64,000 bases of DNA, taken from assembly GCA_029262795.1 (NCBI GenBank), contig JAJCYT010000034.1, positions 124,001 through 188,000 on the forward strand, written 5' to 3'. The notes under the pieces are model-generated. The model worked only from the letters and a program-made list of their open reading frames with translations. It did not search any database and was not told the origin of the DNA. Source of the DNA: Candidatus Fraserbacteria bacterium (GTDB lineage Bacteria; Bipolaricaulota; Bipolaricaulia; RBG-16-55-9; JAJCYT01). Both the position numbers and the translations under genes were made by a program. Position 1 is the stretch's first letter. Every line of letters begins with the position of its first letter. Positions 1 through 64,000 of this stretch are shown here, in pieces.

Positions 1-1
1 A

Positions 2-841
2 AATGGTCAAACCCTGCGTGAATACAATATCGTTGCAATAGATAAGGAAATAGAAATTGCCCCTGGCATTTTCTTCCCCGCCTGGACATACAACGGGCGC
101 GTGCCTGGCCCCACCATTCGTTGCACCGAAGGCGATCTCATTCGCATTACTTTCACCAATGGGGGTGAGCATCCACACACCATTCACTTTCATGGCATTC
201 ATTCTGCAGCCATGGACGGTGTGCCTGGGGCTGGTGATGGGATGATTCATCCAGGTCAGACCACAGTGTATGAATTTTCAGCAGCCCCTTATGGTTGCCA
301 TTTGTATCATTGTCATGCCATTCCATTGAAGCGCCATATTCACAAAGGCCTTTACGGTGCTTTTATTATTGATCCAGACCCCAACAGGTACACGGGCGAG
401 GAACAACAAATTGCTCGAACCCGTCACCATGAGTCACCAGAGAATGCAGAATTTAACGAAATGGTGATGGTGATGAACGGTTTTGACACCAACATCGACG
501 GCGGCAACGAAATCTATGCGGTCAATTCCATTGGGTTTTGTTATCAGCAGGACCCGATTCCTGTGTCAAAAAACCAGAAACAGCGGCTTTATCTGATCAA
601 CGTGACGGAATTTGATGCCATTAACTCTTTCCATCTTCACGCCAATTTCTTCGACTATTACGACCATGGCACCACGCTGACGCCCACTTTGAAAACGGTG
701 GATACGATCATGCAGTGCCAGGGTCAGCGAGGAATTTTGGAGTTTTCGTTCGAGAATTTTGAAGACGGGATGTACATGTTCCACGCCCACCAAAGTGAGT
801 TTGCTGAATTGGGCTGGATGGGCATGTTCAACGTGAGTTAA
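2..841 (+). CDS. Two-domain multicopper oxidase, 5' end missing
   Basis: The reading frame is open from the left edge, so the N-terminus (probably a signal peptide) is missing; 279 codons are visible. Two cupredoxin domains are seen. Domain 1 has the HxH motif (HFHG, about codon 62), then HCH followed by a distal His in KRHIHKGL near codon 105, which gives a type 1 blue-copper site plus trinuclear ligands. Domain 2 has FHLHANFF and, near the C-terminus, FHAHQSEF...GWMGMF. There HAH replaces HCH, so domain 2 has no type 1 copper. This matches two-domain oxidases with the blue copper in domain 1. Such enzymes oxidise metal ions or small reductants with O2, outside the cytoplasm. The following ZIP transporter (10 bp gap) and DtxR regulator suggest metal (Fe, Mn or Cu) oxidation coupled to uptake; that role is inferred. 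Confidence 0.85.
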   Translation, partial: NGQTLREYNIVAIDKEIEIAPGIFFPAWTYNGRVPGPTIRCTEGDLIRITFTNGGEHPHTIHFHGIHSAAMDGVPGAGDGMIHPGQTTVYEFSAAPYGCHLYHCHAIPLKRHIHKGLYGAFIIDPDPNRYTGEEQQIARTRHHESPENAEFNEMVMVMNGFDTNIDGGNEIYAVNSIGFCYQQDPIPVSKNQKQRLYLINVTEFDAINSFHLHANFFDYYDHGTTLTPTLKTVDTIMQCQGQRGILEFSFENFEDGMYMFHAHQSEFAELGWMGMFNVS

Positions 842-850
842 GGAGACATC

Positions 851-2062
851 ATGAATGCAAATACTGAATCTAACAATTTAGACCAAATGGATTTTGGCTC
901 CCGACAATGGATGCTGTTGGTGTTGCCACTGATTATTTTGGCTGTGTTGATCTGGATGTTTGTGCAGTTGAATCCACTGCAAGCATTGATCGGTGCAGCG
1001 CCGCCTGTGGAAGAATTGACCATCGACCGCTTTTCGTTAAGCAGTGATGGAATCAAAGCCTATGTCATCAATGGCGGGCCGGATCCGGTGACCATTGCTC
1101 AGGTGTTTGTGGATGAAGCTTATTGGAATTTTAGCATCAGTCCTGCCGCAGAACTGCCTCGCCTGGGGCGAGCCATCATCGACATTCCTTACCCTTGGGT
1201 TGAAGGTGAAGCGCATGAAGTGGTGCTGGTGACCAACACGGGCGTGACCTTTGATGGCGCGATTGATGTGGCGTTGGAAACCCCCATTCCTGGGGCCGAT
1301 TACTGGCTAATGTTTGCTATTCTGGGCTTTTACGTGGGCATTGTGCCCGTGGGCCTGGGCCTGCTTTGGTTCCCTTTGTTGCGAAGGCTCGGCAAGAAAG
1401 GCATCAATTTTATTCTGACACTGACCGTGGGCCTGCTGGTGTTCCTGCTGGCGGATACGGCACTGGAAGCAATCGAAATTTCCGAAGGCCTGCCCGAAGT
1501 GTTTCAGGCTGTGCCTTTGATTTTCTTTGCTGGCCTGCTCAGTTTTATGGCATTGGTGGCCATTGGTCGCCAAAAAGAAACCGCAACCTCGGATGTGCCA
1601 CGCAACAAACGCCTGTGGCTGGCCACCAGCATAGCGATTGGCATTGGCTTGCATAATTTGGGTGAAGGCATGGCCATTGGCGCGGCAGTTGCGCTGGGTG
1701 AAGCCGCACTTGGGACATTTTTAGTGATTGGCTTCACGCTTCATAATTTGACGGAGGGCATTGGCATCGGTGCACCGGTTGCCAAGGATCGGCCTGGGAT
1801 TGCCCGTTTGTTGGGTCTGGCAGTGATTGCCGGTGGTCCTGCCATTCTGGGTACCTGGATTGGTGGATTTGCGTTTTCGCCTTTCTGGGCAGTGATCTTT
1901 TTGGCCATTGGCACAGGTGCCATTCTTCAAGTCGTCTACGAAGTGACGCGATTGCTGTTTGAAAGCAATGAAAACCATCAATTGTTTACCTGGCCCAACA
2001 TTGCAGGCTTAACGCTTGGCTTGGGCATCATGTACCTGACCGCGTTGCTGGTGAAGTTTTAA
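851..2062 (+). CDS. ZIP-family metal permease with an N-terminal extracytoplasmic domain
   Basis: This 403-residue protein has an N-terminal membrane segment (about 19-41), a roughly 95-residue beta-rich extracytoplasmic stretch (to about 150), then several hydrophobic helices to the C-terminus. Two ZIP signatures, LHNLGEGMAIG (about 265) and LHNLTEGIGIG (about 296), match the metal-binding H-N-x-x-E-G motifs of TM4 and TM5 in ZupT/ZIP carriers, which import Zn, Fe or Mn. The N-terminal domain is not part of a usual ZIP and may dock with the oxidase encoded 10 bp upstream. The start has a good ribosome site (AAGGAG, 841-846). It probably shares a transcript with its neighbours. Confidence 0.85.
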   Translation: MNANTESNNLDQMDFGSRQWMLLVLPLIILAVLIWMFVQLNPLQALIGAAPPVEELTIDRFSLSSDGIKAYVINGGPDPVTIAQVFVDEAYWNFSISPAAELPRLGRAIIDIPYPWVEGEAHEVVLVTNTGVTFDGAIDVALETPIPGADYWLMFAILGFYVGIVPVGLGLLWFPLLRRLGKKGINFILTLTVGLLVFLLADTALEAIEISEGLPEVFQAVPLIFFAGLLSFMALVAIGRQKETATSDVPRNKRLWLATSIAIGIGLHNLGEGMAIGAAVALGEAALGTFLVIGFTLHNLTEGIGIGAPVAKDRPGIARLLGLAVIAGGPAILGTWIGGFAFSPFWAVIFLAIGTGAILQVVYEVTRLLFESNENHQLFTWPNIAGLTLGLGIMYLTALLVKF

Positions 2063-2085
2063 ACCACTTTTAAACAAAGGGACAC

Positions 2086-2769
2086 ATGATGATGCATACC
2101 CAGGCTGTTGAGGATTATTTAAAAGCCGTTTACGAGATTCAGAAAAGAAACGACAAAGTGACCACCTCGGCGGTGGCTGAGGAACTTGAGGTTGCACCGG
2201 CTTCAGCCACCAACATGCTCAAAAAACTGTCCGAGATGAAGTTGGTGACACACGAACCTTATCGGGGCGTAACACTGACCGAAGCCGGACAAAAGGTGGC
2301 GCTGGAGGTCATTCGCCATCACCGCCTGATCGAAACCTATTTGGCAGAAGCCCTGGGGGTGCCGTGGGATCAGGTGCATGCCGAAGCTGAAAAGTGGGAG
2401 CATGTGTTGTCCGAAGATCTCGAAGATCGGATAGACGAGAAACTGGGCTATCCAACGCGAGACCCTCATGGCTCCCCCATTCCCAGTCGAGATGGCAGCG
2501 TGCCTGAGGCGCAGTCCGTTGGTTTGGATACGTTGGATGAAGGTCAATCGGCCACCATCATTGAGGTCGATGACCGAAACCCTGAATTGTTAAGATACCT
2601 TGGTTCTTTGGGGCTGTATCCTGAAGCTCGAATTACCGTGGTTGAGTTGGCCCCGTTTAGCGGGCCAATCACTTTATTGGTTGAAGGCCAGCAACATGCC
2701 CTGGGGCGAGAAGCCGCACAACACATTCAGGTGAGCGAAGTGGAATCCACCTCCGCGAGTGTTGCTTGA
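2086..2769 (+). CDS. DtxR/MntR-family metal-dependent transcriptional regulator
   Basis: This 227-residue protein begins with a winged helix-turn-helix (about 1-65: EDYLKAVYEI, TTSAVAEELEVAPASATNML). A metal-binding dimerisation domain follows (HHRLIETYLAEALGVPWDQVH, E and H ligands, about 80-140), then a C-terminal SH3/FeoA-like domain (about 150-222). That is the full length and order of IdeR/DtxR rather than short MntR. Such proteins bind Fe(II) or Mn(II) and repress metal-uptake genes. It lies 23 bp after the ZIP gene, so it probably regulates its own cluster. Three in-frame ATGs (2086, 2089, 2092) are possible starts behind AAAGGGA. Confidence 0.88.
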   Translation: MMMHTQAVEDYLKAVYEIQKRNDKVTTSAVAEELEVAPASATNMLKKLSEMKLVTHEPYRGVTLTEAGQKVALEVIRHHRLIETYLAEALGVPWDQVHAEAEKWEHVLSEDLEDRIDEKLGYPTRDPHGSPIPSRDGSVPEAQSVGLDTLDEGQSATIIEVDDRNPELLRYLGSLGLYPEARITVVELAPFSGPITLLVEGQQHALGREAAQHIQVSEVESTSASVA

Positions 2770-2805
2770 TGGCAATCAATTGCAAAAAGGATATCGAAAC
2801 GAAAA

Positions 2806-2867
2806 GCAGAATCTACACACAGTCCAATCATGCCCCCTTCAGACGAAGGGGGTTGGGGGTTTGAAGC
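2806..2867 (-). repeat. Dispersed hairpin repeat, copy A
   Basis: One of five intergenic copies of a short GC-rich element. Its core is CCCCCTT-N-AAGGGGG next to a TTGGGGGTTTGAAGC arm. Read on the minus strand it matches copies B, C and E; copy D has the same orientation as this one. The core can form a stem-loop. It contains no ORF and lies between the DtxR gene and the infB promoter, where it could also act as a terminator. Confidence 0.7.
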
Positions 2868-2961
2868 TTTTATAGTTTTGTTGATAGATTGTAAAAGTTC
2901 TTGATAAAACCCCCCTTGCAATAAACTGAGATAGAGTGCTGACAAACGTGGTGTTTTTGGT

Positions 2962-2990
2962 TTGACAAGCCAAAAAGCACTTTGTATAGT
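2962..2990 (+). promoter_or_regulatory. Sigma70-type promoter for infB
   Basis: TTGACA at 2962-2967, a 17-bp spacer and TATAGT at 2985-2990, placed 28 bp before the infB start. This is a near-consensus match, so infB here has its own strong promoter rather than depending on an upstream nusA operon. Confidence 0.8.
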
Positions 2991-3018
2991 GACCTGCTAG
3001 AAAAGAGGCAGAATATTT

Positions 3019-4992
3019 ATGGCAAAAAAGCGCGTATATGAAGTGGCAAAAGAAATTGGAATCCCTGCAAAGGAGTTGCTTGTCCGTTTGAAAGAGGCTG
3101 GTATTGAAGCCAAAAGCAACTTCAGCACTTTGGACGATGATCAAGTTGCGCAGGTATCCAAATTATTTGCTAATGGTGGCGTGGCAACCGCTGCCCCTGA
3201 AGCCACGGCCAAACCCGAGGTGTCGGAAGCCGTCGCTGAAGTAGAAACACAACCTGAGACTGTTGCCGAAGAAAAAGCTGAACCAGAAGTTGAAACACCT
3301 GAACCTACGCCAGAACCTGTTCAAGCCGAAGCAAAACCTGTTGCTGAAGACACAACGGATGATGAAGAAGCAGAATTAGAACGTCTGATGGCTGAAGAAG
3401 CCGCTTCACAGCAGGAAGTCCTGGCAGAAGTAGAGCAAGAAGTGGCGGTTCAAACCGCAACAATGCCTCGGAAAAAATCGACAGGCACCGAACTTCGCCC
3501 ACCTGTGGTGACCATTTTGGGCCACGTTGACCACGGCAAGACCACATTGTTGGATCACATTCGTCAAACCCGTGTGGTGGATGGCGAAGCTGGTGGCATT
3601 ACCCAGGGCATTGGGGCTTATCAGGCTGTTTATAAAGACCAAGTCATTACTTTTATTGATACACCAGGCCATGCCGCATTTACGAACATGCGCGCTCGCG
3701 GCGCACAGGCCACCGACATTGTGATTTTGGTGGTTGCTGCCGATGACGGCGTGATGGCACAAACAGAAGAAGCCATCAACCATGCCAAAGCGGCAGGGGT
3801 TCCGATCATTGTGGCTGTCAACAAAATTGACAAAGCGCCCGATCGCCTTGATCGCGTCAAGCAGGATTTGGTACAGCAGGAATTGACCCCCGAAGATTGG
3901 GGCGGAGACACCATTACGGTACCGTTGTCCGCTTTAAATGGCCAGGGTGTTGACGATTTGCTGGAAATGATTTTGCTTACTGCCGAGCTTCAGGAATACA
4001 AAGCCGATCCCAAGGGGCCGGTTGAAGCTGTGGTGATTGAAAGTCATCTCGATTCACAACGCGGCCCGATTACCTCCATCCTGGTGAGGGATGGCACATT
4101 GCATAATCGTGATGTGGTGGTGGTTGGCAACACGCATGGACGTATCAAGTCACTGACCGATGGTCACGGAAAACCGTTGCAATCGGCAGGGCCAAGTGTG
4201 CCTGTTCAGGTGTTGGGGTTGGATGCAGTGCCTCCAGCAGGTGCCAAGCTGGAAGTGGTGGATCAACTGAATGTGGCCAAGAATCAGGCTGCTGACCGTA
4301 GAGAAGAAGAACGCCAGGTTCGCCTGGCCCCTCAGCGCAAGACGATGACTGATTTGATGAGCGAAATGCTTATCAAAGGCAAGTTGCGTCTGGTGCTCAA
4401 AGCGGATTCGGCAGGGGCTTTGGAAGTGATGGAATCTGAGTTGAAGAAAATTGAACTCGAAGACATTTCCATTGATATTTTGCACACCGGTGTTGGTCCT
4501 GTTGGCGAAAGTGATGTCATGCTGGCTGCTTCGGGTGAAGATGCTCAGGCTGCGGTGATCGGTTTTCGCACCACGGTGGACAAAACTGCGGCAAGCCGTG
4601 CGCAACAGGCTGGCATTACGCTGCGCACCTATAACATCATCTACGAACTGGTCCAAGAAGTGGAACGCGCTTTGCGTCGCATGGTTGAGCCAGAATTCCA
4701 GGAAGTGAAGCTGGCAGAAATCGAAGTGCGCGATGTATTCAAAATTCCTCGTGTGGGCACCGTGGCCGGTTGCTTTGTGCGAGATGGCATCGTGGTTCGC
4801 AACAGCAAAATTCGTGTGCTCCGCGACGGTGTGGAAATCCACCAGGGTTCGATGCGCAACCTCAAGCGTTTTGAGGAAGATGCGAAACAGGTGGAAAAAG
4901 GCAAAGAATGCGGCATCCTGCTTGAAGGATTTAACGACCTGCAAACAGGCGACTTGCTGGAAAACTTCAAGGTTGAGAAAGTCGAAATTTAA
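3019..4992 (+). CDS. infB: Translation initiation factor IF-2
   Basis: A 657-residue GTPase that delivers initiator fMet-tRNA to the 30S subunit. Visible parts are an IF2N-type N-terminal domain (KKRVYEVAKEIGIPAKELL, 1-50), an acidic Pro/Glu-rich linker (about 55-150), the G domain starting about residue 168 (GHVDHGKTT, DTPGHAAF, NKID), and domains II, III and IV to the end (AEIEVRDVFKIP, GSMRNLKRFEED). It is short compared with enterobacterial IF-2 (about 890), because only one N-terminal module and a short linker are present. It starts at ATG 3019 behind AAAGAGG. nusA and the ylxR gene, often just upstream in other bacteria, are absent here; a DtxR gene lies there instead. DUF503 and rbfA follow as usual. 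Confidence 0.97.
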   Translation: MAKKRVYEVAKEIGIPAKELLVRLKEAGIEAKSNFSTLDDDQVAQVSKLFANGGVATAAPEATAKPEVSEAVAEVETQPETVAEEKAEPEVETPEPTPEPVQAEAKPVAEDTTDDEEAELERLMAEEAASQQEVLAEVEQEVAVQTATMPRKKSTGTELRPPVVTILGHVDHGKTTLLDHIRQTRVVDGEAGGITQGIGAYQAVYKDQVITFIDTPGHAAFTNMRARGAQATDIVILVVAADDGVMAQTEEAINHAKAAGVPIIVAVNKIDKAPDRLDRVKQDLVQQELTPEDWGGDTITVPLSALNGQGVDDLLEMILLTAELQEYKADPKGPVEAVVIESHLDSQRGPITSILVRDGTLHNRDVVVVGNTHGRIKSLTDGHGKPLQSAGPSVPVQVLGLDAVPPAGAKLEVVDQLNVAKNQAADRREEERQVRLAPQRKTMTDLMSEMLIKGKLRLVLKADSAGALEVMESELKKIELEDISIDILHTGVGPVGESDVMLAASGEDAQAAVIGFRTTVDKTAASRAQQAGITLRTYNIIYELVQEVERALRRMVEPEFQEVKLAEIEVRDVFKIPRVGTVAGCFVRDGIVVRNSKIRVLRDGVEIHQGSMRNLKRFEEDAKQVEKGKECGILLEGFNDLQTGDLLENFKVEKVEI

Positions 4993-5079
4993 TCGACCTG
5001 CGAAGTTTTTATTCTTATGTCATTTGCCATATCAATTGCCGATCTTGATGACCCAGTTCAGCTTTCAAAGGTGACTGCG

Positions 5080-5361
5080 ATGAAAGTGGGCGTGCTAACC
5101 GTGCAGTTTCGACTGCATACCCCAAATTCATTAAAGGACAAACGATCATTGATCAAGCACATCATTTCCCAGTTGCAGCAGACGCACAATATTTCTGTGG
5201 CAGAAGTGGATCATCAGGACGAAAAAAGAATGGCAACCTTGGGCATCTCTTGTGTGGGCACGGACAACCCATTTGTGCATCGGGTGCTTTCCAAAGTATC
5301 TTCTCAGTGTGATCAATTTATGGATTGCGATGTTGAAAATACGCACCTGGAGGTGTGGTAG
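5080..5361 (+). CDS. DUF503 (YlxP-like) small protein
   Basis: A 93-residue protein beginning MKVGVLTVQFRLHTPNSLKDKR, with LISVAEVD-like and ATLGISCVG segments typical of the DUF503/YlxP family. The family is encoded between infB and rbfA in many bacteria and its molecular role is unclear; a link to ribosome maturation is inferred from context. An upstream in-frame ATG at 5017 exists, but 5080 is preferred. It is preceded by AAAGGTG and gives the conserved MKVG N-terminus. Confidence 0.8.
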   Translation: MKVGVLTVQFRLHTPNSLKDKRSLIKHIISQLQQTHNISVAEVDHQDEKRMATLGISCVGTDNPFVHRVLSKVSSQCDQFMDCDVENTHLEVW

Positions 5362-5363
5362 GT

Positions 5364-5735
5364 ATGGGCCGACGCGGTCATGCTTTTGAAAAAAACGTAA
5401 ACATCCTCAAGCGTGAACTGGCTGATGTGCTGGCCGAAGCGCGTGATCCCCGCCTGGGGTTTTTTACCTTAATGGATGTTAGGGTGTCACCTGATATGTA
5501 TTATGCAGATGTTTTTATCAGTGTGGTGAACGAAGAAGAAGAAGCAGAAACCATCGAAGTGCTTCAGGCGCATCGGGGTTATTTTCGATCCGAACTGGCC
5601 AAACGCCTGAACACAAAGCGCACGCCTGAGCTTCGCTTCGAAATTGACACGCTGGTTCAACACACACAACATATGGATGAATTGTTTGATAAACTTGAAG
5701 TCGAAGCCCCTCGCCCGACGGATGAGGAAGAATAA
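5364..5735 (+). CDS. rbfA: 30S ribosome-binding factor A
   Basis: A 123-residue KH-fold protein needed for late 30S maturation and cold adaptation. The sequence GRRGHAFEKNVNILKRELADVL, DPRLGFFTLMDVRVSPDMYYADVFISV and RTPELRFEIDTLVQH follows the RbfA family from end to end. ATG 5364 is preferred over GTG 5355 because GGAGGT (5349-5354) lies at proper spacing to it and would abut the GTG. The start follows the DUF503 stop codon directly. truB and rpsO, often next in the operon, are not here: the following gene is convergent. Confidence 0.93.
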   Translation: MGRRGHAFEKNVNILKRELADVLAEARDPRLGFFTLMDVRVSPDMYYADVFISVVNEEEEAETIEVLQAHRGYFRSELAKRLNTKRTPELRFEIDTLVQHTQHMDELFDKLEVEAPRPTDEEE

Positions 5736-5745
5736 ACTTTCTAAT

Positions 5746-6456
5746 TCAGTCTTGTGATTCTGGCAGGACATATACCTTTAACAACACAACAGATTCCTGA
5801 TCGAGACTCTTGGCGCTGAAAGTCAATTCCTTGCGTTCCAATGAAGCGCCCTTGGCAACGATGGCTTGAACGGTGACGGTGGTGGATTCACCAGGTTGAA
5901 GTTCGGGGCTGTTTTCAAGCATGTTGATTAGCCAGTCTTCAGGAAATTCTTTCATCTCAAGTTCAAATCTGCCAGCCTTGTTGCCAATGTTGGTCAGCGT
6001 GTAGTCCAGAAGCAATGGATCACCTTCCTCCACGTCGAGTTGTTCAACATCGGAAAGCATTCGCGGCACAGCAATTGATTTGACGGTGACCGTGCTGTTG
6101 GTCTGGAGTGCTGTGTTGTCTCGTTTGGCATTGAGGGTAATGGGATAACTGTCGGCTTCGGTTTGCGCAGGGATTTGCACGTTCACAAACAGCGTGGCTT
6201 CTGATTCAGTCAAGTCATACGTCGAAGGAAAACTGACCGTCTGCCAGCCTTGCGGCAGGTCAATGGCCAGGGTGTAAAGACCCACAGGGGCATTTTCAAA
6301 ACGATAGGCAATGGTGGCAACGCCGCTGGGAATGGCGGAAGTATCTGTAGCAACAGGCTTTAATGGCGATTCAGAGGGGATGAACTGACGCCACAATAAG
6401 CTGCCAATCAACAACAGGCCCACAAATATAAAGGTAAAAAGATATCGTTTGTTCAC
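5746..6456 (-). CDS. Membrane-anchored NEW3-type (Ig-like) protein, last gene of the surface-fibre operon
   Basis: A 236-residue protein with an N-terminal signal anchor (about 5-24, no cleavage motif obvious) and an extracytoplasmic part made of two Ig-like beta modules. The modules are typical NPCBM-associated NEW3 sequences: VGLYTLAIDLPQGWQTVSF, then LDYTLTNIGNKAGRFELEM and PEDWLINML with GESTTVTV. The same module opens the large protein encoded 8 bp upstream, which suggests the two act together. Function unknown; possibly a periplasmic scaffold for the assembly system. It is the ninth and last gene of the minus-strand run and converges on rbfA. Confidence 0.7.
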   Translation of the reverse strand: MNKRYLFTFIFVGLLLIGSLLWRQFIPSESPLKPVATDTSAIPSGVATIAYRFENAPVGLYTLAIDLPQGWQTVSFPSTYDLTESEATLFVNVQIPAQTEADSYPITLNAKRDNTALQTNSTVTVKSIAVPRMLSDVEQLDVEEGDPLLLDYTLTNIGNKAGRFELEMKEFPEDWLINMLENSPELQPGESTTVTVQAIVAKGASLERKELTFSAKSLDQESVVLLKVYVLPESQD

Positions 6457-6464
6457 ACACTCAC

Positions 6465-9362
6465 CTATGGGGTCACGATGATGGTTTGAGTTGTCTGACC
6501 CACGTTGTTGTCATTGTCGGTCAAAATGAGTTTGACTTCAAATGTGCCTGTTTCGGTGAAGATGTGTTCGATCATGGGTTGTACGGTGGTGGCATCAATT
6601 TGGCCGTTGCCATCGAAATCCCACTCATACTTTGTGATCTCGCCGTCGGGATCGAACGACTCACTGGCATTGAACATCACGGTCTGTCCCACCTTTGGTT
6701 GTGAGGGTGAGAACATGAAGAAAGCCTGAGGTGGGCGGAAGGTGATCACCACACGCCTTGGGGTTTCGGATGCGCCGATGCGGACGTCCGTGGGGGTGCC
6801 TGAACTGACCTCAATGTTGATGTCCCCGAGCGTGGTTAAATCAAAACGGTCAGGCAGGCTGGTTTCGTCAACGACGATGCGATAGCTGTCGGCAGCCAGA
6901 TCGGCAAATCCAAAACGCCCATTGGCGTTGGTGATTGTGTCTAAGCGAATTTCATCAGGACCAAATAAAACCAAACGAATATTGGGCAAACCGCCTTCGC
7001 CATCCTCAAGTTTTCCATTGCGATTGCTGTCGTTAAACACCAAACCACTGACGGCAGCCACACGATTGAAAGCGACATTGAGCTTCATGCGTTGACCGGC
7101 CAGCGTGTGAATCATCATGGGCAATTTCTTTGCTGGAGATATGCCTGCGGGCAGTTCTTCAATAAAAATTTCCTGTTGACCAGGATCAAGTGGTGGTGTG
7201 CGATAAAAGCCTTGGGCATTGGTGGACACGCGCTGGCCTGATGCGTTGATGACCAAACCTGGCAATGGTGTGTCTTCGGCATCGAATGTGCCGTTATCGT
7301 TTTCGTCAATATATAAAACACCTTCCAGTTGGGCTTTAACCGCGACTGGCAAAGGCAGTGCAAAACGGCTCGTCACACCCAAAGTCAGAGTTTTAGACGC
7401 ATTGGCCGGACCGAGCGTTAAAAAGCCGACGTTGAAGCCGAGAGAAAATTGCAAATCTGCTGTGGGGCTGAAAGCCAGGTTTGCTGCATACAATGTTCGT
7501 TTGTCATCAAATGTCAAAGACAATCCACCGTTGATCAGGTTGCCGATAAATTGCATGGAAAGAATTCGATTCCAGGTCACATCCACGACTTGATCGGCTT
7601 GATTGCGCGTGATGGCATCATCCATCGAAGCGCTTAACACCAGAGGGCTGAACATGGCGGAGCGTGCGGACAGGTGCGTGCCATCGGTAAAGAAAATGTC
7701 GCCGGTGAGTTGATCATGCACTTCTTCATGGCGCTGTGACAACGAGATGGCATTGGCGCCCAGCTCATAGGAAATAGAAAGTGTTCTGCGATCAATAAAG
7801 CGGGTGGGGCCATTGATGACTTTGCCCATATTGTTGGAACTGGTCTGAGTTTTTTCAGTCGATAAATCCAAGCGAATCGAAGGCAGTTCCGGTAACGCAA
7901 TGCCCATTACCACACCGGCTCTCAGTTTGTGGGAAGTGGTTTGGATGTCTTCGTTGACATTGTTGTTCAAGATTTCCAATGAAGGAAACATCAGATAAGG
8001 TCCAGAAGAGAACCCTGCCGAAGCGCGCAACCCTTCCTGATCCACCCCACCACCATTGAATCTGGGGCCAGTGAGAAACATCCCTGCTTTGGCTTGAACA
8101 TCGTCTATGCGATAGTTCAGATCAAGTTGGCCTGAACGGTCGACGGAGCCGAACAAATCGCTCAGCGTCATGTCGCCACTCAGGTTCAAGCCTTTGGGGG
8201 TGCCGAAGCTGCCGCGAATGGACACATTGGAAATGGTGCGTGACGGTTCAATGCTCAATGAGGGCGTTTGGGGTTGAATAATGGAAAAATCCTGAGCTTC
8301 GGAAGTAAAATATCGTGCGGTCACACGCCCTTTTCCAAATGCGACTGAACTTGAAATGCTGGTGGCTCCTGGCGCTCTGGACACGTTGAACGAAAATCCA
8401 TCATTGGGGATGGATTGCACGCCAATGTCCAATGAGCTCAAACTGAAGCTGGTCAGGATGTTGCTGATGCTGCTGCCCACATCCAGTCTTATGTTGCCAA
8501 GTGCGCCGCTGGTGTTGAAATCGAGATTGAGTGAATCGTTGTTATTGACAAAATCTTTGGTCAGTAACAGCGCCACTTGTGCCGGAATGGTCAGCAACAA
8601 ATTGCTATCAATCCCTTCGGCAGTGGGGGGCAGAATTTGAGTCAGCACAGCAGCCTCCACCACAACCTCAGGTGAAACGGTGGAACTGACTCGAATTGTT
8701 AATTGATCCACGCCTGAAGCTTCATCCAACGGGACATCATAGCTGACAATGACGGCGTCGCTGTTTCCAGGTAACAACCCAACCTGAGTGGGCGTGATGC
8801 GCAATGAAAAACCGCGAGTGGTACGGGCTTCCACTTCAAAAATATCGGGCACATTGCCGTTGTTGGTGATCGTAAAACGATAGTCCAAGCTCGATCCAGG
8901 CAGCACCTGTTGACCCAAGGGCGTTTGCACCTGAACTTGGGCTCTGGTGCGAACATCAATAAAAATCCGACCGGAATCACTCACGCCTGCAAAACCTTGA
9001 GAATTGGCTGTGAGGTCGAGCATAAAGCGATCAGCCACGGTTGTTGTTGGAATTAAAAAGGTGATAAACAACGTTTGTGATGCGCCACTGCTCAAAGACA
9101 TGGCGTTGAGGCTGCTGACGGCCTGCCAGCCAGGTGGTAAATTAAGCTCAAATCGAAAAGTGTCCGCAACCGCACCTGTGTTTTTAATGGTGAAAGACAC
9201 GGTGTTGAAATCGCCTGGGTTGACGAATTTTTGTTCGATGGTTGGTATCACGCTCACACCCTGGGCCAACACGGGCAGACTGATGCTGATGAATGTAAAA
9301 AACATCAGGCAGGTGCTGATCCAATATTTAAAATGGGTGTGGGTCCGTTGACTTTGAAACAT
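6465..9362 (-). CDS. Large exported usher-like protein: NEW3, beta-rich barrel-like centre, SdrD-like and PKD domains
   Basis: A 965-residue protein with a signal peptide (about 1-34, ending PVLAQ). Two NEW3/Ig-like modules lie at about 36-140 and 146-245 (FVNPGDFNTVSFTIKNTGAV, LPPGWQAV, then SLDYRFTITNNGNVPD). A central 420-residue region (about 255-680) alternates polar and hydrophobic residues in amphipathic strands, as in outer-membrane barrels. Two SdrD/CNA-B-like repeats follow (GVLYIDENDNGTFDAEDTP, about 690-760; GLVFNDSNRNGKLEDGEGG, about 775-850). The C-terminus is a PKD domain (ASESFDPDGEITKYEWDFDG, about 880-965). Ushers of chaperone-usher pili share the barrel-then-beta-sandwich plan, but no usher N-terminal domain is visible. 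Its place directly after a PapD-like chaperone gene supports a pore or assembly-platform role. A plain adhesin is the alternative. Confidence 0.6.
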   Translation of the reverse strand: MFQSQRTHTHFKYWISTCLMFFTFISISLPVLAQGVSVIPTIEQKFVNPGDFNTVSFTIKNTGAVADTFRFELNLPPGWQAVSSLNAMSLSSGASQTLFITFLIPTTTVADRFMLDLTANSQGFAGVSDSGRIFIDVRTRAQVQVQTPLGQQVLPGSSLDYRFTITNNGNVPDIFEVEARTTRGFSLRITPTQVGLLPGNSDAVIVSYDVPLDEASGVDQLTIRVSSTVSPEVVVEAAVLTQILPPTAEGIDSNLLLTIPAQVALLLTKDFVNNNDSLNLDFNTSGALGNIRLDVGSSISNILTSFSLSSLDIGVQSIPNDGFSFNVSRAPGATSISSSVAFGKGRVTARYFTSEAQDFSIIQPQTPSLSIEPSRTISNVSIRGSFGTPKGLNLSGDMTLSDLFGSVDRSGQLDLNYRIDDVQAKAGMFLTGPRFNGGGVDQEGLRASAGFSSGPYLMFPSLEILNNNVNEDIQTTSHKLRAGVVMGIALPELPSIRLDLSTEKTQTSSNNMGKVINGPTRFIDRRTLSISYELGANAISLSQRHEEVHDQLTGDIFFTDGTHLSARSAMFSPLVLSASMDDAITRNQADQVVDVTWNRILSMQFIGNLINGGLSLTFDDKRTLYAANLAFSPTADLQFSLGFNVGFLTLGPANASKTLTLGVTSRFALPLPVAVKAQLEGVLYIDENDNGTFDAEDTPLPGLVINASGQRVSTNAQGFYRTPPLDPGQQEIFIEELPAGISPAKKLPMMIHTLAGQRMKLNVAFNRVAAVSGLVFNDSNRNGKLEDGEGGLPNIRLVLFGPDEIRLDTITNANGRFGFADLAADSYRIVVDETSLPDRFDLTTLGDINIEVSSGTPTDVRIGASETPRRVVITFRPPQAFFMFSPSQPKVGQTVMFNASESFDPDGEITKYEWDFDGNGQIDATTVQPMIEHIFTETGTFEVKLILTDNDNNVGQTTQTIIVTP

Positions 9363-9407
9363 GTGCCAACCCCGCTAACTTTCCTTCATTTTTTATTTGA
9401 AAAATGC

Positions 9408-10232
9408 TTAGTCGACGGTGAACGGCAGTTCGCCTGCGACGAGGACGTCGCCCCCAAAGTCGATGATTGCCAAAGCCACATAATCGCCTGCGGCCAGAGG
9501 TTGGCTGTCTTCCAACTCTTGAACCCGAACTTCGCGTACGCCTTCAGGCAGAACGGTGAAGGGTGAAATGTCCAGGGTGCGAACCGTTGCGCCAAATACA
9601 TCGCGCACTTCCACACTGCCGACCACATCACGCAGCACGGCATTTCCCGTGTTGGAAAAACGCACAATCAGGGACAATGGATCGCTGACGCTGTCCAGCC
9701 GCATTCCTGTCACGCGACCATCAGAAACAGCCTGAGGATCGGTCACAAACACTTTGACGCCAAAGCCCACACGCACACCGATGTTGGTGTTCACTTCGCC
9801 CGTGGTTTCGGCAATGGGCGTGACTTCGTTGCTGTCTACCAGAAACAGGAACCATTGATCCCCAGCGCCGCTGTTGGGTTGCGCGTAAGTGAAATCCACA
9901 CGCTGAACCTCATTCGGTTCCAAGGTGAAATTAACGGGCGCGTACTGCACAAACGGAGACAAAGATCGAGTTGTGCTGCCTGATTCCAAGAACTTGATGT
10001 TGCCGGCCTCATCCAACTGCCAGTCGGCGAGATTGATGGTCACTTCATCTGTGGCATCGCCGTTGTTGCGAACCAGAAAAAAGCCGATGCCTGCACCATC
10101 CAGCACGCTGCTGACAATGGTGAGTGGAAACACCGTGATGTTGGCCTGAGAGGTTGCCGTCATCAGACTGGCTAAAATCAATCCAAAAATGATGGGTCGA
10201 AAAAATCGCAAAAATTTTGAAAGTTTGTTCAT
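9408..10232 (-). CDS. PapD-like periplasmic chaperone
   Basis: A 274-residue protein with a signal peptide (about 1-30, ending ATSQA) and two Ig-like domains. Domain 1 follows the pilus-chaperone pattern: ANITVFPLTI, a strand with VRNNGDATDEVTINLADWQ, then the APVNFTLEPNEVQRVDFTY strand, as in fimbrial chaperones where a Pro-rich strand precedes the LxPGQxQxVRV strand. Domain 2 begins about residue 165 with LIVRFSNTGNAVLRDVVGSV. Such chaperones bind secreted pilin subunits by donor-strand complementation and hand them to an outer-membrane usher. The gene overlaps the preceding subunit gene by 4 bp (ATGA) and sits between the subunits and the usher-like protein. Homology is judged by eye; the basic Arg/Lys pair of PapD was not located. 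Confidence 0.6.
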   Translation of the reverse strand: MNKLSKFLRFFRPIIFGLILASLMTATSQANITVFPLTIVSSVLDGAGIGFFLVRNNGDATDEVTINLADWQLDEAGNIKFLESGSTTRSLSPFVQYAPVNFTLEPNEVQRVDFTYAQPNSGAGDQWFLFLVDSNEVTPIAETTGEVNTNIGVRVGFGVKVFVTDPQAVSDGRVTGMRLDSVSDPLSLIVRFSNTGNAVLRDVVGSVEVRDVFGATVRTLDISPFTVLPEGVREVRVQELEDSQPLAAGDYVALAIIDFGGDVLVAGELPFTVD

Positions 10233-11197
10233 GTTTCAGTAATCCTTAGTGTAATTAAAGCTTGTAGATTCCCCTGGGAAATCGTATTTTCTAATGCATC
10301 CAGACTCAATCTAACTTCGAGTCGTCCGCTGAATATGTGAGTTGCACCACCTTCGGTATTTGGCCCGCTCCACAGGCTGGTGCCTGTGAGAATGCTGTTG
10401 CTCAAATTGACAAAGCTGCCAGCCAAGTTGGAAATGCCCCCATCGTCATTGCCGGACAGCACGGAAAGCTGCAACGCAAACGTGGATGCTGGGTTGGGCA
10501 CTGGAATGGTGCTGCCTGTGAAATCGACTGAACCTGTTACCTGATAGTTCGACACCGCCGCCACGGTGACATCGAGTGTGGCGAATCCGGTGGTTGAATT
10601 GATGAAAAATGAATCGGTGAAATTGCTTCGGTCAATGGTGGTGTCGGTCACGTTTGTAGAAGAAATTCCAATGGCCACGATGTCGCTGAACGTGACGGTG
10701 AAGGTAAAGTTGCTGAATGCGACTTCGCTTCCCGCGCCGCCAGTCCCATCGGTCAAACTGAGTCGAACGGTGAAGGTGTAAGACCCATTGGTTGATCCGT
10801 TGTCGATGGTGTCCAGATTGAGGCGAAAGTTTAAATCCGTGCAGGTATCTGTGACTTCCGAGGTGTTTTGGCAAATCAGGCTGCTTCCCGCACCAGGGAA
10901 CACAAATCCACCTGCAAGATTTTCCACACCCAACGCACCTGGCGCATTGGTGGCCCCGCCAGGAGTGACAACACTCACACTGGCGTTGATTGACCACGGC
11001 CCGGTTTGTACCACACCCAATGTAGTCATTCCCGTGAGGCTGATCTCTGGAAGCGTCGGGCCATTCCCACTAACGATGGTGGCACGGCTGATGCTGTCAC
11101 TGGCCGATGCAGGTGTGGGCGTCACGGACTGCGCTACAGCAACAGAACTGAGTGAGATTACTAGCAAAACAATCGGCAGCCCTAATCGAAAAATCAT
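10229..11197 (-). CDS. Two-domain exported subunit of the fibre family (possible tip protein)
   Basis: A 322-residue protein with a signal peptide (about 1-22, SSVAVAQ). The C-terminal half (about 165-322) is a clear member of the six-paralogue family: FTFTVTFSDIVAIGI, the AVSNYQVTGSV motif, LWSGPNTEGGATH, RLSLDALE and the terminal strand ALITLRITET. The N-terminal half (about 23-160) is an extra beta domain ending in a similar strand (YTFTVRLSLTDG). One two-domain member next to the chaperone gene resembles the layout of tip adhesins in chaperone-usher pili, where an adhesin domain precedes a pilin domain. That role is inferred. The start overlaps the upstream stop by 4 bp. Confidence 0.6.
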   Translation of the reverse strand: MIFRLGLPIVLLVISLSSVAVAQSVTPTPASASDSISRATIVSGNGPTLPEISLTGMTTLGVVQTGPWSINASVSVVTPGGATNAPGALGVENLAGGFVFPGAGSSLICQNTSEVTDTCTDLNFRLNLDTIDNGSTNGSYTFTVRLSLTDGTGGAGSEVAFSNFTFTVTFSDIVAIGISSTNVTDTTIDRSNFTDSFFINSTTGFATLDVTVAAVSNYQVTGSVDFTGSTIPVPNPASTFALQLSVLSGNDDGGISNLAGSFVNLSNSILTGTSLWSGPNTEGGATHIFSGRLEVRLSLDALENTISQGNLQALITLRITET

Positions 11198-11901
11198 TGT
11201 TCCACCACTCTTAAATTGATTTGAAAGGTGTAGACGTTGCCCGATGCGTTGTTCTCCAGCGCGGCCAAATCCACGCGCAGGCTGGCTGCGCCGATGTGGG
11301 CGGTGCTGGTGCCACCTTCACTGTTGCCGCCGGTCCAGAGGGTGACCGTGCCGGTGTCGGGCAGATCCACGAATCCGACACCGATAAAGGCAGCGCCTGG
11401 AATAGGATCGTCAGCATCGCCTTCATCGCCCTGAACGAATGGAAGGTTGATTTCCAATAGCGCATCGACGTCGACTGGCCGATCTGGATTCACCGAATCC
11501 TGGCCGCCTGGGTTGTTGCTCGGCAGGCCAGTGGTTCCCGTTGGCACAATGGTTTGTGTGGTCGTTTTGTTGGCTGTCACCTGATAATCCGTGACTGAAT
11601 AGACCGTGATGTCAAATGTGCCAATAGGCATGAACTGACTGAGTAAATCCACGCGCGAGGTGTTGCGCTCGACCAGGCTGGCCCCTGGAATTTCCAGGCG
11701 CACGATCTCGACCATGTTTACGGTGAAGCTTGCAGCCTCGTCGCCGTCACAGGTTTCAGCGCCTGGGGTGGTGTCTTCGTTTGTGCATCCAGGTGCTTGA
11801 CTCACCGCATTGAATGAAATGGGCCATATCAGTGCCAGGATGAGCAGAAAGAGTCTTAATTTGTTTTCTGATGATTGAAAAAGATTTCGAGGATCAAGCA
11901 T
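11194..11901 (-). CDS. Exported fibre-family subunit
   Basis: A 235-residue protein. A signal peptide of about 35 residues is followed by the family's Cys pair (GCTNEDTTPGAETCDG), the strand SFTVNMVEIVRLEI, the SVTDYQVTANK motif (about 110), TVTLWTGGNSEGGTSTAH (about 190), LRVDLAALENN and the closing strand YTFQINLRVVEQ. The two cysteines probably form a disulfide in the periplasm. It aligns over its length with the next two upstream genes, so these are tandem paralogues. The start lies 16 bp from the upstream stop, behind AGAAAGG-type sequence. Function unknown; structural subunit inferred. Confidence 0.65.
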   Translation of the reverse strand: MLDPRNLFQSSENKLRLFLLILALIWPISFNAVSQAPGCTNEDTTPGAETCDGDEAASFTVNMVEIVRLEIPGASLVERNTSRVDLLSQFMPIGTFDITVYSVTDYQVTANKTTTQTIVPTGTTGLPSNNPGGQDSVNPDRPVDVDALLEINLPFVQGDEGDADDPIPGAAFIGVGFVDLPDTGTVTLWTGGNSEGGTSTAHIGAASLRVDLAALENNASGNVYTFQINLRVVEQ

Positions 11902-11917
11902 ATGAAAAAGACCTTTC

Positions 11918-12595
11918 TTAGTTTTCTGTCACTCGGAATGTGAGATCAAAGGTGAAAGATTGTTGGGCCGTGCCTGGGTCGGTTGAGGTGTTGCCCAGAC
12001 CGTCTTTGTCCACACGGACTTGGCCGGTGAGCGTGTGGAAGGTGGCGCTGCCACCTTCAGTGTTGCCGCCGTTGAACAGCGTGATGCCGCTGGTGGTCAC
12101 ATCTTGACACGTTTCGCCCGTGCTACTGCCGATGACGCCTGCGGCACAATTGTTGACGATCGTGATAGCAGGATTGTCCACCCCATCATCACCATTGCTG
12201 ACGGTGATATTGCCTACCTCTACCACGGTGTCCGCATTGCCCGTGCCGATGAGCGTGCCAGTGCTGACCACATTGGTGACGCTGACGCTGTAGTCGGTGA
12301 TCGAAAAAATGTTGACCACAAAGGTGCCGCTGATGGGCAGGTAACGCTGATCCAGTTCTCCACGAATAATGTCCGTGGATGCCGTAAGGCTGTTGGTGAC
12401 ATCAATGGCGACGACATCCTGCAACGTTAAATCGAATGTGGGTGCCACGGCATCGCACGATTCTGAGCCTGCCGACGTGCCTTCGTTGGAACAGCTTTGG
12501 CCAGACACCACTTGAATTAAACTCAAGGGTAGGAGCAATCCTATCAACAGCAGGTAGAATTTTTTCTGTGTCTGGTTTCTATTCAATCGCACCAT
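11918..12595 (-). CDS. Exported fibre-family subunit
   Basis: A 225-residue protein with a signal peptide (about 1-32, VVSGQ), Cys pair SCSNEGTSAGSESCD, first strand FDLTLQDVVAIDVTNS, FSITDYSVSVTN, GITLFNGGNTEGGSATFH, VRVDKDGLGN and closing strand FTFDLTFRVTEN. It is closest to the 12604-13260 gene: both share SCSNEG, LQDVVAVD and FRVTEN almost exactly. A second Cys pair in the middle (NNCAAGVIGSSTGETC) could form another disulfide. It is a likely structural subunit within the nine-gene run, 8 bp from the upstream gene. Confidence 0.65.
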   Translation of the reverse strand: MVRLNRNQTQKKFYLLLIGLLLPLSLIQVVSGQSCSNEGTSAGSESCDAVAPTFDLTLQDVVAIDVTNSLTASTDIIRGELDQRYLPISGTFVVNIFSITDYSVSVTNVVSTGTLIGTGNADTVVEVGNITVSNGDDGVDNPAITIVNNCAAGVIGSSTGETCQDVTTSGITLFNGGNTEGGSATFHTLTGQVRVDKDGLGNTSTDPGTAQQSFTFDLTFRVTEN

Positions 12596-12603
12596 GACCC
12601 CGT

Positions 12604-13260
12604 TTAGTTTTCTGTCACCCTGAACGTGACGGTGACTGTAAAGGCATTTGCCGAACCGGCAGTGTCCGTAGACGCATCACCCAAGGCATCGAGGTCGATG
12701 CGAAAGTCAACATCGGCGGTGTGATTGGGGTTGGTGCCACCAACAGAGTTGCCACCTGTCCATAACGTTGTGCCTGCGGCGGTGACATCGTCACAGCCTG
12801 CCGCAGAAGCACTGGTGATATCGCACCCGCCTGTGGTGGAATCGCTGGGATCATCGGCATCGCCTTCGTCGCCGTTGAGGCTGGAGATATCAACTTCCAA
12901 CAAAGCGTCGCCATCAAACGTGCCTGACGATGTGCCATTGGCAAGGCCAATCAATGCCGAAACGGTGTAGTCCGTGACCGCATGGATGCTCACATTGATG
13001 CTGCTGCTGAGTGGCAGGAAGCGGGAGCCTAATTCCGTGCGCGTCACTGTTTCGTTGGTGACGCTGCCGGTTAAATCCACGGCAACAACATCCTGTAAGG
13101 TCAAAGTGAAATTCGTGGTCGCATCACAACTTTCTGAGCCAGCCCCTGTGCCTTCGTTGGAACAGCTTTGGCTGACGCCAATGTGTGAGTTTGTCAATGG
13201 GAGAAAGATGGCCAGTGAAAGAATGGTCACCAATAGAGGCCATTTGTTTTTTGAAACCAT
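12604..13260 (-). CDS. Exported fibre-family subunit
   Basis: A 218-residue protein with a signal peptide (about 1-31), Cys pair SCSNEGTGAGSESCD, strand FTLTLQDVVAVDLTGS, HAVTDYTVSALI, a second Cys pair (GCDITSASAAGCDD), TTLWTGGNSVGGTNPNH, FRIDLDALGD and closing strand FTVTVTFRVTEN. The regular end-strand, with alternating hydrophobic residues and a fixed FRVTEN terminus, recalls the C-terminal strand that pilins use for chaperone binding. Its start follows AAAAGGAG. A 107-bp gap upstream of it is the largest spacing among the subunit genes and holds a palindrome (13291-13307), so a second promoter may lie there. Confidence 0.65.
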   Translation of the reverse strand: MVSKNKWPLLVTILSLAIFLPLTNSHIGVSQSCSNEGTGAGSESCDATTNFTLTLQDVVAVDLTGSVTNETVTRTELGSRFLPLSSSINVSIHAVTDYTVSALIGLANGTSSGTFDGDALLEVDISSLNGDEGDADDPSDSTTGGCDITSASAAGCDDVTAAGTTLWTGGNSVGGTNPNHTADVDFRIDLDALGDASTDTAGSANAFTVTVTFRVTEN

Positions 13261-13290
13261 GATGAAATTTCTCCTTTTAGCTTTAAAGTG

Positions 13291-13307
13291 TTTGTTAAGC
13301 TAACAAA
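13291..13307. promoter_or_regulatory. Perfect 7-bp inverted repeat in the subunit-gene gap
   Basis: TTTGTTA-AGC-TAACAAA lies 31 bp before the 12604-13260 gene, inside the widest gap of the operon. Such a short, AT-rich palindrome could be an operator or an RNA processing or pause structure. No clear -35/-10 pair was found beside it. Confidence 0.35.
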
Positions 13308-13367
13308 TGTAAATATATTGCAGTTTTCACTAAATCAGAGCCAAACCTGATGTATCGCAGAATTGAT

Positions 13368-13982
13368 CTAGCGCTCTAGAATGAAGAACCGAACGATGTA
13401 TTCCAGATCCACGCCCGACCTCAGCGCATCGGATGGGAGTTGGCTCAAGTCCACCCGCGCATCGATGGGGCCAAACGTATTGAGGTCCCCTTCTGTATTG
13501 TTGATGCCTGTCCACATAAAGATGGAATCTGGCAAACGCACCATGTCCGTGTATTCAGTTACATTGGGATTGATCTCCACGGGAGAATGGCCCGTGATGC
13601 CAGGCGCAAACAACCGCACTTGAAACATTTCAACTGGGAGTGGTTCTGTAAAAGCACCATCTCGCAATTGAGCATCACCAGAAATATGCAACTCATAATC
13701 TGTGATGGCGCCAGTGCGGATGCGAAAGCGATTGAAGTTTACAAACTGAGTGTTTTCCGTATTTTCTTCGACATTGAGCGTGACGGTCTGATTGCCATTT
13801 TCGATGATGACCACAACGGTTTCCACAATGTTGAAGTTGATGATGAGCATTTCATCATCACAGTCTGTCCCAGGACTTGGTGCGCCAATATCGGAACACA
13901 ACCCCTGGGAGTGTCCGGAGAAATCAATCACCGTAGAAAGTATGAGTCCCACCAATAGTGTCAAAAACATCCATCGTTTCAT
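13368..13982 (-). CDS. Exported fibre-family subunit (divergent)
   Basis: A 204-residue protein from ATG 13982. A longer frame back to 14048 exists, but 13982 is preceded by GGAGGAG at good spacing and gives a proper signal peptide (MKRWMFLTLLVGLILS). Family marks: Cys pair LCSDIGAPSPGTDCDD, strand LIINFNIVETVVVII, GAITDYELHISG, FMWTGINNTEGDLNTFG, ARVDLSQLPSD and closing strand LEYIVRFFILER. It is more divergent than its three downstream neighbours. Its start lies 1 bp after the upstream gene's stop, so the two are probably translationally coupled. Confidence 0.6.
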   Translation of the reverse strand: MKRWMFLTLLVGLILSTVIDFSGHSQGLCSDIGAPSPGTDCDDEMLIINFNIVETVVVIIENGNQTVTLNVEENTENTQFVNFNRFRIRTGAITDYELHISGDAQLRDGAFTEPLPVEMFQVRLFAPGITGHSPVEINPNVTEYTDMVRLPDSIFMWTGINNTEGDLNTFGPIDARVDLSQLPSDALRSGVDLEYIVRFFILER

Positions 13983-13983
13983 A

Positions 13984-14538
13984 TCAGTTCTCCTCCACAA
14001 CGGTGAAGTTGAGCAGGATGGATGATTCTGCAGAAAGATCGCCGCCAAGTTGTTGCAAATTCAGCCGCGCTTCCACAGTGGCAGTGGTGGTTGCTCCTGC
14101 ATTGTTGCCACCCTCCCACAGCGTCAGCGGGTCCAGTGTGGTGCCAACCGCAGCGAACTCCGTTTGTTCTGACCCAGGCACAAAGATGCCGTTGATGTCA
14201 AACACGCGCAGTTCAAGCACGGTGGGATCAAAGCCAAACGTGCCAGGACTTTGCGCCGATGCCACCACACGATAGTCGCCCAGAGCCACAGTCAGTAATG
14301 AAAGAGCACCCAGGTCAATGAAAGGTTGATCTGAATTTTCAACAGAGATAATCGTCGGATTCAGCGAGCCAACCACTTGAAGGCTCACTGCTTTTTCGAC
14401 GCGAATTTTGAGTAGCGCAGTGTCTGTGTCCGTGTCTTCTTGTTGGGACAAGGACAACTGCGGCCAAATTAGCGAAAGAAACAAAAGCGTACTTGCAATC
14501 GTACGCAAGACATACGCCCAACTCCATGCCCGAGTCAT
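13984..14538 (-). CDS. Exported fibre-family subunit lacking the Cys pair, first gene of the operon
   Basis: A 184-residue protein with a signal peptide (about 10-31) and then an acidic linker (QQEDTDTDT) instead of the Cys pair. The strand LLKIRVEKAVSLQVVG, VALGDYRVVASA, LTLWEGGNNAGATTTA, ARLNLQQLGGD and closing strand ILLNFTVVEEN identify it as the shortest member of the family. As the promoter-proximal gene without a disulfide it may play a different part, such as base or major subunit; that is speculation. ATG 14538 is preceded by GGAGG directly upstream, behind a small hairpin (14550-14567). Confidence 0.6.
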   Translation of the reverse strand: MTRAWSWAYVLRTIASTLLFLSLIWPQLSLSQQEDTDTDTALLKIRVEKAVSLQVVGSLNPTIISVENSDQPFIDLGALSLLTVALGDYRVVASAQSPGTFGFDPTVLELRVFDINGIFVPGSEQTEFAAVGTTLDPLTLWEGGNNAGATTTATVEARLNLQQLGGDLSAESSILLNFTVVEEN

Positions 14539-14631
14539 GCGCCTCCTAAATTAGGCGATAAGCGCCTAGTAAACAAACCATACAGCCTTAAAAATTTCCC
14601 GAAGTATCTGTCACCTGGCAAAACACTAACA

Positions 14632-14660
14632 CTTATAAAAAAGGTTTTTCAAGTGTTAAA
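14632..14660 (-). promoter_or_regulatory. Candidate promoter of the fibre operon
   Basis: Read on the minus strand: TTTAAC (14660-14655), 17 bp, TATAAG (14637-14632). It would give a leader of about 85 nt. The boxes are imperfect, so activation by a factor bound at the adjacent inverted repeat is plausible. Confidence 0.4.
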
Positions 14661-14661
14661 C

Positions 14662-14688
14662 ATCACAAAACAGCAAGGGTTTTGTGAT
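14662..14688. promoter_or_regulatory. 9-bp inverted repeat beside the fibre-operon promoter
   Basis: ATCACAAAA, 9-bp spacer, TTTTGTGAT: a perfect dyad. It starts 2 bp upstream of the candidate -35 box of the nine-gene operon, where an activator would sit. The protein that binds is unknown. Confidence 0.45.
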
Positions 14689-14915
14689 CCACACCTCTTT
14701 TGGTCATGAGCAATACGTTAGATGTGTCACTTTTGGTGTTCTTTTGAACATATCATTATCATGCTGATAGCGTTGAAACCCTACCCCTTTGATTGGAACA
14801 TCAAAACATAGCTGCATTTCTCTCGCCTCAATCTTGTTTTGAGGAAAGGAAGCGACTTTTCGACACGATCAAGTACTGGAATAGCTATGGCATCAGCAAC
14901 TTTAGCGCACACGTC

Positions 14916-14945
14916 TTGACTTTTCTTCCGATTTCCTAAGATAAT
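14916..14945 (+). promoter_or_regulatory. Candidate promoter of the lipoprotein gene
   Basis: TTGACT at 14916-14921, 18-bp spacer, GATAAT at 14940-14945, 46 bp before the TTG start at 14992. Confidence 0.5.
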
Positions 14946-14991
14946 GTGTTGTTCATGCCAGTGAAAAGGAGTAAGGGGTAAGGAGGTTGGC

Positions 14992-15913
14992 TTGGGTAAA
15001 TTTTTTAAGGCAATCAAGTATTCTTCGATAGGTTCATTCTTTGCTGGTATCATCTTTGTGATTCAAGGTTGCACCGTCGAGCGTGAGGGTGCGCTGGGCA
15101 TCCTTTTGTTGTTGCTGCTGCAATTCTGTACCCCGATGGAGATAGAGGAAGTCGTTACGTTCAAAGTGTACGCCGTTAATGCCCTCGATTTTTCTGGAAA
15201 CCATGATAAACTTTACCAGTTTGATCCTACGAATGGATCACAGCTTGGTATCGTTACGCTGAATTTTCCGGGTAATATAATAGATTCAGGTAATGCCTTG
15301 GCAACGAACCCTCTCACAAATAAGCTGTTTGGCGTTTTGGATGTTGATGAGTGTTCACGACGTTTGGTGACAATCAATCCAAACACAGGTGCGACCACCC
15401 TAGTGGGCGACACTGGTGCGCGCTTGGCTGCCCTGGCCTTCGATACAAGTGGAACACTCTATGCAACTTCAGGAAGATCAACAGGAGGGGGGGGGTGTTT
15501 GCACCCATCCTGTAAGAACTTTGTTCGAGGTTGATCAAACAAATGGGCAGCTCACACCATTATGTACCTTGCCCTTTACAGGTGCGGATAGAGGTGATGC
15601 ACTTACCTTTAATCCAATCGACGACTTATTGTACTTTGCTATTTCTATTGGTAATGTGACTCCTACCCTCCACACAATCGACGATACCAGTGGGGCGAAT
15701 TGTTCTGTGACAGCGATACCGTTGACTGGGGGAGCAATATTCGCTACAGGAAGTCGCGTTTCGGGTTTGGTGTTTAATCCGCTTACGGGAATTTTCCTTG
15801 CGAACACTGGCACTAATCTTTTCAGCCTTACGCCAGGGGGCGTTGACACACTGCTTGGTCCGCTGGTGGGAGGAAGTGAAAATATACGACAGATGGCCTT
15901 TGTCAGACAATAG
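14992..15913 (+). pseudogene. Secreted lipoprotein with propeller-like repeats, frame broken at a G9 tract
   Basis: Two overlapping frames (14992-15534 and 15416-15913) are halves of one protein. Translation starts at TTG 14992, 5 bp after AAGGAGG. The N-terminus has a hydrophobic stretch with lipobox VIQGC (Cys about 27). The body repeats short motifs such as LYQFDPTNGSQLGIVTL, LVTINPNTGATTLVG, LFEVDQTNGQLTPLC and LHTIDDTSGANCSVT, as in beta-propeller proteins. The frame is lost at nine Gs (15487-15495). With eight Gs the sequence would read through as one protein of about 306 residues, joining RSTGGG to VCTHP. So it is a phase-variable gene in the OFF state, a pseudogene, or a sequencing error in the tract. 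Confidence 0.65.
15487..15495 (+). repeat. Homopolymeric G9 tract inside a coding region
   Basis: Nine consecutive Gs at the exact point where the lipoprotein frame breaks. Loss of one G, or gain of two, restores the frame. Tracts of this kind in surface-protein genes are typical sites of slipped-strand phase variation, and also of base-calling errors. Confidence 0.8.
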
Positions 15914-15955
15914 GCATCTGCTCTATCACATTGCAAGGGTTTGCTTGGAGGGGAC

Positions 15956-16768
15956 ATGACAGACCATAAAGTCGATTTTGTTGGGGTTGTGCCTGAGTAT
16001 TACGAAAAATATCTCGTTCCACTTCACTTTGAAAGTTATGCGGCAGATTTCGTCACGCGCGTCAACGTGCCAAATGGTGGTCACGTTCTGGAGATGGCGG
16101 CAGGCACGGGCGTGGTCACACGCAAGTTGCGTGACACACTCGATAGCAGCATCAACATCATCGCCACTGATCTCAATGAGCCGATGCTGGAACAGGCTCA
16201 GGCAAAATTCAACGCAGATGAAAACATTATTTTTCAAGAAGCTGACGCCATGTCTCTGCCCTTTGAGGACGATCAGTTCGATGCCGTGGTGTGTCAGTTT
16301 GGGTTGATGTTCTTTCCTGATCGCATCGAATCTTTTAAAGAAGTCATTCGTGTGCTGAAGCCCAATGGCCATTACCTGTTCAGTGTGTGGGATAAATTGG
16401 AATACAATGAGCTGGTTCATTTCGTCCACGAAAAAATCAACGAACTTTTTCCAGATGATCCAATCACATTCTATGATTTGCCCTTCCACCTCCACCGAAT
16501 TGACCCCATCCGCGATGATGTGCTGAACGCGGGGTTCAAAGACCTCGATGTCTCGGTGTTGCAAAAGCTGAGCAAAGCCTCATCCATCAGTCAGATTTCA
16601 AAAGGCATGGTGATTGGCAACCCCATCCGCTTCGAGATCGAGGAAAAAGACGGCCCCTCCATCGAAGAAGTTGCCCAACACGTCGAACAAGCCCTCCAAA
16701 CCAAATTCGGAGACGGCGAAATTACGGGCCAACGTCGGGCCGTCGTTTACAATGCACATCTGGTCTGA
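15956..16768 (+). CDS. Class I SAM-dependent methyltransferase
   Basis: A 270-residue protein with the Rossmann motifs of UbiE/Methyltransf_11 enzymes: motif I GGHVLEMAAGTGVVTRKL (about 43-60), an acidic residue ending strand 2 (IIATDLNEPML), EADAMSLPFEDDQFDAVVCQF (about 97-117) and VLKPNGHYLFSVWD. Substrate unknown. ATG 15956 after GGAGGGG is preferred to a TTG at 15941. The gene ends in TGA at 16766-16768, and the propeller gene continues in the same frame directly after it. Confidence 0.82.
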   Translation: MTDHKVDFVGVVPEYYEKYLVPLHFESYAADFVTRVNVPNGGHVLEMAAGTGVVTRKLRDTLDSSINIIATDLNEPMLEQAQAKFNADENIIFQEADAMSLPFEDDQFDAVVCQFGLMFFPDRIESFKEVIRVLKPNGHYLFSVWDKLEYNELVHFVHEKINELFPDDPITFYDLPFHLHRIDPIRDDVLNAGFKDLDVSVLQKLSKASSISQISKGMVIGNPIRFEIEEKDGPSIEEVAQHVEQALQTKFGDGEITGQRRAVVYNAHLV

Positions 16769-17839
16769 GTGAAAATCATTTACCTTGATACCAACACCTC
16801 CACCAATGTTGCTGCTGGCACAGGTCCAACTGCTGTGGCAATCACCCCTGATGGCAGCAAAGCTGTGGTGTCGAACAATAGCAATGCCACCGTCACGATT
16901 ATCGACCTAAGTACCAATACGCCCACCAACGTTGCTACTGGCGCGTTTCCTAACGCAGTGGCAATCACCCCTGATGGCAGCAAGGCTGTGGTTACAAACA
17001 ATGGCAGCGCCAATGTCACCATCATTGACCTGTCCAACAACATTCCCACAAATGTCGCGACTGTCACAGCTTCAGCTGCAGTGGCAATCACGCCCGATGG
17101 CAGCAAGGCTGTGGTTACAAACATTGGCAGCGCCAATGTCACCATCATTGACCTCGGTACCAATACGCCCACCAACATTGCTGTTGGCACAAGTCCAGCG
17201 AGAGTGGCAATCACGCCTGATGGCAGCAAGGCTGTGGTTACAAACAATGGCAGCGCCAATGTCACCATCATTGATCTCGGTACCAATACGACCACCAATG
17301 TTGTTGTTGGTACCAATCCCAGTTTGGTGGCAATCACGCCTGATGGCAGCAAGGCTGTGGTGGTGAACTTTGGCAGTGGCACCGCAACGATTATCGATCT
17401 GACCACCAACACCCCCACCAACGTCACGGTTGGTACGTCTCCCGTTGGTTTGGCAATCACGCCTGATGGCAGCAAGGCTGTGGTGGTGAACTCGTCCGAC
17501 GACAACGTGACAATTATCGATCTGACCATCAACACGCCGACTAATGTTGTTGTTGGTACCAATCCTAATTTTGTGGCGATCACCCCCGATAGCAACAGGG
17601 TCGTGGTGGTGAACTTTGACAGCGACAACGTCACCATCATCAACCTAGGGACCAACACATCGACCAATGTCCCTGTGGGCTCAGCACCTCAGGATGTGGC
17701 AATCACGCCCGATGGCAGCAAAGCTGTGGTGGTGAACACTGGCGGTACCAACGTCACTATTATCGACTTAAATACCAACACCCCCACCAATGTTGCCGCC
17801 GGCACAGAGCCAACTGCTGTGGCGATAGGCACGAGATAA
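16769..17839 (+). CDS. YVTN-type beta-propeller repeat protein, probably 5'-truncated
   Basis: 356 codons made almost wholly of eight repeats of about 41 residues (each with AITPDGSKAVV...VTIIDL and TNTPTNV), the YVTN family of seven-bladed propellers found in surface and periplasmic proteins. The only start is GTG 16769, immediately after the methyltransferase TGA and in the same frame. It has no ribosome site, and there is no signal peptide, which is odd for this family. It may be a fragment joined to the methyltransferase gene, expressed by reinitiation or TGA readthrough, or dead. Repeats 2-4 are nearly identical, which suggests recent expansion. Confidence 0.65.
   Translation: MKIIYLDTNTSTNVAAGTGPTAVAITPDGSKAVVSNNSNATVTIIDLSTNTPTNVATGAFPNAVAITPDGSKAVVTNNGSANVTIIDLSNNIPTNVATVTASAAVAITPDGSKAVVTNIGSANVTIIDLGTNTPTNIAVGTSPARVAITPDGSKAVVTNNGSANVTIIDLGTNTTTNVVVGTNPSLVAITPDGSKAVVVNFGSGTATIIDLTTNTPTNVTVGTSPVGLAITPDGSKAVVVNSSDDNVTIIDLTINTPTNVVVGTNPNFVAITPDSNRVVVVNFDSDNVTIINLGTNTSTNVPVGSAPQDVAITPDGSKAVVVNTGGTNVTIIDLNTNTPTNVAAGTEPTAVAIGTR
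16800..17830 (+). repeat. Tandem 123-bp coding repeats (about eight units)
   Basis: The segment GTGGCAATCACCCCTGATGG recurs with a 123-bp period (for example 16835 and 16958) and little change. The units encode propeller blades. Such an array can expand or contract by recombination. Confidence 0.85.
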
Positions 17840-17997
17840 GGGACGCGTGATTTGCCTCATCGGCCTTTTCATGAGGGATTTAATTCATAGAGTCGCATCA
17901 AGACATCGCATTGATCTCAAATTCAACTCAGGAAACAGTTTCATTCTTGTCCGGCCATTCGTGACCACAAAGACGTGCCCAAAGAGACATTCCTTCC

Positions 17998-18026
17998 TTG
18001 CAATGGGGCTGGTCTGGCGTTAGAAT
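17998..18026 (+). promoter_or_regulatory. Promoter of the rplU-prp-rpmA operon
   Basis: TTGCAA at 17998-18003, 17-bp spacer, TAGAAT at 18021-18026, 64 bp before the rplU start. Confidence 0.7.
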
Positions 18027-18057
18027 CAGGGGTCTGAAACATAGCTTTAAGCAAGAT

Positions 18058-18078
18058 TGGGTTTCTTGAAGAAACCCA
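18058..18078 (+). promoter_or_regulatory. Leader hairpin touching the rplU ribosome site
   Basis: TGGGTTTC-TTGAA-GAAACCCA forms an 8-bp stem with a 5-nt loop that ends exactly where AGGAGGA (18078-18084) begins. A hairpin there could hide or present the ribosome site, as in autogenously controlled ribosomal-protein leaders. Which protein would bind is unknown. Confidence 0.45.
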
Positions 18079-18090
18079 GGAGGATATCTG

Positions 18091-18405
18091 ATGAGTGACT
18101 ATGCAGTAATTGAAACTGGCGGCAAGCAGTATCGCATCAACGCCGGTGAAACCGTCACCACCGAGATCATGCCCGAAGCCAGTGTGGGCGACACGATCAC
18201 CTTCGATCGTGTATTGATGGTCAAAAGTGGCGATTCAGTAGAAACAGGCACGCCTTATCTTGAAGGCCGCCAGATTTCCGCTGAAGTGGAAGTGGTGGAC
18301 CGTGCGAAAAAAGTAACGGTATTTAAATACAAACCTAAAAAGCGTTATCGCGTTAAACGCGGTCATCGTCAGCATTACATGACCTCTCGAATTAAGGGGA
18401 TTTAA
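18091..18405 (+). CDS. rplU: 50S ribosomal protein L21
   Basis: A 104-residue protein that matches bL21 along its whole length: YAVIETGGKQYRINAGE at the start and FKYKPKKRYRVKRGHRQHY near the end, the 23S-rRNA-binding tail. It is the first gene of an operon with prp (2 bp gap) and rpmA, the usual order in Firmicutes and several other phyla. ATG 18091 lies 6 bp after AGGAGGA. Confidence 0.96.
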   Translation: MSDYAVIETGGKQYRINAGETVTTEIMPEASVGDTITFDRVLMVKSGDSVETGTPYLEGRQISAEVEVVDRAKKVTVFKYKPKKRYRVKRGHRQHYMTSRIKGI

Positions 18406-18407
18406 TC

Positions 18408-18746
18408 ATGATTAGGGTGGAAATCATTCGCGACGAGGACGGAAAAGTTTCCGAGTTTCGCAGCCACGGTCACAACAGCTTCGATGCTGAAGGTGAAACC
18501 ATTGTGGGTGCGGGGGCCTCGGCGTTGTTGCAAACCACCGTGCTGGGTTTAGAAAATTATTTGCGCCTCAACCCTGAAGTTGAGTATGAAAAAGGGTGGC
18601 TGCGCTGCCGCATCGAACGCGATGCTTACATCAACCGCGAAATCGATGCACTTGTTGAAACCATGATCTTAGGGTTGCGGGCTTTGGAAGAATCCTACCC
18701 CAACCACCTCGAATTTGAGGAGGTGTTTAGCGATGTTAAAGTTTGA
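18408..18746 (+). CDS. prp: Prp-family (DUF464) L27-processing protease homologue lacking the catalytic Cys
   Basis: A 112-residue protein of the Prp family, which in Staphylococcus aureus is a cysteine protease that trims the N-terminal extension of L27; its catalytic residues are His22 and Cys34. Here His22 is kept (SHGHNSFD), but residue 34 is Gly: the family motif DIVCAGAS reads TIVGAGAS, codon GGT at 18507-18509. One base change from TGT would explain it. The rest of the fold is conserved ([25 protein letters not shown]). It overlaps rpmA by 14 bp, and L27 still carries the extension. So processing may be lost, done by another enzyme, or the base may be an error. Confidence 0.85.
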
Positions 18747-19008
18747 CCGAATGATGGTCTTTGCTCACAAAGTGTCCACCGGTTCCACGTCCAATGGACG
18801 TGATTCCAATCCCAATCGCTTGGGTGTGAAAAAATACGGTGGTCAGTACGTGCGCGCCGGCAACATCATCGTGCGCCAACGCGGCACGAAGTTCCAGCCA
18901 GGCGCCAATGTCGGTTTGGGTCGTGATCACACGATCTTTGCTACTTCCGACGGACACGTAGAGTTTAAAGGCCGTAAAGTCCATGTGGTTGAAGCGGTTG
19001 CTGCTTAA
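18733..19008 (+). CDS. rpmA: 50S ribosomal protein L27 with Prp-type N-terminal extension
   Basis: A 91-residue protein. From residue 11 on it matches E. coli L27 ([15 protein letters not shown] against AHKKAGGSTRNGRDS). Residues 1-10 ([10 protein letters not shown]) are the kind of extension removed by Prp just after a Phe. L27's N-terminus reaches the peptidyl-transferase centre, so an untrimmed extension is expected to harm translation. ATG 18733 lies 7 bp after GAGGAGGTG and inside the 3' end of prp. A TTG at 18715 is rejected. An internal start at 18751 (MMVFAHK) has no ribosome site. Confidence 0.93.
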
Positions 19009-19010
19009 CC

Positions 19011-19064
19011 AAGGATAAAAGGGCAACGAACCAAGCCAAATTCGTTTTCCTTTTATCCTTTTCT
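19011..19064 (+). terminator. Terminator after rpmA
   Basis: AAGGATAAAAGG (19011-19022) pairs perfectly with CCTTTTATCCTT (19049-19060). An inner AACGAA/TTCGTT stem lies inside, and TTCTCTTTG follows. It begins 3 bp after the rpmA stop codon. Confidence 0.75.
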
Positions 19065-19111
19065 CTTTGTATTGGGGGATTATTTAGAAGCGTTTTAAGT
19101 CATAAATGATT

Positions 19112-19202
19112 GAAAGCTTCAAACCCCCAACCCTCTCTGTCTCTAAAAGGGGTCCCTTCTAAATCAGAAGGGGGCTACGATAAGGCTGTGCGAGTCAGTT
19201 CT
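19112..19202 (+). repeat. Dispersed hairpin repeat, copy B (long form)
   Basis: Starts GCTTCAAACCCCCAACCCT and carries an extra segment (AGGGGTCCCTTCT) before the shared GAAGGGGGCTACGATAAGGC end. Only copy C (25072-25162) has the same longer layout. Non-coding. Confidence 0.7.
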
Positions 19203-19367
19203 AAATCGCGCAAATGGTTTCTTATTGATGATGTTGTTGTTGGTTTTTTAAAAATACAGTGCAAAAGTTTTTGGTTTTATCTTTCATTTAGTCAATCAAA
19301 GAATCAGCCAGAAATCACTTTCACCCAAAGAATAAAATAGCTAGGGTAAATAGAAAAGAATTGAAAA

Positions 19368-20663
19368 ATGTTTATTGATGAGGTAAAGATTTGTGTGATA
19401 GGTGGCCGAGGCGGTCATGGTCGTGTGAGTTTTCGTAATGTCGGCAAAAGTTCCTATAAGCGACGACCCGAAGGCGGTGACGGCGGTTGGGGCGGCGATG
19501 TGTTATTGGAAGCTCAGCCGCGAATGCGCACCTTTTTGAACCTCACCAGACAAGTCCACTGGAAAGCGGAGAGTGGCGCACACGGCGGCACCAACAGTAA
19601 AACCGGCAAAAGTGGAAAACGCCTTATTATCAGTGTGCCTGTCGGTACCGTGATCAAAGATTTGCAAACGCAGGAAATTCTTTACGATTTGACCACCGCT
19701 GGCGAACGCGTTCGGGTGGCAGGTGGCGGGTTGGGTGGACGAGGCAACGAAGCTTTTTTGAGCAACCGCTATAAATCTCCACGCATCTCCGAACTGGGTG
19801 AAAAAGGCGACCAACGCTGGCTCAAGCTAGAGTTGAAAATGCTGGCAGATGTGGGGCTGATTGGGTTTCCCAATGCAGGTAAATCCACACTTGTATCCAA
19901 AATGTCTTCGGCCAGACCTAAAGTTGGGGCCTATCCATTTACAACCCTGGAACCCAGCATCGGCATGGTGGCTGTGGGTAACGATGATTTTGCCGTGGTG
20001 GATATTCCTGGTTTGATCGAAGGCGCACACGAAGGTCGAGGCCTGGGCGATCGCTTTTTGAAACACGTCGAGCGCTGTCGTTTTCTGGTGCATTTGGTCG
20101 ATTTGGGCAACTTTGAGGGGCGTGATCCGTTAGAAGACTATCATAAAATCAACCATGAATTACAGTCTTTTTCATCCATTCTTTCAGAAAAACCACAACT
20201 TTTAATTGGCAACAAGATTGACTTGTTGCCCGAAGAAGAAGTGCAACAACAAGTGGAGCGCTTTGCAGATAATGGCATCGAAATGCTGCCTGTATCCGCA
20301 GCAACAGGCAAAGGCGTGGATGAGTTGATCAAGCGTTGTGCTCATCATCTCAAGGAATTTGAGGATGAATTATTTGAAACCATGCCATTCTCCGAAGAAG
20401 AAAAAGTTTACACATTTGAAGAAGACCCTGCCCCTTGGAAAATTGTGGTTGATGCAGAGGGTTTCCTGGTGGAAGGACCACAGGTTCGTCGCCTGGGCAT
20501 GTTGCGCCTCAACACAGAAGATGGCATTGTGTATTTGCATGATCGTCTTGAAAGCCTGGGTGTGTTTGATGCATTGGCTGAAAGCGGCGCTCAAGCCGGA
20601 GATACCATTCGCATCGGGGAAAATGAATTCGAATTCAGCGAAGAACCCAGTCCTCAACTGTAG
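19368..20663 (+). CDS. obgE: GTPase Obg
   Basis: A 431-residue ribosome-assembly GTPase. The Gly-rich OBG domain covers about 1-158 (IGGRGGHGRVSFRN, GGDGGWGGDV). The G domain covers about 159-335 with GFPNAGKSTL, the switch segment PFTTLEP, DIPGLIEGAHEGRGLG and the NKID specificity motif. A C-terminal OCT domain follows (about 345-425). Length and order are typical. ATG 19368 gives the conserved MFIDEVKI start, although only a weak ribosome site is seen. It follows rplU-prp-rpmA, the standard neighbourhood, but is separated by a terminator and a repeat. Confidence 0.96.
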   Translation: MFIDEVKICVIGGRGGHGRVSFRNVGKSSYKRRPEGGDGGWGGDVLLEAQPRMRTFLNLTRQVHWKAESGAHGGTNSKTGKSGKRLIISVPVGTVIKDLQTQEILYDLTTAGERVRVAGGGLGGRGNEAFLSNRYKSPRISELGEKGDQRWLKLELKMLADVGLIGFPNAGKSTLVSKMSSARPKVGAYPFTTLEPSIGMVAVGNDDFAVVDIPGLIEGAHEGRGLGDRFLKHVERCRFLVHLVDLGNFEGRDPLEDYHKINHELQSFSSILSEKPQLLIGNKIDLLPEEEVQQQVERFADNGIEMLPVSAATGKGVDELIKRCAHHLKEFEDELFETMPFSEEEKVYTFEEDPAPWKIVVDAEGFLVEGPQVRRLGMLRLNTEDGIVYLHDRLESLGVFDALAESGAQAGDTIRIGENEFEFSEEPSPQL

Positions 20664-20691
20664 GTTTTTTTCAGGGTTTTTCCGACCTTGT

Positions 20692-20720
20692 TTGTTCCTT
20701 TAACAATAAATTGATAAAAT
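20692..20720 (+). promoter_or_regulatory. Candidate promoter of the cold-shock gene
   Basis: TTGTTC at 20692-20697, 17-bp spacer, TAAAAT at 20715-20720. It would give a leader of about 165 nt before the gene, in keeping with the long structured leaders of cold-shock mRNAs. Confidence 0.5.
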
Positions 20721-20892
20721 ACGCGTGGTCTGTAAGCCTAAGTGGAAACCCTGAGTATGACTCTGGTTGTTTTTGACTGAAGCACTGACGTATGCAGCAT
20801 GTCGAACAGAACAGCTAAGGCATATGTTGTCTAGCTCGTCCTCAGACAATGTGGTGTGTCAAGCCTGAAGCAGACCAAAGGAGGAACGAACA

Positions 20893-21099
20893 ATGGCAAC
20901 CGGAACGGTTAAATGGTTTAACGACGACAAGGGTTTTGGCTTCATCCAACAGGATGATGGCGGTGAAGATGTATTTGTGCACTTCAGCGGCATCGGTGGT
21001 GACGGCTACAAAAGCTTGAACGAAGGCCAGGCTGTGGATTACGAAATCCAAAAAGATGAAAAAGGCCTGCGCGCTATCAACGTCATCCCTAAGGGTTAA
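20893..21099 (+). CDS. Cold-shock domain protein (CspA family)
   Basis: A 68-residue single OB-fold protein that binds single-stranded RNA and DNA and acts as an RNA chaperone. RNP1 (KGFGFIQQ, about 16-23) and RNP2 (VFVHFS, about 32-37) are intact, with the usual [18 protein letters not shown] start and AINVIP end. ATG 20893 follows AAAGGAGG. It forms a single-gene unit with its own leader and strong terminator. Confidence 0.95.
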
Positions 21100-21127
21100 G
21101 TAAGAATTTCCACCAAGATATCGTAAA

Positions 21128-21161
21128 GCAGACGCCAACTTCGGTTGGCGTCTGCTTTTTT
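21128..21161 (+). terminator. Strong intrinsic terminator after the cold-shock gene
   Basis: GCAGACGCCAAC pairs perfectly with GTTGGCGTCTGC around a TTCG tetraloop closed by C-G (the very stable cUUCGg loop), followed by six Ts. Confidence 0.95.
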
Positions 21162-21207
21162 GACAAAAGTTTGATTTTTACCTACGTCATAGCTTAAAGT
21201 CCATTGT

Positions 21208-22077
21208 ATGAAATTACCTGTTCGTCCAGGGTTAATCATAAGCTTTGGTTTTGCTGGACTACTTATAAGTGGCATTTGGCTATTAATGTTGACAGAGAAT
21301 TTTGGTGGTCTATTTAGGTGTGTTACACAACAAAGTAGCTGTGGAATAAAAACTCTAAACACGATCAAAAACAACATATTCCTTATTGAGGCTTCATTGC
21401 TGTTGTTGATATTTGGGCTGTCATTGCCTCAGGTTGGTTCTATCAACGTAAGATATGCATTCCGTTTTTTAAAATGGAAAAGCTTTTGGGCGGTCTTCCT
21501 GATCATCATTCTTCCAAGCTTTTCTTGGGGAATATATATAAATGAGTGCCCGGTGGTTAGAATTGATTCAAGCTTAGCAACAGCACTCGATTTGGAAAAG
21601 CCAATGCCAAATATTTGCACATTATCTCAATTCACTGACTTGGATCTAAGCAATCAAAACATTAGACTTTCTAATGTCTTTCAATATTTCAGTAGTCTTT
21701 CAACATTGAATTTAAATAACACAGAACTTGGTACGGTATGGTACAAAACACTCGAAGCGCCAAAGTTGAAAGAATTGTATCTTAACCACAATATTTCTCA
21801 TCGCATTCCAACAATAAAACCTCATGAATATCTGGAAATGTTAAGCTTAACACATAATAGAATTGTTAGAATAGAGAATGTAGCCAATCTACAAAACCTG
21901 CGTGAACTCCATCTTGAATACAATCAAATTGAGAACTTGAAAGCTTGGGTTGATCGAATGGTTTTAAAAGAATTAGAGCATCCACTTTATGTTTATTTAG
22001 AAGGCAATCCTCTAAGTGAACAAACGCTTGAGGAAGACGTGCCTCGCTTGCCTGAAAATGTTATTTTGGTTTATTAA
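21208..22077 (+). CDS. Membrane protein with leucine-rich repeats
   Basis: A 289-residue protein with three hydrophobic segments (about 9-29, 53-72, 92-110) and then an extracytoplasmic or cytoplasmic leucine-rich-repeat domain (about 145-280). Repeats are irregular: LSTLNLNNTELG, LKELYLNHN, LEMLSLTHNRIVRIENV, LRELHLEYNQIENL. LRR arcs usually bind proteins, but no partner is evident. The gene is clearly AT-richer than its neighbours, which may mean transfer. It sits between the cold-shock terminator and dtd, 21 bp before dtd. Function unknown. Confidence 0.65.
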   Translation: MKLPVRPGLIISFGFAGLLISGIWLLMLTENFGGLFRCVTQQSSCGIKTLNTIKNNIFLIEASLLLLIFGLSLPQVGSINVRYAFRFLKWKSFWAVFLIIILPSFSWGIYINECPVVRIDSSLATALDLEKPMPNICTLSQFTDLDLSNQNIRLSNVFQYFSSLSTLNLNNTELGTVWYKTLEAPKLKELYLNHNISHRIPTIKPHEYLEMLSLTHNRIVRIENVANLQNLRELHLEYNQIENLKAWVDRMVLKELEHPLYVYLEGNPLSEQTLEEDVPRLPENVILVY

Positions 22078-22098
22078 TTTTTTAGGAACCCTACACTC

Positions 22099-22545
22099 AT
22101 GAAAATAGTTTTACAACGCGTCAAACATGCCAGTGTGGTTGTTGATCAGCAAACAGTCGGTGAGATCGAATCTGGATTGCTGTTACTCGTCGGTGTGAGC
22201 AAATCAGATGATCAGGCAGCCATTGATTATTTGGTGAACAAAGTGCTGAATCTTCGCATTTTTTCAGATAACGATGGCAAGATGAATCTGTCGGTGCTGG
22301 ACATTCAAGGCGATATTTTAGCGGTGTCGCAATTTACCCTCTATGGTGACACACGCAAAGGCCGTCGGCCTGGGTTTGATCAGGCGGCGTTGCCGGATCA
22401 GGCAGAACCGATGTTCAATCAATTCGTGGAAAAACTTTGTGAGAGCAAACTCAAAGTGAATACGGGGCGATTTGGGGCAGACATGAAGGTGTCTTTGCTC
22501 AACGATGGGCCTGTAACGTTTGTGTTGGAATACCCACAGCCTTAA
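22099..22545 (+). CDS. dtd: D-aminoacyl-tRNA deacylase
   Basis: A 148-residue enzyme that hydrolyses D-aminoacyl-tRNA (and glycyl-tRNA-Ala) to recycle tRNA. Family marks are MKIVLQRVKHASVVVD at the start, the catalytic-pocket motif SQFTLYGDTRKGRRP (about 77-91) and the C-terminal NDGPVTFVLE motif whose Gly-Pro supplies the chiral filter. Full length. It is probably transcribed with the LRR gene. Confidence 0.95.
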   Translation: MKIVLQRVKHASVVVDQQTVGEIESGLLLLVGVSKSDDQAAIDYLVNKVLNLRIFSDNDGKMNLSVLDIQGDILAVSQFTLYGDTRKGRRPGFDQAALPDQAEPMFNQFVEKLCESKLKVNTGRFGADMKVSLLNDGPVTFVLEYPQP

Positions 22546-22617
22546 TCAAACGCACCTCTTGGAGGTTCTGGGGTTTTAATAGAGCAACTTCAATGAGATC
22601 AATCCGCAATTTTGTTG

Positions 22618-22857
22618 TTATTCATCCTGTTTCGGGTAGTGTTCGCCCTCGTCTGAAAAATAAGCTTCGATCAGTTCCAATGCCAAATCTTCTTTTTCTT
22701 CGTCCACCTGAACTTGAATTTCCTGATTGGTCAAGCCATAGACACTTGAAGGCAGTTGAGAGCTGGTGCTGGTTTGGATTTTTTGATCTTCCAAAAACCC
22801 TTTGACCATTTTGGCTTCGACTTCGTTAAAGGCACGGTAGACGGTGACAAATTTCAT
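22618..22857 (-). CDS. DUF2007-type small protein
   Basis: A 79-residue protein from ATG 22857 (a longer frame from 22878 lacks a ribosome site). KFVTVYRAFNEVEAKMVKGFLE, then VYGLTNQEIQVQVDEE and DLALELIEAYF follow the DUF2007 'putative signal-transducing protein' family, a small ferredoxin-like fold of unknown role. It overlaps the thioesterase stop by 4 bp (ATGA), so the two are co-translated. Confidence 0.7.
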   Translation of the reverse strand: MKFVTVYRAFNEVEAKMVKGFLEDQKIQTSTSSQLPSSVYGLTNQEIQVQVDEEKEDLALELIEAYFSDEGEHYPKQDE

Positions 22858-23348
22858 ATCAACTCTTCCTGACGCCATTGCAGCTTGAGTTCGCGGCGTC
22901 GTTTGGCTTCTTCGTATCGTTCTTTTTCCTGTTCCGTTTCAGGAATCACGGGTGGAATGGGCATGGGTTTGCCTTGATCATCCAAGGCCACAAAAGTTAA
23001 ATAACCCCTGGTGGTACGATTTTTGACGCCCGTAATTGGGTTTTCGGACTCAATGCTCACACCCACCTCCATAGAGGTACGCCCCACATAATTGACAGCG
23101 GCACGGATGTTGACAAAATCGCCAATATTTATGGGCGCTAAAAAGCTGAGGTGATCAATCGATGCTGTAACCACAGGTCGCCGTGCATGACGGGTGGCGG
23201 CAATGGCGGCAGCGATGTCCATCCACTGCACCACTTTGCCCCCAAAGGCCACGCCAAGTGGGTTGGCATCCTCTGGCTGGACAAGTTGCACCATATCCAC
23301 GCGACAATCTTCAACAGTTTTTCGTGAGTCGTGATTCGTGTTGTTCAT
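22854..23348 (-). CDS. Hotdog-fold acyl-CoA thioesterase
   Basis: A 164-residue single-hotdog protein like the YciA/BFIT group, which hydrolyses fatty acyl-CoAs. Seen are QLVQPEDANPLGVAFGGKVV followed by QWMDIAAAIAATRHA (substrate helix with the usual Asn and Asp region), VVTASIDHLSFLAPINIGDF and RTTRGYLTFVALD. The last 30 residues are charged and helical (EKERYEEAKRRRELKL), a common tail in this group. The gene is followed by the DUF2007 gene with a 4-bp overlap. Confidence 0.85.
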   Translation of the reverse strand: MNNTNHDSRKTVEDCRVDMVQLVQPEDANPLGVAFGGKVVQWMDIAAAIAATRHARRPVVTASIDHLSFLAPINIGDFVNIRAAVNYVGRTSMEVGVSIESENPITGVKNRTTRGYLTFVALDDQGKPMPIPPVIPETEQEKERYEEAKRRRELKLQWRQEELI

Positions 23349-23386
23349 ATTCAGTTGTTAAGGTGTTTGAAACATCCAAGCATATA

Positions 23387-23944
23387 TTAAGGGAACCTTT
23401 TCTTTTGCACAAACAAAAAGCCTTTCGTTTGTTTCTCTATTTTCCACAAGTCTTGTTTGGTGGCGAAAAAGGAATGTAACAGCGCTTTTTGTTTGGGTGT
23501 GTCTGCAATCAATAAAAAACCTTCTTGAAGCACACATTCACTGGCTTTTTTTAGAACAAGCAATTTTTCATCATCCGTTGGCAATAGATGAAGCATCCTG
23601 TCTAGAATAACCACATCAAATTGAGCATCCGTTTCAAATTCGACCACATCAGCCACGATGCCTTCAATGCTCAATTTTTCTTTATGAGCTGCCTCTAACA
23701 TTTGAGTAACGCCTGTTTCAGATAAATCTACACCTAAGACCTGATGACCTTTTCGAGATATAAAAAGTGCATCTCTGCCTTGACCACAGCCGAGGTCGAG
23801 AACTGTGGCAGGATTTTTTTCAAAGTGTTCAAAGAATTCAACAAACTCTTTGAAAGGGGAGCCACATGCGTTGCTGTCCTCCTGATAAATTTTTTCGTAC
23901 TTGTTTCGATTTGTCATGTTGAACCTCGTGGAATTTTCATTCAC
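23387..23944 (-). CDS. Class I SAM-dependent methyltransferase (TehB-like)
   Basis: A 185-residue methyltransferase with motif I VLDLGCGQGRDALFISRKG (about 48-66), the acidic strand-2 end VLGVDLSETGV, GIVADVVEFE and the motif IV region FDVVILDRMLHLL. The pattern (GCGQGRDALFL) resembles TehB-type enzymes linked to tellurite resistance, but the true substrate is unknown. ATG 23944 and ATG 23917 (MTNRNKYE) are both possible starts. It is a single gene on the minus strand, divergent from asd. Confidence 0.78.
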   Translation of the reverse strand: MNENSTRFNMTNRNKYEKIYQEDSNACGSPFKEFVEFFEHFEKNPATVLDLGCGQGRDALFISRKGHQVLGVDLSETGVTQMLEAAHKEKLSIEGIVADVVEFETDAQFDVVILDRMLHLLPTDDEKLLVLKKASECVLQEGFLLIADTPKQKALLHSFFATKQDLWKIEKQTKGFLFVQKKRFP

Positions 23945-24054
23945 TTTTCGACGTGGTATGATGGTAACGAAGGTGATTGAATTTAGCTATGGTTGGCGCT
24001 AAACTATGGCTTCAATTTTTGTAGAAATTCGCTCGCAAAGGAGGGTGATGATAG

Positions 24055-25038
24055 ATGGGTTATCATGTCGCAGTCGTCGGTGCTACAGGGGCAGTTGGAC
24101 GCACCATGATTCAGATTTTAGAAGAACGAAATTTTCCGGTGGATCGCCTCACCTTGTTGGCATCTCAACGTTCCGCAGGTGAAATCATCACCTTCAAGGG
24201 CAAACCACACGAAGTTCAGGTGGTTCAGCCCAGTGCATTTGATGGCGTTTCGATTGCCTTGTTCAGTGCCGGCGCTGGTCCCAGCAAGGAAATTGCACCA
24301 CAGGCAGTGAAGTATGGCACCGTGGTCATCGACAACAGTTCAGCCTACCGCATGGACCCCAACGTACCGTTGGTCGTGCCGGAAGTGAATGCGCACGCCG
24401 CCAAACAGCATCAGGGCATTATTGCCAACCCCAATTGCTCGACGATTGGCATGTTGGTCGCGCTCAAGCCGCTTCACGATGCAGCCAATATCAAGCGAGT
24501 GGTGGTATCTACTTACCAGGCGGTGTCCGGCTCCGGTCATGAAGCTGTGACTGAAATGGAAAAACAGGTCAAAGATCCCAACGCGAAGCCGGAAGTGTAC
24601 CCACACCCGATTGCGTTTAACATTCTGCCCCACATCGGGGATTTTCAGGACGACGGCTACACCTCTGAAGAATGGAAAATGCACAACGAAACGCGCAAGA
24701 TTCTGGAAGATGACAACATCGTGGTCACGGCCACCACCGTGCGCGTGCCTGTGCATACCAGTCATGCTGAGGCAGTGAATATCGAAACTGAAAAAAAATT
24801 GACGCCTGAGCAAGCCAAAGAGATTCTCAAAAATGCCCCAGGTGTGATTCTTCAGGACGATCCAGCAAACAACATCTACCCACTATCACTCGATGTGGCA
24901 GGTAAAGACGAGGTTTTCGTGGGCCGCATTCGCGAAGATTTCACCATCGAAAACGGTTTGAATTTATGGGTTGTTTCAGACAATCTCAGAAAAGGCGCTG
25001 CCACCAACGCGGTACAGATTGCTGAACTCTTTGTCTAG
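24055..25038 (+). CDS. asd: Aspartate-semialdehyde dehydrogenase
   Basis: A 327-residue NADPH-dependent enzyme that makes aspartate semialdehyde from aspartyl phosphate, the branch point to Lys, Met, Thr and diaminopimelate. Seen are the nucleotide-binding start (VAVVGATGAVGRTMIQIL), the catalytic Cys in NPNCSTIGM (about 130), STYQAVSGSG and the His/Arg region RVPVHTSHAEAVNIE. Typical length. A near-perfect AAAGGAGG lies 12-19 bp upstream. It forms a single-gene unit, followed by a dispersed repeat. Confidence 0.95.
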   Translation: MGYHVAVVGATGAVGRTMIQILEERNFPVDRLTLLASQRSAGEIITFKGKPHEVQVVQPSAFDGVSIALFSAGAGPSKEIAPQAVKYGTVVIDNSSAYRMDPNVPLVVPEVNAHAAKQHQGIIANPNCSTIGMLVALKPLHDAANIKRVVVSTYQAVSGSGHEAVTEMEKQVKDPNAKPEVYPHPIAFNILPHIGDFQDDGYTSEEWKMHNETRKILEDDNIVVTATTVRVPVHTSHAEAVNIETEKKLTPEQAKEILKNAPGVILQDDPANNIYPLSLDVAGKDEVFVGRIREDFTIENGLNLWVVSDNLRKGAATNAVQIAELFV

Positions 25039-25071
25039 AGGCAACGGGATTAAAATCATTAAAAAATAGTT

Positions 25072-25162
25072 AAAGGCTTCAAACCCCCAACCCCCTTGAT
25101 CTAAGGGGGACCCTTCCAAAGTCGGAAGGGGGCTACGGTTAGACTGCGAGAGCGGGTTCTGA
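25072..25162 (+). repeat. Dispersed hairpin repeat, copy C (long form)
   Basis: GCTTCAAACCCCCAACCCCC, then TTGATCTAAGGGGGACCC and the extra arm GGAAGGGGGCTACGGTTAGAC. It has the same layout as copy B and lies between asd and the sirtuin gene. Non-coding. Confidence 0.72.
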
Positions 25163-25192
25163 ATTAAGGGGCGTTTTTCTGTTCGGAGTGAT

Positions 25193-25942
25193 GTGGATTT
25201 AAATATAGAAAAAATTCAGCACATTGTTGATCTTCTTCAAGAAGCTCAACATGCCTGGGCCTTTACTGGGGCTGGCGTGAGTACGGAATCGGGCATTCCT
25301 GATTTTCGGTCCGTAAGCAGTGGGTTATGGGAAAATGTGGATCCGATGGAAGTGGCTTCAGTTGAAGGTTTTTTATATAACACCCCTCGATTTTACGAAT
25401 TCTGGCACTGGCGTTTTGGCATTTTAGATACCGCTGAACCCAACATAACGCATCATTGGCTGGCTTCTTTGGAACAAAAGGAGTTGCTACGTGGCGTGAT
25501 GACCCAAAATATTGATGGGTTGCACCGTAAATCTGGCTCTCAAACTGTTTATGAATTGCATGGCTGTTACGAGCAGGGAAGTTGCATCAAATGCCAAAGC
25601 CAATACACCATCGAACAAATCTTTGAACGCGCTCAGCAGGAAGGCAAGCCTCGGTGTGATCAGTGCGAGGGCCTTCTAAAGCCAAACGTAACCCTATTTG
25701 GCGAATCTTTGCCCGCAGCATTTTATGAAGCTTTCTCTGAGTTGGCTCAGTGTGATTTGCTGTTGGTTTTAGGGACATCGCTAGAAGTGTTTCCTGCCGC
25801 TGAAATGGTGCCTCAGGTGAAGCAGCATGGAGGGCAGGTGGTGCTCATTAACGCAGAAAGCACAGGCATGGACGATTTGGCCGATGTGGTGGTTCACAGC
25901 AGGTTGAAAGATGTGGTGCAGCCACTGTCTGAGATGATTTAG
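25193..25942 (+). CDS. Sirtuin (NAD-dependent protein deacylase)
   Basis: A 249-residue class III deacylase that removes acyl groups from lysines and uses NAD+. Motifs are intact: GAGVSTESGIPDFRS (about 27-41), TQNIDGLHRKSG (about 104-115), catalytic His in ELHG (about 123), a Zn site of two Cys pairs (CIKC and CDQC), FGESLP, and GTSLEVFPAA near the C-terminus. Start codon is GTG 25193, with a GGAG-like site just upstream. It is a lone gene. Confidence 0.93.
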   Translation: MDLNIEKIQHIVDLLQEAQHAWAFTGAGVSTESGIPDFRSVSSGLWENVDPMEVASVEGFLYNTPRFYEFWHWRFGILDTAEPNITHHWLASLEQKELLRGVMTQNIDGLHRKSGSQTVYELHGCYEQGSCIKCQSQYTIEQIFERAQQEGKPRCDQCEGLLKPNVTLFGESLPAAFYEAFSELAQCDLLLVLGTSLEVFPAAEMVPQVKQHGGQVVLINAESTGMDDLADVVVHSRLKDVVQPLSEMI

Positions 25943-26133
25943 AAATGAAAGTTAGAGTCCGGAGATCAAAAAAATCTATAAAATTTACCATGACGGAACC
26001 CAAATGAATGAGCAAGAATCGCTATCAGGTGTCACATTTGTAGAAATTGATGTCGTGAAAATTTAAAGTAAATTCATCTTTTGGCATCATTTTCGTTTCA
26101 GTGAATTTTGTTCTGCTCTTTCTGTGAGTTTGC

Positions 26134-26162
26134 TTGATTGTATGGGGGCTGTTTGGTATACT
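26134..26162 (+). promoter_or_regulatory. Promoter of the rpsF-ssb-rpsR operon
   Basis: TTGATT at 26134-26139, 17-bp spacer, TATACT at 26157-26162: a strong match about 25 bp before the rpsF coding region. Confidence 0.75.
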
Positions 26163-26189
26163 CGCCGGTCGATAAAGAGGTGATTAATT

Positions 26190-26504
26190 CTGGATTTACG
26201 AAGATATGAGTTGATGTATATTCTGCGTGGCGACATGGCAGAAGACGCAGTCAACAAAGCGATTAAGGATTATCAAGAGCCTTTCCATGCTCATGGCGAT
26301 GTTGATGTTGCCGAGTGGGGCAAACGAAAAATGGCCTTCAAGATGAACCACGTACCTGATGGTTTCTACACCTTGATGACCTTCCATTCGGACAAGCCCA
26401 CCCTGGTCGATGTCGAAAACCGTATGACGCTGGACAGCAATGTGTTGCGTTACATGGTGGTGCGCTTGGAAGAAAAAGTTGCTGCTACTGCTGCTGCGAG
26501 CTAA
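26190..26504 (+). CDS. rpsF: 30S ribosomal protein S6, non-ATG start
   Basis: S6 with the typical core YELMYILRGDMAED, KRKMAFKMNHVPDGFYTLM and LRYMVVRLEEK. Its first strand must include RRYELMYIL, which lies upstream of the first conventional start (TTG 26211). In that frame only CTG 26190 or ATT 26187 lie between the TGA at 26181 and the RRYEL codons. The ribosome site AAAGAGGTGAT (26174-26184) sits at proper distance from these and too far from TTG 26211. So the protein probably starts at CTG (about 104 residues) or ATT. A sequencing error in an ATG is the alternative. S6 pairs with S18 in the 30S platform. Confidence 0.9.
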   Translation: MDLRRYELMYILRGDMAEDAVNKAIKDYQEPFHAHGDVDVAEWGKRKMAFKMNHVPDGFYTLMTFHSDKPTLVDVENRMTLDSNVLRYMVVRLEEKVAATAAAS

Positions 26505-26507
26505 CCG

Positions 26508-26939
26508 ATGGCTTCCTTAAACTCTGTTGTCCTGATTGGGAATTTAACCCGCGATCCTGAGTTGCGCTACACCCAAAGCGGTGCAGCCAAGGCTCAATTT
26601 TCCGTAGCCATTAATCGCTACTGGAAAGATCGTGAAGGCAATCGACAAGAGGAAACGACCTTTGTGCCCATCGTTATTTGGGGGGCACAGGCAGAAAATT
26701 GTGCCAATTACCTTAAAAAAGGTCGTCCCGTAGCTGTTGAAGGCCGTTTGAGCATTCGCAGCTACACCACCGAAGAAGGCGAGCAGAAAAGAATTACTGA
26801 AGTGGTCGCAAATAATGTGCAGTTCTTAGGCTCCAGCCAAGGCAATTATGACGATGGCGCGGGCGGCGGCGGCAATCAAAGCAGCCCAGCCAAAACTGAA
26901 CCGGTAGGAGAGATAAGCGATGACGAAGTCCCATTCTAA
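26508..26939 (+). CDS. ssb: Single-stranded DNA-binding protein
   Basis: A 143-residue SSB. The OB fold covers about 1-108 (NSVVLIGNLTRDPELRYTQSG, VPIVIWGAQAENCANYLKKG, ITEVVANNVQFL). A short Gly-rich linker and the acidic tip DDEVPF follow, the site where many repair and replication proteins dock. It lies 3 bp after rpsF, and its last 20 bp overlap rpsR. Confidence 0.96.
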   Translation: MASLNSVVLIGNLTRDPELRYTQSGAAKAQFSVAINRYWKDREGNRQEETTFVPIVIWGAQAENCANYLKKGRPVAVEGRLSIRSYTTEEGEQKRITEVVANNVQFLGSSQGNYDDGAGGGGNQSSPAKTEPVGEISDDEVPF

Positions 26940-27279
26940 ACCTTCCCGAGGGGGTCCCCGTAGTGCCGGTGGTGCCGGTGGCGGACGAGGCGGCGCTCGC
27001 GGCAGGGGACGATTTGGTCCACGCCGCAGGGTTTGTCGTGTTTGTGAAAACAATCACGTGTTGGACTACAAGAGGTATCAGGATTTAAGGCCCTTTATCA
27101 ACCGTCTGGGCAAAGTATTGCCAAGACGGGCAACGCGCCTTTGTGCAAAGCATCAGCGCTCTATGGCGCTTCAGGTTCGCCGTGCCCGATACATGGGCTT
27201 GCTGGCCTTCTCAGCAGAACCAGAAGGTATGAACCAGCAGCGACGTGGTGGACGTGGCGGAGGCCGCGGCAGACGGTAA
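26920..27279 (+). CDS. rpsR: 30S ribosomal protein S18 with Gly/Arg-rich tails
   Basis: A 119-residue protein; usual S18 is about 75. The core (about 35-100) is normal: RRRVCRVCENNHVLDYKRYQDL, INRLGKVLPRRATRLCAKHQR. It has an RVCRVC/LCAKH zinc-type Cys set and the YKRYQDLRPFI rRNA-binding segment. Added are an N-terminal tail (GGPRSAGGAGGGRGG, about 11-33) and a C-terminal tail (QQRRGGRGGGRGRR, about 105-119), both RGG-like and strongly basic. Such tails bind RNA in other proteins; their role here is unknown. It overlaps ssb by 20 bp, so the SSB tip codons double as S18 start codons. Confidence 0.92.
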   Translation: MTKSHSKPSRGGPRSAGGAGGGRGGARGRGRFGPRRRVCRVCENNHVLDYKRYQDLRPFINRLGKVLPRRATRLCAKHQRSMALQVRRARYMGLLAFSAEPEGMNQQRRGGRGGGRGRR

Positions 27280-27288
27280 ACTGAAGGT

Positions 27289-27498
27289 ATGAAACACCTT
27301 CTATTTGCAATCGCTGGATTATTATTAGGTGGTTTGGTAGGAGGCTTAGTGTGGAACTTTGCCTCCTTCCTTTTACAACCTCTGATGGTTCTTTTCACAG
27401 CCCTTGGTGGCGCATATCTTGCTTATAACTACTCAAAAACTGGAGAAGTGTTACCTTCTTCCAAACCTAAGAGTGACTATAAATCAAAGCGTTATTAA
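27289..27498 (+). CDS. Small membrane protein, unknown function
   Basis: 69 residues with two hydrophobic helices (about 4-22 and 29-47) rich in Gly and Leu, followed by a charged C-terminal tail. ATG 27289 has GAAGGT 2 bp upstream. It lies 9 bp after rpsR and 15 bp before the desulfurase gene, in the same direction, which supports a real gene. No family recognised. Confidence 0.5.
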   Translation: MKHLLFAIAGLLLGGLVGGLVWNFASFLLQPLMVLFTALGGAYLAYNYSKTGEVLPSSKPKSDYKSKRY

Positions 27499-27513
27499 AG
27501 GGTGTTCATTTAG

Positions 27514-28662
27514 ATGAAAATGCTCTATCTGGACCATGCCGCCTCTACGCCTCTAGCTCCTGAGGTGTTGGAGGCCATGATGCCATTTCTCACCGAACAT
27601 TACGGCAATCCCACCAGCCTGCATCAGGCCGGACGCGCCTCTCGTCGTGCCATTGACACTGCACGCGCGGAAGTGGCCGAGTTGATTGGCGCAGAGCCTT
27701 TCCAGATTGTTTTCACTGGTGGCGGGACTGCTGCCAATAACCTGGCGATCAAAGGCGTGGCTGAATCAAGAAAATCTCATGGCCGACACATTATCACATC
27801 AACCATCGAACACCCTGCCATTCTCAATGCCTGCCGTTGGTTGGAAACACAGGGGTTTGAAGTTTCCTATATCGATGTGGACCAGTATGCTCAACTTGAT
27901 CCTGAAGATATAAAAAATGTGCTTCGGGATGACACCATTTTGGTGTCTTTAATGCTTGGCAACAATGAGGTGGGCACGCTTCAGCCACTTGCCGACATTG
28001 GACAAATTCTGAAAGACCACCCCGCTTATTTTCATACCGATGCAGTGCAGGCCATTGGTCATCTTCCCATTGATGTGGATGAACTGGGCGTTGATCTGTT
28101 GTCATTGACCGGCCATAAATTTTATGGGCCCAAAGGTGTGGGAGCATTGTTTGTTCGAGAGGGTATTGAACTTGATCCGATCCTCCATGGCGGAGGGCAG
28201 GAAAGAAATTTGAGAAGTGGCACCGAAAATATTGCTGGGATTGTTGGCCTGGGCGCAGCAGCCAAACTGGGTCGGGAAACCATGAGTGAAACACAGTCCA
28301 GAATCACTACACTTCGAGATCGCCTGATCTCAGAAACGCTGAGCCAGATTGAGGGCAGTCACTTGTTGGGTCACCCAACTGAAAGATTGCCAGGATCAGT
28401 CAGCTTGGCTTTCGAGGATTTAATGGGCGAATCCCTCCTGCTCAAGCTGGACATGGAAGGCATTTGTGTGTCCACAGGTTCGGCGTGTTCTTCGGGCCAT
28501 ATGGACCCGTCTCACGTGCTGGTGGCGATGGGACTTTCTAATGAATTGGGCAACGGCTCCGTTCGCATCACGCTGGGACGCTCTACAACTGACCAGGATA
28601 TTGACCGTGTTCTGGACATTTTGCCGGATGCTGTGGATCAAGTCCGCAAAATGGCATTTTAG
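27514..28662 (+). CDS. Cysteine desulfurase (IscS/NifS family)
   Basis: A 382-residue PLP enzyme that takes sulfur from cysteine for Fe-S clusters and thio-cofactors. Seen are YLDHAASTPLAPEVLEAM at the start, GNPTSLHQAGR, the PLP-stacking His in STIEHPAIL (about 99), the PLP Lys in SLTGHKFYGPKG (about 205), GGGQERNLRSGTEN and the persulfide Cys in STGSACSSG (about 325). The Cys loop is of the longer IscS/NifS type. No iscU or iscR is adjacent. It is inserted between rpsR and rplI, which are usually close together. Confidence 0.93.
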   Translation: MKMLYLDHAASTPLAPEVLEAMMPFLTEHYGNPTSLHQAGRASRRAIDTARAEVAELIGAEPFQIVFTGGGTAANNLAIKGVAESRKSHGRHIITSTIEHPAILNACRWLETQGFEVSYIDVDQYAQLDPEDIKNVLRDDTILVSLMLGNNEVGTLQPLADIGQILKDHPAYFHTDAVQAIGHLPIDVDELGVDLLSLTGHKFYGPKGVGALFVREGIELDPILHGGGQERNLRSGTENIAGIVGLGAAAKLGRETMSETQSRITTLRDRLISETLSQIEGSHLLGHPTERLPGSVSLAFEDLMGESLLLKLDMEGICVSTGSACSSGHMDPSHVLVAMGLSNELGNGSVRITLGRSTTDQDIDRVLDILPDAVDQVRKMAF

Positions 28663-28970
28663 AGATTTAGTGAAAACCGAATCGCTTTGTCCAATAAATC
28701 CATTTTTTCAACATTCAAAGTAGTGATCGTTTCCTGAAGCCACGCTTTTGGAATGGTGATCAAGTTGTCACAATTGACCACGCAATCGCGGGGCATCCCG
28801 TCTTGTTGACCTAAAGGGACTTCTACAGGGATGTTGCGAATTTTGGTGGTCACGGGTGCAACGGTGACGGAAGCTCGAATTGCGTAAGCTTCATTGCGCG
28901 ACACCAACACCACAGGCCGCCGACCCGCAGGTGGTTGAAGCTCGGCCCACCAGACGTCACCCCGCTTCAT
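28659..28970 (-). CDS. PemK/MazF-family toxin
   Basis: A 103-residue endoribonuclease-type toxin. It shows the family opening MKRGDVWWAELQPPAGRRPVVLVSRNEAY, the TVAPVTTKIRNIPVEVPL strand pair and the CDNLITIPKAWLQE segment. These toxins cut mRNA when the labile antitoxin is degraded. Start ATG 28970 (or 28973) lies inside the end of the antitoxin gene, as in coupled toxin-antitoxin pairs. The stop overlaps the convergent desulfurase stop by 4 bp. Confidence 0.9.
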   Translation of the reverse strand: MKRGDVWWAELQPPAGRRPVVLVSRNEAYAIRASVTVAPVTTKIRNIPVEVPLGQQDGMPRDCVVNCDNLITIPKAWLQETITTLNVEKMDLLDKAIRFSLNL

Positions 28971-29232
28971 CATTCTCCCATTCGGTATTGGATAATGTGT
29001 GATGAGCAGCAGATTGAATGAGCTCTATTTCATCCTCTTGCTCAGGTTGATCCTGATAGCTTTGAATATAACGCTGAATCGCCTCGCTGGACTCGTGTTC
29101 GCTAATCCAATCCCGCACGGCTTCGGTGATGAGCTTGCTGCGTGCAATGCCTAACTTTTCGCATGTTTTTTCTAATGCCTGAAAAGCTTCTTTTGGTAGA
29201 CTGATTGCGATTTTTACCACATTTGAGGGCAT
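28957..29232 (-). CDS. Ribbon-helix-helix antitoxin of the MazF-type toxin
   Basis: A 91-residue protein from ATG 29232, behind AGGAG. The N-terminus (NVVKIAISLPKEAFQALEKTC, ARSKLITEAVRDWI) is a ribbon-helix-helix DNA-binding fold. The acidic C-terminus (about 55-91, DQPEQEDEIELIQ) would wrap the toxin. A longer frame from 29274 runs through its own operator and is rejected. Directly upstream lie a perfect operator dyad and a near-consensus promoter, so the pair is autoregulated. Confidence 0.87.
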   Translation of the reverse strand: MPSNVVKIAISLPKEAFQALEKTCEKLGIARSKLITEAVRDWISEHESSEAIQRYIQSYQDQPEQEDEIELIQSAAHHTLSNTEWENDEAG

Positions 29233-29240
29233 GATTCTCC

Positions 29241-29262
29241 TGGTATGATTATGGTCATACCA
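29241..29262. promoter_or_regulatory. Operator of the toxin-antitoxin pair
   Basis: TGGTATGA, 6 bp, TCATACCA: a perfect 8-bp inverted repeat between the -10 box and the antitoxin start. It covers the transcription start, the expected place for antitoxin/toxin autorepression. Confidence 0.85.
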
Positions 29263-29290
29263 GTATAGTGCCATTTGTCCAACCTGTCAA
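29262..29290 (-). promoter_or_regulatory. Promoter of the toxin-antitoxin pair
   Basis: On the minus strand: TTGACA (29290-29285), 17-bp spacer, TATACT (29267-29262). Near consensus, and its -10 edge touches the operator. Confidence 0.85.
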
Positions 29291-29326
29291 AAGACGGGTG
29301 CCTGTGTCAAAATAGACACTTGTTAT

Positions 29327-29355
29327 TTGAAGTTTGACCCCTTAGCGTCTAAAAT
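29327..29355 (+). promoter_or_regulatory. Candidate promoter of rplI
   Basis: TTGAAG at 29327-29332, 17-bp spacer, TAAAAT at 29350-29355, 42 bp before rplI. It would let rplI be expressed apart from rpsF-ssb-rpsR, from which the toxin-antitoxin pair separates it. Confidence 0.5.
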
Positions 29356-29397
29356 ACACCAAATTGTACGAGGGTAAAATTCTGGAGGATTTGAACG

Positions 29398-29991
29398 ATG
29401 GTAAAAGTACTGTTAGCAAAGCCCGTGAACAAGCTGGGCGAAACTGGTGAAGTGGTAGAAGTATCCGCAGGATACGCGCGTAATTATTTGATCCCAAATC
29501 GTTTTGCAGTGCAACCGACCGAGCACAATCTTCGCTCGTTGCAGAAAGCAAAAATCGCCCGCGAAGCCGAACTTCGTGAACGCGAAGAACAGGCAAAGAT
29601 TGTTCAGGGTCAATTGGATGGCGAAACATTCAGCTTCGAGCGCACCGCCTCTGCAGAAGGCACGTTGTATGGTTCTGTGCGTTTGGAAGACATTGCGGCG
29701 GCTGTGGCTGAAAAAACCAACTTCGAGTTGGAACGCGACCGCATTAAGCTCAGTGGCCCAATTGACACTGTGGGTAATTTTGAAGTTGTGATTAGTCTTT
29801 ATAAAAACATCAATGCCAAGGTAAAGGTTATTGTGACCGCTGACGGGGTCGAAGCCCCAGCTGAAGCCGTTGCAGAAGAGGTCATTGAAGATCCTGCTGC
29901 TGAAGCCATTGATGATTCCCCAGTTGAAGTATCTGCTGAAGAGGTAAATGGTCAAGAGGAGACTGCCGAGGAAGGGGACGTTGCTGCATAA
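29398..29991 (+). CDS. rplI: 50S ribosomal protein L9 with acidic C-terminal tail
   Basis: A 197-residue protein; bL9 is usually about 150. Residues 1-148 are normal: MVKVLLAKPVNKLGETGEVV, VSAGYARNYLIPNRFAV, the long connecting helix, and the C-terminal domain (GTLYGSVRLEDIA, NFEVVISLYKNINAKVKV). About 48 further residues are nearly all Ala, Glu, Asp and Val (AEEVIEDPAAEAIDD, EETAEEGDVAA). ATG 29398 follows TGGAGG. The next gene begins directly after its stop codon. Confidence 0.93.
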   Translation: MVKVLLAKPVNKLGETGEVVEVSAGYARNYLIPNRFAVQPTEHNLRSLQKAKIAREAELREREEQAKIVQGQLDGETFSFERTASAEGTLYGSVRLEDIAAAVAEKTNFELERDRIKLSGPIDTVGNFEVVISLYKNINAKVKVIVTADGVEAPAEAVAEEVIEDPAAEAIDDSPVEVSAEEVNGQEETAEEGDVAA

Positions 29992-31377
29992 ATGAACCCA
30001 CGGACGCTTGTCGTCGTTTACCTCTTACTGAGTACGATTTTAATAGCGCCTGGGTATGGTCGGTCTCAAACCACCATTCCCCAGGCGCATTTGCTTTCAA
30101 CATCCCCATCTCTTTCTTCACAGCAAGAACAGGTTTGGGTGTCCTTAGATTTTCTCAATCAATTAGGAATCCGCACGTATCACGATGCCACATCCAATCT
30201 GATTGCATTTTTAGTGAATCAGCAACGTGTGCTGGTCCCTGTCTCTTTATCCAGATGGTCTCCCAGAGGGCTGGAGATTCCACTTCAATTAATTGAAGAC
30301 CGCCTGGGAAATACTTTAAATTTGCGTGGTCAGCGATATTGGCTGCCCATTGAGGGGCAATCCTCAGTTTCCATTGAAAGCTCCGCTCAAACACCATTGA
30401 ACTATCGACAGGAACGTGTGCTTACGGCCATAGGCCAAACGACGGTTCTTTCATTAAACATTCCAAAGTTCAGTGAGTCTTACCATTTAACCACCATGCT
30501 GCCGACTGAAGGCATTGGGCAATTGGCTCCGCTTTCAGAGATGGCGGTTCAACAGGGCGTGGTGGCTGCGATCAATGCCAACTTTTTTGACCCTGGCTCC
30601 GGCCTTCCAATTGGGCTGTTGTTAGACAATAATCGCTTGGAATATGAAGATTACGCCAGCCGAGGGGCATTTGGGCTGGATCTGTTTGGGAACCCTCATT
30701 TCATCCATCTGGACGCCAAGGCATACATTGAGATTGAGGGTCAGGATGTGTTTTTTAATGGTGTGAATCGGCCTGTAAACGCTAACGAAATTGTGATGCT
30801 GACACCTGCTTATGGTACCAACTTGGTGCGCCTGGCCGACCTTTCAAAGGTGATTCAGGTTAAACAGGGACGAATTGCCTCTATTTTTACGGGTTCAGTG
30901 ATCAATTCTGATCATGAAAGTATTTTTCTGGTGGCGACAGGACAGCGCCAAGCGGCGTTTTCTTCATTAAGAATTGGTGACGAACTTTCCATCAAAAATT
31001 CTCTAAATCCGCAAACGAAGTGGCCACTAAAAATGGCGGTTGGTGGCGGCCCGATGTTGATTCAAAATGGGCTTTGGGTCCTTGATCCGATCAAAGAATC
31101 GTTCAAACAAAATTTCGCTTCAGCCCGTGCGGCTCGAAGCGCGATTGGTATGACCGCAGACGGCACACTGATTTTGATGATCGTGCCAAAAAACAGCCAA
31201 AGCACAGGCATGACGTTTGCTGAATTGACACGCTGGTTTCAGGTCAGAGGCGCAGTCAACGCACTGGCTTTTGATGGTGGTGGATCCGCTTCCTTAAGTT
31301 TTCGTGTGGGCATCAACTGGAAGCATCTGGGTGGTAGCAGAAGTATTGCCGTTGGTCTAGGCCTTGCCCGAAAATAA
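29992..31377 (+). CDS. Exported phosphodiester glycosidase (NAGPA-like) protein
   Basis: A 461-residue protein with a signal peptide (about 1-25). An N-terminal region (about 45-125) resembles copper-amine-oxidase-like N-terminal modules (VWVSLDFLNQLGIRTYHD, NLIAFLVNQQRVLVPVSL). A NAGPA/DUF2233 catalytic domain follows (about 150-461): VAAINANFFDPGSGLPIGLL, MAVGGGPMLIQNG, SAIGMTADGTLILMIV, NALAFDGGGSASLSF. The family removes GlcNAc from phosphodiesters or acts on envelope polymers; the substrate here is unknown. The ATG is adjacent to the rplI stop, so translation is probably coupled. Confidence 0.85.
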   Translation: MNPRTLVVVYLLLSTILIAPGYGRSQTTIPQAHLLSTSPSLSSQQEQVWVSLDFLNQLGIRTYHDATSNLIAFLVNQQRVLVPVSLSRWSPRGLEIPLQLIEDRLGNTLNLRGQRYWLPIEGQSSVSIESSAQTPLNYRQERVLTAIGQTTVLSLNIPKFSESYHLTTMLPTEGIGQLAPLSEMAVQQGVVAAINANFFDPGSGLPIGLLLDNNRLEYEDYASRGAFGLDLFGNPHFIHLDAKAYIEIEGQDVFFNGVNRPVNANEIVMLTPAYGTNLVRLADLSKVIQVKQGRIASIFTGSVINSDHESIFLVATGQRQAAFSSLRIGDELSIKNSLNPQTKWPLKMAVGGGPMLIQNGLWVLDPIKESFKQNFASARAARSAIGMTADGTLILMIVPKNSQSTGMTFAELTRWFQVRGAVNALAFDGGGSASLSFRVGINWKHLGGSRSIAVGLGLARK

Positions 31378-31423
31378 GTTCTTGATTTTCAAATCTCTTT
31401 CCACATAGAAAACCATTCAAATA

Positions 31424-31490
31424 AAGAACCCACATACAAAGTCCAATCGTAGCCCCCTTTATGTAAAGGGGGTTGGGGGATTAGAGTCTT
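31424..31490 (-). repeat. Dispersed hairpin repeat, copy D
   Basis: AGAACCCACATACAAAGTCC, then AATCGTAGCCCCCTTTATGT and AAAGGGGGTTGGGGGATTAG. It matches copy E in reverse orientation and lies between the glycosidase gene and murJ. Non-coding. Confidence 0.7.
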
Positions 31491-31562
31491 TACCAATATT
31501 GATTCTTTATGTTTTCAAGAAAAAAGATTTTTATGTAAAGACCACAAGAGGATGAGTATACT

Positions 31563-33053
31563 TTGGGCGTGAGTATCTTGGGTAGAGGGTGGATTAAGGA
31601 TGCGTTTTGGATTGCGTCGGCCACGGTGCTGAGCCGCTTGTTGGGGTTGGTGCGTGAGGTGGTGGTGGCCGATCAGTTTGGGGCCAGTGGTGCGTATGAT
31701 GCGTATTTGATCGCTTTCTTTATTCCTCACTTCCTGCGTCGATTACTGGCTGAGGGGGCATTAAGTAACGCTTTTATTCCGCTTTATAAAGACCAACTTA
31801 GACAGGATCGGGGCAAGGCCGATCACTTTGCCAGTACGGTGTTGAGCGTGGCGCTGGTGGTGTTTCCTTTCATTGTTATTTTTGGTGAGTTGCTTGCACC
31901 TTTTTTGGTGCCACTGCTGGCTGATGGATTCAGTGTGGCGCAGCAAGCGCTGGCCGTGGAATTGAGTCGACTCACCTTTCCTTTCATTGCCTTGATTGGT
32001 CTGGCTGCGATTGTGATGGGGATTCTCAATAGCCATGGACAATTCTTTGGACCGGCTTTCGCGCCTGTGATGTTGAATCTGGGCATCATTGTCAGCGTGT
32101 TGTTATTTCGTGGATTGGAAGCCACTTCGCTGGCGATTGGGGTGCTTTTGGGGGGAACGGCTCAGCTATTGATGCAACTGCCATTGCTGAAAGGAAAGTT
32201 TAAATTTCGTTGGCGGTTGAACTGGCGAGATGAAGGGTTGCGCCAACTGCTGAAGTTATTGCTGCCTGGAATTTTGGGCTTGGCTGTGGTGCAGATTAAC
32301 GTGATGGTGGACAACAAGCTGGCTTCGCATTTGGAAGAAGGGTCGATTTCTGCGTTGCAATATGCAATTCGATTGTTTCAACTGCCGTTGGGTGTGTTTG
32401 CAGTGGCCATTTCGACGGCGATTTTTCCCAGGCTGTCGGGAGAATCGAGTGAGACACTACCCCCACTGAGGCAAGGGGTGTTGCTTTGTGCGTTGATTCT
32501 GATGCCAGCTTCAGTCGGATTATGGATTCTGGCTGAAGGTTTGATCAAACTTCTGTTTGAGCATGGTGCGTTCACCTCAGAAGATACTGCCAGGACATTA
32601 CACGCTTTACAATTTTATGTGATTGGACTTGTCCCTTATGGATTGGTGACGGTGCTGACGCGGGCGTTTTATTCGCTCAAGGACGGCAAAAGTCCGATGT
32701 TCATCAGTGCGATTGCGGTGGCTGTGAATGTGGCGATGGCTTTGTTGTTGGTGGATGCGATGGGAGTGGGTGGTTTGGCGTTGTCCACTTCGATTGCAGG
32801 ATGGGTGCAGTTGGCGCTGACATGGATATTATTGTCGCGCGCACTGAAAGGATCATTGATTGAGGGGATTGGAAAATCGTTGATCAAATCATTCTGGGCC
32901 ACGGGTGTGATGGGGGTGGCTGTGTTTGGCAGTTTAATGCTGGTTCAGCAATGGGCGAACAATGAAATCATTTTGGTGGGGTTGCCAACCTTCATTGGTG
33001 TGATGATTTATTCAGGTTTTGTTTGGAAAGATTTAAAGCAAAATCTTGAGTGA
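31563..33053 (+). CDS. murJ: Lipid II flippase MurJ
   Basis: A 496-residue MOP-superfamily membrane protein with about 14 hydrophobic helices that flips lipid II across the inner membrane for peptidoglycan synthesis. Family marks are LSRLLGLVREVVVADQFG near the start, YDAYLIAFFIPHFLRRLLAEG followed by ALSNAFIPLY, and PLGVFAVAISTAIFPRLS (about 275-292). TTG 31563 is the longest start, with AGAGGA upstream; GTG 31569 is also possible. It is a single gene after repeat copy D. Confidence 0.95.
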   Translation: MGVSILGRGWIKDAFWIASATVLSRLLGLVREVVVADQFGASGAYDAYLIAFFIPHFLRRLLAEGALSNAFIPLYKDQLRQDRGKADHFASTVLSVALVVFPFIVIFGELLAPFLVPLLADGFSVAQQALAVELSRLTFPFIALIGLAAIVMGILNSHGQFFGPAFAPVMLNLGIIVSVLLFRGLEATSLAIGVLLGGTAQLLMQLPLLKGKFKFRWRLNWRDEGLRQLLKLLLPGILGLAVVQINVMVDNKLASHLEEGSISALQYAIRLFQLPLGVFAVAISTAIFPRLSGESSETLPPLRQGVLLCALILMPASVGLWILAEGLIKLLFEHGAFTSEDTARTLHALQFYVIGLVPYGLVTVLTRAFYSLKDGKSPMFISAIAVAVNVAMALLLVDAMGVGGLALSTSIAGWVQLALTWILLSRALKGSLIEGIGKSLIKSFWATGVMGVAVFGSLMLVQQWANNEIILVGLPTFIGVMIYSGFVWKDLKQNLE

Positions 33054-33175
33054 ACTGACTAACTCATTTGCACTTTGCCTGCATCGATCTTATTTCTCAA
33101 TATCTAAAACGCCTAAAGAATAATGAAAATGATATATACTATGTAAAGAAGCCTTTATATATAGAGGGGTGCAAT

Positions 33176-33676
33176 ATGATTCGTGTGTTAGTCAGTTCTT
33201 GCTTGCTTGGCCAGCCTGTGCGCTACAATGGTTCGGATGCCCCAAGTGACAAAACTATTTTGGCACAGTGGAAAAGTGAAGGACGTTTGGTTCATTTTTG
33301 CCCCGAGATAGCCGCAGGATTTCCTACCCCTCGTCCTCCTGCTGAGACTGTTGGAGGTGATGGAAAAATGGTACTCCTTGGGAAGGCAAAAGTGTTTGAA
33401 GACACTGGCTTAGATGTTACCGAGATGTTTGTAGACGGAGCAAAAAAAGCACTTGAATATGCAAAAAACAACAACGTGAGAATTGCTATTTTGACAGATG
33501 GTAGTCCATCATGCGGTAGCACCTATGTTTATGATGGACACTTCAAGGGTGGGACGACGCCAGGAAAAGGCGTAACTGCAGAGCTTTTTGAACAAAATGG
33601 CATCCGCGTATTCAGTGAAGACCAGATAGAAGACGCACTTGAATATTTGACTGATTTAGAAAAATTGAAGCCTTAA
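33176..33676 (+). CDS. DUF523 protein
   Basis: A 166-residue protein of the DUF523 (YbbK/CD1602-like) family, function unknown. Conserved Cys-containing motifs are SSCLLGQPVRYNG near the start, FCPEIAAGFPTPRPPAE and TDGSPSCGSTYVYDG. The frame extends back to 33068, but ATG 33176 gives the family N-terminus MIRVLVSSCLLG and follows GAGGGG; the upstream part is AT-rich leader. Confidence 0.88.
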   Translation: MIRVLVSSCLLGQPVRYNGSDAPSDKTILAQWKSEGRLVHFCPEIAAGFPTPRPPAETVGGDGKMVLLGKAKVFEDTGLDVTEMFVDGAKKALEYAKNNNVRIAILTDGSPSCGSTYVYDGHFKGGTTPGKGVTAELFEQNGIRVFSEDQIEDALEYLTDLEKLKP

Positions 33677-33707
33677 GCGTTTCTGAATCTTGACATAAAA
33701 AAGCTAT

Positions 33708-34277
33708 CTAATTCACAGATTCCAGATCACTGGCGGATGGAATACGCATGCTGGCATTGTTGGCTGCTTGTAAAATTTGTAATCCGACATTGCGATAGAC
33801 AAACGTTAAATCCGCACTACCTTCTGCTGCGCCATCAGCTTCGGACTGGCCTGTGTCCAGATCAAATTTTTGACCCAGATCTATGCAGGCATTGTCCAAT
33901 CTTCTGATGACCTGACCGTTGGGGTTATAGACAATTCCTTGATGAATCCAGAACTTCAAGTTTTGTGGATCGATCAAACATTTATTGAATTCTGCGTTTA
34001 GCTTGGCGAAATTACCTTCGTTGGTTTTAATAAACAACATGGTGCCAATGCTGTTTTCGGTCACGGCGCGAGATAGGTTTAAAGTGGGGGTATCCAACTG
34101 ACTTTCGTTTTGGGAGTAGTCGGCATCGCGAACATAGGCAAAGGCCACATCGTCAAAGCCGATGGCGGGGCCGACAAAGAATTGTCTGATAAACGCCGCC
34201 CCGACAAATAAAACAACAAGAGCCAACATGATAAGAACCATTTTTCCGTAGGTTAGCCCTTGTTGTGGTTTATTCAT
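33708..34277 (-). CDS. Membrane-anchored protein, unknown function
   Basis: 189 residues with one N-terminal membrane helix (about 13-34) and a periplasmic domain of no recognised family. It has two Cys (about 99 and 130: NKCLIDPQ, DNACIDLG) that could form a disulfide or ligate metal. It starts 4 bp after the stop of the RnfC-like gene, so the two are co-transcribed and perhaps act together. Confidence 0.6.
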   Translation of the reverse strand: MNKPQQGLTYGKMVLIMLALVVLFVGAAFIRQFFVGPAIGFDDVAFAYVRDADYSQNESQLDTPTLNLSRAVTENSIGTMLFIKTNEGNFAKLNAEFNKCLIDPQNLKFWIHQGIVYNPNGQVIRRLDNACIDLGQKFDLDTGQSEADGAAEGSADLTFVYRNVGLQILQAANNASMRIPSASDLESVN

Positions 34278-34281
34278 TCAA

Positions 34282-35415
34282 TTATTTTCGTTCGATGCAA
34301 ACGTGAGTGTCGGCCACTTCAGTCACTTCGCCGTCGATGCTGGCGTGGTGGAAGACGCTCAGTGATTTGAAATCGGTGACGTCGTCGGAGATTGGTTTGG
34401 CAATCACGTCGCCTTTTTTCACCGTGTCACCTTTGCTCACGATTGGTACGCTTGCGCCGCCGAAGCCTTGTTTCATGGCGATGCGAACGCGTTTGATTTC
34501 ATCGTCGAGGATGACCAAATCATCCACACTAGGCGCCCAGTCGAGATAACGTTCCAGGCCCATTTTGCCCATGATGACGGGGAGCGTGTCTTCCCAGCCT
34601 GGGGTGTTTTCGCCGTCTTTGTGTTTGAAGGCAGCCTGGTCGGCCACATAAAACCCTTTGTCCACAATCAGATAACCGTTGGTTTTCTTGGTCACGGAAG
34701 CTTCACCGAGGTTTCGGTCTTCGGTTTCAAGACCTTCGTCGGTGATACGCTTGGACTGTCCACTCACGATATCGCCCATCATCGGGCCACCGTCGATCAC
34801 GGTCAGGTTGTGGGAGTTTGAAGTGTCAATGCCTGTGTGGCCCAGCAAATCGACTGTGTACGTGCCCACAGGCACACGATACACCGTTTGTTTGGCCACT
34901 TCACCATAGACGTTTAAATATTTGTCGGTCACTGGTGCATCGTCAAACAGGGCGCGATACATGTTGTAAAGTGTTTCCACGTTGTTGACGGTGACGCCCA
35001 CCTGTGGGGCAATTTTGTCGGGTGGCACTTCGATGCCAGTGGCGTCTTTGGTCAGCCAGCGTTCTTCACCCATGCCGTAGATGCTTGGCGTGTAGCGGAA
35101 CTCGAAGCCGAATTTTTCGCCCAAAGGATCAAGCATCTTTTGATCTTTTTCTTTGGCACCGATCAAAATTTCTTCGTAGCCATACGCTTCTTTCATGAAC
35201 TCGAAGATTTTGACAAAGGCATCGGCTTCTTTGGTCAACAACAATTTGTCGGCCTCATAGCCAGGTTCGCCTTCTTCGCAGTTGATCAACAAAATGCGCG
35301 TAGGGGTGTTGTACTTGAAATAGGTTGGGAACCCTGCGCCACCTGCGCCCATCAAGCCGGCTTCACGAAATTTCTGGACTGTTTCTTCTGTGGATAATTT
35401 CACATCGGTTGTCAT
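34282..35415 (-). CDS. RnfC/PduS/NuoF-like flavoprotein without Fe-S cluster motifs
   Basis: A 377-residue protein from ATG 35415, behind GAGGAG (the frame extends to TTG 35421). The N-terminal part matches the Complex I 51-kDa NADH/FMN fold: AGLMGAGGAGFPTYFKYN, LLINCEEGEPGYEADK, NNVETLYNMYRALFD. A SLBB-like segment follows (GTYTVDLLGHTGID). The C-terminus is a barrel-sandwich hybrid domain (VSKGDTVKKGDVIA). RnfC and PduS also carry two CxxCxxC cluster sites, and NuoF carries one; none is present here. It could be a flavin-only electron-transfer subunit. It shares a transcript with the small membrane protein gene. Confidence 0.75.
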   Translation of the reverse strand: MTTDVKLSTEETVQKFREAGLMGAGGAGFPTYFKYNTPTRILLINCEEGEPGYEADKLLLTKEADAFVKIFEFMKEAYGYEEILIGAKEKDQKMLDPLGEKFGFEFRYTPSIYGMGEERWLTKDATGIEVPPDKIAPQVGVTVNNVETLYNMYRALFDDAPVTDKYLNVYGEVAKQTVYRVPVGTYTVDLLGHTGIDTSNSHNLTVIDGGPMMGDIVSGQSKRITDEGLETEDRNLGEASVTKKTNGYLIVDKGFYVADQAAFKHKDGENTPGWEDTLPVIMGKMGLERYLDWAPSVDDLVILDDEIKRVRIAMKQGFGGASVPIVSKGDTVKKGDVIAKPISDDVTDFKSLSVFHHASIDGEVTEVADTHVCIERK

Positions 35416-35505
35416 CTGCAATCTCCTCGTTCAGGCTGAAAACACATTCATTTTCAGGCAAATTTCATCATTTATTCGGCTTCAGGGTAAAGTGTGGTTT
35501 GGCCG

Positions 35506-35533
35506 TTGTCAAGGGACATTTATCCACTATTTT
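35506..35533 (+). promoter_or_regulatory. Candidate promoter of fumC
   Basis: TTGTCA at 35506-35511, 16-bp spacer, TATTTT at 35528-35533, 83 bp before fumC. Confidence 0.35.
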
Positions 35534-35616
35534 TCTGACTTCTAAAACAATGGAGGATGTGTGGTCCAGACGGTAAAATAAAAGCAGGATTTTGATCGAG
35601 AAAGGGAGCCAATCAC

Positions 35617-37023
35617 ATGACCGAATATCGCATTGAAAAAGACACCATGGGCGAAGTGCAAGTGCCTGCTGACAAATACTGGGGAGCGCAAACGCAGCGT
35701 TCCTTACAGAATTTTGAAATTGGCGGCGACACCATGATTATGCCCACTGAGGTCACTCATGCTTTCGCCATCCTCAAAAAGGCGGCAGCACTGACCAATG
35801 CCGAACTGGGTGTGCTGGATCAACCCAAGGCCGATGCGATTGCCAATGTGTGTGATGAAATTCTCGCAGGCAAGTTGGACGATCAGTTTCCGCTGAAAGT
35901 GTGGCAGACGGGTTCCGGCACGCAGAGTAACATGAATGCCAATGAAGTGATCGCCAATCGTGCTCATGTGGTGGCTGGCGGGGCGTTGGGTGATGCTGAG
36001 AAACATTTCCATCCCAATGATGACGTAAATAAATCGCAGTCTTCGAATGATACGTTCCCAACGGCGATGCACATTTCGGCTTACAAAATCCTGATCGAAC
36101 AAACACTTCCTAAGATCGAGACTTTGAAAAATACGCTTGATGCAAAAGCCAAAGCATTTGAAAAAGTCGTCAAAATCGGACGCACGCATTTCATGGATGC
36201 CACCCCTCTGACACTGGGCCAGGAGTTTTCGGGCTATGTGTCTCAATTGGATCATGGCTTGAAGGCATTGAAAAACACGCTTCCACATCTGGCAGAATTG
36301 GCACTCGGTGGCACAGCCGTAGGGACGGGGTTAAACACGCCGCAGGGGTATTCAGAAAAAGTGGCTGCAAAAATTGCTGAGATCAGTGGACTTCCATTCG
36401 TCACGGCGGAGAACAAATTTGAAGCCCTGGCCGCGCACGATGCAATGGTGGAAACCTCCGGTGCGTTGAAGCAACTGGCTGTGAGCCTGATGAAAATTGG
36501 CAACGACATTCGCATTTTGTGTTCCGGTCCTCGAAGTGGGATTGGCGAGATTGTGATTCCGGCCAATGAACCTGGTTCCTCCATCATGCCAGGCAAAGTG
36601 AATCCCACACAGTGCGAAGCCCTCACAATGGTCTGCGCTCAAGTGATGGGATTGGACACCGCCATCAGCGTTGGTGGAATGCAAGGCCACTTTGAGTTGA
36701 ATGTGTTCAAGCCGATGATGATTTTCAACCTGCTCACCTCCGCCCGATTGCTCGGCGATGCGTGTGATTCCTTCAACAAAAACTGTGCAATCGGCATCGA
36801 GCCGAACCATGCTGTGATTCAGGACAAACTGGAAAAATCCCTGATGCTGGTGACTGCACTCAATACACATATCGGTTACGAAAACGCCGCCAAGATCGCC
36901 AAAAAAGCCCACAGCGACGGAACCACCCTACGCGAAGCCGCCCTGGAACTTGGCCTGCTCACCAACGAACAATTCGACGAATGGGTTGTTCCTGAAAAGA
37001 TGATTGGCAGTTTAAAGGATTAA
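35617..37023 (+). CDS. fumC: Class II fumarate hydratase
   Basis: A 468-residue, iron-free fumarase that interconverts fumarate and malate in the TCA cycle. Signature regions are [18 protein letters not shown] (about 103-120), [14 protein letters not shown] (about 137-150), [16 protein letters not shown] with the catalytic-pocket His, and [16 protein letters not shown] (about 322-337), the family signature. Full length. ATG 35617 follows AAAGGGAG. The last 10 codons ([10 protein letters not shown]) reappear in altered form at 39146-39181. Confidence 0.96.
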
Positions 37024-37364
37024 TCTTTGTCTGCCTCTCATTGCTCCGCGCTCGGAGGCACGGAGATATCTTTGATTTTAGGCATTGTTGAGCACACTCC
37101 AATTGCACACATACAATATGTGCCCATTAGCTGGATCACGGATTCTGCCTAACCATTGCCAGATTATAATATTTAGTGACGCAGGCTCGTAAAGTTGCTA
37201 TCCAAAGGTGAGAAAATATATGTTCAAATTGGAATTTTCAAGTGTTGATCCTCATAAAAGCCCATGAGTTGAATCACGGTAAAAGACTTACCCTTTAAAT
37301 AAAATTATCTTGAGGTAGGCATTCGTGTTCTAGCCTTTGATTCTAAACACTTGAAGGGAGCAAA
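37024..37364. other. Gap between fumC and the cytochrome gene
   Basis: 341 bp with a weak inverted repeat right after fumC (TGCCTC/GAGGCA, about 37031-37060) and a small dyad CACATA-CAA-TATGTG near 37109. No ORF with coding features, no RNA gene and no convincing promoter was seen. Confidence 0.5.
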
Positions 37365-37997
37365 ATGAACAGAAACATATCAATCGCCTTGGCCGGAATT
37401 GCGGTGCTGGTGTTGGTTGGCTTTGGACTCAGCGTCATCATCAGTGCGCAGGTAGATGTGGGCAAGCAAGCTTATGTTGACTATGGCTGCTTTGACTGCC
37501 ATGGCAACTTTGACAATGGGGGCACGATTGCAGACAGAGATCCCGACAATCCAAACGCCCTGGGCGGCGTGGCACCTGCCATCGTGGGTTGGAATGTTGA
37601 TGATCTAAAAGATGCTGTTTATGATGGACTCTATCAGAACATCAACTATTTCAAGACCGAAGAATCCAGAGCCCAGATATATTCCGAAGCAGACCTAAGC
37701 GACGGCGATCTGGCCGACATCACCGCATTCTTGAATCCAAACTTCACAGGTGGAGATGCTGCCAATGGCCAAACCCTGTATGCGGACACCTGCCAGCTTT
37801 GTCATGGTGAAGATGCGCTGGGCAATGCTGTTGGTCCATCCCTCGTTTACAAGCAGTTTGAAACAATCAAAGCTGTTGCGCGTACGGGTATCCTGCCAGA
37901 GAACATGCAGGGCCTTATGCCCACATACAATGGCCAACTCGATGAAGCCACGCTACAGGCAATCTCTGATTACCTGATCAGTTTGGACGCACGTTAA
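37365..37997 (+). CDS. Membrane-anchored diheme c-type cytochrome
   Basis: A 210-residue protein with an N-terminal membrane anchor (about 5-27) and two cytochrome c domains. The haem sites are CFDCH (about 43-47) and CQLCH (about 142-146). Likely Met ligands lie in the second domain near MQGLMPTYNGQ. It would carry electrons on the periplasmic face of the inner membrane. No oxidase or reductase partner is adjacent. ATG 37365 follows GAAGGGAG. It stands alone inside the stretch bounded by the two fumC 3'-end copies. Confidence 0.87.
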   Translation: MNRNISIALAGIAVLVLVGFGLSVIISAQVDVGKQAYVDYGCFDCHGNFDNGGTIADRDPDNPNALGGVAPAIVGWNVDDLKDAVYDGLYQNINYFKTEESRAQIYSEADLSDGDLADITAFLNPNFTGGDAANGQTLYADTCQLCHGEDALGNAVGPSLVYKQFETIKAVARTGILPENMQGLMPTYNGQLDEATLQAISDYLISLDAR

Positions 37998-38104
37998 TCG
38001 TCATTCAGGCATGAACCCATCTCTCTGATTTAAGGGAATTTCACGTAAACGTGTTAAAGCATAATCAGCGAGTTGTGGCGATTACGCATCTTGTGTAGTG
38101 TCGC

Positions 38105-38266
38105 AAAAAGCGAGGGGCACAAGCTCCCAGAAACGTGCTCCCTCGCAAAATCAACCTTCCAGTGAGATGAAACCTTCCACGCCTTGATCTTCAACAAGCG
38201 CAGACGCAATGTGGCGGAGCGTTTGCGGCACTGGCTGTCGAACTCTAAATCCTTCAATGAAAACAA
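38105..38266 (-). pseudogene. Decayed copy of the 3' part of the lipoprotein gene at 41189-41860, with its terminator
   Basis: On the minus strand, FSLKDLEFDSQCRKRSATLR with LRLL matches the lipoprotein's FSLKNLEFEFDSQCRKRS followed by GTLRLRLL, then loses frame. The DNA match continues into the parent's terminator hairpin (CGAGGGGCAC, 38111-38120), here with a mismatched right arm. About 70 bp of the parent are deleted, and small indels break the frame. No start or signal peptide remains. This is a gene relic about 3 kb from its parent and explains most of the 320-bp gap 37998-38317. Confidence 0.75.
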
Positions 38267-38317
38267 GTAAACCTAATGTATGCCGATTATAATAAGTCAT
38301 TCTTTGCTTGAGAAAGG

Positions 38318-39073
38318 GTGCAAGGTTTGAAACGTTTTCAGAATATAGGGCTTTTAGTAATTGGAATTGTGGTAATTATATTTATTTACAACTTTATTAA
38401 TCGACCAAGAACAGTAGAGGATATGCTAGAAAGAGGATATGAAGTTGTTCTAGATAATTACTCTGTAGAAGCCCTTGTAGAAAGTGATCGATGTCAAGAT
38501 TTTTACGACCCAAAAGAATATGTTCCTGGAGAAATCTTGTTAAATACGCTTTTGAGTTTAAATTGGGCAAGAGACAGAATTTCTTGGTCACCTTTTAATG
38601 AAGGTGACCATCGTGGCGGAAAAAGGATCATTGGATTTGTATATCTAGATCCTGATACTTTCCTTAGCTCTGATTCTGAAGAACAAAGACAAGGCAATTA
38701 TTCAATACTTGTTAAAGACGGTAAAATGATTATGTCGATTGATGAACCCTGTTATCCAGAATTAGGAAACCTTATTTTGATCCCATACCAATTTAATAGA
38801 GGCTACGATCTATCAAAGGCCAACAAATTCAAATTTGTTGTTGAGGAAGTCGAAGGAAAGTTTGAACTGAATTTAACTTTTAAGAACTCCTTAACTGATT
38901 CAAAAGAAACTTACTCTACTAAAGATTATGAAATATCTTCAACTGGAGAACATTTTTTTGACATTAGAAATTCGGAAGTATCGCAAATTGACTGGAAAAA
39001 TATTGATGATATTTCAATTTACATCTCTGGTTATGGCAATCTGGTAATGAAACAACCATCATTGATACCGTAA
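38318..39073 (+). CDS. AT-rich membrane-anchored protein, unknown function
   Basis: 251 residues with an N-terminal membrane helix (about 10-26, LLVIGIVVIIFIYNF) and a soluble extracytoplasmic domain rich in beta strands and acidic residues. No family recognised. GTG 38318 is the longest start; TTG 38327 (MKRFQNIG) fits the upstream AAGGG better. Base composition is much richer in A and T than in fumC or the DUF2332 gene around it, suggesting recent arrival. It lies within the segment bounded by duplicated fumC ends. Confidence 0.6.
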   Translation: MQGLKRFQNIGLLVIGIVVIIFIYNFINRPRTVEDMLERGYEVVLDNYSVEALVESDRCQDFYDPKEYVPGEILLNTLLSLNWARDRISWSPFNEGDHRGGKRIIGFVYLDPDTFLSSDSEEQRQGNYSILVKDGKMIMSIDEPCYPELGNLILIPYQFNRGYDLSKANKFKFVVEEVEGKFELNLTFKNSLTDSKETYSTKDYEISSTGEHFFDIRNSEVSQIDWKNIDDISIYISGYGNLVMKQPSLIP

Positions 39074-39145
39074 ACTCCCTCCTCGGTCAGGATCAAATTG
39101 TGCTGTTCTAGAATGTGGCATGATGAAAAATCTCGTGAGTAAATT

Positions 39146-39181
39146 GTGCCTGAAAACATGATTGGCAGTTTGAAAGAATAG
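39146..39181 (+). repeat. Relic of a second fumC 3' end
   Basis: VPENMIGSLKE-stop is encoded here, against [11 protein letters not shown]-stop at the true fumC end (36988-37023). DNA identity is high over about 30 bp (CCTGAAAA-ATGATTGGCAGTTT) and fades upstream. It lies 9 bp before the DUF2332 gene. It is either the tail of a lost tandem fumC or one end of a segment inserted at the fumC 3' end. Confidence 0.75.
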
Positions 39182-39190
39182 GTGTGATTG

Positions 39191-40255
39191 ATGCCTGAAT
39201 TTACCAAACATCTCGACCAGAAGAAATTGTCTCAGATATTTCGTCGCTTTGGTGAGTTGGAGTGTAAGGGGGCATCTCCTCTTTATGAAACGCTGTCCTT
39301 GGCTGTGTCAGGTGATTCAGACTTGTTGGTACTGGCCAGCCATGTTCGTGAGGGTCAACCCATTCCTAACATGCTGTTTGCATCGGCACAGGCTCTATTG
39401 CTGGAAGATCGATCTAATGGCAAACAGCTTGCCGCGTTTTACCCCAACTTTACGAACACACCAATGCCTCCAACGGATGCTTTTCCAGTGTTTCGATCTT
39501 TTTGTCTGGATCATGCGGACGCGATCAAAAAACACTTGAAAACTCGGTTGGTGCAAACCAATGAAGTTGGCCGATGTGCCTGCCTTTGGCCTGCCATAGC
39601 TAATATCGGGAAGCAACATGATCAACCCTTGGTCCTTATCGAAATGGGTGCCAGTGCTGGATTGAATCTGTTGGGTGATCAATATAGCTATCAATACGAT
39701 ACAGACATTCATTGGGGTGTGGATAGCCCTGTGCACTTGCAAACCAAGCTTCGCGGTTCCATCCGCCCGCCACTGACAAACATGCCTGAGATTGCGAATC
39801 GCATTGGCATTGATCTCCATCCCGTTGATGTGACCAACGAAGAAGACATGCGCTGGCTGCAAGCGCTTATCTGGCCAGAGAATGTGGAGCGACACCAACG
39901 GTTTGAAGCTGCGGTTCAAGTTGTTCGAAAAAATCCACCTGATCTTGTTGCCGGAGATGTGGTTGAACAATTACCAGCGTTGCTGGAACACATTCCTGAA
40001 AATGTGCCTTTGGTTGCCTTTCACTCTTTTTCGATGAACCAGTGGCCTCAATCTGTTCGAGAAGGTGTGGCAGCCATGATGCACGAAGCAGGACAAACAC
40101 GTGACCTGTATCGTCTTTCTTTAGAAGCCGTTGCAACAGGCCAGCCCCAGCTGGAACAAACCCAGTGGATCAATGGAATGCCCAAAATCGAATTACTGGC
40201 CACCTGTGAGCCACACGGACGTTGGCTTGAGTGGAACTCTATCCCAGAGATTTAA
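39191..40255 (+). CDS. DUF2332 protein
   Basis: A 354-residue protein of the DUF2332 family, function unknown. Typical segments are RFGELECKGASPLYETLSLA at the start, NEVGRCACLWPAIANIG, LVLIEMGASAGLNLLGDQY (about 152-170, a Rossmann-like glycine turn reminiscent of methyltransferases), RIGIDLHPVDVTNEEDMRWL and VAFHSFSMNQWP. ATG 39191 is chosen over TTG 39188. The gene follows the fumC relic directly and is convergent with the next gene. Confidence 0.85.
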   Translation: MPEFTKHLDQKKLSQIFRRFGELECKGASPLYETLSLAVSGDSDLLVLASHVREGQPIPNMLFASAQALLLEDRSNGKQLAAFYPNFTNTPMPPTDAFPVFRSFCLDHADAIKKHLKTRLVQTNEVGRCACLWPAIANIGKQHDQPLVLIEMGASAGLNLLGDQYSYQYDTDIHWGVDSPVHLQTKLRGSIRPPLTNMPEIANRIGIDLHPVDVTNEEDMRWLQALIWPENVERHQRFEAAVQVVRKNPPDLVAGDVVEQLPALLEHIPENVPLVAFHSFSMNQWPQSVREGVAAMMHEAGQTRDLYRLSLEAVATGQPQLEQTQWINGMPKIELLATCEPHGRWLEWNSIPEI

Positions 40256-40262
40256 TCTGGAT

Positions 40263-40871
40263 TTAGCTTTCTTCATCCTCTTCAGAATCCTCATCGCTGC
40301 TTTCAGCATCTTCGCCAAAGACATGGCCTGGGGTGGTGATCACATCTCCGTTGGACATCACGACCACGGATTCGGCAATGTGAGTGAAATCAAGTGGAGG
40401 AATGGATGTGCCATCCAAGCCAAAGAAGACATTGTTTTCATTCAGGTCGGCCAGAATGACACCGATTAGGGTGGTGGTGGAATTGCCTTTGTCGCCATCC
40501 ACATCAATGACCAAAGAGAGAATGCCGTCAATCAGTGTTTCTGTGGCATTTGAAGCAATGGCTTCCAGCGAGGTGAGTACTTCGAAATCGTCTGTAGGTC
40601 TTGCAAAATCTCCGACATCAATCATGTCTTCATTTGGATCAAAGTCTGTGATGACGTCATTGCCCAGGGTCAACGGAAAAAGATCGGCACCGCCGCCGCC
40701 CGTGATGGTGTCATCAGATTCAAAGCCCTGAAGTTTTTCAGATGCCTCTGTGCCAATAAGGGTTGCACTGACTGGATAAACGTCATCTTCTTCTTCCTGA
40801 GCAAACATTGGTAACCATGCCCCGAAACTCAAAATGGTGATCAATAGTGTAAAAAATATAGATTTTTTCAT
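40263..40871 (-). CDS. Acidic exported RTX-like protein
   Basis: 202 residues with a signal peptide (about 1-25, LPMFAQ). The body resembles the calcium-binding serralysin/RTX C-terminal module: LIGTEASEKLQGFESDDTIT, GGGGADLFPL and LGNDVITDFDPNEDMIDVGD (about 38-92). The C-terminus is very acidic (DAESSDEDSEEDEES). RTX modules often mark proteins sent out by type I secretion, but this one has an N-terminal signal and no protease domain. ATG 40871 follows GGAGAAGG. Function unknown. Confidence 0.65.
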   Translation of the reverse strand: MKKSIFFTLLITILSFGAWLPMFAQEEEDDVYPVSATLIGTEASEKLQGFESDDTITGGGGADLFPLTLGNDVITDFDPNEDMIDVGDFARPTDDFEVLTSLEAIASNATETLIDGILSLVIDVDGDKGNSTTTLIGVILADLNENNVFFGLDGTSIPPLDFTHIAESVVVMSNGDVITTPGHVFGEDAESSDEDSEEDEES

Positions 40872-41188
40872 GCCTTCTCCTTATTAAAATGGTTGGTTAG
40901 GCAAAGCATATCTGTTCATATGTGAAATGAATATGGACGGTAGAGAAAAAAGCGGTGAAAGGGTTATGAAAATTTGGTGAAACTTGAGACTTGCATGCTT
41001 TATTGACAAATTTGATTTGATCAGAGAGGAAAGAATCTCCAAATGAAAGTCTTGCCCATCTAGATTTCCATCATGAATCAACTTTTACCTAAAGAACAAC
41101 CTCGTAGAAATAGATGAAAAAAACGAGGGGCACAAGCCCCCAGAAATGTGCCCCTCGCAAAGCCAACCTTCAAGTGTTCAGGTTGTTG
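40872..41188. other. Gap before the lipoprotein gene: terminator and unassigned leader
   Basis: 317 bp. It contains the terminator of the lipoprotein operon (41117-41157) and, from 40872 to about 41100, the AT-rich leader and promoter area of the RTX-like gene. No confident boxes or further genes were seen. Confidence 0.5.
41117..41157 (-). terminator. Intrinsic terminator of the lipoprotein/PKD operon
   Basis: CGAGGGGCAC (41124-41133) pairs with GTGCCCCTCG (41148-41157) around a 14-nt loop. Read on the minus strand it is followed by seven Ts. It lies 31 bp after the lipoprotein stop. Confidence 0.9.
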
Positions 41189-41860
41189 TTAATATCGATG
41201 TGATGGCAGCTTGTCGTAGTCGACCGACAGCAGCACGCGTTCTTCCAATGAGCTGAACACTTCCACGCCTTGATCTTCAATCAACAGGCGCAGACGCAAT
41301 GTGCCGGAGCGTTTGCGGCATTGGCTGTCGAACTCAAACTCTAAATTCTTTAGTGAAAAACGGATCATTTTGTATTCGGAAAACTCGACCAGTTCTTCAG
41401 GTTGAATCACAATATCCTGTTGTCGGACGTCCAATGGGCACTGGCTGTTGTGGGTGTAATCCACACCCGTGTAGTCCACGCCGAGCAGCTTGACCGTGGT
41501 GCGATTGTGTAGATCGTTGTAGGGGTCTTTCACGCTGAAGGTGAAATCAATGTCGCCTTCCACGTCCGAGCGATACCATACGCGCAGATGCTGGCAGCGA
41601 TAGACACGCTCTGGATTGATCATTTCGCTGTGCTTGCCGTAATAGCCGCAGTGTTTTCGTGTGTCGTAGTGGTCGTCTCGATCCGTCATTTTAAAGGCAG
41701 CTCTGGCTTCCTGAACTTCAGGTGTCGGTTTGAGGGCAACGCCTGTGGGCGCGTCCACAAACTGCGTCAAATCCTGCACAAAATAAGAACACCCACTCAC
41801 GCCGAACAGGGCCACCAAAACAAACCCGAACCGTGCCAATTTTGAAAAAGTGTGTTTCAT
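41189..41860 (-). CDS. Lipoprotein, unknown function
   Basis: 223 residues with a lipoprotein signal (LVALFGVSGC, Cys about 24). The mature part shows VKDPYNDLHNRTTVKLLGVD and YDTRKHCGYYGKH, and five further cysteines. The last third is a beta-rich stretch (MIRFSLKNLEFEFDSQCRKR) with a decayed copy at 38105-38266. It starts 12 bp after the PKD gene stop, behind AAGGAGG, so the pair forms an operon closed by a terminator. No family recognised. Confidence 0.7.
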   Translation of the reverse strand: MKHTFSKLARFGFVLVALFGVSGCSYFVQDLTQFVDAPTGVALKPTPEVQEARAAFKMTDRDDHYDTRKHCGYYGKHSEMINPERVYRCQHLRVWYRSDVEGDIDFTFSVKDPYNDLHNRTTVKLLGVDYTGVDYTHNSQCPLDVRQQDIVIQPEELVEFSEYKMIRFSLKNLEFEFDSQCRKRSGTLRLRLLIEDQGVEVFSSLEERVLLSVDYDKLPSHRY

Positions 41861-41872
41861 GAGTATTCCTCC

Positions 41873-43474
41873 TTAAAGCACCAGATTGAGTTGAAACGAC
41901 AGCAACGCAAAGCTCAGTTGATACGCCACCCCAACGCTTGCCACGGGCAAGGTTTGATGGAAGCGAATCGCATCCTGATGCGAAATCGTCACGCGAGGGT
42001 GGTCACTTTTGTGTTTGCCTTCCAAGCTCAACAGGCCACCACCAAAACTGAGATGCACATTGTCCGCCACGCGATAGAGCAAGCCTGTGTTGATGAGCAT
42101 GGCAGTATCAATTTCGGTCATCACTTTTGCCTGTGGGAATGCTTTGCTCACTTGAGGGAACAGATGCGTTTGGTCGATGGTCAAGGTGTTTAGGTTGATA
42201 CCAACACCCACCATGCCCGAAAACGGCGTGTCACCAAAGCGAAAGCCCGCCGCGCCATTGGCCATTTGGAAGTTGCTGATCAATCCAAGGCCGCCAGAGA
42301 TAAACACAGGCAGGTCTTTCGTTTTCATCATGTGTGTTGGTGTGATCATCGGCTTGCCCGTCACTTGTACTTTGATGGGGTGAACGATGGCGGGAATGTG
42401 TGATCGTTCCTGCATGTATGCATCTTTCACGCGAACGATCACGGTGTGCGTACCTTGAGAAAATCCCTGTTTCCATTCCACACGAGGTTCTGTGCCGATG
42501 TGGTCGGCGATGTTGTCGCCATTGAAATCCCACTCAAATGTTAAATCCGTCTGTTCAGGGTCAATCGATTCGGAAGCGTTAAACACCACCGCTTCGCCTG
42601 CCTGAACGGTGTTACCTGCCTGTCTGGGTTCGGTAAACACCACAGGAATCGGCGCGCGATTGTCCACGTTGATGGACGTTTTCTTTTGTGCCATCTGGCT
42701 GCGCCCGAATTGATCCGTCATTTTTGCGGTCAACGTGACCTGATACGTTTGCGGCAAACTGAATTCGTAATGCACTTTTTCACCCTGCAAGCGAATTTCC
42801 TTGATGCCGGCAGAATTTTCGATTTCCCAGGTGTATTCCCAATTGGGCGTCAGGCTCGATGGCAAGTCACTGGTGGGTGAGGACAACCCTGCATCAAACA
42901 ATACATCGGACTGACTCACCAATTGATCGTTGGGCGTCATGCGAAAATCGGCCATCACTTCTGGCAAATTTGGCAAACTCACTTCCACCGTTTTGCGTTC
43001 CACATGGCGGTGGAAGATGCGATTGGCATCCACAATTTCCACAGTCAGTGTGGCCGTATAGGTGCCAGGCTGTTCGTAGCGGTGGTTGATTTGTGAGCCT
43101 GTGGCCGTCATGTTGTCACCAAAAGACCAGACGTAATCAATCTCGCGGATTAATTCAGCATCCACACTCGACATCGAGGCTTCAAATGAAATAGGATCGC
43201 CTAATTGAACCTGACTGGCCGCAGAAATGTCGAAATCTATACCCAGATCGGCCACATCAAAATCTTCGGTTTGAGCAATTTCCTGATCTGATTCTCCGCT
43301 TGATGTGTTTCGTTGAGCACTATTGGCGGTCGATTTGTTGGTAGGTTGACCTGTAATTTCTAAATCATCAATATTTGGAACAGAAGGTGGGTTGTTGTTA
43401 AAAATAGCAACACCCATGCCAATGGTCACCGTCAAAGCGGCGCCGGCAAATAAAACTCTCATCCAAGGCTGCAT
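41873..43474 (-). CDS. Exported PKD-domain protein with beta-rich C-terminus
   Basis: 533 residues with an N-terminal membrane segment (about 5-25) and a low-complexity linker. Three or so PKD/Ig-like domains follow between about 85 and 390 (LIREIDYVWSFGDNMTATGS, VVFNASESIDPEQTDLTFEW). The final 140 residues (GFRFGDTPFSGMVGVGINLN, VHLSFGGGLLSLEG) alternate like short outer-membrane-barrel strands and end in the hydrophobic LLSFQLNLVL, as outer-membrane proteins often do. The PKD wording resembles that of the 965-residue protein in the fibre operon. Possibly an outer-membrane anchor for surface structures. ATG 43474 follows AAAGGAG. Confidence 0.65.
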   Translation of the reverse strand: MQPWMRVLFAGAALTVTIGMGVAIFNNNPPSVPNIDDLEITGQPTNKSTANSAQRNTSSGESDQEIAQTEDFDVADLGIDFDISAASQVQLGDPISFEASMSSVDAELIREIDYVWSFGDNMTATGSQINHRYEQPGTYTATLTVEIVDANRIFHRHVERKTVEVSLPNLPEVMADFRMTPNDQLVSQSDVLFDAGLSSPTSDLPSSLTPNWEYTWEIENSAGIKEIRLQGEKVHYEFSLPQTYQVTLTAKMTDQFGRSQMAQKKTSINVDNRAPIPVVFTEPRQAGNTVQAGEAVVFNASESIDPEQTDLTFEWDFNGDNIADHIGTEPRVEWKQGFSQGTHTVIVRVKDAYMQERSHIPAIVHPIKVQVTGKPMITPTHMMKTKDLPVFISGGLGLISNFQMANGAAGFRFGDTPFSGMVGVGINLNTLTIDQTHLFPQVSKAFPQAKVMTEIDTAMLINTGLLYRVADNVHLSFGGGLLSLEGKHKSDHPRVTISHQDAIRFHQTLPVASVGVAYQLSFALLSFQLNLVL

Positions 43475-43728
43475 GTCTCATCTCCTTTGAGTGACGTGCT
43501 TTAACTCCTTGGCATGGTAAACCTAGCAATAGGTGTGCGCCTAGGGCGCGGTATTCAATTGTAAATAAATGGAAATACTAGACGTCGCTGTACGCAGAAT
43601 TGCTTCACCCCTCTCTCTCACTTAAACCTGTCCTCGCAGGCTTTTCTCCCCGAAACAAAGCTGCCCCAGCTTTTTCCTTAACCCGATGTCAACGTCGGGA
43701 GTTTAACACCACCACTATATATAACTTT

Positions 43729-44742
43729 TTAGGCGTTTGTAAACTGTTGGCTGGCTAACAACATTTCAGAATTGGCCAAAAGCGCCTGCTCAACAACGGT
43801 TTCGATTTCTTTGATACTCGAAGTCTGTATCAGTTCTGCCCGAAGGCTGCTGGCTTTGTAAAAATCCTTAACATAAGCGGCCAAATGCTTGCGGATGGCG
43901 GCAAAAACAATCAAGTCTGTGTACAGCGAATCAAACAATCGAGCATGTTCAAGCATCACGCCGAGCACGGTTTCCATCGACAAATTTGATTTGGAAATTT
44001 CTGGATTAAAGCACCAGGGGTTGCCAATGACTGCCCGTCCCAGCATTACCCCGTCTATACCATGAAGCTCACATTTTTCATCAAGTTGATCCAGGGTATA
44101 CACATCCCCATTGCCGATAATGGGCGTTTGATACGAATGCGCCATTTCTGCAATATCTGAGGCCAGTTCCCAGTGAGCTTCCACTTTGGACATTTCCTTT
44201 TTGGTTCTGAGATGCACGATGAGGGCTGCCACATCCTGCTCCAAAATAGCGGGCAGCCAGGATTGATATTCAATCTCGGAAAACCCAAGGCGTGTTTTAA
44301 CCGAAACAGGCAAATCTCCCGCACCTTCTTTGGAAGCCTGAATAATTTCTTTGGCAATTTCTGGAAACTTGATTAAGCCCGATCCTGCATTCTGCTTCAA
44401 CACATTATGATCGGGACACCCCATATTGATGTCAATGCCATCGAAACCCAACTCCACAGCAAGTTTGGCAGAATGATAAAAATTCTCCGGTTTCGCACCG
44501 AAAAATTGGGCCACGATAGGACGCTCACTTTCGTCATACCACAAGTGAGGCAGCAAATTGTCACGCCCAGGCGAACACAATCCGTCACACGGCACAAACT
44601 GCGTATACATCACATCAGGTTTTCCATATTTGGCAATCATGCGCCGAAACGCCGCATCCGTGATATTGGCCATCGGTGCCAGCACGGACAACGGTTTTTC
44701 AGACTGCCAAAAATTATTCTTTATTTCTTTCATCTCAATCAT
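43729..44742 (-). CDS. tRNA-dihydrouridine synthase family protein
   Basis: A 337-residue FMN enzyme of the Dus family that reduces uridines in tRNA D-loops. Seen are LSVLAPMANITDAAFRRMI (TIM-barrel start), MGCPDHNVLKQNAGSGLIKF with the catalytic Cys in GCP (about 107), VSVKTRLGF, LIVHLRTKKEMSK, IIGNGDVYTLDQL and GVMLGRAVIGNPW. Length is usual. The residue set is divergent from E. coli DusA/B/C, so the exact tRNA position is not assigned. ATG 44742 or 44733 may be the start; no strong ribosome site. Confidence 0.88.
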   Translation of the reverse strand: MIEMKEIKNNFWQSEKPLSVLAPMANITDAAFRRMIAKYGKPDVMYTQFVPCDGLCSPGRDNLLPHLWYDESERPIVAQFFGAKPENFYHSAKLAVELGFDGIDINMGCPDHNVLKQNAGSGLIKFPEIAKEIIQASKEGAGDLPVSVKTRLGFSEIEYQSWLPAILEQDVAALIVHLRTKKEMSKVEAHWELASDIAEMAHSYQTPIIGNGDVYTLDQLDEKCELHGIDGVMLGRAVIGNPWCFNPEISKSNLSMETVLGVMLEHARLFDSLYTDLIVFAAIRKHLAAYVKDFYKASSLRAELIQTSSIKEIETVVEQALLANSEMLLASQQFTNA

Positions 44743-44781
44743 CCATCCAATTGGGTGGATACATTATATCAAGCAAAATAG

Positions 44782-44822
44782 AAAAAGGGCTTGCGATTCA
44801 TTCAAAATAACCGCAAGCCCTT
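44782..44822 (-). terminator. Intrinsic terminator after fhs
   Basis: AAGGGCTTGCG (44785-44795) pairs perfectly with CGCAAGCCCTT (44812-44822). On the minus strand it is followed by five Ts. It starts 26 bp after the fhs stop. Confidence 0.9.
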
Positions 44823-44847
44823 CACTTCAATTTAGGATTGGATTGGT

Positions 44848-46533
44848 TTAGAACAAGCCAGTGATCTTCCCACTGTCATCAATGTCCATATGGATTGAAG
44901 ACGGCTCTTTGCCCAACCCAGGCATGGTCATCACATCGCCTGCCAAGGCGACGAGGAAGCCTGCACCCGCCGAAGCATAAATGTCGTTGATCGTCAGCGT
45001 CCAGCCTGTCGGCGCACCTTTCAATGCGGAATCGTCACTGATGGAGTGGAAGGTTTTGGCCATACAGATTGGCATTTTATCCAAACCAGAAGCTTCCAGT
45101 TGCTTGATGCCACGTTTGGCTTTGCCAACAATTTCAACGCCATCGGCCCCGTAATAATCTTTTGCCAAAATGTTGAGTTTGTCCATGATGGGCAGTTGAT
45201 CGTCATAAAGCGGTTTGTAATTGGCTGGTTTTTCTTCCAGCGTTTGAATCACTTTTTCAGCGAGTTCTGCACCGCCTTCGCCGCCTCTAGCCCACACGTT
45301 CGATTCTGCTGCCAGCACGCCCATGGATTCGCAATGTTTAATGACGGCGGCAATTTCAGCGTCCGTATCTTCAGGTCGACGGTTGACGGATACCACACAA
45401 GGCACACCGAATTTTTCCAAATTCGTAAGGTGCTTGTCTAAGTTCGAAAAGCCCTTTTCAACCGCGTCCACGTTTTCTTTGGCAAGCTCGTCCATTTTCA
45501 CCGGCCACATGTTGAGACCATGCATCTTCAGTGCACGAATCGTGGCAACCACCACCGTGGCGGCTGGTTTCAAATTGCCCTGACGGCAAACGATGTTAAA
45601 GAATTTTTCAGCACCCAAGTCTGCGCCAAAGCCCGTTTCAGTCACCACGTAATCAGCCAGTTTAAGCGCCATCCTGTCTGCCACCAATGTGTTGTGCCCA
45701 TGAGCAATATTGGCAAATGGCCCACCATGAACAAATGCAGGGTTATGCTCAAGCGTTTGCACAAAGTTTGGTTTAATGGCCTCTTTCAACAGCAACGTCA
45801 TTGCGCCCTGAGCTTTTAAATCTTTCGCGGTGATTGGTTTGCCATCTCGATTGTAAGCCACAATCATGCGGCCCAGCCGTGCTTTGAGGTCCATAAAGTC
45901 ACTTGCCAGACAAAGAATTGCCATGATCTCCGAAGCCACCGTGATCATGAATCCATCCTGACGCGGGATGCCGTGAATGCGTCCGCCCATGCCCACCACG
46001 ATATTGCGCAGGGCGCGGTCATTCATGTCCACAACACGCTTCCACACGATGTTGTTCACATCTACGTCGAGTTCATTGCCATGAAAAATATGAGCATCCA
46101 GCATCGCGGACAACAACATGTGAGCGGCGGTAATGGCGTGCATATCGCCCGTAAAGTGAATGTTGATGTCTTCCATCGGCAGCACCTGTGCATAGCCACC
46201 ACCGGCAGCCCCGCCTTTGATGCCGAACACAGGACCGAGCGAAGGTTGTCGCACGGCGGTAAATGTCTTTTTACCGATGTAGTTCATCGACTGACCCAGC
46301 CCGACTGTGGTCACCGTTTTGCCCTCACCCATCGGTGTGGGCGACATGGCGGTTACCATAATCAGCTTTCCATCAGGCTTATCCTTGAGACGATCCAAAA
46401 GTGAGAGTTCCACCTTGGCTTTGTAATTGCCATACAACTGAAGCTCATCAGGCTCAATGCCGATGGCTTCAGCCACTTCCAAAATAGGCTTCATCGTTGC
46501 CGCTTGTGCAATTTCAATATCAGATTTGACCAT
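44848..46533 (-). CDS. fhs: Formate-tetrahydrofolate ligase
   Basis: A 561-residue ATP-dependent enzyme that makes 10-formyl-THF from formate. Seen are the ATP-binding loop TAMSPTPMGEGKTVTTVGLG (about 60-79), FGIKGGAAGGGYAQV, NIHFTGDMHAI, TETGFGADLGAEKF and the C-terminal GDVMTMPGLGKEPSS. ATG 46533 lies 8 bp after GGAGG; a frame start at 46548 is rejected. Together with the nearby SolA-type oxidase and MetH it points to active one-carbon metabolism. The terminator downstream closes the unit. Confidence 0.96.
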   Translation of the reverse strand: MVKSDIEIAQAATMKPILEVAEAIGIEPDELQLYGNYKAKVELSLLDRLKDKPDGKLIMVTAMSPTPMGEGKTVTTVGLGQSMNYIGKKTFTAVRQPSLGPVFGIKGGAAGGGYAQVLPMEDINIHFTGDMHAITAAHMLLSAMLDAHIFHGNELDVDVNNIVWKRVVDMNDRALRNIVVGMGGRIHGIPRQDGFMITVASEIMAILCLASDFMDLKARLGRMIVAYNRDGKPITAKDLKAQGAMTLLLKEAIKPNFVQTLEHNPAFVHGGPFANIAHGHNTLVADRMALKLADYVVTETGFGADLGAEKFFNIVCRQGNLKPAATVVVATIRALKMHGLNMWPVKMDELAKENVDAVEKGFSNLDKHLTNLEKFGVPCVVSVNRRPEDTDAEIAAVIKHCESMGVLAAESNVWARGGEGGAELAEKVIQTLEEKPANYKPLYDDQLPIMDKLNILAKDYYGADGVEIVGKAKRGIKQLEASGLDKMPICMAKTFHSISDDSALKGAPTGWTLTINDIYASAGAGFLVALAGDVMTMPGLGKEPSSIHMDIDDSGKITGLF

Positions 46534-46559
46534 TGTTTCAACCTCCAAGCAATTGACAC

Positions 46560-46573
46560 GCTTTTATAAAAGC
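46560..46573. promoter_or_regulatory. Perfect 14-bp palindrome upstream of fhs
   Basis: GCTTTTATAAAAGC, 27 bp before the fhs start, contains a TATAAA that may serve as -10. It may be an operator; no fitting -35 was found. Confidence 0.3.
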
Positions 46574-46593
46574 ATTTTTGAGATAAATTTATT

Positions 46594-46662
46594 GAATACT
46601 TCAATCCCCCAACCCCCCTTTAGATAAAGGGGGCTACGATTGGGCTGCGTGTATTTGTTCTG
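46594..46662 (+). repeat. Dispersed hairpin repeat, copy E
   Basis: ATACTTCAATCCCCCAACCC, then CCCTTTAGATAAAGGGGGCT and ACGATTGGGCTGCGTGTATT. Short form, same element as copies A and D in opposite orientation. It lies between the oxidoreductase gene and fhs. Confidence 0.72.
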
Positions 46663-46771
46663 TCTTTCGGTACATTGTTCTTTGCCAAGTCTTTCTGTAT
46701 TTACTTTCAGAAAGAAGCTAAATTCATTAGCTGGCGGTAGCCACATAAAAAAGTGGTAGCCATATAAAACT

Positions 46772-48841
46772 TTAAATCTCTAAGCCCATGGCCTCGGCCA
46801 CCAGCTCCGCAATATCTTTATCCTGCAAGTCGGATTCTTTTGCACCCAGGCCATCTTCCATCATGGTCATGCAGAATGGGCAAGCCGATGCCACCAATCC
46901 TGATTTTCCATTTTTATTTGCGGCCAGGGTTTCTTCAGCCTGTTGAACGCGGTTTTCATTGACGCGTTTTCCAGGTTCTTCCTCAATCCACATCATTCCG
47001 CCGCCTGCACCACAGCACATGCCGCGTTCGCGGTTGCGCTTCATTTCGACCAATTCGACGCCTGGAATCTTTTTCAGAATATCCCGCGGCTGATCAAAAA
47101 TGTTGTTGTGGCGTCCCAGATAACAGGAATCGTGATAGGTGATCACATGCTCCAATGAATGTGTCATCTCAATTCTGCCATCATCCAAAAGCGACTTGAT
47201 CATCTCAGTATGATGCACCACCTGATAACTACCACCGTAATCAGGGTATTCGTTCTTAATCGTGTTAAAACAATGCGGACACAGCGTCAGCACATTTTTA
47301 AACGAATAGTTTTTCATGATCTCCACGTTCATCTCAGCCTGAATCTGATACAGATATTCATGCCCAATTCGACGTGCAGGATCACCCGTGCAGGCTTCTT
47401 CTTCGCCAAGCACGGCAAATGAAACGCCAGCCGCCTCAAGAATCCTGACCACACTTCGAGCAATCTTCTGGTTGCGTGGATCAAACGCCGCCGAACAGCC
47501 GACCCAAAACAAGTAATCAACTTTTTCTCCAGCTGCTTCCACCTCGGCCATCGTTTTGATCTCAAGCCCTTTGGCCCAGTCTAAACGTGAAGATGGATGC
47601 TGATTCCACGGATTGCCGCGTTTTTCCATACCTGCAAAAATTTCAGCATAAGTTTCTGGATATTTGTCCTGAATCATTACTTCATTTCGACGCAATTCCA
47701 AAATTTTGTTTAACGGATCAATGTAAACCGGACACGCATCCACACACGCCATACAGGTGGTGCAGGCCCAGATTTCTTCAGGCGAAATAGACGCTTCGAG
47801 AATGCGCTTGCTTTCCTGTGCTTTGCCGAACGCCGGAATTTCTGCATTCACCTGATCCCGTAAGTTGACGATGATATTTCGGGGTGACAGCAATTTGCCC
47901 GAAAGGTTGGCAGGGCAATTGATTTCACAACGTCCACATTCGGTACAGCTTGCCAAATCTAAAAGATCTTTACGCGTTAAATCAGCAATCGTTTCGAAGC
48001 CAAGCACGGTTTCATTTTCAAAAGCAGCTTCCACATCCACAGGGGCCAAGCGGCCTTGATCACGCATGTCTTTGAAAAATAAATTGAAAGCGGCGGTCAG
48101 GATGTGACTTACCTTGGGTGCGTAAGGCAAATAAGTAATCCAGCCAAACGCAATGATGGCATGGAACCACCAAATGCCTTTATGCATGGCGAGTAAAGTT
48201 TCGAGACTCAATCCTTGAAGCAAACTGGCAATCGTAAATCCAACAGGCGACCAGGCAGGATTGTAAGCCAACTCGTTTGATGTGGCAGCCAAGCGAATGC
48301 CCTCCACCACAAACCCTGTGATGCCGATGACGAGCAATGAAACGGGCAGAATTAGGTCCGTGGACGTCCAGCGCAGTTGAGGCTTTTTGATCGCATAGCG
48401 ACGCACCAGGGCAACGATTAGGCCGATAATAAACAATGCGCCCATCGTGTCCAGAATCAACTCATAGCCGAGGAAAAAATTGCCGTACCAGAAGCCGCGT
48501 TCCCAACCTAATAATTTTTGAAAGAAGTCATATTCCAGCGCCACAATGAGGGTGCCAATAAACAATGCGATAAAGCCCCACATGATGAATAAGTGCATCA
48601 TGCCAGCTAATGAATGATTGCGTTTAATACTGCGGTTGGCGGCTATGTTTCCGAGTGTACTGCCGAGTGTAGACCAGGCATGGCTCAGAGAAAATACAAC
48701 TTTTTTGCCAGACAAAATACGCTTGATGTGGATGTAAACGCCATAAATTAAGGTCAGTGTGGCAACCGCAGCCAAGCCGAAAAAGATGCCTTCACCGATG
48801 GGTGATACGTTCCAAAAAACTTCTCGAGTAACCCGCTCCAT
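46772..48841 (-). CDS. NarI/HdrD-type membrane Fe-S oxidoreductase
   Basis: 689 residues. The N-terminal third (about 1-280) has six or so membrane helices with His residues, like the haem-b NarI subunit. Two [4Fe-4S] motifs follow: [12 protein letters not shown] (about 297) and [12 protein letters not shown] (about 360). The C-terminal half holds two CCG-type cysteine domains ([17 protein letters not shown] about 520, [10 protein letters not shown] about 613, [11 protein letters not shown] about 653), as in HdrD/GlpC. Such proteins pass electrons between soluble donors (often ETF) and quinone. No etfAB is in the window; the acyl-CoA dehydrogenase at 55680 would need an ETF. The gene lies 47 bp after the SolA-type oxidase gene. 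Confidence 0.88.
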
Positions 48842-48888
48842 AGTGGGGTTACTTTAGTCGATAGGCTTTGAGCTTCGCAAGTTGTTTT

Positions 48889-50025
48889 TTAAAAGCGGTT
48901 CAGCTTGAACAAATCGAGGTTGAATTTCGGTGTTTGATCCGTCAGTAAATCTGCCACAATTTCCCCAATCACACTGGAAAATTTAAATCCATGACCAGAG
49001 CAAGGCGAAGCGATTAACACTTCGGGATGGTTTGGGTGAAAGTCCAGCAAAAAATGCTCATCGGGCGTGTTCGTATACATGCACACCACGGATTCAACCA
49101 ATTCCCCATTGGCGTCCGGCAGATATTTTTCCAGACGTTGGCGCACCGCTTCCACATCTTCGGGGTGGATGTCTCGATCCACAGAGGTCGCATCCTGATT
49201 CAGTTGACCACCATGGTGAAGCGCGGTTTTGATTTTTCCTTCATCCACCATTGGAAATCCGTAAAGATAGGGCGGGCTGTGATTATCTTCAATCATATAT
49301 CCAGGAAAGCATGTGGGTTGGAATTTTTCTGGATGCCTGGGTTCAAACCATAGCTGTATTTGTCGTTCCACCTCTAAGGGCAGGTTGATGTCCGGCAGCA
49401 ATTGGCCCAACCATGCACCTGCTGTAAACAACAATTTTTTCGCCTTGTAGTAATCTTTGGTGGATGTGATCTGGACGATCCCATTTTCAATTTGCCATGA
49501 CACCAGGCTTTCATGAATATGCAGGTCTGCTTTGTGTTGTGCGGCCCTTTTTAAATGAGCACGGATACAATCCTCCAAAAACAACAGCCCTGCGCGAGAT
49601 TCAAAAATGGCCATCATGTCGTCTGCGGGCCTTAATCCAGGGTATCGCTCTTTCACAGCGGATGCACTCAGTTTTTCATATGGCAAACCATTCTGTTTGG
49701 CACTTGCTTCAGATCCCTGAACCAACACCCCTTGAGGCGGGCCAATCATCAACGCGCCGGTTTGAATGAAAAGTTGTTGCTCGTAAAAAGCTTCCAGATC
49801 ATCCCAAAGTTCATAAGCGCGTTGCACAATGGGGACGTAAGCGGGGTGTTCAAAATAAGCCTCGCGAATCATTCGGGTTTTGCCATACGATGAGCCTTGG
49901 TCATGGGGTGGATGGAATTGATCCAGCCCCAACACACTTAAACCACGGCGAGCCAGATGATCTGCTGCTGCACTGCCCATTGCGCCGAGCCCAACCACAA
50001 TGACGTCGTAAATTGCCATAGACAC
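48889..50025 (-). CDS. solA: Monomeric sarcosine oxidase / N-methyltryptophan oxidase-like flavoenzyme
   Basis: A 378-residue FAD-dependent amine oxidase. Seen are YDVIVVGLGAMGSAAADHLA (dinucleotide fold), GLDQFHPPHDQGSSYGKTRM followed by IREAYFEHP, and SPCSGHGFKFSSVIGEIVAD, whose Cys (about 340) is the usual covalent FAD site. The family demethylates N-methyl amino acids to amino acid, formaldehyde and H2O2. Whether sarcosine or N-methyltryptophan is the substrate cannot be told. GTG 50025 or ATG 50019 starts it. It is divergent from metH and upstream of the Fe-S oxidoreductase. Confidence 0.85.
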   Translation of the reverse strand: MSMAIYDVIVVGLGAMGSAAADHLARRGLSVLGLDQFHPPHDQGSSYGKTRMIREAYFEHPAYVPIVQRAYELWDDLEAFYEQQLFIQTGALMIGPPQGVLVQGSEASAKQNGLPYEKLSASAVKERYPGLRPADDMMAIFESRAGLLFLEDCIRAHLKRAAQHKADLHIHESLVSWQIENGIVQITSTKDYYKAKKLLFTAGAWLGQLLPDINLPLEVERQIQLWFEPRHPEKFQPTCFPGYMIEDNHSPPYLYGFPMVDEGKIKTALHHGGQLNQDATSVDRDIHPEDVEAVRQRLEKYLPDANGELVESVVCMYTNTPDEHFLLDFHPNHPEVLIASPCSGHGFKFSSVIGEIVADLLTDQTPKFNLDLFKLNRF

Positions 50026-50107
50026 AAATTCTAGTAATCTCCTTGACAGAATGCGAACCTGTTATTTTGTTACAATAATAGAATAGTTTTTCAGATCAGG
50101 AGAAAAG

Positions 50108-53100
50108 ATGATGGAAAGTCAATTTTTAAAAGCGCTCAACGAACGCGTTCTTATTTTTGATGGTTCAATGGGCGCAACGATTCAAAATATAGATTTGGAT
50201 GTGGAACGCGATTATCTCGGACGAGAAAATTGTGTGGACCTCCTCGTTCGCAGTCGCCCTGACTTGGTTGAGTCTATTCATGAATCTTTTCTCAAAACGG
50301 GTGTCGATGCAGTGGAAACCAACACCTTTGGTGCAAACAAACTGGTGTTTTCTGAATTCGACGATGAGCTAGTCTCATGGACCTATGACATTAACAAGGA
50401 AGCCGCCGAGATCGCTCGCGCTGCCTGTGAAAAATATTCAACGCCTGATAAACCACGATTTGTGATTGGCTCACTTGGTCCAGGCACAAAGCTGATTACT
50501 TTGGGCAACACCACCTGGGACATCATGCTCGACAGTTATTGTGAGCAAGCCAAAGGCTTGATCGATGGCGGTGCGGATGCCCTGCTGGTGGAAACCTGCC
50601 AAGACTTGCTTCAGGTGAAATGCGGCATCAACGCTTGCTTGGATGCGCTTAAAAGCAAAGGTAAAACAGTTGACGATATTCCTATCATGGCCAGCGTCAC
50701 TATCGAGACCACAGGCACCATGTTGGTGGGTTCAGAAATAGCAGCCGTGGCTTCAGCCTTAAAAAATTATCCGATTGCGACGTTGGGCCTCAATTGCGCC
50801 ACCGGCCCTATCGAAATGACCGAGCATGTAGCCTATCTATCAAAGCACTGGGATCGCCCTATTTCTGTGATTCCAAATGCCGGGCTGCCCGTGATGGTCG
50901 AAGGCAAGACGTGCTTCCCATTAACACCGGAATCTTTCACCGAAACGCTATTGAAATTTATCGAGCAGTTTGGCGTGAGTATCGTTGGCGGTTGCTGTGG
51001 TACAACGCCCGAACATTTGCAAATGTTGTGCGATGCGGTGGGCGAACGCGCGCCTGTACAACGCAAAGTGACGCCGATGCCTGCGGGCTGTACGTCGCTT
51101 TATAGCCCTGTGGATTATGTGCAGGACACGTCTTTCCTCATCATTGGCGAACGCATGAATGCGTCCGGCAGTCGCAAATTTAAGCGACTCTTGGAAGAAG
51201 AAAGCTGGGATGAAATTATTTCCCTGGCCCGTGAACAAGGCCGTGAAGGCGCACATATTCTGGACATCAACGTGGATTACGCAGGCCGTGACAATGCGGC
51301 AGACATGGCTGAAATCGTCAAGCGTGTGGTGCGTCAGGTGGACGTGCCGTTGATGCTGGATTCCACTCAGATCAAAACCATCGAAGCCGGCCTCAAATAC
51401 GCCCCTGGCAAATGTGTGATTAACTCCGCCAACTTTGAAGAAGGCGAAGAAAAGTTTGATGAGCTTTGTCAATTGGCCAAAACCTACGGTGCAGGTCTCG
51501 TCATCGGAACAATTGATGAAGACAAAGAGGCGGCAATGGCCCGCACCGCAGATCGAAAATTCTCAATTGCCGAACGTGCGATTCGGCGTGCGACCGAAGT
51601 CAATGGACTAGATATTTCAGATTTGTTCATTGATCCATTGGTACTGCCCATTTCCACAGGCATGGATTCAGATCGACGAAGTGCCTTGGCCTTGATCGAA
51701 GGTTCGAAGCACATCGCTGAAAAATTTCCTCAGGTTCAGATCACCTGCGGTTTGTCCAATGTCAGTTTTGGTTTGAACCCTGCATCGCGAGTGGTGCTCA
51801 ATTCTGTACTACTCCACGAACTGACCGACAATGGGCTTTCGAGTGCGATTGTCCACGCCTCAAAAATTCTGCCCTTGAACAAGGTTTCTGATGAACATTA
51901 TCAGGCTGCGTTGAATTTGATCTATGATCGGCGTGATGAATCCAATGGCGGCACAGGTTTGCCTGAGGGTATTTCGGACGAATCTCACGATCCGCTTCAA
52001 GTGTTGATCGAGCTTTTCAAAGATGTCGAAGATGCCAGCGGTGCTGCCAAAGAAAAGAAAAATCTTTCGTTGGAAGACTGGCTGCGCGATCACATCATTG
52101 ATGGCGAAAAACAAGGTTTACATGAACGTTTAGAAGAAGCACTGAAAAAATATTCACCGTTGAGTATCATCAACGATCACTTGCTGGATGGGATGAAAGT
52201 GGTTGGAGAGTTGTTTGGTAGCGGCCAAATGCAGTTGCCCTTCGTGCTTCAATCCGCAGAAGTGATGAAAATGGCGGTCAGTTATCTGGAACCATTGATG
52301 GAAAAAGTGGAAGGTCAAAGCAAGGGCAAGATCGTGCTGGCTACTGTAAAGGGTGATGTCCACGATATCGGAAAAAATCTGGTGGACATCATTTTAAGCA
52401 ACAATGGCTACACCGTTCACAACCTGGGCATCAAACAAACCATTGGAGAAATTGTCAAAGCCTTTAATGATCATGATGCCGATGCCATTGGCATGTCTGG
52501 TCTGCTGGTGAAGTCGGTCAACGTGATGGAAGAAAATCTCAAAGAGCTGAATGAGATGAACATCCAAGCGCCTGTCTTGTTGGGTGGTGCGGCTTTGGCT
52601 CGGCATTATGCAGAATCTTATTTGCGCGAGATTTATTGTGGTCAGCTTTACTATGGTGCCGATGCCTTCGATGGTTTACGCATTTGTGAACATCTGACCC
52701 AAAATAAACTGGAACACATTGATGTCGAAATTCAGGAACGTCTTTCCAAATTAGCGGCGGTGCGCGAACGTGTCTCCTTGCTGAAATCTGAAGCTGAAGA
52801 AGCTCAGGCAGATCAGACACCAAAAGCCATCGAAAAAGTTGAGGTGCCCGCCCCGCCGTTCTGGGGCAGTCGCATTGTCGAAGATATTCCATTGGACGAA
52901 ATTTATCCTTACATCAACAAGCTGGCGCTGTTCCGTGGTCAGTGGGGGTTCAAGTCCGGCAGCATGTCTCCAGAGGATTTTGAAGCGAACCTTAAAGACG
53001 TGGTCGAGCCCATTTTTCAGAGACTTAAAGCACAATGTCGTGATGAAGGTATTCTCCTGCCCAAAGCTGTATATGGGTTTTGGCCCTGCAACAGCGATGG

Positions 53101-53638
53101 CGATGATTTGGTCATCTACGATCCTGAGGATCATGACAAGGAAATCGAACGCTTCAACTTCCCTCGACAGGAAAAACGAGATCGCCAATGCATCAGCAGT
53201 TTCTTCCGTGATGCGAGCGAAGGTGTCAAAGATGTGGTGGGCTTCCACTGCGTGACGATGGGGGATCAAGCCAGCGAATTTGCACAAAAACTCTTTGCCA
53301 ACAATGAATATACTGAATATCTCTATCTGCACGGCATGGGTGTCGAAACTGCCGAAGCTTTGGCTGAATTATGGCATAAACGCATTCGTACCGAGATGGG
53401 TATTGATGGCAGTGATTCGCCAAAAATTCAGGAATTGTTTTCACAAAAATATCGGGGCTCGCGTTACAGTTTCGGTTATCCAGCCTGCCCTAACATGGCC
53501 GATCAGGAAAAACTTTTCGGATTGTTACAGCCCGAACGCATTGGTTGCACATTGTCTGAAAATTTTCAGATTGTGCCTGAACAATCCACCAGTGCGATTA
53601 TCGTGCATCACCCACAGGCGAAGTATTTCAACGTTTAA
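50108..53638 (+). CDS. metH: Cobalamin-dependent methionine synthase
   Basis: A 1176-residue, four-module enzyme that transfers methyl from methyl-THF to homocysteine. The homocysteine module covers about 1-320, with Zn cysteines in LNCATGP and GGCCGTTPEH. The pterin module covers about 340-610 (GERMNASGSRKFKRLLEE, INSANFEEGEEKF). The B12 module covers about 650-890, with the cobalt-ligand His in VKGDVHDIGKNLV (about 751). The SAM-binding activation module runs to the end (RGSRYSFGYPACPNMADQ). Slightly shorter than E. coli MetH (1227). AGGAGA precedes ATG 50108. The last 4 bp overlap convergent ridA. Confidence 0.97.
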   Translation: MMESQFLKALNERVLIFDGSMGATIQNIDLDVERDYLGRENCVDLLVRSRPDLVESIHESFLKTGVDAVETNTFGANKLVFSEFDDELVSWTYDINKEAAEIARAACEKYSTPDKPRFVIGSLGPGTKLITLGNTTWDIMLDSYCEQAKGLIDGGADALLVETCQDLLQVKCGINACLDALKSKGKTVDDIPIMASVTIETTGTMLVGSEIAAVASALKNYPIATLGLNCATGPIEMTEHVAYLSKHWDRPISVIPNAGLPVMVEGKTCFPLTPESFTETLLKFIEQFGVSIVGGCCGTTPEHLQMLCDAVGERAPVQRKVTPMPAGCTSLYSPVDYVQDTSFLIIGERMNASGSRKFKRLLEEESWDEIISLAREQGREGAHILDINVDYAGRDNAADMAEIVKRVVRQVDVPLMLDSTQIKTIEAGLKYAPGKCVINSANFEEGEEKFDELCQLAKTYGAGLVIGTIDEDKEAAMARTADRKFSIAERAIRRATEVNGLDISDLFIDPLVLPISTGMDSDRRSALALIEGSKHIAEKFPQVQITCGLSNVSFGLNPASRVVLNSVLLHELTDNGLSSAIVHASKILPLNKVSDEHYQAALNLIYDRRDESNGGTGLPEGISDESHDPLQVLIELFKDVEDASGAAKEKKNLSLEDWLRDHIIDGEKQGLHERLEEALKKYSPLSIINDHLLDGMKVVGELFGSGQMQLPFVLQSAEVMKMAVSYLEPLMEKVEGQSKGKIVLATVKGDVHDIGKNLVDIILSNNGYTVHNLGIKQTIGEIVKAFNDHDADAIGMSGLLVKSVNVMEENLKELNEMNIQAPVLLGGAALARHYAESYLREIYCGQLYYGADAFDGLRICEHLTQNKLEHIDVEIQERLSKLAAVRERVSLLKSEAEEAQADQTPKAIEKVEVPAPPFWGSRIVEDIPLDEIYPYINKLALFRGQWGFKSGSMSPEDFEANLKDVVEPIFQRLKAQCRDEGILLPKAVYGFWPCNSDGDDLVIYDPEDHDKEIERFNFPRQEKRDRQCISSFFRDASEGVKDVVGFHCVTMGDQASEFAQKLFANNEYTEYLYLHGMGVETAEALAELWHKRIRTEMGIDGSDSPKIQELFSQKYRGSRYSFGYPACPNMADQEKLFGLLQPERIGCTLSENFQIVPEQSTSAIIVHHPQAKYFNV

Positions 53639-54027
53639 TCAGGAATCACGGCAGTGGCCTCGATTTCAACCTGAGCTTGATCTTCGAGCAAATCAGCCAC
53701 CTCAACCACACTCATCGTCGGGAAATTTTTGCCCATCACTTCTCGATAACCTGCGCCAATTTCTTTTAAAGAATCGAGATAAACTTTCTTGTCTGTGATA
53801 AACCATGTGAGTCGAACGACGTGTTCTGGTCCAGCATTGGCTTCCGCGAGAATAGAGAGAATGTTTCGAAGCGCCTGTTTGAATTGCTCCACAAAATCGT
53901 CAGACTGAAACACACCATCCTTGTCCCAGCCAATTTGACCCGCCAGGAAGATGAGCTGACCACGCGTGCTGATGCCATTGCTATATCCACTGGGACGTGC
54001 CCAGTCCGGCGGTTGAAGCATGTTCAT
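53635..54027 (-). CDS. RidA-family protein
   Basis: A 130-residue YjgF/RidA trimeric protein. GQLIFLAGQIGWDKDGVFQS, FKQALRNILSILAEANAGPE, VVRLTWFITDKKVY and PTMSVVEVADLLEDQAQVEI followed by EATAV follow the family. The Arg of the RidA active site is not certain: the usual RVQ is VRLTW here, so it may belong to another YjgF subgroup. RidA proteins hydrolyse enamines and imines. It overlaps the aryl-CoA ligase gene by 4 bp at the end of the catabolic operon, where an enamine-type CoA intermediate is expected; a specific deaminase role is inferred. Confidence 0.88.
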   Translation of the reverse strand: MNMLQPPDWARPSGYSNGISTRGQLIFLAGQIGWDKDGVFQSDDFVEQFKQALRNILSILAEANAGPEHVVRLTWFITDKKVYLDSLKEIGAGYREVMGKNFPTMSVVEVADLLEDQAQVEIEATAVIPD

Positions 54028-55664
54028 GATGCTTGTTCCATTTCACTTTGACGTAATTTAAATCGCTGTACTTTTCCAGTCTCTGTCTTGGGAAGCGCAC
54101 TGACGAATTCAATGGCTCTTGGATATTTATAAGGCGCAATAGTGTTTTTTACGAAATCCTGAAGTCCCTTGGTCAGATCATCATCCGCCTGAAAGTTTTC
54201 TCGGAGTACCACGAAGGCTTTGATAATGTTTCCACGCGTTTCATCAGGCGCGCCCACCACGGCACACTCAGACACAGCTTCATGCTGCATCAATGCGCCT
54301 TCGACTTCTGGGCCGGAGATGTTGTAACCACCAGAAATAATCATGTCATCGGTACGGGCCTGAAACCAGAAATAGCCGTCCTCATCCAATTTGTAGGCAT
54401 CACCTGTGACATTCCAACCATCAATGACATATTCCTTTTGGCGTTCATCATCTAAATAAAGACAGCCTGTCGGACCACGCACTGCCAGTTTGCCAACTTC
54501 GCCAGCGCTGAGCGATTGGTTGTTCTCATCAATCACTTTGGCTTCATAGCCTGGAACTGCCTTACCCGTGGCACCTGGTTTGATCTCATCTTGTTTGGCA
54601 GCGATAAAAATATGGATCATTTCGGTGGTGCCAATGCCATCCATGATGTCAATACCTGTGGCTTCTTTCCACAGATCAAATGTTGCCAATGGCAAAGTTT
54701 CGCCTGCGGATACGCATTTTTTCAGGCTCGATAAATCAAATTCTTTCGCTTTGTCACTCATCAGTCGGTAAGCGGTGGGCGCAGTGATACAGATGGTGGC
54801 TTTAAATTTTTGAATCGATTCAAGCAATACAGAAGGAGAACCAGCTTCGAGCAGCACGGTAGATGCCCCAACACGCATTGGGAACGTAATCAAGCCGCCC
54901 AAACCAAATGTAAACGCTATCGGCGGGCTGCCAATCACCACATCATCTGCTTGAGGTTGAAGCACATGCTTGGAGTAACTGTCGCACATGGCCAAAATAT
55001 CTCGATGAAAATGAACAGCAGCTTTGGGTTTGCCAGTTGTGCCCGATGTAAAGGCAATCAAAACTGGGTCATCATTTGCGGTTTCTACATTCTCAAACGT
55101 ATCTGGTTTTTGCGCCATGAGTGATTCAAGTTCAGCGCTTGCGTCAGATTCACCGGAGCCGTTGAAGTAGATGATTCGCTCACAAACATTGGACTGCGAT
55201 TTACCAGATTCCATTTCATCCGAAAGCCGTTCATCACAGAAGGCAAGTGAGATTTGAGCTTTTTTCAAAATCGTGGAAATTTCCGGCGCTCGCAGCAGTG
55301 GCATCGTTGCCACAACCACGCCACCTGCCTTGGCAATGCCAAACCAGCAGGCCATAAATAGTGGATTGTTGGCTGCACGAATGAGCACTCGATTGCCAGG
55401 AACCAGCCCCAAATCGTCTCGAAGCACATTTGCAATCTGGTTTGATTTCTTGAGTAAATCGTTATAAGTCCATGTTTCATTTGGTGTGTGAAACACAGGG
55501 CGATCTCCAAATTTTGTAACCATCCGGTCAAGCAATTCTGTGGCACAATTCAAATGATCTGGATATTGCAATTCGGGCAATTTAAATAAAAAATTCGGCC
55601 ATTGTTCTTTCGGTGGCAGATGATCAATAACGAATGTGTCCTGGTGTGATGTAAAACTTCCCAT
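54024..55664 (-). CDS. Aryl-CoA ligase (2-aminobenzoate/benzoate-CoA ligase-like)
   Basis: A 546-residue AMP-forming ligase. Seen are the P-loop LIAFTSGTTGKPKAAVHFH (about 202-220), GIGTTEMIHIF (A5, about 338), VTGDAYKLDEDGYFWFQART (about 420), DDMIISGGYNISGPEVE and the terminal catalytic Lys in PKTETGKVQRF. The TTEMIH/ISGGYNI wording and overall length match benzoate and 2-aminobenzoate CoA ligases. Next to the monooxygenase/reductase fusion it most likely activates anthranilate. ATG follows GAGGGGGAG. It overlaps ridA by 4 bp. Confidence 0.85.
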   Translation of the reverse strand: MGSFTSHQDTFVIDHLPPKEQWPNFLFKLPELQYPDHLNCATELLDRMVTKFGDRPVFHTPNETWTYNDLLKKSNQIANVLRDDLGLVPGNRVLIRAANNPLFMACWFGIAKAGGVVVATMPLLRAPEISTILKKAQISLAFCDERLSDEMESGKSQSNVCERIIYFNGSGESDASAELESLMAQKPDTFENVETANDDPVLIAFTSGTTGKPKAAVHFHRDILAMCDSYSKHVLQPQADDVVIGSPPIAFTFGLGGLITFPMRVGASTVLLEAGSPSVLLESIQKFKATICITAPTAYRLMSDKAKEFDLSSLKKCVSAGETLPLATFDLWKEATGIDIMDGIGTTEMIHIFIAAKQDEIKPGATGKAVPGYEAKVIDENNQSLSAGEVGKLAVRGPTGCLYLDDERQKEYVIDGWNVTGDAYKLDEDGYFWFQARTDDMIISGGYNISGPEVEGALMQHEAVSECAVVGAPDETRGNIIKAFVVLRENFQADDDLTKGLQDFVKNTIAPYKYPRAIEFVSALPKTETGKVQRFKLRQSEMEQAS

Positions 55665-55679
55665 AAGCTCCCCCTCTCA

Positions 55680-56854
55680 TCATGCACTTTGAGTATGCGT
55701 GTTGAGGACTTGTCTTGCAATTACAATTTTTTGCACTTCAGATGCCCCTTCATAAATACGAAGGGCACGAATTTCTCGATACAATTTTTCAACAGGATGG
55801 CCTGACTTTACACCCAGCCCACCCAACAATTGAACAGCTTTGTCGATGACTAGTTGAGCCGCTTCAGTTGAAAATAGTTTGGCCATGGCCGCTTCACGCG
55901 TCACGCGATCTGCGCCAGAATCCTTGGTCCAGGCAGCGCGATAGATGAGCAAGGCGCTGGCATCAATGTCCAAGGCCATTTCTGCAAGCGTGGCTTCGGT
56001 CATCTGAAAGCTGGAAAGTGGCTGATCAAAAATCTTTCGCGTGGTGGTACGATTCAATGCCTCATCCAGTGCGCGACGGGCAAAGCCCAGTGCGGCAGCA
56101 CCAACTGTGGATCGAAAGATATCAAGGGTTGCCATCGCAATTTTAAAGCCTTGTCCTGATTCGCCTAATAAATGTGTCTTTGGTATTCGGCAATCTTTAA
56201 ACTCCAATGTCGCCAGTGGATGAGGTGCAATCACATCAATGCGTTCTGCAATTTCTAAGCCGGGTGTGTCTGCATCCACAACGAATGCTGAAAGCCCTTT
56301 GGCACCTGGCGCTTCCCCAGTTCGTGCAAACACGACGTAATAGTCTGCGATGCCGCCATTGGAGATCCAAGTTTTGGTGCCGTTGAGTATGTAGTGATCG
56401 CCATCTAATTCTGCAGTGGTGCTGAGCGCAGCCACATCTGAACCAGCATCAGGTTCGGACAAAGCAAAGGCTGCGATTTTCTCCCCCTGACTGACAGCAG
56501 GGAGATAGGTCGACTTTAATTCTTCGGAGCCAGCCAGTGTAATCGCCCCACTGCCAAGCCCCTGCATGGCAAATGAAAAATCAGCAAGGCCACTGTGGTA
56601 AGCAAGCGTTTCTCGAATCAAGCAAAGCGAGCGCACATCGAAATTTTCATAGACGCCGCCATATGCAGCAGGCACGCAATATTTGAGCCAGTTGCTCTGA
56701 GCCAACAATTTAACCCAGGTTCGACAGGCGGCATCCACATCTGTGTGATCATGTTCTGATTCACAAGCTGAACTTGCCCATTCAGATAAGGTTTTGGCCA
56801 GCACTCGATGTTCATCATCAAAAAAAGGCCAATCCAAAAAAGTGCGATCCGACA

Positions 56855-56855
<1 letters not shown>
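55680..56855 (-). CDS. Acyl-CoA dehydrogenase
   Basis: A 391-residue FAD enzyme that oxidises acyl-CoA to enoyl-CoA and passes electrons to ETF. Seen are [18 protein letters not shown] (about 130-147), [20 protein letters not shown] (about 158-177), [20 protein letters not shown] and the catalytic Glu region [17 protein letters not shown] (about 368-384). It is the fifth of six genes in the monooxygenase-to-ridA run, and its ATG shares the A of the upstream TGA stop. It fits the dehydrogenation steps of the ring-derived CoA ester. Confidence 0.9.
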
Positions 56856-57664
<809 letters not shown>

Positions 57665-57679
57665 AAAGGCTCCTTGTGT

Positions 57680-58426
57680 TCAGGCAATCATGATGGCTTG
57701 GCCTGTGATGCCGCTCGAATTTTGTTCGCATAACCAGGCCACCATTTCAGCCACTTCATCGGGATGAATCATGCGCTTTTGCGGATTCTGTTTGGCAATC
57801 ATGGCGCGTGCTTCATCTACACTTTTGCCGGTTTTGGAGGCTGCGGTGTCCACAGCAAGCTGTGCCATTTCGGTGTCCGTATACCCAGGACAAACCGCAT
57901 TGACAGTGATGCTTGTGCCGATGGTTTCCATTGCCAGTGATTTAGTTAAACCAATCATAGCGTGTTTGGAAGCTGAGTAAGGGGCGATATATGCGCTGCC
58001 TTCCAGGCCCGCAGTGCTTGCGATATTCACAATTCGACCAGCTTTTGAATCAAGCATGGCAGGCAATACTTCGCGCGTGCATAAAAATGTGCCAGTGACA
58101 TTGATATTCATAATCTTTTGGAATTGTTCCAGCGTCGTTTTCGCAAACGGGGCTGAATCCGCAATGCCAGCATTGTTGACCAGGATTGAAATGTTTCCAA
58201 ACCTTTCGACGGCTTGGACAAAGGCTGATTGAACCTTGGCCTCATCACTCACATCGCAAACAACTGCTTGTGCATTTTGAAGTGACGAAACGGTTGCATC
58301 CAAAGTGTCCTTGTTTCTTCCCATCAAGGTTAGTTTTGCACCTTGTTCTGAAAGCTTTCGAGCGATGGATTCACCAATCCCCTTGCCGCCTCCGGTGACG
58401 ACAGCGTGTTGTCCCTGTAGGCTCAT
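57680..58426 (-). CDS. Short-chain dehydrogenase/reductase
   Basis: A 248-residue NAD(P)-dependent SDR. Cofactor loop [14 protein letters not shown] (about 9-22), [13 protein letters not shown] (about 85-97), catalytic Ser in [10 protein letters not shown], Tyr/Lys in [10 protein letters not shown] (about 152-161) and [12 protein letters not shown]. It probably oxidises a 3-hydroxyacyl-CoA-type intermediate in the pathway. It overlaps the monooxygenase gene stop by 4 bp. Confidence 0.9.
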
Positions 58427-60717
58427 ATGTTAATTGCCATCTCCTGTTGGGCGGCGCGTTCCATGATGCGCTCAAGTTGATCTTTGCCTGTGAGATATTG
58501 GTTAGGGAACGGGATATCTTTGTAGCCCTGTTGTGCTGCTGCTCTGAGTGTCCAATATGGATCAGCCAAGTGTGGGCGAGCCAGGCAGCACAAATCCGCA
58601 CGCCCGGCGGCGATGATGCTGTTGACGTGATCCACTTCAAAAATGTTTCCCACCGCCATCGTGGCAATACCCACTTCATTACGGATACGATCTGAAAATG
58701 GCGTTTGGAACATGCGTCCGTAAATTGGCTTGGCTTCTTTGGTGGTTTGACCGGCGGATACATCAATAATATCCACGCCCGCATTTTTGAAAGCTCGCGC
58801 GATTTCGACGGCATCTTCCCCATTGATGCCCTCTTCGCCCACCCAATCGGTGGCGGAAATCCTGACTGACATCGGTTTTTCTTCAGGCCATGTGGCACGA
58901 ACAGCTTCAAAAACTTCGAGCGGATAACGGAGTCGATTTTCTAAAGAACCACCATATTCATCCGTTCGATGGTTCGTTACTGGCGTAATAAAGGCAGACA
59001 GCAAATAGCCATGGGCGCAGTGCAATTCCAATAAATCAAACCCGCATTGGTTGGTCATTTCGGCAGCGCGAACAAAGTCGGCTTTCACCTGATCCATGTC
59101 CTCTCGGGTCATGGCTTTGGGCACCTGATTGTCTGGCGACCAGGGAATATCTGATGCGGACAGCAATGGCCAATTGTCGGTTTCGAGTGGTTCGTCCATG
59201 CCCTTCCAACCCAGTTTGGTAGACCCTTTGGGGCCAGCATGTCCCAACTGCATCGCGATCTTGGCTTTGCTGGACTGATGCACAAAGTTCACGATGCGCG
59301 TCCAGGCTTCGACGTGCTCATCTTTATACATCCCCGCACAGCCGGGGGTGATGCGGCCTTCTCGGCTGATATCGGTCATTTCTGTATAGAGCAATCCTGC
59401 GCCGCCTTGGGCCCTGGAGCCGTAATGGACCAAATGAAAGTCATTGGGTGTGCCGTCTTCTGCGCTGTACATCGACATGGGTGAAACAACCATGCGGTTC
59501 ATCAGTTTCATATCACGAAGCTGAAACGGCGTGAACATGGGCGGAACAGAAACGTGTTTTCCATTGCTTGAGGCGCGACTGGCAAACCAGCGTTCCACGC
59601 CTTCTAACCAATCTTTGTCACGCAGGCGCAGGTTTTCATGGCTCACACGCTGGCTGCGGGTGAGCAATCCATACGCCAATTGCATCGGGTCGAACTCAAG
59701 ATAACGGGGTGCGTTTTCAAACCACTCCATCGAATTTCGCGCTGCGCTCTGGAGTTTCAACACTTCGACACGCCGAATTTCCTGATATTCTTCCAAAGCT
59801 TCTTGTAAGGATGATTTTTCATGGAGCAGATTAGAAAGGTCAATGGCGTCTTCCAAAGCAAGCTTGGTCCCTGAGCCGATAGAGAAATGCGCTGTGTGTA
59901 CGGCATCGCCCATTAAAATAATATTATTGTGATACCATTTTTCACAACTCACACGAGGAAAGTTGAGCCAGCCAGAACCACGCAGATGCTTGGCGTTGGT
60001 CATCAATTTGTTGCCGTCTAAATATTTTTCAAAGATCTTTTCACACAGGGTGGCGCTTTCATCCTGATTCATGTTTTCAAAGCCCAGGGCTTTCCAAACG
60101 TCTTCCTGGCACTCGACGATGAAAGTGGATGTGTCTTTGTCGAATCGATAGGCATGAACCCAAATCCAGCCATGTTCTGTTTTTTCAAAGATAAAGGTGA
60201 AGGCGTCGTAAATTTTGTGCGTGCCCAGCCACACAAATTTGTTGGGCCGCACATCAATATCCGGTTTGAAGTGTTCCGCATAGAGTGTGCGAACGCGGCT
60301 GTTGAGGCCATCTGAGGCAATGATTAAATCAGCATCCGCATAGGCATCCAGATTTTCAACATCAGTCTCAAATTCAAATTTGACGTCCAATGCTTTGGCG
60401 CGTTCCTGAAGAATGTTTAAAAGCTTTTTGCGGCTGATGCCAATGAAACCGTGGCCCGAAGAAGTGAGGGTTTCGCCTTTGAAATGCACATCAATGTCAT
60501 CCCAATGGGCGAAATTATCGCTGATGGTTTTGGCGCTTTCAGGGTCGTTGGCTTCAAGCCCTTCCAGGGTTTGGTCAGAAAATACCACGCCCCAACCAAA
60601 CGTGTCATCAGGTTTGTTGCGTTCAACCACCGTGATATTGTGCGAAGCATCACGCAATTTCATTGAGATGGCAAAATAAAGTCCGGCAGGGCCGCCGCCA
60701 ATGCAAATAATTTTCAC
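58423..60717 (-). CDS. 2-Aminobenzoyl-CoA (or salicylyl-CoA) monooxygenase/reductase fusion
   Basis: 764 residues, two enzymes in one chain. N-terminal FAD monooxygenase (about 1-385): [70 protein letters not shown]-terminal old-yellow-enzyme reductase (about 390-764): [52 protein letters not shown]. This fusion is known from aerobic CoA-dependent anthranilate metabolism (Azoarcus evansii), where it hydroxylates and reduces 2-aminobenzoyl-CoA to a non-aromatic enamine ring product. Close relatives are annotated as salicylyl-CoA 5-hydroxylase. Start is GTG 60717. The neighbouring ligase, RidA and beta-oxidation genes favour anthranilate. Confidence 0.9.
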
Positions 60718-60748
60718 AACATCACACTCTCTGAGATTTTATGATTGC

Positions 60749-60778
60749 ATTGTAACCAGATTTTTTATAAAGAAACAA
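60749..60778 (-). promoter_or_regulatory. Candidate promoter of the anthranilate-type genes
   Basis: On the minus strand: TTGTTT (60778-60773), 18-bp spacer, TACAAT (60754-60749), 31 bp before the monooxygenase/reductase start, in the only sizeable gap of the long operon. Confidence 0.5.
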
Positions 60779-60783
60779 ACAGG

Positions 60784-61566
60784 CTAAAGGTGCGGTGCAA
60801 TGGCCAATACACGCAATGGGCTGCCACTGCCATCCACAATTTTGAGCGGCGCAGCAATCACAATAGACCCTGTAGGCGGCAGTTGATCCAGGTTGCACAA
60901 GCTGGCCAGGCCAAACTTTCCAGCACCATGCATGATGTTGTGACTGGGAAATGGAGGATCAAGCGCCCCTGCCTGTCCTGCATCGGTGCCGACGGTTTCC
61001 ACACCGACGCCTAGCACATCGCGTTCCTCAGCCAGTAGCTTTGAAGCTGATGGATCAAAACCTGGATTGTGCGGACCATCTTCCGATAGATTCAAAAATT
61101 CATCTGCGCCCTGACGCTTGCTCCAATCCGTACGAAGTAATAACCAGGATTTCGCTGGGATTTTTCCATTGATCTCTTCCCAGGCGAGGATATGTTCAGC
61201 GGTGAGCAAAAAATCGTGGTTGGATTTCGATTCATGGCTCACATCAATCACACAGGCCGGGCCGATGAATTGCTCGACGGGGAGTGTATCGCAGGTGTTA
61301 TTAGAAAGATCTTTGCCGGTTGTCCAATGCACAGGCGCATCGAAGTGTGTGCCTGTGTGTTCGCCCAGATGTAAAACATTCCAATACCACATGGGGCCAG
61401 CGTCATCATAACGGGAGATTGTTTCGCGCGAAAATCCTGGCGATTGTGCGAATATATCCGGCAAGCCAATCACAGGTGTTTGTTCGCCAAGTGGCTGAGT
61501 GAGGTCAATGACGCGAAGCTCGCCTGTACTCAATGCTTGGATCAGGTCAGTTAAGATTGTGGTCAT
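60784..61566 (-). CDS. Cyclase-family metal hydrolase (kynurenine formamidase-like)
   Basis: A 260-residue protein with the cyclase/KynB metal-binding signature HLGEHTGTHFDAPVHW (H-x-G-T-H-x-D-x-P-x-H, about 67-82) and GVGVETVGTDAG (about 185-196), which closes the active site. Relatives open N-formylkynurenine, isatin or cyclic amides. In a cluster with anthranilate-CoA genes it could release kynurenine or isatinate from tryptophan or indole breakdown, but no kynureninase or dioxygenase is in the window. Its ATG shares one base with the upstream stop. Confidence 0.82.
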   Translation of the reverse strand: MTTILTDLIQALSTGELRVIDLTQPLGEQTPVIGLPDIFAQSPGFSRETISRYDDAGPMWYWNVLHLGEHTGTHFDAPVHWTTGKDLSNNTCDTLPVEQFIGPACVIDVSHESKSNHDFLLTAEHILAWEEINGKIPAKSWLLLRTDWSKRQGADEFLNLSEDGPHNPGFDPSASKLLAEERDVLGVGVETVGTDAGQAGALDPPFPSHNIMHGAGKFGLASLCNLDQLPPTGSIVIAAPLKIVDGSGSPLRVLAIAPHL

Positions 61567-62153
61567 CAGCCGTCCTTAGAAGTTTGAGGGATTTCACTTA
61601 AATGACGCTTAAACTGGAATCGGTTTTCCAACAGACCCAGGTCTGTTACAAATGCTGAAGGACCTTTGGCTTCGACTTTTGCAACCAGCGTGGTCAATTC
61701 GTCTAATTCTAGGGCTTGATTGAATTGCTGTTTGAAATCATCCAACGAATCTGCGAAGCGAGTGTTTGGTATGCCTGCGCCATCGGCAATTTTCTGTAAG
61801 TCTGTGCCGGTTGATGTTGCTGTGGGAAATCCCCCCACTGACAATAAGCTTTCATTGTCGAACACCACATGCAGCAAATTGGCAGGTTGGTATCTCGCTA
61901 ACGTGGTCAGGGTGCCCAGGTTCATCAGCAAAGAACCATCACCATCCAGAACAATCACTTGAAGCTCTGGTCGACTTAGGGCGATCCCAAGTCCGACTGA
62001 AGACGCTAATCCCATGCCGTGTTGTAGATAAAAGAAATTCTTTTTGTGTCCGATGGTTTGAATTTCTGCGGCAACTGCGCCCATGATGGTGACCACAATG
62101 CAGTCTTCCAGTTTTGAATAAATAGCTTTGAGTGCCTCAATACGCTCCATCAT
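61566..62153 (-). CDS. ThDP-dependent decarboxylase, beta (ThDP-binding) subunit
   Basis: 195 residues from ATG 62153 (or ATG 62150). It is the C-terminal ThDP domain of sulfopyruvate/phosphonopyruvate decarboxylase-type enzymes made as two chains. The ThDP-Mg motif starts with GDGSLLMNLG (about 91-100) and ends with FDNE about 20 residues later. FYLQHGMGLASSVGLGIALS packs on the pyrimidine. GGGAGGA overlaps the stop of the alpha-subunit gene, so the two are coupled. The substrate is unknown: a 2-oxo acid, perhaps linked to the cyclase and Ntn hydrolase genes around it. Confidence 0.82.
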   Translation of the reverse strand: MMERIEALKAIYSKLEDCIVVTIMGAVAAEIQTIGHKKNFFYLQHGMGLASSVGLGIALSRPELQVIVLDGDGSLLMNLGTLTTLARYQPANLLHVVFDNESLLSVGGFPTATSTGTDLQKIADGAGIPNTRFADSLDDFKQQFNQALELDELTTLVAKVEAKGPSAFVTDLGLLENRFQFKRHLSEIPQTSKDG

Positions 62154-62662
62154 TCCTCCCACATCAGATCACGACACAGCAGCAAGGCCACTGGTCTGGA
62201 AGATGATTCAGAGAGCGTTTGCGCTTGCTGGATTTTGTGTGCCACATTATTTGGATCATCAAGAAATTCATAAGGGATTCGCAACGAACGCAACACATTT
62301 TCTGTCACCAGCCCACCTTCGGTTTGCCAAGGATCTCGTTCGCCGAACCAGCCGCGATAGCTGATCAGCATGAGTAGCGGAATCCGATACAACTGAGCCA
62401 CAGACACAATGCCATTGATGCTTTGTAAAAGTCCATGATTCTGCATCAACATGGCAGACTTGGTGCCAGCCAGATGTGCGCCGACAGAAATGCCCACACC
62501 CTCTTCCTCTTTGGACAGACGGACCAACGTCATTTTAGAATCATCTTCAGCCATGCGAATCAAATGGACCAGCCAGGTTTCGGGCAACGCGGAGATGAGT
62601 TGAATGTCACACGCTTTTAAAGCATCATAAATGAGTTGGGAATTTTTTGTAGAAACAGGCAT
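62150..62662 (-). CDS. ThDP-dependent decarboxylase, alpha (pyrimidine-binding) subunit
   Basis: 170 residues from ATG 62662, 9 bp after AAAGAGGTG (a longer frame to 62674 begins inside that site). It is the N-terminal Pyr domain of the same enzyme: IYDALKACDIQLISALPETW, LVRLSKEEEGVGISVGAHLA (the Glu that activates ThDP, about 56) and AMLMQNHGLLQSINGIVSVA (about 76-95). ERDPWQTEGGLVTENVL is typical of sulfopyruvate decarboxylase-like alpha chains. It overlaps the beta gene by 4 bp. Confidence 0.82.
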   Translation of the reverse strand: MPVSTKNSQLIYDALKACDIQLISALPETWLVHLIRMAEDDSKMTLVRLSKEEEGVGISVGAHLAGTKSAMLMQNHGLLQSINGIVSVAQLYRIPLLMLISYRGWFGERDPWQTEGGLVTENVLRSLRIPYEFLDDPNNVAHKIQQAQTLSESSSRPVALLLCRDLMWEE

Positions 62663-62707
62663 TTTTACAAGCACCTCTTTGGCTCACGATAGACCAATGA
62701 CCATGCC

Positions 62708-63715
62708 TCAGTCAAGATGAACTTCTCGATAGCTTGGCTTCCCAAATGAACTTTCAGCATGAAGCATGGCATGGCCAATGGCTCGGGTGAGTGTGTCTGC
62801 CGCCGCCGCGCCGATCAGATTGACCTTCATGGCTTCCTTGACCATGAAAGGGGCATTTTGCTCCATCAATACTTCCAATTCACCTGTGGAGAGTGTGAAA
62901 ATGGTGTCGCCATCAAACATGGTGTGGATGGGGCGAATGGCTCTGGCCATCCCATCGTGGGCCATTTCTGAGACTTTTGTGGCTTGTGGTTTGCTCAGAA
63001 TGGCATTGGTGGCGATAACAGCCAGTGTGGTGTTTTCCATCAAGCCGGATTCTTTTTCGGTTGCTGAAGATGCAGGATGAGGTTTTAGGTTTTCAAACTC
63101 ACCTTCTAAGCCAAATGGGGCTGCATACAACAAACCCGTGGCAGGATCGACGGCTGATCCGAACGCATTTATTGCCACCAATGCTCCAACCACAATGCCG
63201 TGATCCAACATCACGCTGGCTGTGCCTAAGCCACCCTTGAGTGTGGCTGCGGTTGCGCCTGTGCCTGCGCCCACATTGCCCTGTTTGATCTGCTCGGAGC
63301 GGGCATTGCTCAACGCCTGTTTACCAAAGTCTGCATCCGGTTGAAGCGATTTATTGTCCGCAAGTTCGAGATCGAAAAGACAGGCTGTGGGAACGATGGG
63401 CACCACCATGTTTTCTCCGACTGGAAACCCAATTTTTTGCTCAGCCAAGGTTCGCATGACCCCATCAGCAGTAGCAAGTCCATAGGCGCTGCCACCACTG
63501 ATCACAATGGCGTGAACCTGTTCAATCAGGTTGGTCGGATCTAGTGCATCGGTTTCACGAGTTGCCGGACCAGACCCGCGCACATCCACCCCTGCCACCG
63601 CCCCTTGCATGGGTGGCAGGATCACAGTGGTGCCGGTTGATTCATTTTGATGATGACCGACACGAATTCCAGGAACATCGGTGATGGCGTTAAAAAGCCC
63701 AGGTTTTTGCATCAT
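62708..63715 (-). CDS. P1-family (DmpA/NylC-type) Ntn hydrolase
   Basis: 335 residues. Family marks are FNAITDVPGIRVGHHQ at the start, TGTTVILPP, VSGGS-like IVISGGSAYGLATADGVMR (about 70-88), QGNVGAGTGATAATLKGGLG (about 143-162) and ENTTLAVIATNAILSK (about 228-243). The Asn-Thr in the last motif is where NylC-type enzymes cleave themselves to free the catalytic Thr; DmpA uses Gly-Ser. Members cut N-terminal amino acids, beta-peptides or oligo-amides. In this operon it may open an amide made during aromatic breakdown, but that is open. ATG 63715 or 63712. Confidence 0.87.
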   Translation of the reverse strand: MMQKPGLFNAITDVPGIRVGHHQNESTGTTVILPPMQGAVAGVDVRGSGPATRETDALDPTNLIEQVHAIVISGGSAYGLATADGVMRTLAEQKIGFPVGENMVVPIVPTACLFDLELADNKSLQPDADFGKQALSNARSEQIKQGNVGAGTGATAATLKGGLGTASVMLDHGIVVGALVAINAFGSAVDPATGLLYAAPFGLEGEFENLKPHPASSATEKESGLMENTTLAVIATNAILSKPQATKVSEMAHDGMARAIRPIHTMFDGDTIFTLSTGELEVLMEQNAPFMVKEAMKVNLIGAAAADTLTRAIGHAMLHAESSFGKPSYREVHLD

Positions 63716-63726
63716 TGAAAAATTTC

Positions 63727-63999
63727 CTAAAGGGGTGGGGAGAAGCGGCCATCAATGGCCGTCCAGCCCGCATCCACAAACAGAATGGTGCCTGTGATAT
63801 AAGAGGCTGCATCACTACACAAAAAGGCAATGGGACCACCCAATTCGCTTGCCTGCGCCCAACGACCAAAGGCATTTTTGTTGGCGTAGGCGTTGTACCA
63901 ATCCGGCTGATCCTTAATTGGCTGGGTCAATGGCGTTTCCACCACGCCTGGGCCGATGGCATTGACACGGATGCCTTTTGGGCCGAGTTCCGCAGCCAG
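63727..63999 (-). CDS. Short-chain dehydrogenase, C-terminal part (cut by right edge)
   Basis: 91 codons, open through the right edge. LAAELGPKGIRVNAIGPGVV followed by ETPLT, then FGRWAQASELGGPIAFLCSD and SYITGTILFVDAGWTAIDG, are the end of an SDR: the PG loop, substrate cap and final strand. The catalytic Ser-Tyr-Lys lies beyond the window. It is 12 bp before the Ntn hydrolase gene and probably the same operon. Confidence 0.88.
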   Translation of the reverse strand: MAAELGPKGIRVNAIGPGVVETPLTQPIKDQPDWYNAYANKNAFGRWAQASELGGPIAFLCSDAASYITGTILFVDAGWTAIDGRFSPPL

Positions 64000-64000
64000 G

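Follow-up and report, generated by a model that had tools for sequence, protein, structure and literature searches.

Filaments of the TLP-1/TLP-2 type (PDB 9ikj and 9ikk; TLP-1a/b) are the CryoSeek lotus-pond filaments, in which the N-terminal strand of one protomer reportedly completes the Ig domain of another (donor-strand exchange). The CryoSeek paper (PNAS 2024) is cited in PMC12967142. Subunits of the archaic chaperone-usher systems are anchored in their chaperones by a super-conserved Arg (Arg89 in CsuC; PMC4654587). In the Bipolaricaulota, the Candidatus Bipolaricaulis paper reported pili, fimbriae and adhesin genes to be absent (PMC6092417); standard family searches miss a divergent operon, and the phylum has therefore been described as lacking such fibres.

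Here we describe a nine-gene operon that is likely to encode a divergent chaperone-usher pathway building a surface fibre. The sequence-only reading of this DNA had spoken of a new fibre class, which goes too far; instead, the operon would belong to the chaperone-usher kind as a deep branch that has gone unrecognised, lying outside the established families. Literature searches found no description of such a system.

Organization of the operon

The window (the whole 64,000-nucleotide stretch of DNA that was analysed) comes from the order Fraserbacteria of the Bipolaricaulota. The operon consists of nine adjacent minus-strand genes (14538-5746), with all nine ORFs present, encoding six related exported beta-rich subunits (S1 to S6), a chaperone (CHAP), a 965-aa outer-membrane-type protein (USH), and an anchored NEW3 protein; infB-ylxP-rbfA directly adjoin it (neighbour genes assigned by eye). 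The features, with the evidence for each, are as follows.

13984..14538, minus strand: subunit S1, the first gene; 184 aa, exported, beta-rich (ORF, phmmer, profile)
13368..13982, minus strand: subunit S2, the most divergent of the six; 204 aa when started at ATG 13982 (iterated profile)
12604..13260, minus strand: subunit S3, 218 aa, C-terminal end ...FTVTVTFRVTEN (phmmer, profile)
11918..12595, minus strand: subunit S4, 225 aa (phmmer, profile)
11194..11901, minus strand: subunit S5, 235 aa (phmmer, profile)
10229..11197, minus strand: subunit S6, 322 aa, immediately upstream of the chaperone and built of two subunit-like domains; candidate tip subunit (profile)
9408..10232, minus strand: CHAP, predicted chaperone of PapD/WxLIP type, 274 aa, signal helix and two Ig-like domains (AF2, Foldseek, HMM-HMM)
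6465..9362, minus strand: USH, usher-like outer-membrane protein, 965 aa (Pfam, AF2, Foldseek, HMM-HMM)
8619..9263, minus strand: USH residues 34-248, two NEW3-like Ig domains at the place of the usher N-domain (Pfam, model, HMM-HMM)
7341..8597, minus strand: USH residues 256-674, predicted to form a beta-barrel (24 counted strands); 320-376 of low confidence (model)
6759..7334, minus strand: USH residues 677-868, a pair of SdrD_B domains that match the C-terminal domains of archaic ushers (Pfam, HMM-HMM)
6474..6731, minus strand: USH residues 878-963, PKD domain (Pfam)
5746..6456, minus strand: N-terminally anchored protein, 236 aa, two NEW3-like domains, related to the USH N-terminal domains (Pfam, phmmer, profile)

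In transcription order, the intergenic gaps are 1, 107, 8, 16, -4, -4, 45 and 8 bp. The close packing described in the sequence-only reading (mostly 0-16 bp or overlapping) thus holds at six of eight junctions, the exceptions being S2/S3 (107 bp) and CHAP/USH (45 bp), and the N-terminal signal or anchor that it assigned to every product was found as a hydrophobic export segment on 9/9 proteins; a lipobox is present in none of the nine. For S2, the ATG start at 13982 (204 aa) was preferred over a TTG start (226 aa). Promoter-like and terminator-like sites in a pattern scan were not above the level of shuffled sequence; we therefore infer co-transcription of the nine genes from their spacing. 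A Pfam scan resolved the 965-aa protein into NEW3/Ig modules, two SdrD_B domains and one PKD domain, consistent with the SdrD and PKD ending originally ascribed to it, and found NEW3 domains in the product of the last gene; the subunits and chaperone of the window had no match. Elsewhere in the window, a beta-propeller protein with near-identical repeats (YNCE/lactonase type; 16769-17839) adjoins a methyltransferase.

Distribution and conservation

The chaperone profile detects relatives in 86 of 100 Bipolaricaulota genomes and in 37 of the 38 good ones. In the same 100 genomes, Pfam PapD_N (PF00345) and Usher (PF00577) have no match (the E. coli control was matched). Nearly every good Bipolaricaulota genome has a pilus-type chaperone that is invisible to Pfam, usually followed by an usher-like protein. 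Where the flanking sequence is long enough, the gene after the chaperone encodes the large protein in 37 of 43 loci, and a subunit precedes the chaperone in 30 of 45; the nearest upstream subunit is at least 260 aa long in 21 of the 30 loci that have one. Large-protein matches were obtained in 60/60 relatives, partly via the general SdrD_B and PKD domains. Several loci from the taxonomic order of the window (L046, L050, L066-L068 and L070) have the anchored NEW3 gene next, and the count of 2/37 for this gene results from a threshold too strict for it. Most of the nine genes are conserved across the whole phylum, and the arrangement is more than chance: the survey of homologous operons shows the order subunit(s)-chaperone-large protein recurring phylum-wide.

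The nearest named chaperone belongs to Candidatus Fraserbacteria RBG_16_55_9, a member of the same order as the window, followed by those of Acetothermia/Bipolaricaulota MAGs. The system is also found outside the phylum, in L064 and L072 (MAGs that carry the labels Deltaproteobacteria and Eisenbacteria, respectively) and in another bacterium (L071), and the new profiles offer a route to such machinery elsewhere. Nothing was found in the viral contigs and plasmids searched. The genome from which the window derives encodes five chaperones, along with four large proteins. Its additional copies of either kind (L042:8347-11241, L043, L044 and L045), some apparently without the other half nearby, suggest several fibre systems or shared parts.

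The chaperone

The AF2 model of CHAP (pLDDT 91; input alignment of 43 rows) contains a signal helix and two Ig-like domains. Its best PDB fold matches by Foldseek are to WxLIP (2e-12 to 1e-11; top entries 9i1y and 9i25), then to CsuC (3e-10) and FimC (6e-10), with further matches to YadV, CfaA and Caf1M. In HMM-HMM comparison (hhalign) with signal peptides removed, CHAP aligns to the archaic PapD chaperones with P = 6e-20, against P = 0.2 for a reversed-column control; the comparison with E. coli K-12 chaperones gives P = 5e-4. Additionally, in the phylum of L064 the CHAP profile retrieves genuine PapD_N chaperones, which have PF00577 ushers and SCPU pilins as neighbours. By its modelled fold and its profile homology, CHAP is a two-domain PapD-type chaperone, as the sequence-only reading had proposed. 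The Gram-positive WxLIP proteins and the Gram-negative pilus chaperones, our comparisons suggest, share a fold and perhaps an origin.

We also inspected the positions of the known anchor residues. The position of PapD Lys112, corresponding to CHAP residue 160 (equivalence via hhalign to FimC), is basic in 40 of 43 sequences. The classical Arg8 position, CHAP residue 38, is not Arg, and is Glu, Ser or Thr in 37 of 43, while that of the archaic anchor (CsuC Arg89; CHAP residue 128, equivalence by profile alignment) is Ala, Gly, Thr, Val or Ser. Because neither position is Arg, the way in which CHAP anchors subunits may differ from both known modes. Many chaperones of the phylum (L047, L049, L060 and others) carry a dockerin-like C-terminal EF-hand extension, with 5 of 16 members matching PF00404; CHAP of the window is without it.

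The subunits

The relatedness of the six subunits, part of the sequence-only reading, was recovered by phmmer among S1, S3, S4, S5 and S6, with S2 joining via an iterated profile. S6 is composed of two domains (residues 20-150 and 155-321), both subunit-like by profile. As had been claimed, none of the subunits matches a recognised pilin family, and 0 of 35 scanned subunits has a Pfam match (SCPU and Fimbrial included); a WxL domain likewise has no Pfam match among the window subunits or the 35 scanned. An apparent assignment to the SCPU pilins (P = 2.5e-7) proved to be a signal-peptide artefact, falling to P = 0.017 after signal-peptide removal.

Searched against the PDB, the subunit-family profile has TLP-1 and TLP-2 as its sole significant matches (8e-5 and 2e-4; the next is 0.04). 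The match begins at mature residue 5 and is therefore not driven by signal peptides, and hhalign of the subunits with TLP gives P = 3e-5 (score 30, shuffled maximum 15). Profiles built from half of the family have no TLP match, and we therefore rate the sequence similarity between the subunits and TLP as moderate. The multiplicity of the subunits, the operon plan and this moderate match to orphan filaments lead us to infer that the subunits form a fibre.

CHAP has WxLIP as its best structural match, and WxLIP is a cell-surface binder of WxL proteins (PMC10599100). The locus could alternatively be a WxL/WxLIP-type surface display that has moved to a diderm, with CHAP staying on exported surface proteins, the large protein acting as an outer-membrane anchor, and no polymer formed. 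We consider this unlikely: the scanned subunits are without a Pfam WxL match, the paralogous subunits (one of them two-domain), the large barrel and the TLP match suggest a polymer, and the homology of CHAP to archaic PapD is very strong by HMM-HMM comparison (WxLIP families were compared by fold).

The usher-like protein

In the model of USH (pLDDT 86; input alignment of 52 rows), two Ig-like domains at the N-terminus precede a run of about 24 long strands (residues 256-674), after which come the SdrD_B pair and the PKD domain. We counted 24 barrel strands, three of them within a low-confidence stretch of this model, and the usher-barrel sequence match is P = 0.13. Strand amphipathicity is 2.68, compared to 1.43 in shuffled sequences, with 0 of 2000 shuffles as high. 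FimD is the top PDB fold match, with several FimD/PapC entries next; the TM-scores to FimD are low (0.25-0.32), and that of BtuB is higher (TMt 0.44). A viral fold search returned only generic beta-proteins, and Foldseek E-values have a high background for long beta-proteins; as unrelated viral proteins reach 1e-12 at TM 0.13, the FimD fold match alone is not decisive. The centre of this protein, for which a barrel had been proposed, is predicted as a large beta-barrel of about 24 strands; usher homology of the barrel region alone is not detectable by HMM-HMM comparison (P = 0.13).

An usher N-domain is absent from USH, and the sequence-only reading was right to place NEW3 modules where it would stand: hhalign shows no relationship between this NEW3-like Ig pair and the N-domain of ushers (P = 0.37). 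The pair resembles CHAP (P = 9e-13, HMM-HMM), with the caveat that Ig domains of the NEW3, WxLIP and PapD types belong to one broad group. No plug domain is predicted in the barrel: strands six and seven, as counted, are separated only by a low-confidence loop of 25 residues (343-367). The SdrD_B pair matches archaic usher C-domains in HMM-HMM comparison (P = 5e-6 to 8e-6; such folds are widespread). The relative at L138 ends in an OmpA domain at the place of the PKD domain, which argues for a periplasmic C-terminus in USH. By its position, its predicted barrel and its C-domain homology, USH is a putative usher.

At L145, an alignment of 719 columns (P = 1e-7) connects the usher-like protein with archaic ushers, and the chaperone beside it matches both PapD_N and the CHAP profile; by these matches, L145 is a bridge, or intermediate, between archaic ushers and the USH-type system. 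C-terminal OmpA domains occur on usher-like and true usher proteins at L138 and L147, and would tie the platform to peptidoglycan. Short large proteins (629-659 aa) with a single SdrD_B domain and no Pfam NEW3 match lie beside CHAP-type chaperones at L141 and L142, and are possible minimal platforms. The PKD module of USH is also common to a 533-aa protein of the window (41873-43474, minus strand), which has several PKD domains.

Sequence drift in an otherwise ordinary archaic chaperone-usher pilus (SCPU/PF00577) would account for the shared gene plan, for the homology of the chaperone and C-domains, and for the retrieval of true archaic systems by the CHAP profile. It is nevertheless very unlikely, given that a NEW3-like pair replaces the usher N-domain, that the Usher family has 0 matches in 100 genomes, that the subunits are not SCPU after signal-peptide removal, and that the CsuC Arg89 position is not Arg in CHAP (profile alignment; PMC4654587). 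A coat or matrix of Ig-like proteins secreted via an unrelated outer-membrane barrel, without chaperone-usher mechanics, draws on the sequence-undetectable homology between the barrel and ushers and on the equal fit of BtuB by TM, and is highly improbable in view of the missing HMM-HMM signal from TonB-dependent barrels, the usher-like C-domains, and the PapD-type chaperone that adjoins the large protein in 37 of 43 loci.

Proposed assembly pathway

The Usher family, the usher N-domain, the plug and the pilin families are all unmatched, and the operon is therefore not a member of a recognised chaperone-usher clade. Against the PapD, usher and pilin alignments of E. coli K-12, HMM-HMM comparison of the three families (chaperone, large protein and subunits) stayed at background level (P ~0.002-0.004); archaic relatives alone gave a strong signal, with the chaperone and with the C-domains.

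As a divergent chaperone-usher pathway, the operon could work as follows. Judging from the signal sequences, Sec would carry the subunits over the inner membrane, where CHAP would cap each incomplete Ig-like subunit by lending it a beta-strand. The complexes would dock on the periplasmic side of USH, at the NEW3-like pair that occupies the place of the usher N-domain, and the subunits would traverse the USH barrel, the N-terminal strand of the next subunit displacing the strand of the chaperone (donor-strand exchange). The SdrD_B pair, homologous to usher C-domains, may serve in that role, with the PKD domain as a putative periplasmic extension. The two-domain S6 is probably the tip, and S1-S5 would supply the shaft and adaptors. 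The anchored NEW3 protein may, as a guess, keep chaperone-subunit complexes near the inner membrane.

The operon is, in addition, a candidate assembly system for orphan cryo-EM filaments. More tentatively, and in our estimate short of probable, orphan filaments of the TLP type would be assembled by a separate phylum-wide chaperone-usher class, one whose usher has a NEW3-like front end and whose chaperone is of the WxLIP/PapD type. If so, this machinery would supply the assembly apparatus that is missing for filaments first observed in pond water by cryo-EM. It would also connect the Gram-positive WxLIP proteins with the Gram-negative pilus chaperones.

Comparison with known systems

With the type 1 and P pili (FimC/FimD, PapD/PapC), the locus shares a two-Ig chaperone, a basic residue at the Lys112 position, and a large predicted barrel flanked by periplasmic domains; it differs from them in having no Arg8, no usher N-domain or plug, and no Fimbrial-family subunits. 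The WxLIP proteins (DUF916/DUF3324) of Gram-positive WxL clusters provide the best fold match of CHAP (9i1y, 9i25), but here there is no WxL-domain partner, and an outer-membrane-type protein follows CHAP.

The archaic pili (Csu, CupE; SCPU subunits and a PF00577 usher) have the same operon plan, a PapD-type chaperone (P = 6e-20) and C-domains like those of USH (P = 5e-6), and the two-domain S6 could be a tip similar to CsuE. In contrast to these pili, the locus encodes a NEW3-like pair where the usher N-domain would be, lacks a predicted plug, and has a tail of SdrD_B and PKD domains; its subunits are not SCPU, and the Arg89 position of its chaperone is not Arg. With the TLP-1/TLP-2 filaments (PDB 9ikj, 9ikk), the similarity is moderate and covers about half of the protomer, the subunit profile matching the N-terminal half of the mature protein (E = 8e-5).
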